Assembly (NCBI GenBank): GCA_019429185.1
Contig: JAHYJH010000014.1
Location: 1 to 47,693 of the forward strand
Origin: Vicingaceae bacterium
GTDB taxonomy: Bacteria; Bacteroidota; Bacteroidia; Flavobacteriales_E; Vicingaceae
DNA: 47,693 nt
Direction of reading: 5' to 3'
This document shows positions 1-47,693 of this stretch, piece by piece. The translations under genes and the position numbers were made by a program. The notes beneath the pieces are model-generated. The model was not told the origin of the DNA and did no database searches. It saw nothing but the letters and a program-made list of their open reading frames with translations. Numbering within the stretch: the stretch's first letter is position 1; the number at the start of each line of letters is the position of its first letter.

Positions 1-127
1 CGATTAAAACAGTAAGTTTTATGAAAAAATAATGTACATTTGTAGTGATTTAGGAAAATTGGTAAATGGGTTCTACGATTTTCTTTAAATCAAAATGAAA
101 AAAATGAATTTTTAGAACCCACCTATA
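1..127. repeat. Left copy of a 127-bp perfect inverted terminal repeat (probable IS end)
   Basis: Bases 1-127 are the exact reverse complement of 47567-47693; the two arms diverge at base 128. Inside the arm, GGGTTCTA (68-75) and TAGAACCC (113-120) form an 8-bp inverted pair, as might be found near the end of an insertion sequence. The arm enters the 3' part of a TPR gene and breaks its reading frame. An exact length of 127 equals the largest k-mer commonly used by de Bruijn assemblers, so the true repeat probably runs on past base 1. Family not recognised; no transposase is visible. Confidence 0.85.
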
Positions 128-793
128 ATAATAACCTAACTGATGAAGTGCATTCGCTATTTTATTAGTATCATTTATTTCATTAGCAATTTTTAGGGCT
201 TTTTCCCAAAATTGACGTGCCTTTTCATTTTCCCCCAAATTAGAATATAAAATGGCTATATTATTATAAATATCGAAAGTATAATAATGCATTTTTAAGG
301 ATTCTGATTTTTCTAATGCCTTAAAAATAAAATCTATTGATTGTTCTAAATCTCCTTTTACTTTATACATTGAACTTACCTTAATTAACGAAGAAATAAT
401 TAAACTGTCATTATTAATCCTTTCTCTTAGTTGTAAACAAGTATTCATTAGCCTAATAGCTTCATCATGCAAGCCTTGGTATTGTTTTGCATAAGCCAAA
501 TTATTAAAAGCATCAGATTTAATTTTTATAAAAGTAGCTTCATCATTTTTAGAACCTTCTATTAAATTCTTATTTACTAATTCTAGTGCTTTGTTGTTTA
601 GTTTAATAAAATAATTGAGAGAATCTTTGGCAAAATACCAAAACTCATCACTTAAAGCCACATACAATGCGGCTTTTGATGCGTCATCTTTAGTAAGATT
701 AAGTTCGTTGTATAACGAATCAATTTTAGGTGTTTGTGCATTTATTAACAGGGGTAACCCTAAAAATAAACTAATAAATAAGCTTAGCTTCAT
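50..793 (-). pseudogene. Exported TPR-repeat protein, C-terminus cut off by the terminal repeat
   Basis: The protein begins with a clear signal peptide (hydrophobic residues 4-17, then NAQTP, typical of Bacteroidota cleavage). At least three tetratricopeptide repeats follow; helices around residues 95-125, 133-165 and 170-205 include the TPR-like stretch NIAILYSNLGENEKA. Native sequence runs to about residue 223, where a further repeat begins (HQLGYYY). The last 24 residues and the stop codon come from the 127-bp repeat and look unlike a TPR. In this phylum such N-terminal TPR blocks often precede a membrane-bound histidine kinase or a LuxR-type output domain, so the lost part may be a sensor domain; that is inference. 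Transcribed leftward; no promoter was recognised. Confidence 0.75.
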
Positions 794-865
794 ATTCTAA
801 TTTGAAGTATAGTCAGCGAATTTAATGCTAATAATTTATTTCTTAAAGAATTAGAGATGAACTTT

Positions 866-1639
866 TTACCCCTTCAACAAATTGGTCAACATTACAAACT
901 CTTCCACCGAAAGCTGTTCGGGACGTTTGTCTAAAATGGGGTGTTTTTTGGTTTCTTCATTCAAAAAAACTTTTACTGAATTTCGCATGGTTTTTCTGCG
1001 TTGGTTAAAAGCCGTTTTTACTACTACTTTAAAGAAAACTTCATCACAATCCAGTTTTTCGGTGTTATTTCTTGTTAATCGGATAACAGCAGATTTTACT
1101 TTTGGTGGCGGATCAAAAACATGCTCATCTACCGTAAATAAATATTCAATATCGTAATAGGCTTGAAGTAAAACACTGGTAATGCCATACGTTTTATTAC
1201 CGGGCTTGGAGGCAACTCTTTCGGCCACCTCTTTCTGAAACATACCAACTAACTCAGGTACTTGGTGGCGATATTCGTACACTTTAAATAAAATTTGTGT
1301 GGAAATGTTGTAAGGAAAATTGCCAATTACCGCAAAAGGTTTATTGTTTACTATTTCATTTAAATTGATTTTTAAAAAATCTCCATAAATAATGTTGCCT
1401 TTTAATACAGGAAATTTTTCTACTAAGAAAGCAATAGATTCTCTATCCACATCTATAGGGAAAGTAGTGTAGTTTTTTTGTTGAATTAAAAATTGGGTTA
1501 ATACACCCATTCCCGGACCAATTTCCAACACAGTATCATATTTATCTGTCTGAACAAGACTGTTTACAATATCTTCAGCAATAGACAAATCTTTGAGAAA
1601 ATGTTGTCCTAAATGTTTTTTGGCTCTAACGGGTTGCAA
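866..1639 (-). CDS. rsmA: 16S rRNA (adenine1518-N6/adenine1519-N6)-dimethyltransferase RsmA
   Basis: This enzyme dimethylates two adjacent adenines in the 3'-terminal hairpin of 16S rRNA during small-subunit maturation, using S-adenosylmethionine. The 257-residue length is normal for the family. It opens with the typical AKKHLGQHFLKD segment; the SAM-binding motif EIGPGMG lies at 39-45, and the adenine-methylase motif NFPY at 107-110. The C-terminal part has the family sequence NQRRKTMRN. It is a stand-alone leftward gene. A -10 type box (TACTTTTG on the minus strand, 1681-1674) lies 35 bases upstream of the start inside a palindrome. Confidence 0.96.
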   Translation of the reverse strand: MQPVRAKKHLGQHFLKDLSIAEDIVNSLVQTDKYDTVLEIGPGMGVLTQFLIQQKNYTTFPIDVDRESIAFLVEKFPVLKGNIIYGDFLKINLNEIVNNKPFAVIGNFPYNISTQILFKVYEYRHQVPELVGMFQKEVAERVASKPGNKTYGITSVLLQAYYDIEYLFTVDEHVFDPPPKVKSAVIRLTRNNTEKLDCDEVFFKVVVKTAFNQRRKTMRNSVKVFLNEETKKHPILDKRPEQLSVEEFVMLTNLLKG

Positions 1640-1664
1640 TAATTTTTAATTTTGTAGGTTTATG

Positions 1665-1681
1665 TACTTTTGACAAAAGTA
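1665..1681. promoter_or_regulatory. Palindrome holding a -10 box on both strands, upstream of rsmA
   Basis: TACTTTTG, one central base, then CAAAAGTA: a perfect 17-bp palindrome. Each arm matches the Bacteroidota -10 consensus TAnnTTTG, one per strand. The minus-strand copy is well placed for rsmA (start 1639). The plus-strand copy points toward the gene at 1775 but is about 100 bases from it. It could be a bidirectional promoter core or an operator. No TTG -33 element is clear for either direction. Confidence 0.45.
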
Positions 1682-1753
1682 ATCATATCTATAGCTTTTT
1701 ATTTATAAAATCATTTTTTAAAACCTTATAAATCATAAAGACGTAATAATCTG

Positions 1754-1761
1754 TAAATTTG
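1754..1761 (+). promoter_or_regulatory. -10 box TAAATTTG for the 1775 gene
   Basis: An exact match to TAnnTTTG, ending 13 bases before the ATG at 1775. The leader would be very short. No good -33 TTG is seen at the right distance, so this rests on the -10 alone. Confidence 0.5.
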
Positions 1762-1774
1762 CATTATTAGCAAA

Positions 1775-2542
1775 ATGGAAGAACAAGGATATATAGAATT
1801 AAGGGTTACTAATAAGGATAATACCTTAACACCTAAAGATATTGATATAAATGAAGTAAAAGATTTTATATCAGATGTTGAGTCATTCTTATACCCTAAT
1901 CGAAAGGAAAAACAAAGCCGACCACATATTTCTTATGACATTGAAGAAGGTTCTGCAAAGCATAAGTTCTTTTTACCTATAACAGCTGTTATACTTTTTA
2001 ATGGTGTAACAAGCGAAATTAAAAACAGAAATAACCTAGATTTTCTAGATTATAAAAGACAGTCGATAATTGATAAGTTTCAAAAAAAAGCAATAAAAGA
2101 AGGTTATGTAATTGAATTTAATAATTCTATTTCAAAAGAACCATCATTAATTATAGATTACACCACCCATTTTGAAATGATTGCACCAACTTTTTACGAG
2201 AGTGAATTTTATTTGTATGGTGAAATTTATCAAGAAGGAGGTAAAAACCCCAACTTACATATTAGCACAAAAAAATATGGAAACCTCACTATTGCTGCTA
2301 GTAAAGAGCAGATAATGGAAGGTGAGAAAAAAACATATAAGCCTTACGGAATTAAAGTTCGTGGAAAAAAAAGTTTGGAAGATAGTACATTAACTGATTT
2401 AAAATTAGTTGAATTTATTCAATATAAACCTATATTTAATAAATCACTTTTAGAAAAAGTAATAGAGAAGGCATCAGCAAACCTAAGTAAAATTACAAAT
2501 GTTGACACTTGGTTAGATGATATTAAAGCAGAAGGAATATGA
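1775..2542 (+). CDS. Uncharacterised 255-aa protein, partner of the adjacent PIN nuclease
   Basis: Family not recognised with certainty. The protein is soluble, with no signal peptide or membrane segment. Residues 55-100 are partly helical. The second half looks like a small beta domain: a segment near FYLYGEIYQEGGKNPN is followed by ISTKKYGNLTIAASKEQIM and a final KPYGIKVRGKKS stretch. From memory this YGEI..GGK..., then YGIKVRGK pattern recalls proteins of about 250 residues found beside PIN-domain genes in other bacteria. Its stop overlaps the start of the PIN gene (ATGA), so the two are translationally coupled. An antitoxin or RNA-binding partner role is inference; at 255 residues it is far larger than a standard VapB antitoxin. 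Confidence 0.75.
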   Translation: MEEQGYIELRVTNKDNTLTPKDIDINEVKDFISDVESFLYPNRKEKQSRPHISYDIEEGSAKHKFFLPITAVILFNGVTSEIKNRNNLDFLDYKRQSIIDKFQKKAIKEGYVIEFNNSISKEPSLIIDYTTHFEMIAPTFYESEFYLYGEIYQEGGKNPNLHISTKKYGNLTIAASKEQIMEGEKKTYKPYGIKVRGKKSLEDSTLTDLKLVEFIQYKPIFNKSLLEKVIEKASANLSKITNVDTWLDDIKAEGI

Positions 2543-3021
2543 AAGGAATTGAAAGTGTGTTATTAGATAGTTCTTTTTGTATCAGGTTGTTAAAATCAGA
2601 TGCAGATTTTCATACGAATGCGGTCAATTATTACGAGTATTTTCTAGAAAATGGAATTGAAATGTATTTATCAACTATTGTAGTTAGCGAATATGCTGTT
2701 GGCGACAACCCTGACAATTTACTTTCTTTAAATGTTTTTCGTTTATTAGAGTTTGATTATCAAGACGCAAAAATTGCAGGTAACTTTTTTGCCGAGCTTA
2801 AAGACAATAAAGATTTAAGAGATTCTGAACAGCGAAAAGTAATTGTTAATGATATTAAATTATTTGCTCAAATCCATAATAGAAATATTGATGCTTACAT
2901 TACAAAAGACAGAAAATCATTAATTAAAATGATTGATCCTTTAGAAAAGTCTCAAAATTTAAATTTTGAGTTTATAGATTTGGCTATACCACTTAATGAA
3001 AAACTTGGAAAACTTTTTTAA
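2539..3021 (+). CDS. PIN-domain nuclease (VapC-like fold)
   Basis: At 160 residues it is slightly longer than a typical VapC. The four acidic residues of a PIN active site can be placed: D10 in VLLDSSF, E51 in VVSEYAVGD, D105 in VNDIKLFA and D124 in YITKDRKS. PIN enzymes are Mg/Mn-dependent ribonucleases. The gene overlaps the 1775-2542 gene by 4 bases (ATGA) and precedes the VWA gene by 8 bases. Catalytic residues appear intact. Whether it is a toxin or a housekeeping RNase cannot be told from sequence alone; the coupled partner and accessory context favour a toxin-antitoxin-like unit. Confidence 0.8.
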   Translation: MKGIESVLLDSSFCIRLLKSDADFHTNAVNYYEYFLENGIEMYLSTIVVSEYAVGDNPDNLLSLNVFRLLEFDYQDAKIAGNFFAELKDNKDLRDSEQRKVIVNDIKLFAQIHNRNIDAYITKDRKSLIKMIDPLEKSQNLNFEFIDLAIPLNEKLGKLF

Positions 3022-3029
3022 GTGAAGAT

Positions 3030-4319
3030 ATGCGATTTTTTTATCTTTTCACCTTGTTAATTACCTACCAAACTGTTGTTGGATTTGATGTAAATCACTA
3101 CGCTAAAAGCAGTGTTACCAATATCAATACATTTAACAGAAGCACTACTCATAAAGATCAACTTCTTATTGAAATGCCTTTTGCCAAAGAAATTATTTTA
3201 AACAAAGAGCAAAAGCAACAACTTCAAGAAAGAGTTGTAATTAAAATTCAACTGATTTATACGCAATACAGAACGTCAGAAAAATTTAACCAAATTGAAT
3301 TGAACAAAAAACGCTTGTTGGAACTTAAAAAATTAATTCCCGAAGTGTTTGATTTTCCGATGTGGGAGTACGAACTTGTTAGTCAAACCGATGGAAATTC
3401 CAGAGCGGAGTGTAATAAAATGTTTCATGGATTTGTTATTACTTTCAGACCACTTTCTACCGATGATTATATACAACAAGAAAGCGATTACGTTAAACAA
3501 CTTATCCATAATTTTTCAAAAATTGATTCATTAGCAAAAGATACAACGCCAAAACCATTTCACATAAAAACACGTTGGGATAACGGTTATGTTTACGATA
3601 CCATTTGGGGAGAAGAAAAAAAGATAGATTTTTATCCGCCACCGCCACCAAATCCTTATTTAGCTTCACTCAAAGAAGATTCCACTGTGCTAAATTCGTT
3701 TTCAAGAAACAAAAATTGGACAAATTTTATTGTAGTAACCGATGCTACAGGAAGTATGTCGCCTTATTATTCGCAAGTGCTAACTTGGTTGAAAGGGCAA
3801 TTAAACAACGAAAACGCTCATTTATTTGTGTTTTTTAATGATGGAGATAGGAAACCATCTGATAAAAAACTTCCGCTTGAAACAGGTGGTATTTATGTTA
3901 CAACCGAACGAAGTTATGAAATGGTTTCTCAAACAATCAATAAATGTATTAGTGGAGGAGCTGGAGGAGGAGAAACTAAAGAAAATGATGTGGAAGCGAT
4001 GTTGTTAGGATTAAAACATTATCCTGAAGCTAAAAACATTGTGCTTATTGCAGATAATTATGAAAGAATGAGAGATTATGAATTTATGGATAAAATAACT
4101 GTTCCTGTACACGTGTTTCTTTGTGGAACGGACAAATTTGTTAATTTACAATATTTAGATTTGGCTCGATCAACTAAAGGCTCTATTCATCTCACAAATG
4201 AAGATGTTTTTGAGTTAGATAAGTTAAAAGAAGGTGGAATTATCCTTATTAATGAAAGAGAATATGTGTTGACAAACGGAAAATTTAACTTTTATCATGC
4301 TAAAAAAGAAGTGCTATAA
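3030..4319 (+). CDS. Secreted von Willebrand factor A-domain protein
   Basis: A signal peptide (hydrophobic residues 3-18, MRFFYLFTLLITYQTVVG) is followed by an N-terminal region of about 200 residues with no domain that I recognise, a PPPPPNPY linker at 203-210, and a VWA domain from about 232. The metal-adhesion MIDAS motif is visible as D238-A-T-G-S-M (DxTxS form). A glycine-rich loop GGAGGGETKEND near residue 312 resembles the second metal loop. VWA domains bind protein or glycan partners; the ligand here is unknown. The gene starts 8 bases after the PIN gene and may be co-transcribed, though an exported VWA protein has no obvious job with a cytoplasmic nuclease. It converges on argS with only 4 bases between the stops. 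Confidence 0.75.
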   Translation: MRFFYLFTLLITYQTVVGFDVNHYAKSSVTNINTFNRSTTHKDQLLIEMPFAKEIILNKEQKQQLQERVVIKIQLIYTQYRTSEKFNQIELNKKRLLELKKLIPEVFDFPMWEYELVSQTDGNSRAECNKMFHGFVITFRPLSTDDYIQQESDYVKQLIHNFSKIDSLAKDTTPKPFHIKTRWDNGYVYDTIWGEEKKIDFYPPPPPNPYLASLKEDSTVLNSFSRNKNWTNFIVVTDATGSMSPYYSQVLTWLKGQLNNENAHLFVFFNDGDRKPSDKKLPLETGGIYVTTERSYEMVSQTINKCISGGAGGGETKENDVEAMLLGLKHYPEAKNIVLIADNYERMRDYEFMDKITVPVHVFLCGTDKFVNLQYLDLARSTKGSIHLTNEDVFELDKLKEGGIILINEREYVLTNGKFNFYHAKKEVL

Positions 4320-4323
4320 TTCC

Positions 4324-6099
4324 CTACATTTTTGTTGGAACTTCTATTCCTAATAATTTCATACTTAATGCAATTATTTTTGCAACATTTTCAGAAAGTA
4401 CTAATCTAAAAGCCAGCTTGTTTTTATCTTCTTCACGTAAAACAGGTATGTTTTGATAAAAATGATTGAATGTTTTTACCAATTCATAAATATAATTGCA
4501 CAATGTGGCAGGACTAATGTTTGCTCCAGCTTCATGCAAAACAATAGGATAATCTTTCATTAATTTTATTAAGGTAATTTCTTCTTCGTTTAGTTCAACA
4601 TTAGTGTAAATACTACTGTAATTCAATTCGTTTGCTTTTTTTAATAACGATTGAATTCGGGCATACGCATACTGAATAAAAGGAGCGGTATTTCCATTCA
4701 AATCAATCGATTCTTCGGGATTAAAAACCATGCCTTTTTTAGCATCTACTTTAAGTAAAAAATATTTTAATCCGCCCAAGCCAATTTGAGCATAAAGTTG
4801 CTCTTTTTCGTGTTGCGATAATCCATCTAAATGACCTCTTTCTTGGGTCATTTTTTTTGCGTCATTAACAATTTCAGCCATCAATTCATCCGCATCCACA
4901 ACTGTTCCCTCTCTCGATTTCATTTTCCCATCAGGTAATGCTATCATACCATACGATAAATGATGACATTCCTCTGCCCATTTATAACCTAATTTTTTTA
5001 AGATGGTAAATAACACGTTGAAATGATGGTTTTGCTCATTTCCAACCGTATAAATTATCCCGTTTAAGTTAGGGTGATTTTTATAGCGTTCAATGGCTGT
5101 TCCTATATCTTGTGTCATATAAACAGAAGTTCCATCTGCTCTGAGCAAGAGTTTATCATCTAACTTTTCAGCACTTAAATTGCACCAAACAGAACCATCT
5201 TCTTTTTGCTCAAAAACTTGTTTTTTCAACCCTTCTTCTACGGCACTTTTTCCCAATAAATAGGTGTCTGATTCATAATACAATTCATCAAAATCAACAC
5301 CCATGGTTTTATAAGTAACATCAAAACCTTCATATACCCAGCCATTCATTTTTTTCCATAAAGCTACTACTTCTTCATCGCCTTGTTCCCATTTTCGGAG
5401 CATTTCTTGGGCTTCTTTAAAAATTGGAGCTTCTTTTTCGGCTACTTCTTTCGTTAAACCTTCTTCAATAAGTCGGTTAATTTCTTTTTTATATGCCTTA
5501 TCAAACTCCACATAATACTTCCCTACCAAGTGGTCGCCTTTTAAATTAGCACTTTCGGGCGTTTCTCCTTTCCCAAATTTTTGCCACGCCAACATACTTT
5601 TGCAAATGTGTATGCCTCTGTCGTTAATAATTTGAGTTTTAATAACCGAATGTCCGTTGGCTTTTAAAATTTCGGCAACAGCATAACCTAAAAAGATGTT
5701 GCGTAAATGTCCTAAATGTAGTGGTTTGTTGGTATTGGGCGATGAATATTCAACCATATAGGTTTTGCCTGACGGTGCAGCTTTGCCATATTGTTGGTGT
5801 TGATTAATATTTTCGAGTTCCTTAATCCAATATTCAGCAGCAATGCTTAGGTTTAAAAAGCCTTTTACTACATTAAAATCTGTGATTTGAGAAACGTGTT
5901 CAACTAAGTAGTTACCTAAATCTTCGGCAGTTTGCTCAGGCGATTTTTTCGAGATTTTAGTAAAAGGAAAAACCACTACGGTTAAATCACCTTCAAATTC
6001 TTTTCTGGTTTTTTGAGGTTGGATACTATTTACATCCACTTCAGCACCATAAATTGACGCTATTCCTTTTATTACTGCTTGTATGATTAATTCTTCCAT
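4324..6099 (-). CDS. argS: Arginine--tRNA ligase
   Basis: Class I aminoacyl-tRNA synthetase that charges tRNA-Arg in the cytoplasm. The ATG at 6099 gives MEELIIQAV and 591 residues, the usual length; an upstream in-frame ATG at 6138 would add 13 unlikely residues. The N-terminal Arg-specific domain occupies about residues 1-85. The HIGH signature is HLGH (128-131) in PLHLGHLRN. The KMSKS loop is the degenerate KMKSREGT form usual in ArgRS. The anticodon-binding DALR domain fills the C-terminus (QYAYARIQSLLKK onward). Its end almost touches the convergent VWA gene. Confidence 0.96.
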   Translation of the reverse strand: MEELIIQAVIKGIASIYGAEVDVNSIQPQKTRKEFEGDLTVVVFPFTKISKKSPEQTAEDLGNYLVEHVSQITDFNVVKGFLNLSIAAEYWIKELENINQHQQYGKAAPSGKTYMVEYSSPNTNKPLHLGHLRNIFLGYAVAEILKANGHSVIKTQIINDRGIHICKSMLAWQKFGKGETPESANLKGDHLVGKYYVEFDKAYKKEINRLIEEGLTKEVAEKEAPIFKEAQEMLRKWEQGDEEVVALWKKMNGWVYEGFDVTYKTMGVDFDELYYESDTYLLGKSAVEEGLKKQVFEQKEDGSVWCNLSAEKLDDKLLLRADGTSVYMTQDIGTAIERYKNHPNLNGIIYTVGNEQNHHFNVLFTILKKLGYKWAEECHHLSYGMIALPDGKMKSREGTVVDADELMAEIVNDAKKMTQERGHLDGLSQHEKEQLYAQIGLGGLKYFLLKVDAKKGMVFNPEESIDLNGNTAPFIQYAYARIQSLLKKANELNYSSIYTNVELNEEEITLIKLMKDYPIVLHEAGANISPATLCNYIYELVKTFNHFYQNIPVLREEDKNKLAFRLVLSENVAKIIALSMKLLGIEVPTKM

Positions 6100-6138
6100 T
6101 TTTAGTTTACAATAGAACGCTGATTTTTTTTCTCGCAA

Positions 6139-6156
6139 TCCCGATAAATATCGGGA
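6139..6156. repeat. 18-nt perfect palindrome TCCCGATA-AA-TATCGGGA
   Basis: This hairpin-forming palindrome lies just upstream of argS. A related core, TCCCGA-4 nt-TCGGGA, recurs at 43792-43807 in front of topA's 3' end, which suggests a dispersed intergenic hairpin family. Confidence 0.6.
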
Positions 6157-6190
6157 CGCAAAGGCACAATTTTTTATTCACACATTTTTC

Positions 6191-6220
6191 TCCCGCAGAT
6201 TTCCGCAGATTTCCGCAGAT
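6191..6220. repeat. Three tandem copies of a 10-bp unit (TTCCGCAGAT)
   Basis: Three direct copies lie head to tail; the first differs at one base (TCCCGCAGAT). The spacer between argS and the arginase gene (6100-6386) holds this repeat, a palindrome and a GC-richer block, and no convincing gene. Confidence 0.75.
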
Positions 6221-6270
6221 TTTTTGATTTGACATAGTTATACATTCACACATTTTCACATTATTAACTT

Positions 6271-6386
6271 TCAACTTCTTTTTTTTGCCATCGCTACCCC
6301 AAATCCGCCTGAGATGGAGAGGGCCTGCGTTACTACCGCTACCATGTAGGTAGGTTCCCTTTAGGGATTAAGGGTGTGCGAAGGCT
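6271..6386. repeat. GC-richer intergenic block, possible dispersed repeat
   Basis: This block has clearly higher GC than its surroundings. It contains the palindromic CCCTTTAGGG (around 6357) and a 24-codon minus-strand reading frame, ATG at 6345 to TGA at 6271 (MVAVVTQALSISGGFGVAMA and four more residues). No signal of selection can be judged from one copy. The composition break and location suggest a REP-like or mobile remnant rather than a gene. Confidence 0.4.
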
Positions 6387-7340
6387 TCAAATTTTCAAAT
6401 TTTTAGTAACATCTTGCAGCACATCAAAAGCAGTTTCTGCCATTACGTTTCCTTTGTTATCTAATGTAGGGTTCACTTCAACAATTTCTATACACGCTAC
6501 TTTTTTGCTTTCAATAATTTGATTGATAATCTGTTTTACTTCGTGTTGATCAAAACCTTTAGAAACAGGTGTGCCAGTTCCTTTAGAGATTAAATCACAA
6601 TCTAACACATCAACATCAAAAGAAATATAAATATGGTCGCAATCGCTTAGTCTTTCTAGTGCTTCATTTACACAAACTTCCAATCCTCTATAACGCACTT
6701 CTTCTACTTTGTAGTTTTTCATTCCATTTTTTTCGATGCTGTAATCTTCAGGTTCTTCGGTATCTCTCACACCAAAAAGTACAACATCTTTATGCTGTAC
6801 TTTTGGAGCAATTCCACCAATAGTTTTCATTCCTTCCCAATTTTCGTGGGTTTCTTCAGTTACTTCGTTTACTTTTCTATCTAAATTATCATCAGCCAAG
6901 GCAGCAGCCAAAGGCATTCCGTGTATGTTTCCCGAAGGTGTTGTGTAGGGAGAGTGTAAATCGCCATGCGCATCTACCCAAACAACGCCTAATCGTTTTT
7001 GAGGTGTAGCACACTTAATTCCGCTAATTGTTCCTAATGCCGATGAATGATCACCCGAAAGTACCAATGGAAAATTATTCGCTTCAACACATTTTTTTAC
7101 AGCATTGCTCAATCGTTTACAAACCTCCAATACTTTCCCAATTCGCTTGGCATAAGGGGTTGTTTGTTTGAGATAAACGGCTTCGTTTTCACTTTCAATT
7201 TCAATAGATTCATATTTATTGAAGTAATCGCTATTCGCATTGATAGCAGCAATTTCTATGGCATCAACGCCCATATCGGAACCACGAGTTCCAGCACCTA
7301 TATCCGAACGATTTTTTATAATTATTAATTCTTTCATCAT
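6387..7340 (-). CDS. rocF: Arginase (L-arginine to L-ornithine and urea)
   Basis: This 317-residue ureohydrolase-fold enzyme has the binuclear manganese site complete: GDHS at 96-99, DAHGDLH at 123-129 and FDVDVLD at 241-247. The N-terminus (IIKNRSDIGAGTRGSDMG) and the VEVNPTLD segment near the end fit arginase better than agmatinase. Cytoplasmic arginine catabolism; ornithine could feed proline synthesis through proC at 46597, though no ornithine aminotransferase is in the window. Two consecutive Met codons (7340, 7337) are both possible starts. A second, degenerate ureohydrolase lies at 42533-43699. Confidence 0.88.
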   Translation of the reverse strand: MMKELIIIKNRSDIGAGTRGSDMGVDAIEIAAINANSDYFNKYESIEIESENEAVYLKQTTPYAKRIGKVLEVCKRLSNAVKKCVEANNFPLVLSGDHSSALGTISGIKCATPQKRLGVVWVDAHGDLHSPYTTPSGNIHGMPLAAALADDNLDRKVNEVTEETHENWEGMKTIGGIAPKVQHKDVVLFGVRDTEEPEDYSIEKNGMKNYKVEEVRYRGLEVCVNEALERLSDCDHIYISFDVDVLDCDLISKGTGTPVSKGFDQHEVKQIINQIIESKKVACIEIVEVNPTLDNKGNVMAETAFDVLQDVTKNLKI

Positions 7341-7446
7341 TGTATTTTTTAATCTTATTATTTATTATTGCAAGTATTTTTTAAAATAGTAGAAGCTAAT
7401 TTTATTTAAAAAACTTGCTTTAACTAATAGAAAACAAAATTATTGA

Positions 7447-7454
7447 TATATTTG
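7447..7454 (+). promoter_or_regulatory. -10 box TATATTTG upstream of the lipoprotein gene
   Basis: An exact TAnnTTTG match 77 bases before the TTG start at 7532, in a divergent intergenic region. The nearest upstream TTG (7415) is further away than usual, so support is partial. Confidence 0.4.
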
Positions 7455-7531
7455 TTGATTAGAACTATACATATTAAAATAGTTTTAGCTTCATTTGTTA
7501 TTTCATCAATAAAAAAACATAATTAAATAGC

Positions 7532-8218
7532 TTGAAAAAACCTTTCGTTGCAATACTTGTTTTAACTACCATTTTTTTTTCTTGCAAAGATGGTGTTTTC
7601 GATAAAACTGAAGGTGTTATTGAGTATAAAGTTACCTATCCAAAAATGGATAAAACCAACTTTATGTTAGATTTTATGCCTACCGAAATGAAAATGTATT
7701 TTAAAGATGATAAGTACATTACCTCCGTTTCGGCAGGAATGGGAACATTTAAAACCAATTTTATTTGCGACCAAACACAAAATGAATTTTTTCAATTGGT
7801 TAAATTGATTAATAAAAAATATGCTTTAAAATTAAAAGGTGAAGAAATTTCTGCTACTTTAAAAATTCTTCCTAGCTACAACATTGAATTTGTGGATGAT
7901 GTGAAAGAAATTGTAGGATATATGTGTAAAAAAGCCATTGTTACTGTGGACAATGAGAGTCATGATGCATTTACAGTTTATTATACCAATGAAATAAAAA
8001 TTAAAAATCCAAATTGGTGTAATCAATTTGCTCCAATTGATGGAGTAATGTTAGAATATCAATATGAAAAATATGATGTTTGTATGCAATTTAAGGCTAA
8101 AAAAATTAAATTTGAAAAGGTTAAAGATAAAATTTTTGAAATTCCAACCGATTATCAATTAATCTCTTTTGACGAGATGGAACGAGAAATGACAGAAATT
8201 TTTGATAGTTTCAAATAA
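7532..8218 (+). CDS. Lipoprotein, DUF4412-like
   Basis: The start appears to be TTG at 7532; it places a charged MKK directly before a hydrophobic core and the lipobox-like FFSC (Cys18), giving a lipoprotein signal peptide. The mature part begins with a segment EGVIEYKVTYPKM and has a later part (IVGYMCKKAIVTVDN, FTVYYTNEI) that aligns with the next gene product (IAGYTCKKAELKF, MVVYYTEEI). The two are paralogues from a tandem duplication. The pattern resembles the DUF4412 family of exported Bacteroidota proteins of unknown function. Likely attached to a membrane facing the periplasm. The gap to the next gene is 27 bases, so they probably form an operon. Confidence 0.7.
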   Translation: MKKPFVAILVLTTIFFSCKDGVFDKTEGVIEYKVTYPKMDKTNFMLDFMPTEMKMYFKDDKYITSVSAGMGTFKTNFICDQTQNEFFQLVKLINKKYALKLKGEEISATLKILPSYNIEFVDDVKEIVGYMCKKAIVTVDNESHDAFTVYYTNEIKIKNPNWCNQFAPIDGVMLEYQYEKYDVCMQFKAKKIKFEKVKDKIFEIPTDYQLISFDEMEREMTEIFDSFK

Positions 8219-8245
8219 AATTATAATTTACTAAATCTAACTAAA

Positions 8246-8896
8246 ATGAAAAATACCATCCTTACTTTTTTAATTATCTCTGCTTTTTCAATTCAATCTT
8301 TTGCTCAAAAAAACTTTGAAGGAACCGTTACATTTAAAATAACTTACGGAGAATTGCCCCCAGAAATGGCAGGTTATGAAAGTATGTTACCCAAAGAATC
8401 CATCACAAAATTAAAAGATGGAAACAGTAAAACTACACAGGCAACCGCTATGGGAACAAACATCACTATTTCAGATAAGTCAGGAAACATCACTATTTTA
8501 ATGAATATGATGGGGCAAAAAATTGCGATTAAAGAATCTGTAAATAAAGAAAAAGATGCCTCTTCAAAACCAATTATTACTTATGTTGATGAAACAAAAA
8601 AAATAGCTGGTTATACCTGTAAAAAAGCTGAATTAAAATTTGCTGATACAGATGAAATAATGGTTGTATATTACACAGAAGAAATTGTTGCAACGACATC
8701 AAATTCACAATTATCAGTTGATGGTTTAAAAGGATTTATGATGGAATATAGCATTAATAATCAAGGTATAGAAATGACAATTTCTGCATCCACCGTTACG
8801 AAAGAAAAAATTTCTGATGCTGAATTTACAATACCTGCCGATTATGAAGTGATAACTAAAGAAGATTTCCAAAAAATGATGTCGGGAGAAGAATAA
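8246..8896 (+). CDS. Exported DUF4412-like protein, paralogue of the preceding lipoprotein
   Basis: A standard signal peptide ends at FAQ (residue 21), and there is no lipobox, so this is a soluble periplasmic or secreted protein, unlike its lipidated neighbour. It shares the GxxCKKA and VYYTEEI core with that neighbour. A Met-rich stretch (TILMNMMGQK) sits mid-protein. The reading frame ends just before a strong terminator (8917-8945). Function unknown. Confidence 0.72.
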   Translation: MKNTILTFLIISAFSIQSFAQKNFEGTVTFKITYGELPPEMAGYESMLPKESITKLKDGNSKTTQATAMGTNITISDKSGNITILMNMMGQKIAIKESVNKEKDASSKPIITYVDETKKIAGYTCKKAELKFADTDEIMVVYYTEEIVATTSNSQLSVDGLKGFMMEYSINNQGIEMTISASTVTKEKISDAEFTIPADYEVITKEDFQKMMSGEE

Positions 8897-8916
8897 ATAA
8901 TTCATAAAATTAGTTG

Positions 8917-8945
8917 AAAGCGGAAATTGAAATTCCGCTTTTTTT
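8917..8945 (+). terminator. Rho-independent terminator of the DUF4412 pair
   Basis: The stem AAAGCGGAA / TTCCGCTTT (9 bp) has a 7-base loop and runs straight into seven T residues. It lies 20 bases after the stop codon at 8896. Confidence 0.85.
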
Positions 8946-9112
8946 ATTAGACATCTTTCCTAAATAAATTTGATGGTATGGAAATAAAGATTTTTTGATT
9001 AGATGAGGCATTTTTTAATGGAATAACATCGCTATTGCAGAAAAAAATAACGAAATATAATGAAAAAAGATCATTTAGCTACGTTAAATTTATTTAGGAA
9101 AGATGTCTAATA
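8945..9112. mobile_element. MITE-like element with 27-bp perfect terminal inverted repeats
   Basis: Bases 8945-8971 (starting TATTAGACATCTTTCC) are the exact reverse complement of 9086-9112. The whole is 168 bp and outermost bases are TA on both sides, as for elements that duplicate TA. The interior (114 bp) has no transposase. A 16-codon frame starting at ATG 9060 ends with TAA inside the right repeat, as the tail of a transposase often does, so it may be an internally deleted insertion sequence. It sits between a terminator and the ftsK promoter, a site where insertion would do little harm. Confidence 0.7.
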
Positions 9113-9174
9113 TTGTTAACAATCAATTGTTATTTATTAGCGTTCTTTCTATAAGTAAACACCTAACTAATGTA

Positions 9175-9182
9175 TAAATTTG
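9175..9182 (+). promoter_or_regulatory. -10 box TAAATTTG for ftsK
   Basis: An exact TAnnTTTG match 24 bases before the ATG at 9207. It overlaps the in-frame TTG at 9180, which argues against that TTG being the start codon. No clear -33 TTG. Confidence 0.5.
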
Positions 9183-9206
9183 TTAGTTAATACCATAAAG
9201 AACAAA

Positions 9207-11657
9207 ATGGCAGTTAATCAATTTAAAAAAAAAGAATCTGAACAAAGCACTTCAGCCAAATCGGCTAAAAAGGAGAGTGATACTATCAAAAAAGGGAGTT
9301 TTTTTGCCAAACCCCTAAATTTTTTTCATTCTATTTTTTATAATGAAAAATTGGCTCAAGGTGTTGGTTTAACATTACTTGTTTTTTCTGTTTTTTTACT
9401 TTTAGCTTTCACATCCTCTTTATTCACTTGGAAAATCGATCAAAATCTCATTAATAATTATTGGAATAATCCAGAAATACAAGCCGAAAACTGGATGGGA
9501 AAATTAGGAGCGTACCTTGCTCATCAGTTTATCTTTAATGGCTTTGGAATTGCTTCTTTTTTATTTTCTTTATTGTTTTTTATTACCGGATTTAGAGCTT
9601 TATTTAAAATCTCTTTATTACCACTAAAAAAGACTTTTATATATTCCATTTTTGCTTTAGTATGGCTTTCTGTTGCTTTTGCCTATTCATTTAAAAGTAT
9701 TCCTATTTTGGGCGGAACATTTGGATTTCAATCAGCACTTTGGTTAAGTAGTTTTGCAGGAAACATTGGTATCGGGTTGGTTTTAGTGTTTTCACTGTTA
9801 TTATTTCTAATACTCAATTTCAACCTTTCTTTTAAATTACCAGTGCTTTTAAAAGCGGTGGAAAATGAAAAAGAAGATACGGAAAGCAACATAGAAACCG
9901 AAGATCAATCCGAAATTTTTAATGAATTTAAGCATGATGAGGAAGATATTGTTGCAAATAAAGTTGATGAAGTACAAACAGAACCTTCAGAAGAACCTCA
10001 ACATTCTATTGAATTATCAACAGAAGTGCCTCCTGAAAATGGAGAAAAAAAATCGGACGAAGTTGAGTTTTCTATTGAAGAACTTAAACAAGAAGAAGTT
10101 ACACTCAGTGAAGATGAATTAAATCAAAAAGCAAAAGATTTTGGAGAATATGACCCAACCTTAGATTTATCTTCCTACAAAATGCCTCCTATTGATTTAC
10201 TAAAGGATTTTGGAAATACCCAAAAAACAGTATCAAAAGAAGAATTGGAAGCTAATAAAAATAAAATTCTTGATACACTTTCCAATTATAGTATTAAAAT
10301 AGATAGCATAAAAGCAACCATAGGTCCAACAGTAACGCTATATGAAATTGTTCCTGCTCCAGGTATTCGAATATCAAAAATTAAAAATTTAGAAGATGAT
10401 ATCGCATTAAGTTTAGCTGCATTAGGGATTCGTATTATTGCTCCAATACCAGGAAAAGGAACAATCGGAATTGAAGTTCCTAATCAAGATCCTGAAATTG
10501 TTTCTATGCGGTTAGCTATTGCTTCCGACAAATTTCAAAATGCAAAAATGGAATTACCTATTGTTATGGGGAAAACCATTACCAACGAAAATTTTGTTTT
10601 TGATTTAGCAAAAATGCCCCACTTATTAATGGCTGGAGCAACAGGACAAGGAAAATCGGTTGGTTTAAATGCCGTAATCACTTCTCTTTTGTATAAAAAA
10701 CACCCTTCACAACTAAAATTTGTGTTGGTTGACCCTAAAAAAGTAGAATTAACGCTATATAATAAAATTGAACGCCATTATTTAGCAAAACTTCCTGATA
10801 CTGAAGAAGCTATAATTACTGATAATCAAAAAGTAATAAATACGTTAAATTCATTGTGTATTGAAATGGATACACGTTATGGTCTTTTAAAAGATGCTCA
10901 GGTTAGAAATATTGTAGAATACAACAGTAAATTCGTTGCCCGAAAATTAAATCCCAATGACGGACATAAATTTTTGCCTTACATTGTGTTGGTTATTGAT
11001 GAGTTTGCCGATTTAATTATGACTGCTGGCAAGGAAGTAGAAACTCCTATTGCTCGTTTGGCTCAATTAGCTCGTGCTATTGGAATTCACCTCATTATTG
11101 CTACACAACGCCCTTCTGCAAATATAATTACGGGTATAATAAAAGCAAATTTTCCTGGAAGAATTGCTTTTAGAGTTACCTCAGGAATTGATTCGAGAAC
11201 TATTTTAGATTCAAATGGAGCAGACCAATTAATAGGTAGAGGAGATATGCTTATTTCGCAAGGAAACGACTTAATTCGTGTACAATGTGCTTTTGTTGAT
11301 ACACCCGAAGTAGAAGCCATTTGCGATTTTATTGGCGAACAAAGAGGCTATCCCGAAGTATTTACATTACCTGAATATGTTGGAGAATCTTCCTCTGGAG
11401 GTTCTGGCACATTTGATAATGAAGATAAAGATAATTTGTTTGATGATGCCGCCAGAATAATTGTGCAACACCAACAAGGCTCCGCTTCTCTATTGCAACG
11501 AAAAATGAAAATTGGCTACAACCGTGCAGGCAGATTAATAGACCAAATGGAAGAAGCAGGAATTATTGGCCCTTTTGAAGGTAGCAAAGCCCGACAAGTA
11601 TTAATGACAGACCTCAACGCTTTGGAACAGTTTTTGAAAGGTGGGGATTCCATTTAA
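9207..11657 (+). CDS. ftsK: DNA translocase FtsK
   Basis: An ATP-driven, septum-located DNA pump that moves chromosome ends during division. The ATG at 9207 gives 816 residues (MAVNQFKKK). Four membrane segments lie within about the first 210 residues, followed by an acidic linker (about 215-300). The RecA-like motor has Walker A GATGQGKS near 477 and Walker B VLVIDEFAD near 594, with ATQRPSANIITG downstream. The C-terminal winged-helix gamma domain (AARIIVQHQQGSASLLQRKM onward) that reads KOPS-type polarity sites is complete. The lolA-like gene follows 48 bases later, an order often seen in Bacteroidota. Confidence 0.95.
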   Translation: MAVNQFKKKESEQSTSAKSAKKESDTIKKGSFFAKPLNFFHSIFYNEKLAQGVGLTLLVFSVFLLLAFTSSLFTWKIDQNLINNYWNNPEIQAENWMGKLGAYLAHQFIFNGFGIASFLFSLLFFITGFRALFKISLLPLKKTFIYSIFALVWLSVAFAYSFKSIPILGGTFGFQSALWLSSFAGNIGIGLVLVFSLLLFLILNFNLSFKLPVLLKAVENEKEDTESNIETEDQSEIFNEFKHDEEDIVANKVDEVQTEPSEEPQHSIELSTEVPPENGEKKSDEVEFSIEELKQEEVTLSEDELNQKAKDFGEYDPTLDLSSYKMPPIDLLKDFGNTQKTVSKEELEANKNKILDTLSNYSIKIDSIKATIGPTVTLYEIVPAPGIRISKIKNLEDDIALSLAALGIRIIAPIPGKGTIGIEVPNQDPEIVSMRLAIASDKFQNAKMELPIVMGKTITNENFVFDLAKMPHLLMAGATGQGKSVGLNAVITSLLYKKHPSQLKFVLVDPKKVELTLYNKIERHYLAKLPDTEEAIITDNQKVINTLNSLCIEMDTRYGLLKDAQVRNIVEYNSKFVARKLNPNDGHKFLPYIVLVIDEFADLIMTAGKEVETPIARLAQLARAIGIHLIIATQRPSANIITGIIKANFPGRIAFRVTSGIDSRTILDSNGADQLIGRGDMLISQGNDLIRVQCAFVDTPEVEAICDFIGEQRGYPEVFTLPEYVGESSSGGSGTFDNEDKDNLFDDAARIIVQHQQGSASLLQRKMKIGYNRAGRLIDQMEEAGIIGPFEGSKARQVLMTDLNALEQFLKGGDSI

Positions 11658-11705
11658 AAATCTAATTTTACAACGCATAACTAAATTATCTTAATAAATA
11701 AAAAA

Positions 11706-12344
11706 ATGAAAAATCTAATTTTCCTGTTTATAAGCTCGCTAATTGCTCTTTCAAGTGCTGCTCAAGACGATGTTAAAGCCAAATCAATTCTTGACAAATT
11801 AAGTGCAAAGACAAAAAAATATACATCAATCAAAACCACCTTCGATTATCAAATTGTAAATAAAACGGAAGGATTAAATGAAAAACAATCGGGAACACTC
11901 CAAATTAAAGGTGAAAAATATTATTTATCTATCAAAGGACAAGATGTTTTTTCCGATGGAAAAAGTGTTTACACGTTGTTGAAAGATGCCGAGGAAGTTC
12001 AAATAAACGCAATGCCTGACGAGGCTGATGAAGATGTTATCTCTCCTAACACTATTTTCACTTTGTATGAAAAAGGATTTAAGTTTAAATATGTGAAAGA
12101 AGAAAATGGAAACGACATAATTAATTTATATCCAAATAATCCGCAAGACAAATCATTTCACAGGGTTGAGGTTCAAATTAACAAAACCAAAGGTGAAATT
12201 TATAAGGTAACTGTTTATGGAAAAGATGGAACAGATATGAGTTATACCATAAAAACTTTTACTCCAAATGTTACAATTTCAGACGATACTTTTGTTTACA
12301 GTAAAGCAAAATATCCCAAGTATGATGTAATTGATTTGAGATAG
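11706..12344 (+). CDS. lolA: LolA-like outer-membrane lipoprotein carrier
   Basis: At 212 residues it has a signal peptide ending SSAAQ (about 20) and then the LolA fold pattern: ILDKLSAKTKKYTSIKTTFDYQI, a beta-rich body with GTLQIKGEKYYLSI, and SDGKSVYTLLKD. LolA ferries lipoproteins across the periplasm from the inner-membrane Lol transporter to the outer membrane. Divergence is normal for Bacteroidota members, so family membership rests on fold pattern, length, signal peptide and the position after ftsK. The stop lies 5 bases from the convergent protease gene. Confidence 0.8.
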   Translation: MKNLIFLFISSLIALSSAAQDDVKAKSILDKLSAKTKKYTSIKTTFDYQIVNKTEGLNEKQSGTLQIKGEKYYLSIKGQDVFSDGKSVYTLLKDAEEVQINAMPDEADEDVISPNTIFTLYEKGFKFKYVKEENGNDIINLYPNNPQDKSFHRVEVQINKTKGEIYKVTVYGKDGTDMSYTIKTFTPNVTISDDTFVYSKAKYPKYDVIDLR

Positions 12345-12349
12345 TTTTT

Positions 12350-15300
12350 TTATTGTTTCACAAATTTGATGGTTTTCTCAGCCAAATCAGAACTAACTTT
12401 CAAAAAGTATATTCCATTTGCCAAACTTCTAATATCAATTTTTTGCTGAATTGATGCTTGATTTTTAGGAGTTAAAACAACCTTTCCTGTAATGTCTGTG
12501 ATAACAACAGAAGTTATTTTTTCAACATTCAAACCCGTAAGAGTTAATTGATTCGTGGCTGGATTAGGATAAACGGTAATGGAGGAGAAATCCGCTATCT
12601 CATTTACAGAAACAACTGTAGGATTTAAACAAATATTCAGTCCCCAACTAGTTAATGCACCTCCATCTTGATTAAAAACATCTTGTATGGTAAGTATCCA
12701 TGTTCCTTGAGGATTTTGTCCATTAAATGCGGCTAAAGAACCTTGTGGTTGATACGTTCCTCCACCAACAGGAGGACAAGGTAATGCTCCTGGAGTAGCT
12801 GCATCATCAAAATTTACATCAAAATTATCTTCATTTCCACATATCTGATCCCAAAGTGTAATTTTTGTACCTTGAGGGCTTTCTAATTCAACAATTAAAT
12901 CATTTATCCAAGAGTGATTACCTATTAAATCAACTACATTGACGTCATTAATTGTTCCTGTGTTTGTAACATTAATTGTTGATGTAACCGTTGAAACTGT
13001 TGTTGGGATGGTAACTGGTACGTTCGTACTCATAATGGTAAAGCAATTGGCTGTTGTTACTGAAAAAATCGAAGAAAAGCCACCGCTACCACATTGATTT
13101 ACGGGTTTAATTCTCCAAAAATATTCGGTATCAGGTAATAAACTAGAAGAAGTATAGCTTGTATTAGTTATTCCTGTAACATTTTCTACAATATTAGTAA
13201 AGGCGTTGTCAGTTGCAATTTCTATATCATAAGAAGTTGCATTTACCTCAGCTTGCCAAGTAAAAGTATGTGGACCAGAAACATTCGTTGCTCCGTTAAC
13301 AGGCGACAAAAGTGTTATTGGATTAAATGTAGTTGAAAATACGTTTAAAATTATATTGGTAGTTTTAGTAGTAGAAGCTGCTGTTCCTGTAATAGTTATA
13401 GTGTAACCCCCAACCATGGCAGGTGTTATTCCAGAAATTACCATAGCAACAGATGTTCCATTGGCTTGAGCAGTTGTTGGGGTAAAATTAACTGTTGTTC
13501 CTGCTGGATTTCCAGAAGCAGAGAAAGTAGTTACATCATTAAATCCTAAAAAGGTATTGTAAGTAAAATTATATGTTATAACTCCTGGAGCACAAATAGA
13601 ATTAGTAGCAGCTCCCAGAGCAAAATTCATAACAAATTCAGACGCTTGTATAGAAAAATTAGTAGAATTTAAGGCATAAAAAATATTTCCTGCTCCTCGC
13701 ACCATTACTCTTGCTGAATTAGTTGCTGAACCTATTGGCACAGTTATATTAGCAGAGCCATTGTTTGGAACTGAAGTTGCAAGCGTAATAGGGTAAGTAA
13801 AACCACCATCTTGTGATAAGAAAATATCAACATTTGGTGTATTTACTGCACCAGTATTTGTTCCCGCAACATTCCATGTAATGGTTTCTGTTGAACCTTC
13901 GTTCCAAGTTAAAGCCGTATTTTGCGAAGTAACTGTAAAAGGACCTGCTGTGCCATTAACAGTAACAACCATTTGGTCAATTTTGTTTTGCCCTCCTCCA
14001 GAAAGGTTATCTCTAACTGTTAGTGCAAAATTCATAGTTCTACCTACATTAGAAACGGTTTCCCATTGCGTAGTTAAATTCCCGGCAACAACATTTGCTA
14101 ATTTTGGCATATATCTGTTTGGTATAGTTGTGGGAGCGAAAGAACGAAAAGCAGGACTTCCTGTACTTGTAGCACTCACACTTGTTTGAGAATTAAATCC
14201 CACGTTGGCTTGTTCCCAGCAAAAAGAGAGTGAATCGGCATCTGGGTCAGTGCCACTTCCTTCTAAAATAAAAGCTGTTCCTTTTGGAATAATATAATCG
14301 GCTCCAGCATTTGCTGTTGGAGGTGTATTAACTATAGGTGTTGATGTATAACAATTTTTTGAAGCCACATTTGTAGTAACTTGTTGAATATTGAAAAAAT
14401 GAAAATAATCATCGCTATGAGCTTGAACATCTGATGCTCCTGTTATTCCTGCATAGCCCATTATTGTTGAGCCACTTCCAGGTTCCATTTGAGCACCAGT
14501 TCCTTCACTTCCATTCATAGTCCACGAATGATTTCCTCCAAATTGATGCCCAATTTCATGAGCAACGTAATCAATGTCAAAAAAATCTCCTTGAGGTGTT
14601 GTGTGTGAACTAAAGCCACTACCTTTACTTGTCCCACAAATACAACCAATACAACCTGCATTTCCGTTATTTCCTCCTCGTTGAAACAAATGTCCAACAT
14701 CATAATTAGCACTTTGAATAACCGTATTAAGTGTGCTTTGTAATTGTGAATTTAGATTATTTGTATAAGGGTCTGTTGCAGCATTCGTATAAACAACATC
14801 ATCATTATTTGGAATTAATTGCAATGTAATTCCAAAATCTGTTTCGTAAACACTATTCACTCTTGTAATGGTTGCGTTAATTGCAGCCATTGCCAATGCT
14901 TTTGTTCCTCCATGATAGGTTGTGTATTCTCCAGTTACAGATACAGCTATTCTAAAAGTTCTTAATAATTGATCGTTTGCATCTTTATTATTGGATTGCT
15001 TCAATGTTTTCATATCAAGTGGAATGTCATCCGTCAAGCACGCAAAAGAATGTTTTTTTAATTCGTCAGAATTTCTGCTGTAAACTGCATAGGATAATAA
15101 ATCGGCTGAAACAGATTCAATAAAAATAGTTGTTTTTCTATCTGCTGAAATTATCGTTGCACTCAATCCTTTTTGAGAAGAAAGACTAAACCGAATAATT
15201 TTTGAAGTAGAAATGCTTTTACCAACATAAGATTTAATTGTTGGATATTTTGCCGCTAATTGGGGATGAAAAACCGATGCTTCAAAAACAGCAAAATCTT

Positions 15301-15565
15301 CAGTTATGCCATTTCCAACAGGAAAAGGAACAATAACGGTTGATGATGCGGTTACTTCCCTTTTTGGTGTTTGTTGAAGTAGATTTTGCAACAATGCTGG
15401 TTGCATTTGGTACGAGTTATAATTTTGAGGCAATTCTAACTCCTCAACCTGAGTTGTTAATTCACTTTTATTGGAAAAGTTCCAAAGTGATGAGCTTGTT
15501 TGTGCTATACCGTTAGTAATTATTCCTAAAAATAAAAAAGGAGCAATAATGTGTGTTATTTTCAT
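12350..15565 (-). CDS. Secreted metzincin metalloprotease with P-domain and T9SS sorting domain
   Basis: A 1071-residue multidomain exoprotein. A signal peptide (ending GIAQ, about 22) and an N-terminal propeptide-like region of about 180 residues precede a reprolysin-type catalytic domain with HEIGHQFGGNH at 336-346 (zinc ligands H336, H340, H346) and the Met-turn sequence STIMGYAG soon after. Cysteine-rich CIGCICG near 306 is notable. Beta-sandwich and fibronectin III-like domains follow (HTFTWQAEVNATSYDIEIA, then WRIKPVNQCGSGG). A proprotein-convertase P-domain comes next (LIGNHSWINDLIVELESPQG to ALTSWGLNICL). The end carries the type A T9SS sorting domain: VYPNPATNQLTLTGL, then NGIYFLKVSSD. 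It is predicted cargo of the gldKLMN machine encoded at 36500-41238. Confidence 0.9.
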   Translation of the reverse strand: MKITHIIAPFLFLGIITNGIAQTSSSLWNFSNKSELTTQVEELELPQNYNSYQMQPALLQNLLQQTPKREVTASSTVIVPFPVGNGITEDFAVFEASVFHPQLAAKYPTIKSYVGKSISTSKIIRFSLSSQKGLSATIISADRKTTIFIESVSADLLSYAVYSRNSDELKKHSFACLTDDIPLDMKTLKQSNNKDANDQLLRTFRIAVSVTGEYTTYHGGTKALAMAAINATITRVNSVYETDFGITLQLIPNNDDVVYTNAATDPYTNNLNSQLQSTLNTVIQSANYDVGHLFQRGGNNGNAGCIGCICGTSKGSGFSSHTTPQGDFFDIDYVAHEIGHQFGGNHSWTMNGSEGTGAQMEPGSGSTIMGYAGITGASDVQAHSDDYFHFFNIQQVTTNVASKNCYTSTPIVNTPPTANAGADYIIPKGTAFILEGSGTDPDADSLSFCWEQANVGFNSQTSVSATSTGSPAFRSFAPTTIPNRYMPKLANVVAGNLTTQWETVSNVGRTMNFALTVRDNLSGGGQNKIDQMVVTVNGTAGPFTVTSQNTALTWNEGSTETITWNVAGTNTGAVNTPNVDIFLSQDGGFTYPITLATSVPNNGSANITVPIGSATNSARVMVRGAGNIFYALNSTNFSIQASEFVMNFALGAATNSICAPGVITYNFTYNTFLGFNDVTTFSASGNPAGTTVNFTPTTAQANGTSVAMVISGITPAMVGGYTITITGTAASTTKTTNIILNVFSTTFNPITLLSPVNGATNVSGPHTFTWQAEVNATSYDIEIATDNAFTNIVENVTGITNTSYTSSSLLPDTEYFWRIKPVNQCGSGGFSSIFSVTTANCFTIMSTNVPVTIPTTVSTVTSTINVTNTGTINDVNVVDLIGNHSWINDLIVELESPQGTKITLWDQICGNEDNFDVNFDDAATPGALPCPPVGGGTYQPQGSLAAFNGQNPQGTWILTIQDVFNQDGGALTSWGLNICLNPTVVSVNEIADFSSITVYPNPATNQLTLTGLNVEKITSVVITDITGKVVLTPKNQASIQQKIDIRSLANGIYFLKVSSDLAEKTIKFVKQ

Positions 15566-15882
15566 ATGTAGATATTTATTATTCGTTCATTTCTATTGTA
15601 AGTTAAAGTACTCATGAGCTCACTTCGTTCGGTTGTTTTTTATATGTCATATGGAATACGCCAGTTTATCTTCATCACATTTTGTGTGCTTCGGCACGTG
15701 ACTATTTCATAATATGAATTTAAAAAACTAAAATTACATCTTCTATCTAACTTGTGCAATTATATATTATTACAACTATTGAAATCCTATTTCATGGTTA
15801 AAATTTTCATCGTAAAATTAAATAAGTAGTTGTAAAAGTTAAATTATTACCCAAAGTATATTTTTCAGTAATATTGTCATTC
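15566..15882. other. 317-bp spacer between the protease and the polysaccharide locus
   Basis: No convincing gene. The one feature seen is a small hairpin at 15686-15697, GTGC-TTCG-GCAC, the stable UUCG tetraloop form if transcribed rightward, within a GC-richer patch (about 15614-15702) that also has GAGCTCACTTCGTTCGG. This patch may be a repeat remnant. The rest is AT-rich and would hold the divergent promoters; none matches the consensus well. Confidence 0.5.
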
Positions 15883-16767
15883 ATGACCAATTCAAGTTTC
15901 CATACCAACTGTTTAATTACAAAAGCTGAAGATTTATATCCATTAAAAGGGTATGAGAAAAACTATTTGGTAAAAAGTAAATCGAGTGGTTTTGTATTTT
16001 GCTCTAAGATACCTACTGAAGAAGAAATTTTAAACCATTACAACAACTACCCAATAGGTTACGGTGCAGATTCAGCAATAACCACCATTCGGATTAACGA
16101 AGTTTTAGATGGCTTCGAAAAATTCAGAAAAACCAATAAGATGTTGGATGTAGGTTGTGGTCCAGGGTTGTTTTTAATTGAAGCAAAAAAAAGAGGTTGG
16201 GAGGTTTATGGTACTGAGTTTACTGACAACCAATTGGCTTATCTGAATGATAAAGGAATAAATACACTAAAAGGGAAGCTTAATAATGATTCTTTTGAAG
16301 ATGGACTATTTGATGTAATTATTTCCAGCGAAGTAATTGAACATATTAATAATCCAGTTGAGGAAATGCAACAATTTTATCGTTTACTTAGAAAAGGTGG
16401 TTTAGTATATATTACCACACCTAATTTTAATGCTATAGAACGATTTTTATTGAAAGGCGACTATAACATTATTGAATACCCCGAACACTTGTGTTATTAC
16501 ACAAAAAAAACCATTGACTTACTACTATCCAATAATGGATTTAAGAAAGTAAAAGCCACCACAACAGGCATTAGTATTGCTCGGATTAAAAAAAGTTTGA
16601 AAAGAAAAAATAATGAAAGTACTGAAAACGTTTCTTCAGATGAAGCACTTCGAGAGCAATTAGAAACAGGTTATAAAAGATATGTTAAATCGGTTATAAA
16701 TGGGTTGCTAAACTTAGTTGGAATTGGGAATTCGCTGAAAGTTTGGTATGTTAAGATTGGAGATTAG
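15883..16767 (+). CDS. Class I SAM-dependent methyltransferase
   Basis: The ATG at 15883 (MTNSSFHTNC) is preferred over the in-frame TTG at 15874; product 294 residues. The SAM-binding motif DVGCGPG is at 89-95, and the acidic motif after beta 2 is YGTEFTDNQ. Post-II motif FDVIISSEVIEHI and motif III LLRKGGLVYITTPN follow. The N-terminus (CLITKAEDLYPL, then VKSKSSGFVFCSKIPTEEEI) is the extended form common in sugar or lipid methyltransferases of polysaccharide clusters. The acceptor cannot be named. It opens the polysaccharide locus but faces away from the leftward transferase run. Confidence 0.82.
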   Translation: MTNSSFHTNCLITKAEDLYPLKGYEKNYLVKSKSSGFVFCSKIPTEEEILNHYNNYPIGYGADSAITTIRINEVLDGFEKFRKTNKMLDVGCGPGLFLIEAKKRGWEVYGTEFTDNQLAYLNDKGINTLKGKLNNDSFEDGLFDVIISSEVIEHINNPVEEMQQFYRLLRKGGLVYITTPNFNAIERFLLKGDYNIIEYPEHLCYYTKKTIDLLLSNNGFKKVKATTTGISIARIKKSLKRKNNESTENVSSDEALREQLETGYKRYVKSVINGLLNLVGIGNSLKVWYVKIGD

Positions 16768-16792
16768 AGATTCTGTAAAAAAAATAGTGTTA

Positions 16793-16845
16793 TTGCTAAA
16801 AAATTTAGCAAGTTTTTATTATTTTTGCTAAAATAAATAGCAAAA
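16793..16845 (+). promoter_or_regulatory. Promoter overlapped by two TTGCTA...TAGCAA palindromic operators
   Basis: Palindrome 1 is 16793-16811 (TTGCTA/TAGCAA arms, 7-base centre). Palindrome 2 is 16823-16845 (TTTTGCTA/TAGCAAAA arms, 7-base centre). Their centres are 32 bp apart, close to three helical turns. The TTG of palindrome 1 and TATTTTTG at 16820-16827 (exact TAnnTTTG) form a possible -33/-10 pair 24 bp apart. The second palindrome runs into the A of the ATG at 16845. A regulator bound to both sites would block transcription and perhaps translation of the ATPase gene. The binding protein is unknown. Confidence 0.6.
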
Positions 16846-18029
16846 TGGAAAAACTTTATACGAAATCTATCACAAAAATTAGTAGTGTTTCAATCGAATT
16901 TGAACGCTATTTAGTTAGTCAAATTAATTTAAACAACCGATTGATTGCCATTTTAGGAGCAAGAGGCGTTGGAAAAACCACCCTATTGCTTCAACTTGCT
17001 AAAAAAAGCACAAAACAAGTCTTGTATGTTGCATTAGATGACTTGTTTTTTTCCGACAATACACTTTACAGTTTAGCAGAAAATTTTCAGAAAACAGGAG
17101 GTGAATTACTACTTTTAGATGAAGTACATAAATACCCGAATTGGTCGAGAGAAATTAAATTGATTTATGATGACTTTGCCAACTTGCAAGTAATTTTTAC
17201 ATCTTCTTCTATTTTAGATATTTATAGAGGAGAATCTGACTTAAGTAGAAGAGCCATTAGTTATCATCTCAATGCTCTTTCATTTCGTGAATATTTGTTT
17301 TTTTATGAAAAAATAGAACTTCCAAAGCTAGAATTGAAACAGCTAGTTGAAAATCACGCAAGTATAAGTTTGGATATTACACAACAATTTAAACCTTATA
17401 AATATTTTAAGCAGTATATTGAAACTGGTGCATATCCTTATTACAACAACAATGCTGCTGAATATTACCAACAAATTTTAAATACATTAAATTTAATTTT
17501 AGATGTTGATTTACAAGGAATAACCAACTTAAATTATGATACCATTTCAAAACTCAAACGATTATTATATGTTATTGCCACCAATGTCCCTTTTATCCCT
17601 AATATTAGCAAATTGAGTGAACGCATTGGGGTTCATAGAAATGTGTTGGTTCAAACCTTGCAATTGTTGGATAAAGCCGAATTGATACACACCTTATACA
17701 ATCAAAATACAAGCATCAGTTCATTAACTAAACCCAATAAAATTTGGTTGAGGAATACGAATCTTAATTACGCTATTTCTTCCGAAAATGTGAATGTGGG
17801 AAACATTCGTGAAACATTTTTCATACAACATCTCAATGATAACCATCAGCTTTCTTTACCTCCGAAAGGCGATTTTTTAGTTGACGACACCTATACATTT
17901 GAAATTGGAGGAAAAAATAAACCTCAAAAACAAATAAATGGAGTTAATAATGCTTTTTTGGTGAAAGACGATATAGAAATTGGCGTAAACAACTCTATTC
18001 CTTTATGGTTATTTGGATTAATTTATTGA
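16845..18029 (+). CDS. AAA ATPase with C-terminal DUF4143 domain
   Basis: A cytoplasmic ATP-binding protein of 394 residues. The Walker A motif GARGVGKTT is at 38-46, and Walker B LLLLDEVHKYPNW has D92/E93. A sensor-like serine patch FTSSSILD lies near residue 125. The segment RRAISYHLNALSFREYLFF is typical of the DUF4143 group. A winged-helix-like stretch (ISKLSERIGVHRNVLVQTLQ, about 255-275) precedes a C-terminal nuclease-fold-like region (DTYTFEIGGKNKPQKQ). The biological role of the family is unsettled. It stands alone between the methyltransferase and a convergent glycosyltransferase (3-base gap), with its own operator-like region, and looks like an accessory insertion rather than a sugar gene. 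Confidence 0.85.
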   Translation: MEKLYTKSITKISSVSIEFERYLVSQINLNNRLIAILGARGVGKTTLLLQLAKKSTKQVLYVALDDLFFSDNTLYSLAENFQKTGGELLLLDEVHKYPNWSREIKLIYDDFANLQVIFTSSSILDIYRGESDLSRRAISYHLNALSFREYLFFYEKIELPKLELKQLVENHASISLDITQQFKPYKYFKQYIETGAYPYYNNNAAEYYQQILNTLNLILDVDLQGITNLNYDTISKLKRLLYVIATNVPFIPNISKLSERIGVHRNVLVQTLQLLDKAELIHTLYNQNTSISSLTKPNKIWLRNTNLNYAISSENVNVGNIRETFFIQHLNDNHQLSLPPKGDFLVDDTYTFEIGGKNKPQKQINGVNNAFLVKDDIEIGVNNSIPLWLFGLIY

Positions 18030-18031
18030 TA

Positions 18032-19228
18032 CTATTTACCATAAATTGCAGCATAAATTTTCTCTGCTATTTCAAAATTCCGGTATTTCTCTGCAATAGG
18101 TCTTATTTTTTGATAAATCTCTTCTCTAGAATTATTACTTAGTAATTCATCTATTTCTTTAACGGCTTTGAGGTAATTGTCTTCATTTAGTTCTTCCAAC
18201 ACACTTCCAATACCATACTTTTTTATAATATCCGAATCATCAGAAATATCTTTAGTGATTACAACAGGAAGACCTAACGCCCAATATTCACCGTCTTTAA
18301 TTGGGGTACAATATCGCTTAGTAGGAATAGGTTTTACAGGTGTAATACCAAAATCTCCCAATCCCATATAATTCGGAATTTCATGATGAGCTACAAATCG
18401 ATGTACAATTGTTTTGGGATTAATCTCACTTTTAGTTGCGTAGGTTGAAATTTCTTGTTTAGTGTGAGCAGATAATATTAACGCTCTAAATTTATCTCCC
18501 CAATAATTTTCAGCCTCTTTTAAAAAATCAAATACTTCTTTTTCTAAATAAATGCCTCCAAATTTTCCAGCATATACACCAACAATTTTATCCTGAAGTT
18601 TTAATTCTTCTACTAATGTGTTATTTTTTAGATTTGCTTCTGAAAAAAGATTTAGATTAACACAAGCGGGCTTTACAAAGATGTTACTTCCTTGAAAGTT
18701 GTATTTTTCTTTAGCATAACTTTTCATGCCTTCTGTTGTTGCAATTAAATATTTGGCTCTTTTAGTTAGCCTCTTTTCAAAGAAAAAAAGCAGGCGATAA
18801 ACCATCCCATTTTTTTTCCACACACCATTTTCTACCATAGTTTCTGCATGTGGTTCATAACTATCAATGATAAGCGATCTTCGGGTAAGTAAAGACAAAA
18901 TATATCCTATCATACCGGCAGGTGTACACCAACAATGAATCACATCAATTTTTTCTTTTCTAATAGTTTTCAATAACTTAAAAATAAGTTTTATCCACAT
19001 TAGTAAACCCTTTAAACTTAGTGGGTGATATTCGATTAAAATGTTCTTAATTTTATGATAGTTATTGTTTATGGATTGATTGTTTTTTTCAAGTGTTGTA
19101 AGAAAAATTTTGCTATCGTCAGAAAGATGATTAGCAATAATATTCAAATAAGGCAAGGTATAAGTTTGTATCAATGCGTCATTGTAGCTCCAAGATGTAA
19201 TAACGAGTATGTTTTTTTTATTTTTCAT
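18032..19228 (-). CDS. Glycosyltransferase, GT-B fold (family 4-like)
   Basis: 398 residues. The N-terminal Rossmann half starts NILVITSWSYNDALIQTYTL and contains IDVIHCWCTPAGMIGY. The C-terminal half has the nucleotide-sugar binding pattern VGVYAGKFGGIYLEKEVFDF, then YWALGLPVVITKDISDDSDII, where GT4 members place the donor-binding loop. It is the last gene of the leftward polysaccharide run and overlaps the GT2 gene by 11 bases. Donor and acceptor are unknown. It acts at the cytoplasmic face of the inner membrane on a lipid-linked glycan, by family knowledge. Confidence 0.82.
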   Translation of the reverse strand: MKNKKNILVITSWSYNDALIQTYTLPYLNIIANHLSDDSKIFLTTLEKNNQSINNNYHKIKNILIEYHPLSLKGLLMWIKLIFKLLKTIRKEKIDVIHCWCTPAGMIGYILSLLTRRSLIIDSYEPHAETMVENGVWKKNGMVYRLLFFFEKRLTKRAKYLIATTEGMKSYAKEKYNFQGSNIFVKPACVNLNLFSEANLKNNTLVEELKLQDKIVGVYAGKFGGIYLEKEVFDFLKEAENYWGDKFRALILSAHTKQEISTYATKSEINPKTIVHRFVAHHEIPNYMGLGDFGITPVKPIPTKRYCTPIKDGEYWALGLPVVITKDISDDSDIIKKYGIGSVLEELNEDNYLKAVKEIDELLSNNSREEIYQKIRPIAEKYRNFEIAEKIYAAIYGK

Positions 19229-20096
19229 TACTTATTTTTTCGAAAATTAATGCAATTGATGCAGGGTAATTTATTACTGACAATATCAAAAAATACAAAC
19301 CTCGAATCTTATTGTTACCATTTTTCCACCAACTACCCGCCAAAATAAGGTATAAATTAGAAAAACATTGTTGTTTAAACCAAAAAGAATGAAAAAGTTG
19401 TTGTTTTTCACATTTTTTGAATAGATAAATACTGTCTTTTTCGAGTAAATCTACGTTTTTTGACATATTTTCAGCATGTATTCTATAATTCCATAAAACT
19501 TCCGAAACAACACCAATTTTAAACCCATTTGCCAATACTTGGATTAAAATGTCCTGATCAGCATTATTAGATAAATTAACATCAAAACCACCTATTTTTT
19601 GTAAAACTTCTTTTTTAAATAAAACACCAGAAGGAGCAGTGTTGTAGTTGGCTTTTAAACTCAAAAAGTTTTCTATTTTTAAGTTATTTTCTCCTTTTAA
19701 AATGCTGTCTATGGGTTCAGCATATTCATCAATCAGTTGACAATAGGAATAAACCACATCATAACCAGTAGAAATAAGAAAATTTACCTTTTTTTCAAGA
19801 TTAGTTATGTGCCACACATCATCTGCATCTAAAAAAGTAATGAACTCACCATTTGCTACTTCTAATCCTTTGTTACGTGTATCAGAAACTCCTGAATTAG
19901 ACTTATTAATCAATTGAATTCTATTGTCTTTTTCTGAAAATTGATTTAAAATTGTAGCGGAATTATCTGTTGAGCCATCATTAACAACAACTATTTCCCA
20001 ATTAGAATAGGTTTGATTAATCACCGATTGGATGGTTTCTGCAATGTATTTTTCTGCATTGTAGCAAGGAATGATGATGGAGACTAAAGAGTTCAA
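19218..20096 (-). CDS. Family 2 glycosyltransferase
   Basis: 292 residues with a classical GT-A domain: VSIIIPCYNAEKYI at the N-terminus, VVVNDGSTDNS, then the metal-binding DxD motif as FLDADDVWH near residue 94. The acceptor-side motif appears as LSNNADQDILIQVLANG (ED-like, around 185). A hydrophobic C-terminal tail could touch the membrane. It overlaps the downstream GT4 gene by 11 bases and the upstream FkbM gene by 4, indicating tight co-translation. Confidence 0.88.
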   Translation of the reverse strand: MNSLVSIIIPCYNAEKYIAETIQSVINQTYSNWEIVVVNDGSTDNSATILNQFSEKDNRIQLINKSNSGVSDTRNKGLEVANGEFITFLDADDVWHITNLEKKVNFLISTGYDVVYSYCQLIDEYAEPIDSILKGENNLKIENFLSLKANYNTAPSGVLFKKEVLQKIGGFDVNLSNNADQDILIQVLANGFKIGVVSEVLWNYRIHAENMSKNVDLLEKDSIYLFKKCEKQQLFHSFWFKQQCFSNLYLILAGSWWKNGNNKIRGLYFLILSVINYPASIALIFEKISNEK

Positions 20097-20971
20097 ATAA
20101 GTCCTATTTTCTTAGCCGATTCGGGTTTGCAAATTAGATAATTCCAAAAGGAAGAAACGGTAATTTCTTCTTTCTGAGTAACCACATCATTTTTGTCATC
20201 AATATCAAAATACAAATATCCTTTATTTTTAAAAAGGGCATTTAATTTAACCGCACAATCTTTATCCCAAATTTCTATTAAAAAATCGGGTTTAAATTTA
20301 TCCAAATATTCTCCCATGCCTTCTAATACTTCAGGCTCGTGCGTTTCTACGTCAATTTTCATCAAGTCAATTCGCTCTATATTGTTTTTATTTATAAAAT
20401 CAACTAAGGTAATACATTCTATTTCTAATTCTTTTTGCGGAGTTGTTTCGGATAAAAGCGATTTATTTACCGTAACAGAAGTACAAAAATCATGACCTTC
20501 CATTAAAAATACCTTTGCAGTCCCATTAAAATTAGAAGCAGCTTTTGGAACAACTGTAATATCGTAATTATTTATTTCTACATTATAATTCAAATATTCC
20601 AACACTTTGGGAAGTGGCTCAAAAGTGTACACCTTAGCTGTGGGATTTAATGCTTTTGTAACTAATGAATACAATCCAGTATTTGCTCCAATATCCATTA
20701 CAACATCAGTATCTACACATAGTTTTCTCCATAATTTTAGTGATGTTTTTTCCCAGCCATTATCAATTCCTCCCCAAAACAACTCATTTTCTTCTGATGC
20801 ACCTAAATGGTACATTTTAAATTGATGATTGGCATCTACCTTAACAGTAAAAACACCTTTAAAATGGAGGTGTTTATATATTTTTTCAGGTAAATTCATC
20901 CATTTTATCAATGAAAAAATTTGTCTCTTCAATGGAATTGAATTATAAATTTTCTTTAGTACTTGCTTCAT
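20093..20971 (-). CDS. FkbM-family methyltransferase
   Basis: 292 residues. The SAM-binding motif VVMDIGANTGLYS is near 113-125, then VYTFEPLPKVLEYLNYNVEIN, both typical of FkbM enzymes that O-methylate sugars. The C-terminus has IDLMKIDVETHEPEVLEGM and DFLIEIWD, also diagnostic. It probably adds an O-methyl group to a sugar of the repeat unit. Overlaps the GT2 gene by 4 bases and follows another methyltransferase by 2 bases. Confidence 0.9.
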   Translation of the reverse strand: MKQVLKKIYNSIPLKRQIFSLIKWMNLPEKIYKHLHFKGVFTVKVDANHQFKMYHLGASEENELFWGGIDNGWEKTSLKLWRKLCVDTDVVMDIGANTGLYSLVTKALNPTAKVYTFEPLPKVLEYLNYNVEINNYDITVVPKAASNFNGTAKVFLMEGHDFCTSVTVNKSLLSETTPQKELEIECITLVDFINKNNIERIDLMKIDVETHEPEVLEGMGEYLDKFKPDFLIEIWDKDCAVKLNALFKNKGYLYFDIDDKNDVVTQKEEITVSSFWNYLICKPESAKKIGLI

Positions 20972-20973
20972 TA

Positions 20974-21696
20974 TTATTTATCGTATGTTTCACACCAAAC
21001 TTTTATAACTCCAAACCTAAATTCTGATTCAATAATCTTTAACCCTGTATCTTTTATTAACTCAAATAACTCAACTCTATCAAATTCCCAAACATGATCA
21101 GCATCTGTATACTGTATTTTATTCTTTAATTGTGTTCTATAATGATTCAAATACGTTTTATCATAATCGGGTAATTCTATAAATATTTTTTTAGCATGTG
21201 GCACACACTTTTTTAGAAAGTCTAAAGGCTCGTCTATATGCTCTAAAATATGTGATAATATAATTACATCAAACTTTTCATTACATGATTCAAGATAATC
21301 AAAAGCATCTCCGTATATAAATTCTAGGTTAGGTTGGTTATGTTTAGATTTTGCTATTTCTACATCTCCTTTTATACAATCAACCCCTACCACTTTTTCA
21401 GAAAAATCAGCCAATTTATTACTCATGTCACCATATCCACTACCTAAATCAAGTACTTTATCTGTTGATTCAACTTGTTTTTTTATAAAATTAATAGTGT
21501 GGTAACGCAATGGATGTTTTTCATAAGAAAAATAATTAAAAGATTCTTCGTGAGCCAATCTATCAAAAATCCACTCTAAGGTAAGGTATAAATTAAACCT
21601 AGTTTTAGGTTTAAGTATAACCAATAGTTTTGAAAGTCTATAAATGAAACTCAATAAAAAAACGCGTTCTTTCTCTCTTTTTAAATGTAATCCCAT
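20974..21696 (-). CDS. Class I SAM-dependent methyltransferase
   Basis: 240 residues; SAM motif KVLDLGSGYGDMS near 76-88, acidic VVGVDCIKGD after beta 2, FDVIILSHILEHIDEP and HAKKIFIELPDYD. Substrate not predictable. It lies 2 bases upstream of the FkbM gene and 7 bases downstream of a GT4 gene, within the leftward operon. A short N-terminal hydrophobic stretch (YRLSKLLVILK) may associate with the membrane. Confidence 0.82.
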   Translation of the reverse strand: MGLHLKREKERVFLLSFIYRLSKLLVILKPKTRFNLYLTLEWIFDRLAHEESFNYFSYEKHPLRYHTINFIKKQVESTDKVLDLGSGYGDMSNKLADFSEKVVGVDCIKGDVEIAKSKHNQPNLEFIYGDAFDYLESCNEKFDVIILSHILEHIDEPLDFLKKCVPHAKKIFIELPDYDKTYLNHYRTQLKNKIQYTDADHVWEFDRVELFELIKDTGLKIIESEFRFGVIKVWCETYDK

Positions 21697-21703
21697 AGTA
21701 TAA

Positions 21704-22834
21704 TTATGCTTTTATATATAAATTAATGTATGCGTTCCACATTCGCTCAAAATTATACATTTCAAGGGCAGTTTTTTGTCCTTTTTCCTTAAAATCAGCA
21801 CCATGCTCTAAGGTGTAATTAATTCCTTCTGCCATAGATACTGCATCTTTATAATTTACTAAATATCCGTTTTGTTTATGTTGAATAGCATCTAAAGCAG
21901 AACCAGTAGGGGTAGAAACTACAGGAGCTGAATTCATCATAGCCTCTGGTATTACAAAACCAAAAGGTTCGTAATTAGCAGCATGTGCATAAACATCCAA
22001 TAATGCATATAAAGAAGGAATATACGCTCTATCTATCCAACCTGTAAATACAATGTATTCAAGTACATTCAGTTTTTTAGCTAACTGTTCTAGTTCCTCT
22101 TTTTGATTGCCCTGACCAACAAATAAAAAAACTGCGTTAGGGTGTTTTTTTATAACTTCCGGAATAGCTTCTATTATATAGCGATAACCTTTCCATTCAA
22201 TTAAACGAGCTACGGTTCCAATAATTTTTTTACCTGCTAATTGATACTTTTCTATGATTTCTTTTTTATACGCTTCAGATTGTTGTGTAAAAATTTCGGG
22301 GGGAATTCCGTGATGAATCATAGTAATTTTCTCTTTTGGAGCATGTTCTTTCTCAATAATAAATTTTTCTGCTTCTTTAGAAACTGGGACAATATGAGTG
22401 GCGTTTTTATTGTTTATTTTATCTGCAAAAACCCATTTTGGAGCATAAAAATAGTGAAAAGTAGTATCTTGTTTAGTTACCACTCTTTTTTTAACTCCTG
22501 CCAAACGAGCTGCCATTAACCCCGGAAAAGAATCATCAAATAAATGTGTATGTACCACATCAGGCTTTAGTTTTTTAAACAACCTATACAATTGAAAAAA
22601 AGCACGAATCATTCCTCTTTTTCTTTTATGATGATCGAATTTATACCAATAACAATCCCAACCGTATTTGCCCACATCTTCAATCATTTGTGGTTTTTCG
22701 GTATAGAGGGTTACAAAAGAAAATTTATATTCTTTCTCGCCTGAGGTGGACACAGTTTGTTGTGCTGCTTTTTCTGCAAACCAGTTGAAATAGGGAACAC
22801 TCGATTCGTTGGATATGACAAAAATGATGTGCAT
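21704..22834 (-). CDS. Family 4 glycosyltransferase
   Basis: 376 residues of GT-B fold. The N-terminal domain has VVHTHLFDDSFPGLMAARLA. The C-terminal domain has IIGTVARLIEWKGYRYIIEA and then the retaining-transferase EX7E motif EPFGFVIPE near 290, the best match to GT4 in this cluster. Between them is VFLFVGQGNQKEELEQLA. Retaining transfer from a nucleotide sugar to a lipid-linked acceptor is expected; the sugar is unknown. Gap to the upstream transferase gene is 3 bases. Confidence 0.9.
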   Translation of the reverse strand: MHIIFVISNESSVPYFNWFAEKAAQQTVSTSGEKEYKFSFVTLYTEKPQMIEDVGKYGWDCYWYKFDHHKRKRGMIRAFFQLYRLFKKLKPDVVHTHLFDDSFPGLMAARLAGVKKRVVTKQDTTFHYFYAPKWVFADKINNKNATHIVPVSKEAEKFIIEKEHAPKEKITMIHHGIPPEIFTQQSEAYKKEIIEKYQLAGKKIIGTVARLIEWKGYRYIIEAIPEVIKKHPNAVFLFVGQGNQKEELEQLAKKLNVLEYIVFTGWIDRAYIPSLYALLDVYAHAANYEPFGFVIPEAMMNSAPVVSTPTGSALDAIQHKQNGYLVNYKDAVSMAEGINYTLEHGADFKEKGQKTALEMYNFERMWNAYINLYIKA

Positions 22835-22837
22835 TTA

Positions 22838-23926
22838 TTATAATTTGTTTAAAATGTTTTTTATTAACTTAGGATACGTAATGGATGTTAGATAATTAGT
22901 TACTATTTCTTTATTTATATTCAATTTTTCTTCAAAAGCATCTTGCATATAACTAATATAGTCTTCATTATTAAAAGCATAAAAAATAGCTTTATTTTCA
23001 AGAATACTTAAAGGGGTTTGAATTGAAGATATTACTGGTTTATTTTGAGCTAAATAATTAATTATTTTTAATGGAGTCCTACTATTAATTGTAATTTCTT
23101 TATCAAAACAATATGTTACTAACCCTACTTTTGAAGCCGCTATGTAATTATTAACTTCTTTAGCATTAATTACGCCTAAATAAAAAAAATTGGGGTAGTT
23201 TTTTAATTCTTCCCATTCGTTATTTTTAATATATTCAAAACCAATAACAACTAAATTAATTTTATTGGATAAAATATTTTTAATTAGATTAATATTAATG
23301 TCATTTTCTATATTACCTACTAAAACAGCATAATTACCAAATTCTTTTTTTAGGGCAATAATTTTTTTTTCGTCAACTAAATATTCATCTGATGAAATTC
23401 CATGAGGAATATATATTGTTTTTTTATTATATTCTTTATACCTATTTACATATGAAGTATTTGTACAGACTATTAAATCTGATTCTTGAGCTATTATTTT
23501 ATCTTGCCAAAAGGAATTATAAGAATCAACAACATGATATATTCTTTTACTCAAGCTATTAATGGGTTTATTTATAAATCTAAAAGGGTCAAATTGCCAC
23601 CATATAAGATTAGAATTATTCAACGTAATGTTTTTATTCAATTTAATACAATTTATAAAATCATTTATTTTAGTAAATACCTTTTTAAATATAGTTTGAG
23701 GGAAGTTGTTTTTATAATCTACAATAGTAATATTTTTATAACCAATTGTTGTATAATTAACCTTAAATGAAAATATGTTAAGCCAATTCCATTTGTTAGT
23801 AGGATTAATAAAAAACACTTGATATCCTAGCCTTGACAACTCATACGCATAATTTTGTTTTGAAAACCAAACATCTCCCCAAGGTTCATTGGAAACAATT
23901 AATATGTATTGATTTTCTAATTTCAT
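22838..23926 (-). CDS. Glycosyltransferase-like protein, tandem paralogue B
   Basis: 362 residues, beginning MKLENQYILIVSNEPWGDVW, nearly the same as the start of the next gene upstream (23923-24996). The two proteins stay alignable: IWWQFDPFRF versus IFWTFDPYRF, HGISSDEYLVDE versus HGISSEEFVPTD, and VLVGNIENDINI versus LYVGNIDHRLNI. It is a GT-B type enzyme without a clean EX7E motif. Its ATG overlaps the stop of paralogue A (ATGA). It is markedly AT-rich with many Asn/Ile/Lys codons, which suggests either foreign origin or relaxed selection. Confidence 0.72.
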   Translation of the reverse strand: MKLENQYILIVSNEPWGDVWFSKQNYAYELSRLGYQVFFINPTNKWNWLNIFSFKVNYTTIGYKNITIVDYKNNFPQTIFKKVFTKINDFINCIKLNKNITLNNSNLIWWQFDPFRFINKPINSLSKRIYHVVDSYNSFWQDKIIAQESDLIVCTNTSYVNRYKEYNKKTIYIPHGISSDEYLVDEKKIIALKKEFGNYAVLVGNIENDININLIKNILSNKINLVVIGFEYIKNNEWEELKNYPNFFYLGVINAKEVNNYIAASKVGLVTYCFDKEITINSRTPLKIINYLAQNKPVISSIQTPLSILENKAIFYAFNNEDYISYMQDAFEEKLNINKEIVTNYLTSITYPKLIKNILNKL

Positions 23927-24996
23927 CTTAAAAATTGCTCTACTTTTTCAATCAGTTTTTCGTATGTAAATTGTTTTGCAAATTGAATTCGTTGGGCTAC
24001 TTTTTCATTTGTTTCTGTATGAGATAATTGTTTTATTTTTTCAATTGCCTCGTCATCATTTTTATAACCTATAATGTATTCTTCTTTATTAATAACATCA
24101 TTAAAAATTGGAGAAATCACAGGTTTTCCTAAAGCTAAATATTGTAATGTTTTATGGTGGTGTACCGCATTTCCATGAATTTTTAAATCCATTGGCACTA
24201 AACAAGCTTTTGAATAATATATATAATTTTTTAAATTTTTAAACGGCTCTACTCCATGAATTATTAGGTTATTGTATTTGTTCTTATAGAAAATATCTTT
24301 GGATAATTCACTAAACAAATTATACATTTTTCCAATAAATACAAATCGTTCATTAGGGAACTCCTGAAGTATTCTATCAATTAATTCTATATTTAACCGA
24401 TGATCGATATTTCCTACATATAAAAAATAATCTTTCTCATAAATTACTGTATCAGTTGGTACAAATTCTTCTGATGAAATACCATGAGACAATTCTAACA
24501 GACTACCTTTAAATGTTATATCTTTTAACAATTCTTTTGATGTAACAACTAGTTTATCAATGTTTTTTAAAAGTATTTTTTCTTTTTGTACTCTATATTT
24601 ATCTACTCGAAAATAGATAGAAAGCAAAGGAGAAAACAATTGAGGATTAGAAAACCGATAAGGATCAAAAGTCCAAAAAATGTAATTTTTATAGTTGTTG
24701 GTTATCAGCCATTTTTTAATCTTTTTTGAAACAATAAAGTTGTTTAGTTTATAAATTAAACTAAAACGTGTAAAAGGTAAACTATTTTGATATCCTAACA
24801 CCTGAAGTGATTCACTATAATTGTCTAAACAAATTTTAAAACTCCATAAATTACTAAGTTTCCATTTAATTGGTGGGTTTATAAAAAGCACATTATTTTT
24901 TTTAGATAACTCATAAGCCCAGTTATGCTTAGAGTACCAAATATCTCCCCAAGGTTCATTAGAAACAATTAATATATTTTGATTCTCAAGTTTCAT
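23923..24996 (-). CDS. Glycosyltransferase-like protein, tandem paralogue A
   Basis: 357 residues, paralogous to 22838-23926 along its whole length and closest at the N-terminus. The C-terminal half has the GT-B pattern YFLYVGNIDHRLNIELIDRI and LQYLALGKPVISPIFNDVI. It begins at the base after the upstream gene's stop (24996/24997). Tandem duplication followed by divergence is likely, perhaps giving two linkages with related donors. The exact sugar is unknown. Confidence 0.76.
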   Translation of the reverse strand: MKLENQNILIVSNEPWGDIWYSKHNWAYELSKKNNVLFINPPIKWKLSNLWSFKICLDNYSESLQVLGYQNSLPFTRFSLIYKLNNFIVSKKIKKWLITNNYKNYIFWTFDPYRFSNPQLFSPLLSIYFRVDKYRVQKEKILLKNIDKLVVTSKELLKDITFKGSLLELSHGISSEEFVPTDTVIYEKDYFLYVGNIDHRLNIELIDRILQEFPNERFVFIGKMYNLFSELSKDIFYKNKYNNLIIHGVEPFKNLKNYIYYSKACLVPMDLKIHGNAVHHHKTLQYLALGKPVISPIFNDVINKEEYIIGYKNDDEAIEKIKQLSHTETNEKVAQRIQFAKQFTYEKLIEKVEQFLR

Positions 24997-26106
24997 TTAA
25001 AAAAAAGGTAAATTTTTTCTAATTTCAGCAGCTGTAAAATAGGTGGAATTAATAGCGGCTTGCTCTTTCCAGTCTTTTAACAATTCAGGTTTATCGAGTA
25101 AGTTCTGTAAAATTTCTTTTAACTCATCTGCTCCGGCATAATTGAATACAGAACCTTTTAAGTTTTCTGGAACAATAAGATGAGCAGGAAGTAAGCCCGG
25201 CAGTTCAAAACTCATCATGTCATGTATGGCAGCTGTTGGCTTAGTTTTTCCAATAAATTCTGTTGTCCCCAACGCTTTAAATTCTGTTGTACTTGTTGAG
25301 AGAACCAAGTCTGAAGTTTCCATCTCTTTTAAAAACATATCAGGCGTTATTAAGCCTTCTATTGGAAAATATTCAGCTATTCTGGGGTGTATTTTATTTG
25401 CTTTATCTAATTCACTTACCACCCATTTTCCATACTCTTCTAAAGGTCTTCCCGCAAAAGAAAATGTAATGTTAGCTTGTTTTTCAGCAAAAAAATGAAT
25501 GGCTTCAATAACATCCTCATATCTTCTTCTTTCCTTATGAATGCTACCTGTTAAAACAACCTTTAAACAATCGTTTTCTTTGTGAAACTTTTTTCCATCA
25601 CGTTTATGAAAAATAGTAAATGGTATATATAGAAATTTATATTTTTTGAATAATTCTATGTCATTATTTCTGATATAATTAAACATAAAATCTTCAACCG
25701 CAATGTAATCAAAGTTGGTAACTATTTTTTGTTTTAATTTCCGCTCTTTATAGTATTTAAGTGTTCTAAAACGAGCATTGAGCCAAAAGTTAAGGTTATG
25801 GATAGTAATTACTTTTTGGCAAGTTAAATTTTCTGCAATTTTCAACGCTCCTTTGAATCCTTCAAATATTGGACTCAATAGAAGAACATCTATATTTTCT
25901 TCCTTGCAAATATGTATTACTTTATCATATTCTTCATCTAACCCAGAAATAACATGGAACTTGCCATCACAAAGTGCTGAATTATATTCATGCATTTTGT
26001 CATACATTTCTTGAGTTACAAAAAAATACTTATGATGTTCCTCGAACAATTCAGATTGGGTTAATCCGTATTGAAAATGAACGGTTTCAATAATTGCAAC
26101 TTTCAT
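24997..26106 (-). CDS. Glycosyltransferase-like protein (GT-B)
   Basis: 369 residues with a weak GT-B pattern: N-terminal DVLLLSPIFEGFKGALKIA with VITIHNLNFWLNARFR, and C-terminal LKVVLTGSIHKERRRYEDVI, SDLVLSTSTTEFKALGTTEF and a donor-side loop near KTKPTAAIHDMMSF. Its closest relatives appear to be GT4-like transferases of surface polysaccharide loci, but the EX7E motif is not clear. Overlaps the flippase gene by 4 bases (ATGA), so they are translationally linked. Confidence 0.7.
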   Translation of the reverse strand: MKVAIIETVHFQYGLTQSELFEEHHKYFFVTQEMYDKMHEYNSALCDGKFHVISGLDEEYDKVIHICKEENIDVLLLSPIFEGFKGALKIAENLTCQKVITIHNLNFWLNARFRTLKYYKERKLKQKIVTNFDYIAVEDFMFNYIRNNDIELFKKYKFLYIPFTIFHKRDGKKFHKENDCLKVVLTGSIHKERRRYEDVIEAIHFFAEKQANITFSFAGRPLEEYGKWVVSELDKANKIHPRIAEYFPIEGLITPDMFLKEMETSDLVLSTSTTEFKALGTTEFIGKTKPTAAIHDMMSFELPGLLPAHLIVPENLKGSVFNYAGADELKEILQNLLDKPELLKDWKEQAAINSTYFTAAEIRKNLPFF

Positions 26107-27437
26107 GATTTAAAATTTTTTGTTACCATACTGTACAAAAACCTAATATCTCGCTTGGTTGGGTAAAATAAATTTTTAGTTTTTATTGAGGTTTTAGTTA
26201 TAACAAAGATATAGGTAATTACAAAAATGGCAAAATAACTAATTAAAGTAGCAATGGCAGCTCCATTAATATTAAATTTAGGAATTAGATAAATATCAAA
26301 AACAATTGTAAATACCAAACCTACTGAACAAGCTATAATGTTAAAGATGTTTCTGTTTGAGGATACCATTAATACAGAAAATATTTGCGTTATACAAGAA
26401 AACAAAATACCTATAGATAAAATTTGAAAAGGGATTATAGTTGGGGTAAATTCTTCTCCATACATGAATGGGATAATAAAATAGGCAGTTGAAAAAGCTA
26501 CAACAACCAATAAAAAAAAGAATGAAAAACTAAATCTACTTATTTTCGTGAATATAACCAATCTCTTATCATCATCACTATTTGATAGCTTTGGGAGAAT
26601 AACAGAAGCAATTGTTACTGATAAGTATAAAATAATTTGAACAATATTAGCTGCTAACGAATAATGGCTCAACGGTTTTTCATCTAAATAATGGTTAACT
26701 ATCCACAAATCCAGTCTATAATTAAAAAAATTAACAAACATTCCTATATAAATTAATAAGCTATAAGCAACAAACTCTTTTATTTTATTTACAATAGTAG
26801 TATTAAGCTTAGGTATAATAGCTATTTGTCTCATATATAAATAAAACCAAATAATACTATTTAATAATAACAATATTAATGTAGCAACTAAAACGTAATT
26901 AAACTTTTCAATTACTGTAATTTGTTTCTCTTGCAGATAAAAATAGAGTATTGGAAATAGAGCCGCATTTATCACACTATTAATAATGGAGATTCTATTA
27001 ATTATATTGAATTTAGAACGAGCTTGAAAAAAGGAGGTAATTAAGTTATTAAAAAAGGATAGAAAAAAAAGCACAAACAACGAAATAAGATATGGTATTG
27101 TATTATAGTTTTCAGGCAAATAAAATGAGCTGATATCAAGGTAATAAGTAGTAAATAGTAACCCCAATAAAATACTCGAACTCACCAAAAAGATTGCCCA
27201 TGAAATTCCTGCAACAACTTGTTCTGTATATTTTTTACTCGAAATAAAATAAACTATTCCTGTTTGAATTCCAAAGGAAAAAATTAGCAAGAACAATAGG
27301 TAGTTGGCTTGAAATAGAGAAAAAACTCCTTTTGCTTCTTCACCCAAAATCCGTGTAGAAAATACGCCACTAACAATTCCCAATATAAAAACAGGAATTT
27401 GAGTAAGCACAGAATTAATGAGGTTTCTCCCTAACAT
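26103..27437 (-). CDS. Wzx-type polysaccharide flippase
   Basis: 444 residues, almost entirely hydrophobic, with about 12-14 membrane segments. The N-terminus GRNLINSVLTQIPVFILGIV, then STRILGEEAKGVFSLFQANY, matches the MOP/PST flippase pattern (polysaccharide biosynthesis protein). It would carry undecaprenyl-linked repeat units across the inner membrane. First gene of the leftward run, divergent from the amidotransferase across a 158-bp spacer. Together with the polymerase-like protein at 32143 it suggests the Wzx/Wzy assembly route. Confidence 0.85.
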   Translation of the reverse strand: MLGRNLINSVLTQIPVFILGIVSGVFSTRILGEEAKGVFSLFQANYLLFLLIFSFGIQTGIVYFISSKKYTEQVVAGISWAIFLVSSSILLGLLFTTYYLDISSFYLPENYNTIPYLISLFVLFFLSFFNNLITSFFQARSKFNIINRISIINSVINAALFPILYFYLQEKQITVIEKFNYVLVATLILLLLNSIIWFYLYMRQIAIIPKLNTTIVNKIKEFVAYSLLIYIGMFVNFFNYRLDLWIVNHYLDEKPLSHYSLAANIVQIILYLSVTIASVILPKLSNSDDDKRLVIFTKISRFSFSFFFLLVVVAFSTAYFIIPFMYGEEFTPTIIPFQILSIGILFSCITQIFSVLMVSSNRNIFNIIACSVGLVFTIVFDIYLIPKFNINGAAIATLISYFAIFVITYIFVITKTSIKTKNLFYPTKRDIRFLYSMVTKNFKS

Positions 27438-27539
27438 TCAAATAGAAAATTACAATACGGCTAAAATAACCAAATTGAATGGAAATTAAATCGCCTTTTT
27501 ACATAATCAACATAAACATAACTTATTTTACTATAATTT

Positions 27540-27547
27540 TACATTTG
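27540..27547 (+). promoter_or_regulatory. -10 box TACATTTG for the rightward sugar operon
   Basis: An exact TAnnTTTG match 48 bases before the ATG at 27596, in the divergent spacer. No good -33 TTG at the usual distance. Confidence 0.45.
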
Positions 27548-27595
27548 TTAATGTATCTTTATCGTTAATAGATTTAAACTTGTTAAAGATTATTT

Positions 27596-28705
27596 ATGCC
27601 TGATTTAAAATACCAACAATGTACTAGATGCGTAATGGACAACAGTGATGTTGAAATTACATTTGATGAAAATGGGTATTGTAATCATTGTGTCGATTAT
27701 TACGAACGTATTTCTAAATTAATGTATCAAGGAGCATCAAGCGATGCTCAACTCGCTGAGATTATAGAAAAAATTAAAGCTACTGGTAAAAACAATAAAT
27801 ACGACTGTGTTATTGGAATTAGTGGTGGAATAGATAGTTGTTATGTTGCTTTTAAAGCAAAAAAAATGGGACTAAAACCATTAGCAGTTCACATGGACAA
27901 TGGTTGGAATTCTGAATTGGCAGTTAGTAATATTGAGAAAATTTTAAACCAGCTCGATATTGATTTATTTACTTATGTGTTGGATTGGGATGAATTTAAA
28001 GATTTACAACTCTCTTTTTTAAAAGCATCTGTTCCTGAAATAGAAACTCCAACAGATATTGCCATACTTGCCATACTTCATCAAGTTGCAGCTAAACACG
28101 ATATAAAATATATACTTAGTGGAGGAAACTTTGCTACCGAAGGTATTTTACCTAAAAGTTGGCATTATGATGCTAAGGATGAAAAATATTTAAAATCTAT
28201 TCATAAACAATTTAGCAAAAAACCTTTAAAAACCTTTCCTACATTTGGTTTTTTAAAAGAGGTGTATTACAAATTTGTAAAGGGAATAAAAATTATTTAT
28301 TTTCTTAATTATATCCCATACTCTAAAAAAGAAGCCATTGAATTGCTTGAAAAAGAATTGAATTGGAAAAATTATGGAGGAAAACATCATGAGTCAAGAT
28401 ATACAAGAATTGTACAATCTTATATTTTACCCGTTAAATTTAATATTGACTATCGTAAATCAACTTCTTCCACACAAATTTGTGCTGGTGAAATTACAAG
28501 AGAACAAGCAATTAAGGAGTTAGAACCAAAGCCTTATAACGAAAAACAGGTAGAGGAAGATAAGGAATATTTATGTAAAAAATTAGGTATATCTCTAACA
28601 GATTTTGATAATATGATGAAAAGTCCTCCAAAAACCCATAACGATTATCCAAATAATAAAAAGGTATTGGAGTTTATTTATGGAGCTTATCGTAAATTCT
28701 TTTGA
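27596..28705 (+). CDS. N-acetyl sugar amidotransferase (WbpG/PseA-like)
   Basis: 369 residues. It has a zinc-knuckle-like N-terminus with C9xxC12 and C29xxC32 (CTRC, CNHC), and a PP-loop ATP-pyrophosphatase motif SGGIDS at 76-81 in GISGGIDSCYVA. Downstream LAVHMDNGWNSELAV and the second conserved segment LSGGNFATEGILPKSWHY fit the family. These enzymes convert a sugar acetamido group to an acetamidino group, as in WbpG of Pseudomonas B-band O-antigen and PseA of flagellin modification. WbpG-type members usually take ammonia from HisH/HisF-like partners; neither is encoded in this window. Confidence 0.88.
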   Translation: MPDLKYQQCTRCVMDNSDVEITFDENGYCNHCVDYYERISKLMYQGASSDAQLAEIIEKIKATGKNNKYDCVIGISGGIDSCYVAFKAKKMGLKPLAVHMDNGWNSELAVSNIEKILNQLDIDLFTYVLDWDEFKDLQLSFLKASVPEIETPTDIAILAILHQVAAKHDIKYILSGGNFATEGILPKSWHYDAKDEKYLKSIHKQFSKKPLKTFPTFGFLKEVYYKFVKGIKIIYFLNYIPYSKKEAIELLEKELNWKNYGGKHHESRYTRIVQSYILPVKFNIDYRKSTSSTQICAGEITREQAIKELEPKPYNEKQVEEDKEYLCKKLGISLTDFDNMMKSPPKTHNDYPNNKKVLEFIYGAYRKFF

Positions 28706-28761
28706 TAAAAGTATGTAAATTGAAATCTATATTTTCAATTTACATAGTTTTTAGTTTTATC

Positions 28762-28789
28762 TTGATTAGCATCAATAATTGTAAATTTG
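28762..28789 (+). promoter_or_regulatory. Promoter for the epimerase gene (TTG, 17 bp, TAAATTTG)
   Basis: TTG at 28762-28764 and TAAATTTG at 28782-28789 with a 17-bp gap match the Bacteroidota -33/-10 layout. The ATG at 28807 follows 17 bases later. This supports 28807 as the start and gives the epimerase gene its own promoter after the amidotransferase. Confidence 0.65.
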
Positions 28790-28806
28790 CAAAAAAATAT
28801 AAGTTT

Positions 28807-29802
28807 ATGCCAACATCATTAATTACAGGAGGAGCAGGTTTTATTGGAGCTCATGTTACCAATCATTTAATTAAATTAGGACATCAAGTTATAGTTCTTG
28901 ACGATTTAAGCGGTGGTTTTGAGGATTTTGTAAATACTAAAGCCATTTTTGTTAAAGGGTCTGTTACCGATGAAAATTTAGTTCAAGAGCTATTTAATAA
29001 ATACAAATTTGATTATGTTTATCATTTGGCGGCCTATGCAGCTGAAGGATTAAGTCATTTTATTAGGCGATTTAACTACAACAATAATTTAATAGGAAGT
29101 ATTAATTTAATTAATGAATCAATTAAACATAAAGTTGAACGATTTGTTTTTACTTCATCAATTGCGGTATATGGTGCGTTAACACCACCAATGCGAGAAG
29201 ACATGCCCCCGCAACCTGAAGACCCTTATGGAGTAGCAAAATATGCTGTTGAGTTAGATTTAAAAACTGCTCACGAAATGTTTGGACTGAATTATACCAT
29301 TTTCCGACCGCACAATGTGTATGGTGAATATCAAAACATTGGTGATAAATACAGAAATGTGATAGGAATTTTTATGAATCAGTTGATGCAAGGTAAATCA
29401 TTATCGGTTTTTGGTGATGGAAAACAAACCCGAGCATTTAGTTATATTGATGATGTGGCTCCATATATTGCCAATTGTGTGAATATCCCAGCATCGTGTA
29501 ATGAAATCTTCAATATTGGTGCAGACCAAGAATATACGGTATTACAATTAGCAGAAACCATACAAAAGTCTATGGGAATAAATAAACCCATTCTGCACTT
29601 AGACCCAAGAAACGAAGTAGTTCATGCTCATGCCGACCATGCAAAAGCAAAAAAAGTATTTCAGATCAATCAATTTACTTCCTTAAATGAAGGTGTTGTT
29701 AAAATGGCAAATTGGGCTAAACAAGTTGGAGCAAGAGAAAGTTCAAAGTTTAAAAATATAGAAATTACTGAAAAACTACCCCCTTTTTGGGTGGGTAACT
29801 AA
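28807..29802 (+). CDS. NAD-dependent sugar epimerase/dehydratase (SDR, UDP-glucose 4-epimerase-like)
   Basis: 331 residues from the ATG at 28807; an in-frame TTG at 28702 would prepend 35 hydrophobic residues and place the promoter inside the gene. The NAD-binding GGAGFIG lies at 8-14. The catalytic triad is visible: S117/S118 in FTSSIAVYG, Y141 and K145 in PYGVAKYA. FRPHNVYG and FSYIDDV are typical of extended SDR sugar epimerases. It interconverts or dehydrates a nucleotide sugar for the polysaccharide; which one is uncertain (4-epimerase or 4,6-dehydratase relatives). Confidence 0.87.
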   Translation: MPTSLITGGAGFIGAHVTNHLIKLGHQVIVLDDLSGGFEDFVNTKAIFVKGSVTDENLVQELFNKYKFDYVYHLAAYAAEGLSHFIRRFNYNNNLIGSINLINESIKHKVERFVFTSSIAVYGALTPPMREDMPPQPEDPYGVAKYAVELDLKTAHEMFGLNYTIFRPHNVYGEYQNIGDKYRNVIGIFMNQLMQGKSLSVFGDGKQTRAFSYIDDVAPYIANCVNIPASCNEIFNIGADQEYTVLQLAETIQKSMGINKPILHLDPRNEVVHAHADHAKAKKVFQINQFTSLNEGVVKMANWAKQVGARESSKFKNIEITEKLPPFWVGN

Positions 29803-29892
29803 CGAGCAATACAAAAATTATCTTTCTTAGATGATAAAAGATAGTATTTTTATCTTATGAATAGGATAAAATGGAAAGTTATTTACTTTTAA

Positions 29893-31017
29893 ATGAAAAA
29901 AACTGAATATTTTGAGAATTTAGATGGGCTAAGATTTTTTAGTTTCTTATCAGTATTTTTTTTTCATAGTTTTCACACAAATTCTGATTATTTAAAATCA
30001 TTGCCTATATATGATTTTATTAAATTTAATGTTTTTGGTGAGGGAAATTTAGGAGTTAATTTCTTTTTTGTTTTAAGTGGATTTCTAATAACTTACTTAT
30101 TAATAAAAGAGAAAAAAATTAATGCTCAAATAAACATTAAATTATTCTTAATCAGGCGTGTTTTAAGAATTTGGCCACTATTTTTTTTCTGTGTAGGTTT
30201 CGGTTTTTTAATCTTTCCTCAAGTTAAATTATTTTTTGGACAAACTCCATATGAGACCGCAAATCCATTATACTATATAACTTTCCTAAATAATTTTGAT
30301 TTTATACGAAATGGGCCACCAGACTCATCTGTTTTGGGTATTTTATGGAGTATAGCAATTGAAGAACAATTTTATCTAATTTGGCCTTTAATACTTTTTT
30401 TATTTCCTGTAAAAAAATTCTGGATTCCCTTTTCTTTAATAATCTTATTAAGTTTAATTTTTAGAGCCTTTAATGATGACTATTTAGTACATGAACTACA
30501 TACTCTTTCCTGTATTAGTGATATGGCTGTTGGTGCTTTTGGGGCATGGTTAATATTAGAATTTAATACTTTTAAATCAAGAATTCAACAACTGAATAAA
30601 AAATATATTGCATTAATTTACCTTCTGACTATTATTGTTTATTTTTTTAGATCGGAATTATTATACACATCATTTGAGATTAGAATTTTTGAGCGTTTAA
30701 TAGTTTCAATAATATTTCTATTTGTCATTCTTGAGCAAAATTATGCCCAAAACTCTTTTTATAAATTATCTAATTTAAAATACATTTCTAAATTAGGTAA
30801 AATAACTTATGGATTATATTGCCTTCATTTTATTGGAATATTAATTTCTATTAATTTGACAAAAATATTTTCTTTTAACACGAGTCTTTGGCAAGTATTA
30901 TTGTTAGAAACATTTTTAGCATTACTAATAACTATAGTTATAAGTAAAATAAGCTATCAATATTTAGAATCTCCTTTTTTACGTTTAAAAAATAAATTTA
31001 ATTCTTTCGTCAATTAA
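29893..31017 (+). CDS. Acyltransferase family 3 membrane protein (OafA/YrhL-like)
   Basis: 374 residues with about ten membrane segments. The N-terminus ENLDGLRFFSFLSVFFFHSF has the family's LDGLRFF and catalytic His segment, followed by GVNFFFVLSGFLITYLL and LIRRVLRIWPLFF. LGILWSIAIEEQFYLIWPL (about 150-170) is the diagnostic second signature. Such proteins transfer acetyl or other acyl groups to surface glycans. It lies 90 bases after the epimerase gene. Confidence 0.92.
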   Translation: MKKTEYFENLDGLRFFSFLSVFFFHSFHTNSDYLKSLPIYDFIKFNVFGEGNLGVNFFFVLSGFLITYLLIKEKKINAQINIKLFLIRRVLRIWPLFFFCVGFGFLIFPQVKLFFGQTPYETANPLYYITFLNNFDFIRNGPPDSSVLGILWSIAIEEQFYLIWPLILFLFPVKKFWIPFSLIILLSLIFRAFNDDYLVHELHTLSCISDMAVGAFGAWLILEFNTFKSRIQQLNKKYIALIYLLTIIVYFFRSELLYTSFEIRIFERLIVSIIFLFVILEQNYAQNSFYKLSNLKYISKLGKITYGLYCLHFIGILISINLTKIFSFNTSLWQVLLLETFLALLITIVISKISYQYLESPFLRLKNKFNSFVN

Positions 31018-31068
31018 TAAGAATGTAGTTTTTTGTAAAAAATTATTCAACCTTTGTTTAGAATCAAT

Positions 31069-32142
31069 ATGACTAAAATCCTATTTCTAACCCCTTATCC
31101 TTTAAATTCAGCTCCAAGCCAACGATTTAGGTTTGAGCAATATTTACAGTTTTTACAAAATGAAAACATCAAGTATGAATTAACCTCATTTTTGGATGAA
31201 AAAACTTGGACTGTTTTTTATAAAAAAGGGTTTACATTCCAAAAAATACTTGGAATATTAAAAGGTATTTTAAAAAGGCATTTTATTCTTTTCTCCCTTC
31301 ATAAATACGACAAGCTATTTATTCACAGAGAAGCATGTTTAGTTGGTCCCGCTTATTTTGAATGGTTGTATGCAAGAGTTTTTAGAAAGGAGGTAATCTA
31401 TGATTTTGATGATGCGATTTGGATTAAAGATGTTTCTGATGTAAATAAAAAATTGAGTTGGCTTAAATTCCCAAACAAAACAGGTAAAATCATTACTTAT
31501 TCAACTACTGTTATAGCTGGAAACAACTATCTGGCAAATTATGCTCTTCAATTTAATATTAATGTGAAAGTGATTCCTACCACTATTGATGTAACCTATC
31601 ATTATCCTCATAAAATCGTAAGACAAAATGAAAAAATAAGAATTGGTTGGACGGGAACCATCACAACAAATAATCATTTAAAGCTTTTATTTTCTGTATT
31701 AGTTAAACTAAAAAAGAAATACCCACAAGTTGAGTTGGTAATGATTTCAAATACTAATATAGCCGATCCTTCAATTGAAATATCTTACCAGCAATGGAAT
31801 AAAAATACCGAAATTGAAGATTTATCACGTTTTGACATAGGTATAATGCCTTTACCCGATGATGAGTGGGCAAAAGGAAAATGTGGATTTAAAGGATTAC
31901 AATATATGGCATTGGAAATCCCAACCATCATGTCGCCAGTTGGAGTAAATACGGAAATTATTGAAGATGGTAAGAATGGATTCTTGGCGACTTCTGATAC
32001 TGATTGGATAGAAAAATTAAGTCGATTAATAGAAACCAAAGAACTACGAGAAAAAATAGGGAGGGCAGGAAGAAAAACTGTTGTTGAGAATTATTCGATA
32101 GAATCTCAAAAAGAAGCGTTTTTTAAAATCATACAGGAATAA
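31069..32142 (+). CDS. Glycosyltransferase (GT-B)
   Basis: The ATG at 31069 (MTKILFLTPYPLNSAPSQRF) is preferred to the TTG at 31054; 357 residues. The N-terminal PSQRFRFEQYLQFL pattern and VIYDFDDAIWI are common in GT-B transferases of polysaccharide loci. The C-terminal half shows IRIGWTGTITTNNHLKLLF, DIGIMPLPDDEWAKGKCGFK and LQYMALEIPTIMSPVGVNTE, the donor-binding region. Sugar unknown. Its stop directly abuts the stop of the convergent polymerase-like gene. Confidence 0.82.
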   Translation: MTKILFLTPYPLNSAPSQRFRFEQYLQFLQNENIKYELTSFLDEKTWTVFYKKGFTFQKILGILKGILKRHFILFSLHKYDKLFIHREACLVGPAYFEWLYARVFRKEVIYDFDDAIWIKDVSDVNKKLSWLKFPNKTGKIITYSTTVIAGNNYLANYALQFNINVKVIPTTIDVTYHYPHKIVRQNEKIRIGWTGTITTNNHLKLLFSVLVKLKKKYPQVELVMISNTNIADPSIEISYQQWNKNTEIEDLSRFDIGIMPLPDDEWAKGKCGFKGLQYMALEIPTIMSPVGVNTEIIEDGKNGFLATSDTDWIEKLSRLIETKELREKIGRAGRKTVVENYSIESQKEAFFKIIQE

Positions 32143-33510
32143 TTATCTCCCAACACTTGCTTTCTGTTCATCTTTTGCAATGTTGTAAATTAGAAACAAA
32201 GCTGTTACAAACAACAATTGTGCAGGCATTTTGTATCTAGACAATGCACCAAAATTGTAGGAACTAACCCCAACCACAACTCCAAATATTATAGAAAAAA
32301 TCATCATAAACAAAATGTCCTTATTTTTAAATATGATTTTAAAAAATAAGAATCTGTACTTTAATAATAAATAAACTACAAATAATAATAGTAAAAAACT
32401 TTCTAAAGCCCCAATAAGCGTTGGGATATTTCGAATTTCCGAAAGATAAGGTCTGAAAAAAGTAACATTGAGCGCGGCTGGTGTCACTTTTAAAAAACCA
32501 AGTGGAGTAAATTCAACTTCTCCTAATGTATATCCAGATTGATTTTGAGTAGCATTTAGGTAGCCATGCCATGACTGAAATCCTTCTAATGTTTGTTCTA
32601 TTTTATTGATATCGTATTTTCCAGCTCCAATGGAGATGTTTTTTAAAACAAAAAAAGTGCTTATTGAAATTGTAAAAACAAGTAAAGGAATTAATATAAC
32701 ACGAATGAAACTTCCCTTAATTAGGTTTTTTAAGTTAGTTTGACCCCAAATTAAAAGTGCGGGTAATAAAATATAAAGAATATAAGGTTTTAAGTAATAA
32801 ATTAAAATTGAGGCTAAGAAAATGATAAAAAAACTATAAATAATCTTTCGTTTAAAAATGAAGATATTTGAAAAAGAATAAATCATCCAGCCCATACAAC
32901 TTATTGTTACTGTATCTTTTAAAATACCTGACCCCCAGTACATAATTGTAGGTATCATAAAAAAACTAACCAATAGATGTTTGCTATAGTTGGGATAAAG
33001 CTTACATAAATTCGAGTAAGCCATCCACAAGCCAACAAAAGAAATTGAAGCAAAAATTATTGTTGTGCTACCATAAGAAAATAGGCTTAAGAAATTTATA
33101 AAAAAAAGAATTCTAACAAGTAGCCAAATATCGCTTCCATTAATAAAATCTAACGTGTAATAACTAATATTCGTTGTTGATAGATTTAAAGAGTCATAAT
33201 TTTTAAAAATCATTTCGATTCCATCAAGTGGGTTGGTTACAAAGACTTTGAAAATATCAATTGAAGCTTGAAAATACATTAAACTATCTCCAGGAGTAAA
33301 ATATACAGTTAAAAGAGCAAATATAAAACCTCCCGCTACTTTTGCAGTTAATGCTAAAATGAAATATTTATACTCTGGATTTTTGGCTATCTTAACTTTT
33401 TTATAGTGATAAGCAATAATATAAATAACAGCAAAATACAATATTGCCAAACAAATATCATAAAGTCCTAAATGGAGGTCTATATATTTTAAGTTGTCTT
33501 CTGTTAGCAT
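32143..33510 (-). CDS. Multispanning membrane protein, candidate O-antigen polymerase (Wzy-like)
   Basis: 455 residues with about 11-12 membrane segments and a longer periplasmic loop near residues 290-345 (SIGAGKYDINKIEQTLEGFQ and after), the general plan of Wzy polymerases. No sequence motif fixes the activity, as is usual for Wzy. The assignment relies on topology, on the flippase and transferase neighbours, and on the lack of any other polymerase candidate. Its ATG follows directly after the stop of a truncated AbiE-type toxin gene, marking a rearrangement junction. Confidence 0.5.
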   Translation of the reverse strand: MLTEDNLKYIDLHLGLYDICLAILYFAVIYIIAYHYKKVKIAKNPEYKYFILALTAKVAGGFIFALLTVYFTPGDSLMYFQASIDIFKVFVTNPLDGIEMIFKNYDSLNLSTTNISYYTLDFINGSDIWLLVRILFFINFLSLFSYGSTTIIFASISFVGLWMAYSNLCKLYPNYSKHLLVSFFMIPTIMYWGSGILKDTVTISCMGWMIYSFSNIFIFKRKIIYSFFIIFLASILIYYLKPYILYILLPALLIWGQTNLKNLIKGSFIRVILIPLLVFTISISTFFVLKNISIGAGKYDINKIEQTLEGFQSWHGYLNATQNQSGYTLGEVEFTPLGFLKVTPAALNVTFFRPYLSEIRNIPTLIGALESFLLLLFVVYLLLKYRFLFFKIIFKNKDILFMMIFSIIFGVVVGVSSYNFGALSRYKMPAQLLFVTALFLIYNIAKDEQKASVGR

Positions 33511-33813
33511 TTATTTCCTGTAAAATTGTTTAACCCCATTAATGATAAAATGAGCTTGTTCTTTATTTTCTAAAATAGAAACAATTTTATCCGAAACTTT
33601 AGATTGAAGCAGTGTTTTAGTCCGCGACTGGTTTTTATCTTTAAAGGTAAACAAATCAAAATCGATGGATTCTCTATGTCCTAATAACAGGGCAATAGCT
33701 GTACCTCCAACTAAATAATAGTCGGATTTGTATTGCTTAATAAGTGGCAATAAGTCGAGCTGACTTTGGCTAAGAATATTTAAGTAAACCTTTTGATTCA
33801 AAATATTTTCCAA
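33511..33813 (-). pseudogene. Truncated AbiEii/AbiGii-type nucleotidyltransferase toxin
   Basis: The N-terminal nucleotidyltransferase signature is clear: YYLVGGTAIALLLGHRESID, then FDLFT, giving the GG...DFD metal site. Family members run to about 200-300 residues; here the frame stops after 100, straight after INGVKQFYRK, and the next base begins the polymerase-like gene. The C-terminal half is lost, so the toxin is probably inactive. The start appears to be TTG at 33813, inside the end of the preceding gene (44-base overlap), as in coupled toxin-antitoxin operons. Confidence 0.75.
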
Positions 33814-34060
33814 ACATGTTTAAGGTGGATAACCTGTAGTTTTGTCGTTGATGTTTTTTTACTTTTATAATGTTGTTTTCTACAATTTTAGCTATTTTTT
33901 TTTCACCCACAATATCAATCAATTCTTTAATTTGAGGCAAATCGGCATAACTTAAAATAAACTCTACCAACACTTCATCGCTTATGGCATGTAATTTATC
34001 CTTTCGGATGTACCAAAACAAATGTGCATTTTCGTCTATAAATTGGTTTCGAGTTTTCAT
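33770..34060 (-). CDS. Antitoxin-like partner of the truncated AbiE-type toxin
   Basis: 96 residues from the ATG at 34060 (an in-frame GTG at 34075 would add five). Acidic and helical; contains LFWYIRKDKLHAISDEVLVE and later a basic tail KKHQRQNYRLSTLNMFGKYF. Proteins of this style (DUF6922-like, family name from memory) commonly precede AbiEii-type nucleotidyltransferase toxins. It overlaps the toxin remnant by 44 bases. It may survive alone because the toxin is broken. Confidence 0.55.
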   Translation of the reverse strand: MKTRNQFIDENAHLFWYIRKDKLHAISDEVLVEFILSYADLPQIKELIDIVGEKKIAKIVENNIIKVKKHQRQNYRLSTLNMFGKYFESKGLLKYS

Positions 34061-34070
34061 TTTTTTATTT

Positions 34071-34124
34071 GCCACAAAGACACTAAGACCCGAAGTTTCA
34101 CAATTATTTCTTGTGGCTTAGTGG
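34071..34124. repeat. Left repeat flanking the GxxExxY gene
   Basis: GCCACAAAGACACTAAG at one side and TTGTGGCTTAGTGG at the other form an imperfect hairpin around TTTCACAATTATTTCTT. The central TTTCACAATTATTTCTT (34096-34112) recurs in the same orientation at 34661-34677, so the GxxExxY gene is bracketed by related copies. Confidence 0.65.
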
Positions 34125-34155
34125 TACTATTTTTTTGATTTAGAACTTAATAAAG

Positions 34156-34545
34156 TTAAACAACCATTCTTTTTATTCCATTTTTAATTAATGACACATT
34201 AAAATTGATTAGAAAACCTAATCGCTTATTTGTTAGTTTCAAATGACTAAGTAATTGAGCCTCCCAAACAGGGTTAACATTTTCTAAGGCTTTCAATTCA
34301 ACTATTACTAGGTCATTGACTAATACATCTAGTCTTAATCCCTCATCAAATACAATTCCATCAAATGATATTGGAATATCAATTTGTCTATTAACAAGAA
34401 AGCCTTGTTCAGTCAAAACATGACACATACACACCTCATAAACCCTTTCTAATAAACCTGGTCCTAATTGTTTATGTACTTTGTATGCTGCATTAACAAT
34501 AGCTTTTCCAATTTGTTCCTCTTCAGGTGATAGTGGTTCAAACAT
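34156..34545 (-). CDS. GxxExxY protein (PD-(D/E)XK nuclease-fold superfamily)
   Basis: 129 residues. The namesake motif is GPGLLERVYE near residues 28-37 (G-x-x-E-x-x-Y), and IVELKALENVNPVWEAQLL holds the nuclease-like ExK pair. Further family features are the D in GLRLDVLVNDL and the final KLTNKRLGFLINFNVSLIKNGIKR. The family is common in Bacteroidota, function unproven, and often lies within repeats built on CACAAAGACAC, as it does here on both sides. Confidence 0.88.
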   Translation of the reverse strand: MFEPLSPEEEQIGKAIVNAAYKVHKQLGPGLLERVYEVCMCHVLTEQGFLVNRQIDIPISFDGIVFDEGLRLDVLVNDLVIVELKALENVNPVWEAQLLSHLKLTNKRLGFLINFNVSLIKNGIKRMVV

Positions 34546-34636
34546 TTATTCGTGTTCTTTTGAGCTTAAGTTGTAGATTAATCAGCTACATTAGTAGCTC
34601 AAAGATACTAAAATATGTTACTACTCAGTCTTTTTT

Positions 34637-34712
34637 ACACCAAGACATCAAGACAGAAAATTTCACAATTATTTCTTTGTGTTTCTTTGTGTCTTTGTGC
34701 CTTAGTGGCATA
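34637..34712. repeat. Right repeat flanking the GxxExxY gene
   Basis: Contains CACCAAGACATCAAGACAG, TTTCACAATTATTTCTT (34661-34677) and a run built on CTTTGTGT ending CCTTAGTGGCA. Its first half pairs with its second half, giving a long imperfect hairpin. It shares the central 17-mer and the CTTAGTGG end with the left copy. Confidence 0.65.
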
Positions 34713-34729
34713 AATTTTATGAGTAAAAA

Positions 34730-35860
34730 TTAAACTGTAAAAAATTGTTTAATTCCTTTTCCAACCAACTCAATTTCATTTTTCGTTAACCCATAAAACA
34801 AAGGCAACCTCACAATTTTTTCACTTTCTGATGCACTAAAATCTTTCTCGGATTTAATATATTTATATTGTTTTCCCATTTCACTCAAATGTAATGGTAA
34901 ATAGTGAAAATATGCCGAGATTCCTTGTTTTTTCAGATGATTAATTAAAGCATCTCTTTTGGATTCATTTTCTAATTTAATGAAAAAAATATGTGCATTG
35001 TGATTATTGTCTGTTTCTGGAAAATCAATGAATCCTTTTTCTTTAAGTGGTTTAAGTAGGTTTTGGTATAGCGAGTAGAATGCTTTTCGTTTTTTTGTTA
35101 CGGTCTTTAATTCTTGCAATTGTGCGAATAAAAAAGCGGCATTTATTTCACTCAATCCATAACTAGAACCCAAACTCTGCCAGGTGTAATTGTCAATTTC
35201 TCCCGCTAAAAAAGCTGCTCGATTGGTGCCTTTTTCCAAAATAATATCAACTTTTTCTAATAAATTTTTGTTATTAATGAGTATCGCACCACCTTCTCCA
35301 CAATGAATGTTTTTGGTATCGTGAAAACTAAAACAACCCACATCTCCAAAGGTTCCCAAGTGTTGGTTTTGGTAGTAGGAATCAATGCTTTGTGCAGCAT
35401 CTTCAATTAAAAAGAGATTGTTCTTTTTACAAGTTTCAACAATTTTTTCGATATTTTCAGTTAATCCCGCATAATGAACTAAAACAATCGCTTTGGTTTT
35501 TGGCGTAATTGCTTTTTCTAATAAGTTCTCGTCCAAACATAAGGTTTTAGGATTGATATCTACAAAAACTAACTTGACTCCTCTCAAAGCAAAAGCATTT
35601 GCGGTAGAGACGAAAGTAAATGAGGGAACAATCACCTCATCTCCTTCTTTAATGTTTATAGCTAAAGCTGCTAACTCCAAAGCGGAAGTACAACTTGCTG
35701 TTAGTCTTACTGTTTTGCAGCCTGTAATTTTTGATAATTCCAACTCACATTTTTTTGAAAAAACTCCTGAATAAGAAAATCTTTTATTTTCAATTACTTC
35801 ATTTATGTAAGTAACTTCGTTGCCTGAAATAAAAGGTATATTAAAAGGAATTTTCAACAT
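34730..35860 (-). CDS. wecE: dTDP-4-amino-4,6-dideoxygalactose transaminase (WecE/RffA-like)
   Basis: A PLP-dependent DegT/DnrJ/EryC1/StrS aminotransferase of 376 residues from the ATG at 35860 (MLKIPFNIPF). The PLP lysine is K183 in HDTKNIHCGEGGA and the pyridine-nitrogen aspartate D154 in IEDAAQS. The body follows E. coli WecE closely as I remember it: GDEVIVPSFTFVSTANAF, VLVHYAGLTENIEKI, ILEKGTNRAAFLAGEIDNYT, then YTWQSLGSSYGLSEINAAFL. It makes a 4-amino-4,6-dideoxy sugar nucleotide for the polysaccharide. Its start codon overlaps that of rdgB on the other strand. Confidence 0.92.
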   Translation of the reverse strand: MLKIPFNIPFISGNEVTYINEVIENKRFSYSGVFSKKCELELSKITGCKTVRLTASCTSALELAALAINIKEGDEVIVPSFTFVSTANAFALRGVKLVFVDINPKTLCLDENLLEKAITPKTKAIVLVHYAGLTENIEKIVETCKKNNLFLIEDAAQSIDSYYQNQHLGTFGDVGCFSFHDTKNIHCGEGGAILINNKNLLEKVDIILEKGTNRAAFLAGEIDNYTWQSLGSSYGLSEINAAFLFAQLQELKTVTKKRKAFYSLYQNLLKPLKEKGFIDFPETDNNHNAHIFFIKLENESKRDALINHLKKQGISAYFHYLPLHLSEMGKQYKYIKSEKDFSASESEKIVRLPLFYGLTKNEIELVGKGIKQFFTV

Positions 35861-35861
35861 G
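35858..35861. promoter_or_regulatory. Head-to-head overlapping start codons (CATG) of wecE and rdgB
   Basis: Minus-strand ATG (35860-35858) and plus-strand ATG (35859-35861) share two bases. Both starts give the expected family N-termini (MLKIPFNIPF and MLKLVFATNN). There is no spacer, so each gene's leader and promoter must lie inside the other gene. Confidence 0.75.
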
Positions 35862-36443
35862 TTAAAACTGGTTTTCGCTACAAATAACAAAAATAAAATT
35901 AAAGAAATAAATGTTTTACTAACCAACTCCATTAAATTATTAAGTTTAAAAGACATTGGTTGTATAGAAAATATTCCTGAAACTGCTGACACCATTGAAG
36001 GTAATGCTATTCAGAAGGCAGAATATATTTATAAAAATTACGGCTACAATTGTTTTGCTGATGATACTGGGCTTGAAATTGAAGCCTTAAATGGCGAGCC
36101 TGGAGTATATTCTGCAAGGTATGCTGGAGAACAAAAAAATTCAGAAGAAAATATGAACAAAGTATTAGAAAAACTGAAAGATAAGTCAAACAGAAATGCA
36201 CGTTTTAAAACTGTTATTGCTCTGATTATTGATGGAAAACTAACTTGTTTTGAAGGAATTATTGAAGGAGAAATTACAGAAGATAAAAGCGGTTTGGAGG
36301 GTTTTGGTTATGACCCTATTTTTAAACCTAAAGGTTATGGTAAAACTTTTTCTGAGATGAGCATGACAGAAAAAAATAACATCAGTCACAGAGGAAAGGC
36401 AATTAATAAACTCATAAAACACCTAAAAATCTATGTGTGTTGA
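35859..36443 (+). CDS. rdgB: XTP/dITP diphosphatase (RdgB/HAM1)
   Basis: 194 residues from the ATG at 35859; the in-frame TTG at 35820 would add 13 residues unlike the family. The opening FATNNKNK, the catalytic FADDTGLEIEALNGEPGVYS (67-85) and the closing GFGYDPIFKPKGYGKTF, then ISHRGKA, are all diagnostic. It hydrolyses non-canonical purine nucleoside triphosphates (dITP, XTP) to monophosphates, keeping them out of DNA. AAGGA lies 10-12 bases upstream within wecE. A strong terminator follows its stop. Confidence 0.95.
   Translation: MLKLVFATNNKNKIKEINVLLTNSIKLLSLKDIGCIENIPETADTIEGNAIQKAEYIYKNYGYNCFADDTGLEIEALNGEPGVYSARYAGEQKNSEENMNKVLEKLKDKSNRNARFKTVIALIIDGKLTCFEGIIEGEITEDKSGLEGFGYDPIFKPKGYGKTFSEMSMTEKNNISHRGKAINKLIKHLKIYVC
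35888..35895 (-). promoter_or_regulatory. Possible -10 box (TATTTTTG, minus strand) for wecE inside rdgB
   Basis: Reads TAnnTTTG on the minus strand, 27 bases upstream of the wecE ATG and within rdgB codons. It is the only consensus match found close to that start. Confidence 0.35.
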
Positions 36444-36450
36444 GCATAAA

Positions 36451-36481
36451 AAAAAGGATGTTGAATTTCAACATCCTTTTT
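36451..36481. terminator. Bidirectional terminator between rdgB and gldN
   Basis: A 15-bp perfect stem, AAAAAGGATGTTGAA and its complement around one base, with A-run before and T-run after, so it works for both convergent genes (rdgB ends 36443, gldN ends 36500). Confidence 0.88.
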
Positions 36482-36499
36482 CGTTATAGAAAAATAGTA

Positions 36500-37342
36500 T
36501 TAAAAATGCCACACATCGTGTTCCATATTAAAAATTTCTTCTTTAATCTGATCAGCTTCTAACAATAAATCGATACCTAATTTATAATCAATCAATCCTC
36601 TATCATACACATTTGAGCGTTTAATGATATAGCTGTTAAACATTCTCTTCCAAAAAATATCTTCAAAAGTTCTTCGTTCTGCATCATTCTGTCTGTTAAA
36701 CACATCATAATTTGCAAAAACATAACGAGCTTCTGGAAAATAAACCCAAAACAATCGTTTCAACCCTTTAAAATCACCGTTTTCGTCTAAAACAGATACA
36801 ATAGGAGAAATACCCATAATACGCACATCCATAATAGAACGCTCTCTATCAAAAAACCAATCTTCTTTCATTTGATATTTAATAACATCTATACTTGCTG
36901 TTTCTTTGTAAGTTAGAGTAGGTACTAACTCTCCAAATTCATCTTCCACAAATATTTCTGTACTATCTCCCATTTTAGCAATTGCTTGAGAAATGGTTAG
37001 TTGGACAGTGAATTCATCATCGGCTTCATCAAATGCAGTGATAGTTCCTTCCATAATAGCATCCTTCATAACATCAAACAATGATTTTCTATCATTTATT
37101 TTTGTAATAGGATAATACAATGGGTGATTGATTTTTTCTCTCAAATCTATTTCTCTCCATATTCTTCTATGCCACATCACATCTTGTTCTCGCACATGGG
37201 TATAGGGAACTACTCTTCGAGTAGGAGTGTTTTCTTTAACCCAAGGTTTATCCAACACTTTTAAATCCTGAGAAAAAACATTTCCTGAGAAAAAACAGAT
37301 TGAGAATGTCAATAATACTGTCGATAAACTAATAGCTTTCAT
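36500..37342 (-). CDS. gldN: Type IX secretion / gliding motility protein GldN
   Basis: 280 residues with a signal peptide ending VFSQ (about 25). The mature N-terminus has WVKENTPTRRVVPYTHVREQ and DVMWHRRIWREIDLREKINH, the GldN/PorN signature. GldN is periplasmic and, with GldK, forms the ring beneath the outer membrane in the T9SS. Last gene of gldKLMN. An unusually strong Shine-Dalgarno AAAGGAGGT lies 5 bases before its ATG. Ends at a shared terminator. Confidence 0.95.
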   Translation of the reverse strand: MKAISLSTVLLTFSICFFSGNVFSQDLKVLDKPWVKENTPTRRVVPYTHVREQDVMWHRRIWREIDLREKINHPLYYPITKINDRKSLFDVMKDAIMEGTITAFDEADDEFTVQLTISQAIAKMGDSTEIFVEDEFGELVPTLTYKETASIDVIKYQMKEDWFFDRERSIMDVRIMGISPIVSVLDENGDFKGLKRLFWVYFPEARYVFANYDVFNRQNDAERRTFEDIFWKRMFNSYIIKRSNVYDRGLIDYKLGIDLLLEADQIKEEIFNMEHDVWHF

Positions 37343-37347
37343 TTTAA

Positions 37348-37356
37348 ACCTCCTTT
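37348..37356 (-). promoter_or_regulatory. Strong Shine-Dalgarno of gldN (AAAGGAGGT)
   Basis: A perfect anti-16S match with a 5-base gap to the ATG at 37342. Nearly all other genes in the window lack such a site, as is usual in Bacteroidota. Confidence 0.85.
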
Positions 37357-37363
37357 GTGTTAA

Positions 37364-39034
37364 TTAAATTACTTGAACAATAATTGGAGCAAGCGTTCTA
37401 GTGGAGCCATCTGGCATTTTCACTTTGATATCTTCAATGTAAAATTTCTGATTTCTCGCAGCTCCATTTATCAGGCTTTTACATTTATCATTTAATCTAT
37501 TACCTGATACTTTCTCTTCCGTAATCATTCCAGATTTTACGGTAGAAAACTTAAATGCAGAAACATTAACATTTACTTCAAAATCAAAATTATCCATTTT
37601 AGCTTGAACAGTAGATGCACCACCTAAAGCATTTTTCTGAATAGAAAACGAACCTGATTTACCCACTATTGAAGAAACAGGATCGGGGATTCTCTTTACT
37701 CTAAATTCAGACTTTCCTAAATTTACCTTATTTCCATTATCATCTGTTCCTGTAACAACAATGGTAACAGTTTTAGCAGTAGCAGGAGGTCGCATGTTAT
37801 ACCCTTTGGATGTTTTAGATAATCCTGGACCTGAAGCGGTGAAGTTAGGTATAGGAGCTGAAACCGAAACAGGGTTATCTACTCCAATATAAAAAACATT
37901 CATTTTTTCTGCAGCTACAGTTGTAGATGGTTTTCCAACTTCAAAACTATGGTCAAAAGGATATATTTTAGGTCCTTTTTTAGTTTTCACTTTAATTATA
38001 CCACCCCATTGATGAACGCCAATTCTTTCTTTTATTTTTAAATATCCTTTTCCTAACTCAACATCTTTTAATTGATACCATCCTCCATTTTTAAAATCTT
38101 CCCATGAATTTCCTTTAGAGCCTTTCATAATTTTAGCCTCATCTACTTCTCCGTTTTTCCATGCAGTACTATCTACTTTTCCAATAAAAATTTCAGGATT
38201 TTGTGTATCGTCATAAGCTGCTGTAAATATTTGAGCAGCAAAAGAATCCGTTTCATTTAAAAATGCTTTTTTAGCAAATGCAAAACCATCTACTTTACTA
38301 AACGAAACAGACCCTGCATCAATATTTTCATAAAGTTTTGCAACAGCTTCTGCTTCTGCACTTCTAACATCCGATTGAAATTTAGAAAGAATAGTAATTA
38401 CTGCTGCTAACGGAACGTGATAAAAATTCATCGATTCCCAATTCTTATCATCACTTGAACCTTTTTTTGGGTCTGGCGTTTCTAAAACTGCTAAAGTTTG
38501 CTTCATAACTTCGAGTGCATCTTTGTTATCTTTAAACAATTCTAACAACCCATTTTGATAAGCATTCATTTTTTTTCGTAAATCAACAGCAGACCACTCA
38601 CCATCTTTTGGTGTAGCAGGATCAGCTAAACCCATTTTCTGAGTAGGGATATCGTAATTATCTTTACTTTGAACATTTTTTATATGAAACAAACTATCTG
38701 GTGCGTCATCAGGTAACTTATCTGTTTCTTTAATAAGATGTTTTTTTAAGCTAGCGATGTGTTCATATAAATCGTCAGACATTTTCTTTACTTTATTTGC
38801 TTTGTCTCTATAAGGACCTGATTTAACAGGGTCGTCTTGTGCGGCACTAGCAAAAGCTGTATAGTAAATTCCGGTTTTATCGGCAAATGAATCTGTTGAA
38901 TTTTCAATACCAGTATTTACTACTATAAAGGCATCCAAAATATCTTTTGATACGTTCATTGCTAATAAGGCTGTTAACACGAGGTACATCATACCTATCA
39001 TCTTCTGCCTTGGTGGTAAATCTCCTCCACTCAT
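37364..39034 (-). CDS. gldM: T9SS motor / gliding motility protein GldM
   Basis: 556 residues. One N-terminal membrane helix (MIGMMYLVLTALLAMNVSKD, residues 12-31) anchors a long periplasmic part that begins with helical DILDAFIVVNTGIENSTDSF and continues as beta domains to the C-terminus. GldM pairs with GldL to form the proton-driven motor that powers T9SS transport and gliding, and reaches across the periplasm to the GldK/GldN ring. Order and spacing are the conserved gldK-L-M-N. Confidence 0.95.
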   Translation of the reverse strand: MSGGDLPPRQKMIGMMYLVLTALLAMNVSKDILDAFIVVNTGIENSTDSFADKTGIYYTAFASAAQDDPVKSGPYRDKANKVKKMSDDLYEHIASLKKHLIKETDKLPDDAPDSLFHIKNVQSKDNYDIPTQKMGLADPATPKDGEWSAVDLRKKMNAYQNGLLELFKDNKDALEVMKQTLAVLETPDPKKGSSDDKNWESMNFYHVPLAAVITILSKFQSDVRSAEAEAVAKLYENIDAGSVSFSKVDGFAFAKKAFLNETDSFAAQIFTAAYDDTQNPEIFIGKVDSTAWKNGEVDEAKIMKGSKGNSWEDFKNGGWYQLKDVELGKGYLKIKERIGVHQWGGIIKVKTKKGPKIYPFDHSFEVGKPSTTVAAEKMNVFYIGVDNPVSVSAPIPNFTASGPGLSKTSKGYNMRPPATAKTVTIVVTGTDDNGNKVNLGKSEFRVKRIPDPVSSIVGKSGSFSIQKNALGGASTVQAKMDNFDFEVNVNVSAFKFSTVKSGMITEEKVSGNRLNDKCKSLINGAARNQKFYIEDIKVKMPDGSTRTLAPIIVQVI

Positions 39035-39076
39035 AATTTTATAATTTTAAAAATTAGTTAAACAAAAAATAATTAG

Positions 39077-39865
39077 TTACGATTTCATCGCTGTTAACAT
39101 ATTGCCATAAACATTATTTAAAGCAGACAAGTTAGTAGATAATTCAGCAATGTTTTCTTTATATCGTTTAGTATCTTCAACCGAATCAGAAAGATTTGTC
39201 ATCAACGCAGTTATTCCAGCATACATTGCTTTCATTGTTTCAGCTTGTTGTTGGGAACCATTTAATTGAGACTCGTAAGATGCGTTCAACGCTTCTAAGG
39301 TAGATGCCATTCTTTTTAGGTTATCACCTGTAGCAGCACCAGATTCAGCAGCACTTGTTAAGCCAGTTAATGCTTGAGATGCTTCTTCATAAGAACCAGC
39401 AAGTGTAGTTACTTTTGAAGATGCATTTTGCAAACTAGAAGTATATTCTGCTGTTGCAACGGAAGCATCTGATATTTCTGATAATTTATTTGCATTTGTA
39501 CTTAAGCTTCTTAATCCTTGACCTAAACTTTCGATTAATTCTGGTCCAATTTTAGCTTCTTCTAACATATTATCTAATTGTTCAACAGCATTTCCTCTTT
39601 TTCCATGTCCATCTTCATCATCCATTCCTGCTAACTCAGGATAAGCCAACGTCCAATCTAGTGGTAAATGTTGTGGCTCAAAAGCTGATACCGCAAAAAT
39701 CAATGCTTCAGTACCTAATCCGATAACAAGCATAGGTCCTGCCCCTGGCCAGTGCATAATTTTAAATAGTGCTCCGATAATAACGACAGCGGCACCAAGT
39801 CCATAAAGTAACCCCATAATGGTTTTACCCTTTTTAGTTTCAAATAAAAATTCTACAAATCCCAT
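39077..39865 (-). CDS. gldL: T9SS motor / gliding motility protein GldL
   Basis: 262 residues. Two membrane helices (about 17-36 and 44-63) contain IMGLLYGLGAAVVIIGALFK and the conserved IMHWPGAGPML linker, followed by LIFAVSAFEP with a glutamate near the second helix end. A long cytoplasmic helical region (IGPELIESLGQGLRSL to the end) follows. It is the ion-conducting half of the GldLM motor. Lies between gldK and gldM with short gaps. Confidence 0.95.
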   Translation of the reverse strand: MGFVEFLFETKKGKTIMGLLYGLGAAVVIIGALFKIMHWPGAGPMLVIGLGTEALIFAVSAFEPQHLPLDWTLAYPELAGMDDEDGHGKRGNAVEQLDNMLEEAKIGPELIESLGQGLRSLSTNANKLSEISDASVATAEYTSSLQNASSKVTTLAGSYEEASQALTGLTSAAESGAATGDNLKRMASTLEALNASYESQLNGSQQQAETMKAMYAGITALMTNLSDSVEDTKRYKENIAELSTNLSALNNVYGNMLTAMKS

Positions 39866-39924
39866 AGTGTTTAGTTTTAAAAGTTAATACAATTTTAGAT
39901 AGGTTTTTAATTTAATTACTTTGA

Positions 39925-41238
39925 TTATAAGTTATCATCTTTTGCTCTTCCTAAGTATGTCATCACACATCTAAATCCAATATAAGATTTAGCTGTATCT
40001 TGATATTCATAAGTTCTAGTTCCTGTTTGTAAATAATATCCTATATCTTTCCATGAGCCACCTCTAATCACTTTTCGTTTCAACACTTCAGGTTCTTCAT
40101 CTTTTGCGTCATATAAATAATCAGGATTCAAATCATGTGCAAAATTATATGCAGATTCATCAAATGCGTTACTTGTCCATTCTGCAACATTTCCAGCCAT
40201 ACAATATAATCCAAAATCATTAGGGTTATAAGAATTTATTTTTACTGTGTGAAAACCTCCATCATCAATATAGTTACCCCTCATTGGTTTAAAGTTTCCT
40301 AAAAAGCAACCTCTGGCATTTCTGATGTAAGGACCACCCCATGGATAAGGACTTAAATCTAATCCTCCACGAGCAGCATATTCCCACTCAGATTCCGTTG
40401 GCAATCTAAAATCATTTACTGGAGGAGATCCTAATTCTGCTAAGTAAGCATGTAATAGTCTTGTTCTCCAAATACTAAAAGCTGTTGCTTGTTTCCAAGA
40501 AACACCCACAACAGGATAATCATCATAAGCAGGATGCCAAAAATAATTTTGAGTCATTGGCTCGTTAAATGAATAGGTAAAATCGTGAATCCAAGCCAAT
40601 GTATCAGGATATACATTAATTACATCTCGCATAATAAATTTACTTCTATCTAAAGAAAAAGCATGTCTAGCTCCTTCTGGACCATTAAGTGCATCTCTGT
40701 TTGATCGTTTTGATGCACTTCTGAAATCTATCCAATAATAGGTGTAGTTTAATTTACGGGTATCTACTTCCCTTCTGTTCATATACCGTTCAGCAGGATT
40801 GTAATACATGGGTTCTAAAGCTTCTCTTATTTCTGGCTCATTCCACCTAACTTTAGCATACCAATCAAGAATTGGCTCATCATATTCTTCTTCAAATTCA
40901 TTTACAGTAATTAAAAGATCTTCATTATCATCTGCCAAAATTTTACGGAAAATAGAATCTCTAACATGATATACAAACTGACGGTATTCATTGTTAGAAA
41001 TTTCCGTTTGATCAATATAGAATGCTTGCACAGAAACCGTTCTGGTTTGAGCGGTAAGAGCATAAGGGACATCTTGGTCAGATGGACCCATGTTGTAGCT
41101 ACCCATGGGGATAAACAACATTCCGAAAGGGTCTGGTTGATACCATTCCTCTCTTCCTTGAACACCAATTAATTCGCCATTACCTTTACTACATGCATAA
41201 AGAATGACTATAGTCATTAATATTACTATTCTTTTCAT
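39925..41238 (-). CDS. gldK: T9SS lipoprotein GldK
   Basis: 437 residues. A lipoprotein signal peptide with Cys16 (VILYACSKG) targets it to the outer membrane. The formylglycine-generating-enzyme-like fold shows as FYIDQTEISNNEYRQFVY, FRLPTESEWEYAARGG, YCMAGNVAEWTSNAF and RKVIRGGSWKDIG. GldK/PorK uses this fold structurally and forms the periplasmic ring with GldN. First gene of gldKLMN. The leader has two stem-loops and a strong Shine-Dalgarno. Confidence 0.95.
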   Translation of the reverse strand: MKRIVILMTIVILYACSKGNGELIGVQGREEWYQPDPFGMLFIPMGSYNMGPSDQDVPYALTAQTRTVSVQAFYIDQTEISNNEYRQFVYHVRDSIFRKILADDNEDLLITVNEFEEEYDEPILDWYAKVRWNEPEIREALEPMYYNPAERYMNRREVDTRKLNYTYYWIDFRSASKRSNRDALNGPEGARHAFSLDRSKFIMRDVINVYPDTLAWIHDFTYSFNEPMTQNYFWHPAYDDYPVVGVSWKQATAFSIWRTRLLHAYLAELGSPPVNDFRLPTESEWEYAARGGLDLSPYPWGGPYIRNARGCFLGNFKPMRGNYIDDGGFHTVKINSYNPNDFGLYCMAGNVAEWTSNAFDESAYNFAHDLNPDYLYDAKDEEPEVLKRKVIRGGSWKDIGYYLQTGTRTYEYQDTAKSYIGFRCVMTYLGRAKDDNL

Positions 41239-41242
41239 TGTT

Positions 41243-41250
41243 ACCTCCTT
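41243..41250 (-). promoter_or_regulatory. Strong Shine-Dalgarno of gldK (AAGGAGGT)
   Basis: A perfect match, with 4 bases before the ATG at 41238. Together with gldN it marks two of the four gld genes as having bacterial-type ribosome sites that are rare in this phylum. Confidence 0.85.
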
Positions 41251-41261
41251 CTTTTTCTTTT

Positions 41262-41325
41262 ACCACTTATTTTATAAAAAGTGGTTACTATTCATCTTCA
41301 ACTTATTGTTTTTGTTTTGAAGATG
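41262..41325 (-). promoter_or_regulatory. Two consecutive stem-loops in the gldK leader
   Basis: Reading leftward: CATCTTCAA/TTGAAGATG arms (41293-41301 and 41317-41325), then ACCACTT/AAGTGGT arms (41262-41268 and 41279-41285), then an A-rich link to the Shine-Dalgarno. There is no T-run in the direction of transcription, so they look less like terminators than like RNA-stability or processing structures between porP/sprF and gldK. Confidence 0.6.
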
Positions 41326-41366
41326 AGTTGCCTTAAACGTGTGTTTTAAAAAATGGTTACAGTTTA

Positions 41367-42335
41367 TTATAAAAATCTAACAGAACGATAAACTTCTCTT
41401 TTTGGTTGTTTATAAATACTTGTACAATATCTAAGCATTAATTCAAAACTACCACTGCTGTGGTCTCCCAAAGAAGATGTTGTTAAATCATAAGCAACAC
41501 CTAATTTTAATCCTGGAAGTTTAATAAAATCACCAATGTTAGCTCCAACAATAATTCCAATAGCGTCTTCTATTCTATAAGTAACGCCTCCCCATACCTT
41601 CATATTGTATTCAATTAGAACATTAACATCTAATTGGGTAGATGCAGCATCTGTTTTTGCAAGAATAGAAGGTTTTAAAATCCATTTTTTATCATTATTG
41701 ATATCCCAATCATATCCTGCCATTATATAATAATGACGAGATTGTTCAAAATTAAGAGCTCCAACATCACCCGCAGTAGTTCCAGCTGCTGCATCTTCAA
41801 CGGAAGTTTGAGGAATGTGAAGTGTAGAAATACCAACATACATTTTATTAGCTATAGAATAGTATAATCCTGCACCAAAATCGAAAGTAGAAGCAGAAGT
41901 TCCTGCGTTAGGAATTGATGGGTCTAAATTTGGGTCATCTATTGCTATAAAGTTATCTCCGAATTTTTTGCTCAACATTCCACCTTCAATTCCAATTCCT
42001 AATTCGCCTGGTCCTAATTGTAAGTGATAAGCATAAGCTAATTTTGCTACAAATGATGTTTCTATACCTAATTTGTCTTGGAAAACAGTAAGCCCAACGC
42101 CATGTTTGCTAAAGCGTGCATCTGCACTAAATAAATGTGTTTGAGGATTTCCTTCAAAGCCAGTCCATTGCTGACGAGTTAACAACGTACCACAAATACC
42201 ACCATTATGTCCAGCAGATCCAGGGTTTATGGATAGTTTATTAAACATGTTTTGTGTAAATTGAGCATCTTGTTGAGCCAATAAAGTTATAGAACTTACC
42301 GCTGTTAAGGATAAAGAAAGTAATACTTTTCTCAT
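41367..42335 (-). CDS. PorP/SprF-family outer-membrane protein of the T9SS
   Basis: 322 residues with a signal peptide ending LLAQQ (about 21). The start of the mature protein, QDAQFTQNMFNKLSINPGSA, is diagnostic for the PorP/SprF family. The rest alternates as beta-barrel strands (GELGIGIEGGMLSKKF, GAGLYYSIANKMYVGISTLH) and ends with an aromatic/arginine strand. Family members assist secretion or surface anchoring of particular T9SS cargo. The position directly upstream of gldK supports a core rather than cargo-specific copy (PorP-like). Confidence 0.9.
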   Translation of the reverse strand: MRKVLLSLSLTAVSSITLLAQQDAQFTQNMFNKLSINPGSAGHNGGICGTLLTRQQWTGFEGNPQTHLFSADARFSKHGVGLTVFQDKLGIETSFVAKLAYAYHLQLGPGELGIGIEGGMLSKKFGDNFIAIDDPNLDPSIPNAGTSASTFDFGAGLYYSIANKMYVGISTLHIPQTSVEDAAAGTTAGDVGALNFEQSRHYYIMAGYDWDINNDKKWILKPSILAKTDAASTQLDVNVLIEYNMKVWGGVTYRIEDAIGIIVGANIGDFIKLPGLKLGVAYDLTTSSLGDHSSGSFELMLRYCTSIYKQPKREVYRSVRFL

Positions 42336-42532
42336 ACAATTATTGTTTAGTTGGTTTAATTTTTAAGCTAAATTATTAATAATGTTTGTCAATTAGTCGG
42401 CTAAGATAAATAAAAATTTATAATATAAAAAAACTTTTTCGATTTTATTTTGTTAATTTCTTGTTGATAACTTGAAAAACAAGGTGTTTGATAACTAACA
42501 AAAAGTTGAAAAATTTTAAGTTCACACGTTAA

Positions 42533-43699
42533 TTAAATCAATTTTTGAAATGTTTGCCACCATTTATCAGGCATTTCATTATTGGTTGCTGTTTGATAAT
42601 CCTTGTAAGAACATGGAACTAATAAATGACGTTCATATTTTATTTTTGAATGAATAGGATAAGGTATGTCCATCCACCACCTGTCGCTTTTGTCACTTTT
42701 GTAAAAAATTAAATCGTGTTTTCCGTCTAATATGGTAACAAGATACTTTGTATAATTTGTTCTGCTTCCTATTGGGAAATCATTTTTTCTTGAATTTACT
42801 CCTTCAATAAAATACCATATCATTTGGGCAACACTATGAACTGTTTGATTGTTGATATCTAATTCTGGATTCGTTTCATAAAACCCTATGGAAGTAAGTT
42901 TATCGCTCATTCCTGCATAACGGGTAAGTTGGCAAGCTTGTTCTCCATAAAATCCGTTTGGAGATGCATTTTTATTTGCTGGAGCTTCTGATTGCCGAAC
43001 TGACGATATATCAAAACTGATGAAATCGGCATTTCTTATAATTGGTTCGGCTTCTTCCATATTTTTTTGAATTTGACCTAACCGGTAAGCGTCAAAATAA
43101 AGTTTTTCAATTAATCCCAATTCTTCTTTTGAAACAAAATAGGATTGATAACCTATATTGGCATAATTAAATAAAAAGTTAGGTTGATGAAGTACAATTT
43201 TTGTTAAAAAGTTATTTGCATTTATTTCATCATGGGCTTCTCCAAAGTTGAGTTTTGAATCAATTGTAACTAAATTTACGGTTTGCTCTAATTTTTGATA
43301 TGCTAAAAAATTAGCATAAGTCAAATCCTGACTTCCTCCAATTATTAATGGAATAATTTTACGTTTTATAAGATTTTCAATAATTGCACTAAGAGCAAAA
43401 TAGGTGTCATTAACTGTTGCTCCTCTTTTTAAATTTCCAAAATCGACTACTTTCTTATTTCCTGGAGTTATGAGCTGATAAAGGTGTTTTCTAATTAAAT
43501 TAGGAGCTGATGCACAACCTTTGTTGTTGTAGGTATTTCTATCTTCTTCAACACCTATTATAGCTATAGATACTCCTTCTAAATCGTTTTGTTCAGCATT
43601 AAATAAAAGAATGGTTGTAGCAAATTGATTTTCATTATAATCAAAAGCAAACACCTCTTGTTTACTATCTATGGGATTAAAGTAGTCTGAAAATTTCAT
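42533..43699 (-). CDS. Ureohydrolase-fold protein with degenerate metal site
   Basis: 388 residues of arginase/formimidoylglutamase fold. Three metal-ligand motifs are recognisable but altered: GGSQDLT (121-127) where GGDHS is expected, IDSKLNF (146-152) for DAHxD, and SFDISSVRQSEAP (228-240) for DxDxxDP. Most manganese ligands are lost, so ureohydrolase activity is unlikely. The C-terminal extension of about 60 residues (DLIFYKSDKSDRWWMDIPYP and after) is beyond the catalytic fold. Such proteins near gld and topA recur in Bacteroidota from memory; role unknown. Annotation as HutG would be misleading. The intact arginase at 6387 is a separate gene. Confidence 0.8.
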   Translation of the reverse strand: MKFSDYFNPIDSKQEVFAFDYNENQFATTILLFNAEQNDLEGVSIAIIGVEEDRNTYNNKGCASAPNLIRKHLYQLITPGNKKVVDFGNLKRGATVNDTYFALSAIIENLIKRKIIPLIIGGSQDLTYANFLAYQKLEQTVNLVTIDSKLNFGEAHDEINANNFLTKIVLHQPNFLFNYANIGYQSYFVSKEELGLIEKLYFDAYRLGQIQKNMEEAEPIIRNADFISFDISSVRQSEAPANKNASPNGFYGEQACQLTRYAGMSDKLTSIGFYETNPELDINNQTVHSVAQMIWYFIEGVNSRKNDFPIGSRTNYTKYLVTILDGKHDLIFYKSDKSDRWWMDIPYPIHSKIKYERHLLVPCSYKDYQTATNNEMPDKWWQTFQKLI

Positions 43700-43791
43700 G
43701 TCAAAGTTAGTCTTTATAGTTTATAAAGTTGAAAGTTATTTTTACATTTACATTTACTACATTAATAAGATTCCTTCACTTCATTTTACTA

Positions 43792-43807
43792 TCCCGAACA
43801 CTCGGGA
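43792..43807. repeat. Hairpin TCCCGA-4 nt-TCGGGA
   Basis: A 6-bp stem in the spacer between topA and the ureohydrolase-fold gene, of the same core as 6139-6156. Followed by GTTCGGAATGACG, also typical of intergenic repeats. Confidence 0.5.
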
Positions 43808-43830
43808 TGTAAAATTTTGTTCGGAATGAC

Positions 43831-43872
43831 GCTAACACCTAACCACTAACACCTAATTACTAACACCTAACA
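43831..43872. repeat. Three tandem copies of a 14-bp unit (actaacacctaac-)
   Basis: Units at 43831-43844, 43845-43858 and 43859-43872 share CTAACACCTAA. The array ends two bases before the topA stop codon. Confidence 0.75.
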
Positions 43873-43874
43873 CC

Positions 43875-46355
43875 TTATTTCTTTTTCTTCTTGCCTTTTG
43901 TTTTAGTTTTGCTCGCTATCAACTTTTCTACATCTTCTAAGGTCATTTTTTCCACATTGGTATCCTTTGGCAGTTCAATTTTAGTTTTTCCTTTCACAAT
44001 AGTAAATCTTCCCCAACGTGCTTTTTGAACAGAAATACCTTTGCTTTCCCAATTATGTATGTATTTATCTTTTTCTTTTTGAAGTTTATCTTCAATTAAA
44101 GCTTTTATATCTGCATCTGATAGGTTATCAAAGTTATATTTTTTGCTAACATTAATAAACATATTGTTCCACTTAATAAAAGGACCAAACCTTCCCACTC
44201 CTTTTTGAACAGGCAATTCATTGAAATGAGTTATTGGTGCGTCTGCTTGTTTTTTTTCTTTTATTAATTCTATTGCTCTTTGTAAAGTAACCGAAGTTAT
44301 TTCTTCTCCTTTTGGTATGGACACAAATTTTTCTTGATATTTTATATAAGGTCCGAATCTGCCTTGAGCAACAACAATTTCTTCATTTTCGTATTTTCCG
44401 AGTGTTTTTGGGAATTGAAATAATGTTAAGGCTTGTTCTAAGGTAATATTAGTCAGGTTTTGATCAGACATTAAACTTGCAAACCTAGGTTTTTCTTCAT
44501 CTTCCGTTTTCCCAATTTGAATCATTGGTCCAAATTTTCCAATTCGGGCAATAACTGGTTTTTTTGATGTTGGGTCTATTCCAAGCAGTCTTTCTCCGCT
44601 TGCCCTATCTGCATGTTCTAAGGTATCTGTAATTTGTGCGTGAAAAGGAGTATAAAAATCGGAAATCATATCTGTCCATTTTTTCAATCCTTCAGCAACC
44701 TCATCAAATTCTTGCTCCACTTTTGCAGTAAAATTATAATCCAACACTTTCCCAAAATTCTCTACTAAAAAATCGGTAACAACAATACCTATATCAGTTG
44801 GGAACATTTTTTTCTTTTCAAAGCCAAAGTTTTCTTTAAGTGTTTGTTGTTTCAGTTCATTGTTTTTTAATGTTAAAACAGCATAATTTCGTTGTCCTCC
44901 ATCCCTGTCTTCTTTTATAATGTAACCTCGTTTTTGAACAGTGGAAATTGTTGGAGCATAAGTAGAAGGTCTGCCAATACCCAATTCTTCCAATTTTTTA
45001 ACTAAACTTGCTTCTGTATATCTTGGTGGATGGTTAGAAAAGCGTTCGGTTGCAGCAATTTCGTTAGCAACAAGTGTGTCATTTATTTTAACTGGAGGCA
45101 AAATTCCTTCTTTATCTTCTTCAGCTTCGTCATCATTAGACTCAAGATATACTTTTAAAAATCCTTCAAAAAGTAATACCTCTCCTTTTGCAAGAAATTT
45201 TTCTTTTGTTGTTGAAATTTTTATGGTAATGGTGGTTTTTTCGAGTTTTGCATCGCTCATTTGAGAAGCAATGGTTCTTTTCCAAATTAAATCATACAAT
45301 CGTGTTTGAGCACTATCGCCACTAACGGAATGAACATTCATATAAGTTGGGCGAATAGCTTCGTGGGCTTCTTGAGCTCCTTTTGATTTAGTTGTAAATT
45401 TTCTTACTTGTGAAAAAGCTTCTCCATAAGAAGTTGTAATTTCTTTTTTTGCTGCTCCGATGGCATCATTAGAAAGATTAACAGAATCTGTTCTCATGTA
45501 AGTAATCTTTCCAGACTCATATAATTTTTGAGCAACCGACATTGTTTGGGCAACTGAAAATCCTAGCTTTCTGCTTGCTTCTTGTTGAAGGGTTGAGGTT
45601 GTAAATGGTGCTGCTGGAGATCTTTTTGATGGTTTTGTTTCTAAATCTTCTATTGAAAATTGAGCGTTTTTACAATTATTAAGAAATGTTTCTGCTTCTT
45701 GTTTTGTTTTAAAACGATTGGGCAATTCTGCTTTTATTGTTGCTCCATCGTTTGTTTGAAATTGAGCAACTACTTTGTAGGCTGATTCAAAAGTAAATTT
45801 TTCTATTTCACGTTCACGTTCCACAATTAAACGCACGGCAACAGACTGAACTCTACCTGCAGAAAGTGATGGTCTAACTTTTTTCCATAAAACAGGTGAT
45901 AATTCATATCCAACTAATCTATCTAACACTCTTCTGGCTTGTTGGGCATCGACTAAGTTTGTATCAATTTTTCTTGGATTTTCTATTGCTTTTGTAATGG
46001 CTGTTTTGGTTATTTCATGAAAAACAATCCGTTTTGTTTTCTCTTCTTTTAAACCCAATGCCTCTAATAAATGCCATGAAATTGCCTCTCCTTCACGATC
46101 CTCATCCGAAGCCAACCAAACCATTTCAGCTTCTTTAGCCATTTTTTTAAGTTCGGCTACTAATTTTTTCTTATCCGAAGGGATTACATAATCTGGTTTG
46201 AAGTTGTTTTCAATATCTATTGATATATTTTTTCCTGGTAAATCTCTAATGTGCCCAAAACTAGATTTTACAGTAAACTCTTTTCCAAGAAATTTTTCTA
46301 TAGTTTTGGCTTTAGCAGGAGACTCAACAATAACTAAATTTTTTGTCATGCTCAT
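43875..46355 (-). CDS. topA: DNA topoisomerase I
   Basis: 826 residues. A Toprim domain opens with NLVIVESPAKAKTIEKFLG and holds DEDREGEAISWHL. The active-site tyrosine is in ITYMRTDSVNLS (about 296-307). It relaxes negative supercoils by a single-strand passage mechanism. The C-terminus has four repeats of the G-R-F/W-G-P type (GKFGPMIQIG, GRFGPYIKYQ, GRFGPFIKWN, ARWGRFTIVKG) and no zinc-finger cysteines, ending in a lysine-rich tail KTKGKKKKK that may hold DNA. Two near start codons (46355, 46349) are equivalent. Confidence 0.96.
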   Translation of the reverse strand: MSMTKNLVIVESPAKAKTIEKFLGKEFTVKSSFGHIRDLPGKNISIDIENNFKPDYVIPSDKKKLVAELKKMAKEAEMVWLASDEDREGEAISWHLLEALGLKEEKTKRIVFHEITKTAITKAIENPRKIDTNLVDAQQARRVLDRLVGYELSPVLWKKVRPSLSAGRVQSVAVRLIVEREREIEKFTFESAYKVVAQFQTNDGATIKAELPNRFKTKQEAETFLNNCKNAQFSIEDLETKPSKRSPAAPFTTSTLQQEASRKLGFSVAQTMSVAQKLYESGKITYMRTDSVNLSNDAIGAAKKEITTSYGEAFSQVRKFTTKSKGAQEAHEAIRPTYMNVHSVSGDSAQTRLYDLIWKRTIASQMSDAKLEKTTITIKISTTKEKFLAKGEVLLFEGFLKVYLESNDDEAEEDKEGILPPVKINDTLVANEIAATERFSNHPPRYTEASLVKKLEELGIGRPSTYAPTISTVQKRGYIIKEDRDGGQRNYAVLTLKNNELKQQTLKENFGFEKKKMFPTDIGIVVTDFLVENFGKVLDYNFTAKVEQEFDEVAEGLKKWTDMISDFYTPFHAQITDTLEHADRASGERLLGIDPTSKKPVIARIGKFGPMIQIGKTEDEEKPRFASLMSDQNLTNITLEQALTLFQFPKTLGKYENEEIVVAQGRFGPYIKYQEKFVSIPKGEEITSVTLQRAIELIKEKKQADAPITHFNELPVQKGVGRFGPFIKWNNMFINVSKKYNFDNLSDADIKALIEDKLQKEKDKYIHNWESKGISVQKARWGRFTIVKGKTKIELPKDTNVEKMTLEDVEKLIASKTKTKGKKKKK

Positions 46356-46548
46356 ATTTTTAAAATCATTTTGTGTAATTATGGAATGATTTTTTGAATT
46401 TAAAGGTGCAAAGAAATGAAATAATATTCGTGATTTCCAACTTTTATTCTTTTTTACCTAAAGTAAAACAGGTTTGTTGTTTTTTTTACTGTAGTCCATA
46501 GTTTAATTATATGTTTGATATTAAATTAATTACAAAGAAATGGAAGAC

Positions 46549-46582
46549 TTGTTTTTCAATCTAATCTAAGTTATTACTTTTG
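46549..46582 (+). promoter_or_regulatory. Promoter of proC (TTG, 23 bp, TACTTTTG)
   Basis: TTG at 46549-46551 and TACTTTTG at 46575-46582 match the Bacteroidota -33/-10 layout; the ATG follows 14 bases later. Confidence 0.6.
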
Positions 46583-46596
46583 CTTAAAAAATATCA

Positions 46597-47409
46597 ATGC
46601 AACAGAAAAATCAAATTACTATAATAGGAACAGGAAACTTAGGTTCTTCTATTTTAAAAGGTCTAATTGAAAGTAAATCGTTTAATTTTCCTGATTTTAC
46701 GCTTACAAGAAGAAATACAGATAAATTACTTTTTTTTCAAGAAAAAGGTTGTCGGGTAACTTCAAATAATAGTGAAGCAATAGCAAATGCTGATATTATT
46801 ATTTTAGCCGTTCTGCCCCAAAAAGTCAATGAAGTTTTACATGAAATTAAAAATTCCATTTCGGAAAATCAACTTGTTATTTCTGTAGTAACAGGCATAA
46901 AAATAAGTGAAATTCAACAAATAATTGGCACATCTATTCCTGTTATTAGAGCCATGCCTAACACAGCTATTGCTATAAGAGAGTCTATGACTTGCATTGC
47001 TTCTTCCACCCAATTTAAAAACCATTTGCCAATTGTTCAACAATTGTTTGATAAGGTTGGTCAAACCATTATTATTAATGAAGAACAAATGACTTCTGCA
47101 ACTGCTTTATGTGCTTGTGGAATTGCTTTTTTTCTTCGGGCAATAAGAGCGGCATCTCAAGGTGGGAATGAAATTGATTTTCATGCTAGCGAAGCTCTAA
47201 AAATGGCAGCCCAAACCGCTCGTGGTGCTGCAAGTTTATTAATTGCCAACCATTCTCATCCCGAAGATGAAATTGACAAAGTAACTTCACCAAAAGGTTG
47301 TACAATTGCAGGATTAAACGAGATGGAACATAATGGGTTTAGTTCTTCTTTTATTAAAGGAATAACTGTTTCTGCTAAGCAAGCGAAAGAATTATACAAA
47401 GAGGACTGA
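46597..47409 (+). CDS. proC: Pyrroline-5-carboxylate reductase
   Basis: 270 residues. The NAD(P)-binding GTGNLG is at 11-16 after beta 1 (ITIIGTGN). IRAMPNTAIAIRESMTCIAS and the C-terminal helix bundle (ATALCACGIAFFLRAIRAA, then TARGAASLL, then VTSPKGCTIAGLNEME) are the family signature. Final step of proline synthesis, reducing P5C to L-proline. The last 20 bases before the terminal repeat's flank hold the end of a broken AsnC gene in convergent orientation. Confidence 0.95.
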   Translation: MQQKNQITIIGTGNLGSSILKGLIESKSFNFPDFTLTRRNTDKLLFFQEKGCRVTSNNSEAIANADIIILAVLPQKVNEVLHEIKNSISENQLVISVVTGIKISEIQQIIGTSIPVIRAMPNTAIAIRESMTCIASSTQFKNHLPIVQQLFDKVGQTIIINEEQMTSATALCACGIAFFLRAIRAASQGGNEIDFHASEALKMAAQTARGAASLLIANHSHPEDEIDKVTSPKGCTIAGLNEMEHNGFSSSFIKGITVSAKQAKELYKED

Positions 47410-47431
47410 GTTCAAAATAAAAAACGAACTC
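47408..47431. terminator. Weak hairpin between proC and the AsnC remnant
   Basis: GAGTTC and GAACTC arms with a 12-base A-rich loop directly at the proC stop. Too short a stem for confident terminator status; it may serve both convergent genes. Confidence 0.35.
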
Positions 47432-47434
47432 AAA

Positions 47435-47569
47435 TTAATACTCATAAGGTAACACCTTAGAACATTTATCTTTAGAAATAACTATCATTGAGTGCATATT
47501 TCTAATTTCTTCTATTTGAGATAATTTGTCTTTTACAAGTCGATCAAATGCGGCAATGTCTTTTACTAT
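47435..47569 (-). pseudogene. 3' end of an Lrp/AsnC-family regulator, 5' part cut by the terminal repeat
   Basis: The minus-strand frame reads 44 residues from IVKDIAAFDRLVKDKLSQIE through IRNMHSMIVISKD to the stop at 47435. The spacing of V-x-D-x-x-A-F/Y-x-x-F/L-V-x-x-K-L and the later strand before a terminal PYEY fit the C-terminal RAM (ligand-sensing) domain of Lrp/AsnC proteins. Upstream the frame enters the 127-bp repeat and meets a stop codon (47579-47581), so the N-terminal helix-turn-helix is missing here. It may continue on the far side of the repeat. Confidence 0.65.
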
Positions 47570-47693
47570 AGGTGGGTTCTAAAAATTCATTTTTTTCATT
47601 TTGATTTAAAGAAAATCGTAGAACCCATTTACCAATTTTCCTAAATCACTACAAATGTACATTATTTTTTCATAAAACTTACTGTTTTAATCG
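47567..47693. repeat. Right copy of the 127-bp perfect inverted terminal repeat
   Basis: The exact reverse complement of 1-127. It interrupts the AsnC-type gene as the left copy interrupts the TPR gene. Same end of the same element, inverted, so two separate element copies probably face each other across the window. Confidence 0.85.

Follow-up and report, generated by a model that had tools for sequence, protein, structure and literature searches.

The question raised by this locus is what kind of system is formed when a PIN-domain nuclease is encoded together with an unusually large partner protein. The window, by which we mean the whole stretch of DNA analysed (47,693 nucleotides from a Vicingaceae bacterium, contig JAHYJH010000014.1), carries on its forward strand the gene of this partner, the proposed antitoxin of 255 residues, at positions 1775 to 2542, and the gene of the nuclease, the proposed toxin of 160 residues, at positions 2539 to 3021. 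Both open reading frames are present as the initial annotation had described them, and they share the four nucleotides ATGA. That annotation had left two readings side by side, a toxin-antitoxin variant and an RNA-processing pair, and of these we favor the first and find the second unlikely. The pair is probably a mobile type II toxin-antitoxin module with a VapBC-like mode of action but an unrelated, large antitoxin body. This reading is built on sequence, conservation, linkage, mobility, predicted folds and a bias toward loss of the PIN gene. Few bacterial toxins are as common as PIN toxins, and their usual antitoxins are small DNA-binding proteins, whereas here a large multi-domain partner with an OB-like barrel appears to act as the antitoxin across several phyla. 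The pair is also easily cloned for testing.

Linkage, distribution and mobility of the gene pair

A search for the partner in 395 genomes of the class returned 23 copies in 22 genomes, spread over 17 of 196 genera (about 6% of the genomes), and in nearly all of these copies a PIN gene lies directly downstream. From the PIN side, all 29 intact PINs (18 in the class sample, with 9 close and 2 distant ones from the phylum sample) had the partner immediately upstream, and the next matches after the family PINs in the class sample were generic PINs at about 1e-6. The genome_contigs scan confirmed 253 related stretches, the best 80 of which come from Bacteroidota (with Ignavibacteria) and Verrucomicrobiota and include single MAG records labelled Acidobacteria and Helicobacteraceae. 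PIN sequence lies downstream at 78 of these best 80 partner loci; one of the other two is cut by a contig end (L060) and in the other both genes are broken (L064). The proposal of a two-gene unit, which was to be checked by searching other genomes, is thus borne out by neighbors that are conserved with near-absolute adjacency. The two frames overlap at nearly all loci, mostly by 4, 8, 11 or 14 nt, which suggests that the genes are co-transcribed. Partner and PIN distances are correlated (Mantel r=0.94, with 0 of 2000 permutations as high). Against the closest relatives both genes have a Ka/Ks of about 0.03-0.1, values that are approximate with synonymous sites close to saturation, and this purifying selection together with the 253 confirmed stretches places the observation far past chance. 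The window's genome holds a second copy of the pair (L025, G000:C39:7557-8802), which is 39% identical and has an ABC-transporter ATPase gene on one side and an uncharacterised gene on the other. No homologue came out of protein searches against plasmids, phages and IMG/VR.

That the pair is an insert in the window can be read from three genomes of the same genus (L137, L138 and L139). In these the equivalent of position 1690 joins that of position 3028 with 6 other bases between them, and the two flanks are 91-92% and 78% identical to those of the window. Relative to these congeners, in which the site is empty, the window has an insert of 1,337 bp (1691 to 3027) with nothing in it but the partner-PIN pair and its promoter. 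The upstream flank, up to position 1690, is that of ksgA. On the other side, the gene at 3030-4319 codes for a predicted exported protein with a possible von Willebrand-like region and is native to the site, with about 78% DNA identity in the congeners. Partners that are 80-93% identical are found in Mariniflexile, Tamlana, Winogradskyella, Galbibacter, Ekhidna and others, and the closest relatives share with the window only about 1746-3021, that is the promoter and the two genes, while their flanks are unrelated. The window's insert showed no recombinase, terminal repeat or clear target duplication. At the locus of a very distant pair (L178, 738-3005), an apparent tyrosine recombinase gene lies 2 nt downstream. 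A conserved two-gene unit, probably co-transcribed to judge from its overlap, that is both patchy and mobile is what would be expected of a type II toxin-antitoxin system.

These findings bear most directly on the RNA-processing reading, in which the pair would have a housekeeping or regulatory role with the partner as the RNA-binding specificity subunit of the PIN. A PIN domain combined with an OB fold is plausible for RNA processing, and purifying selection on both genes would suit such a role, but a housekeeping nuclease of this type should be broadly present and vertically inherited. Instead the pair is restricted to that small share of the class genomes, its site is empty in the three congeners, its insertions lie at unrelated places, and the PIN has repeatedly been broken beside an intact partner. 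We rejected housekeeping RNA processing on the distribution and the empty site, and consider this reading very improbable. The toxin-antitoxin reading is favored over it by the patchy distribution, the empty congener site, the mobility as two bare genes and the cases in which the PIN has been lost but its partner is intact. We likewise dismissed an RNA antitoxin (type I or III), since noncoding sequence is almost absent from the shared unit.

The nuclease, its partner and their expression

The PIN protein matches Pfam PF01850 with an E-value of 1.2e-5, above the curated cut-off, and the same model matches all 18 PIN members of alignment A2. The catalytic residues, all encoded on the forward strand, are D10 (2566-2568), which is kept in 48 of 49 homologues, and E51 (2689-2691), D105 (2851-2853) and D124 (2908-2910), which are kept in all 49; R99 is likewise invariant in this alignment. 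The protein therefore has the four conserved acidic residues that characterize the PIN toxins of VapBC. These are the residues that had been singled out from the start, when it was also proposed that the nuclease should be active, and on the strength of their conservation we agree that it probably is. When the window's genome was searched with the Pfam PIN model, there were only two matches (L001, G000:C112:27040-27375, and L002, G000:C232:3470-3811), and the PINs of the partner-PIN pairs were not listed; these two are other, more typical PIN genes, one of them with an in-frame TAA.

The partner is less easily placed. Searches of Pfam, NCBIfam and PADLOC gave it no meaningful match, nor did a PDB sequence search, and its sole match in PHROGs is weak (E=0.006, a 78-position family whose function is unknown). 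Profile searches against the VapB, AbrB, RHH, Phd and HTH families gave no match, which agrees with the earlier view that the partner is not a VapB antitoxin. The curated libraries searched contain no model of it, although absence there and in papers is no proof that the pair is undescribed. The AlphaFold2 model of the partner (m183e89eb1e2d, built with 64 sequences; mean pLDDT 87, pTM 0.64) predicts an N-terminal alpha/beta domain at residues 1-127 (1775-2155), with pLDDT of 86-96 in 10-residue blocks, for which Foldseek gave no assignable match among PDB folds. This is followed by an OB-fold-like beta barrel at about residues 140-215 (2192-2419, a range inferred from strand positions). The PDB fold matches of the barrel are mainly OB proteins (ExoVII, IF-1, RPA14, Rim1 and eIF1A), with a best E-value of 0.01 and TM by target of up to 0.58, so that the predicted barrel is consistent with an OB assignment at the level of the fold while the individual matches are weak. 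The partner had been expected to be beta-rich, and this was half right, as the model is a mixture of alpha/beta domain, OB-like barrel and helical tail.

The tail itself (residues 223-255, 2441-2539) is the proposed toxin-plugging segment, marked out by its conservation and by the model. It is helical with low confidence (pLDDT 43-73) when the partner is modeled alone. Residue W246 is a tryptophan in 61 of 64 partners, and position 251 is basic in all 64 (arginine in 58 and lysine in 6, the window among the latter). An arginine near the end of a similar tail is also found in three very distant partners that again lie beside PINs (L024, L178 and L179), and the last of these aligns full-length to the partner family by profile with a probability of 99.2.

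Upstream of the pair, the Bacteroidota sigma-A -7 box TAAATTTG (TAnnTTTG) is found at 1754-1761 of the forward strand, and the predicted start of transcription at about 1766 would leave a leader of about 9 nt in the window. In 41 of 63 relatives the motif stops 0-12 nt short of the partner start, compared to 0 of 63 for a control stretch, and at 25 of the 63 loci the distance from its end to the start codon is exactly 4 nt. With the box located at -12 to -5 (PMC9723704), this spacing means that the mRNA of these 25 loci is predicted to be leaderless. The commonest start codon of the partner is GTG (49 of 78). The window's -7 box is surrounded by TAATAAT/ATTATTA, but as an operator palindrome this was dropped, since upstream regions of relatives were seen on inspection to be without it. 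With no DNA-binding domain seen in the partner and no operator seen to be conserved among relatives, autoregulation is unsupported.

Loss of the nuclease gene and the proposed role of the partner

The pattern in which the two genes are lost bears on which of them may be the toxin. An intact partner stands beside a broken, mutated or missing PIN at four loci found by searches that were not ranked on the partner (L011, L017, L020 and L176). In the genome_contigs loci, which were ranked by partner score and so favor intact partners, nine further PINs are disrupted by a frameshift, truncation, nonsense change or insertion while their partners are intact (L039, L040, L054, L058, L061, L065, L078, L085 and L086), and the PIN of L084 carries D10A beside an intact partner; some of the PIN lesions lie in MAGs and may be assembly errors. 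An intact PIN without an intact partner was not found in the class and phylum searches or in the genome_contigs loci. In genome G290, a 5'-truncated remnant of a family PIN for which no partner was detected (L125, 1492-1797) resembles a decayed locus. The PIN is thus not retained without the partner while the reverse is tolerated, and this direction of loss fits a toxin and its antitoxin.

For the toxin-antitoxin module that we favor, the following mechanism can be proposed. A single promoter would drive both genes; synthesis of the partner would come first, and translation of the PIN would begin at the overlapping start. The tail of the partner, with its conserved aromatics followed by the invariant Arg/Lys, would pack onto the PIN, and by analogy with VapB and VapC its basic residue would enter the acidic site formed by D10, E51, D105 and D124 and displace the metal. 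The alpha/beta and OB-like body would take the place of the ordinary VapB DNA-binding domain, with nucleic-acid binding or the sensing of a trigger as its possible functions. Loss of the partner would leave the PIN free to cleave RNA, probably tRNA or rRNA, and growth would stop. A guard-type antitoxin, in which the OB/alpha-beta body is itself the sensor of phage or damaged nucleic acid and then frees the PIN, is a more speculative form of this idea that we regard as rather unlikely. If it were true, the pair would be a one-step RNase switch for abortive infection that is mobile as two bare genes and can also plug into type I restriction operons.

OB folds often bind single-stranded nucleic acid. 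Together with the OB-fold matches of the partner, this could point to a different arrangement, a phage-defence effector in which the partner senses phage nucleic acid or protein and activates the PIN so that RNA cleavage aborts the infection. The genomic context gives this some further backing. One sub-clade (L039, L044, L047, L048, L054 and relatives) follows the type I restriction genes hsdR and hsdMS, directly after hsdMS, with the partner starting 18-24 nt after it in L047, L048 and L054, and a few immediate neighbors match the MTase_I, AbiL and AriA models. At L047 (431-7240), hsdR and hsdMS are separated by a GxxExxY-like gene. On the other hand, most copies, including that of the window, lie between housekeeping-type genes with no adjoining defence genes, there is no PADLOC match, and loss of the PIN beside a retained partner suits a neutralizer better than a sensor that activates. 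The best viral fold match of the partner, a weak one to a phage DUF6575 protein, at first sight favors defence (Foldseek E 2.4e-8 over 251 alignment columns), as DUF6575 (Pfam PF20215) occurs in an anti-phage system (PMC9519451). However, the TM of this match is just 0.39 by query, the PF20215 profile gave no match to 20 partner members at E<=10, and hhalign of the partner profile against the DUF6575 protein L163 was negative with a probability of 0.5, so the lead is unsupported by sequence. We thus judge the effector reading to be improbable, and the restriction-operon sub-clade and the few neighbors that match defence models point at most to a role in defence for some of the lineages.

Comparison with known systems

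The last possibility to be weighed is that the pair is an ordinary VapBC whose VapB belongs, as a divergent member, to one of the known antitoxin families. The PIN domain, the antitoxin-first gene order with its ATGA overlap and the VapB-like chemistry of the partner tail would all agree with this. Yet the antitoxin of VapBC is small and carries an RHH, AbrB, Phd or HTH domain, while the partner is about three times as long as usual and has none of these by family profile or among its top PDB folds, which are OB. We consider this reading the least credible of those discussed, and because the partner departs from VapB in both size and DNA-binding domain we file the pair apart from VapBC.

Among type II systems it is unusual for the partner to be larger than the toxin. 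PIN/VapC-like toxins have been validated with diverse non-VapB antitoxins by NetFlax, and in the part of that work available to us none of its antitoxins (PanA, DUF2680, DUF2080, RHH_6 and others) is described as an OB-containing partner family, a separation that is based on these descriptions (PMC10440598). The partner family also differs from any catalogued antitoxin that we found. Compared with VapBC and FitAB, the partner is different in its 255 residues, its alpha/beta domain with an OB-like barrel and its lack of a recognisable DNA-binding domain. What is shared with these systems is a PIN toxin with an acidic quartet, a partner gene that comes first and overlapping genes, as well as what appears from the sequence to be a comparable tail with aromatics and a basic residue. 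In the VapBC of S. flexneri, the tail aromatics Trp47 and Trp50 of VapB rest against VapC, and the place of a metal in the acidic site of VapC is taken by Arg64 (PMC3384007). The initial claim that the VapBC model does not describe the pair therefore holds for the antitoxin body but was too strong for the tail, which resembles the neutralising tail of VapB. It seems from this that tail neutralisation of the VapB type can be combined with unrelated bodies, which may themselves be sensors.
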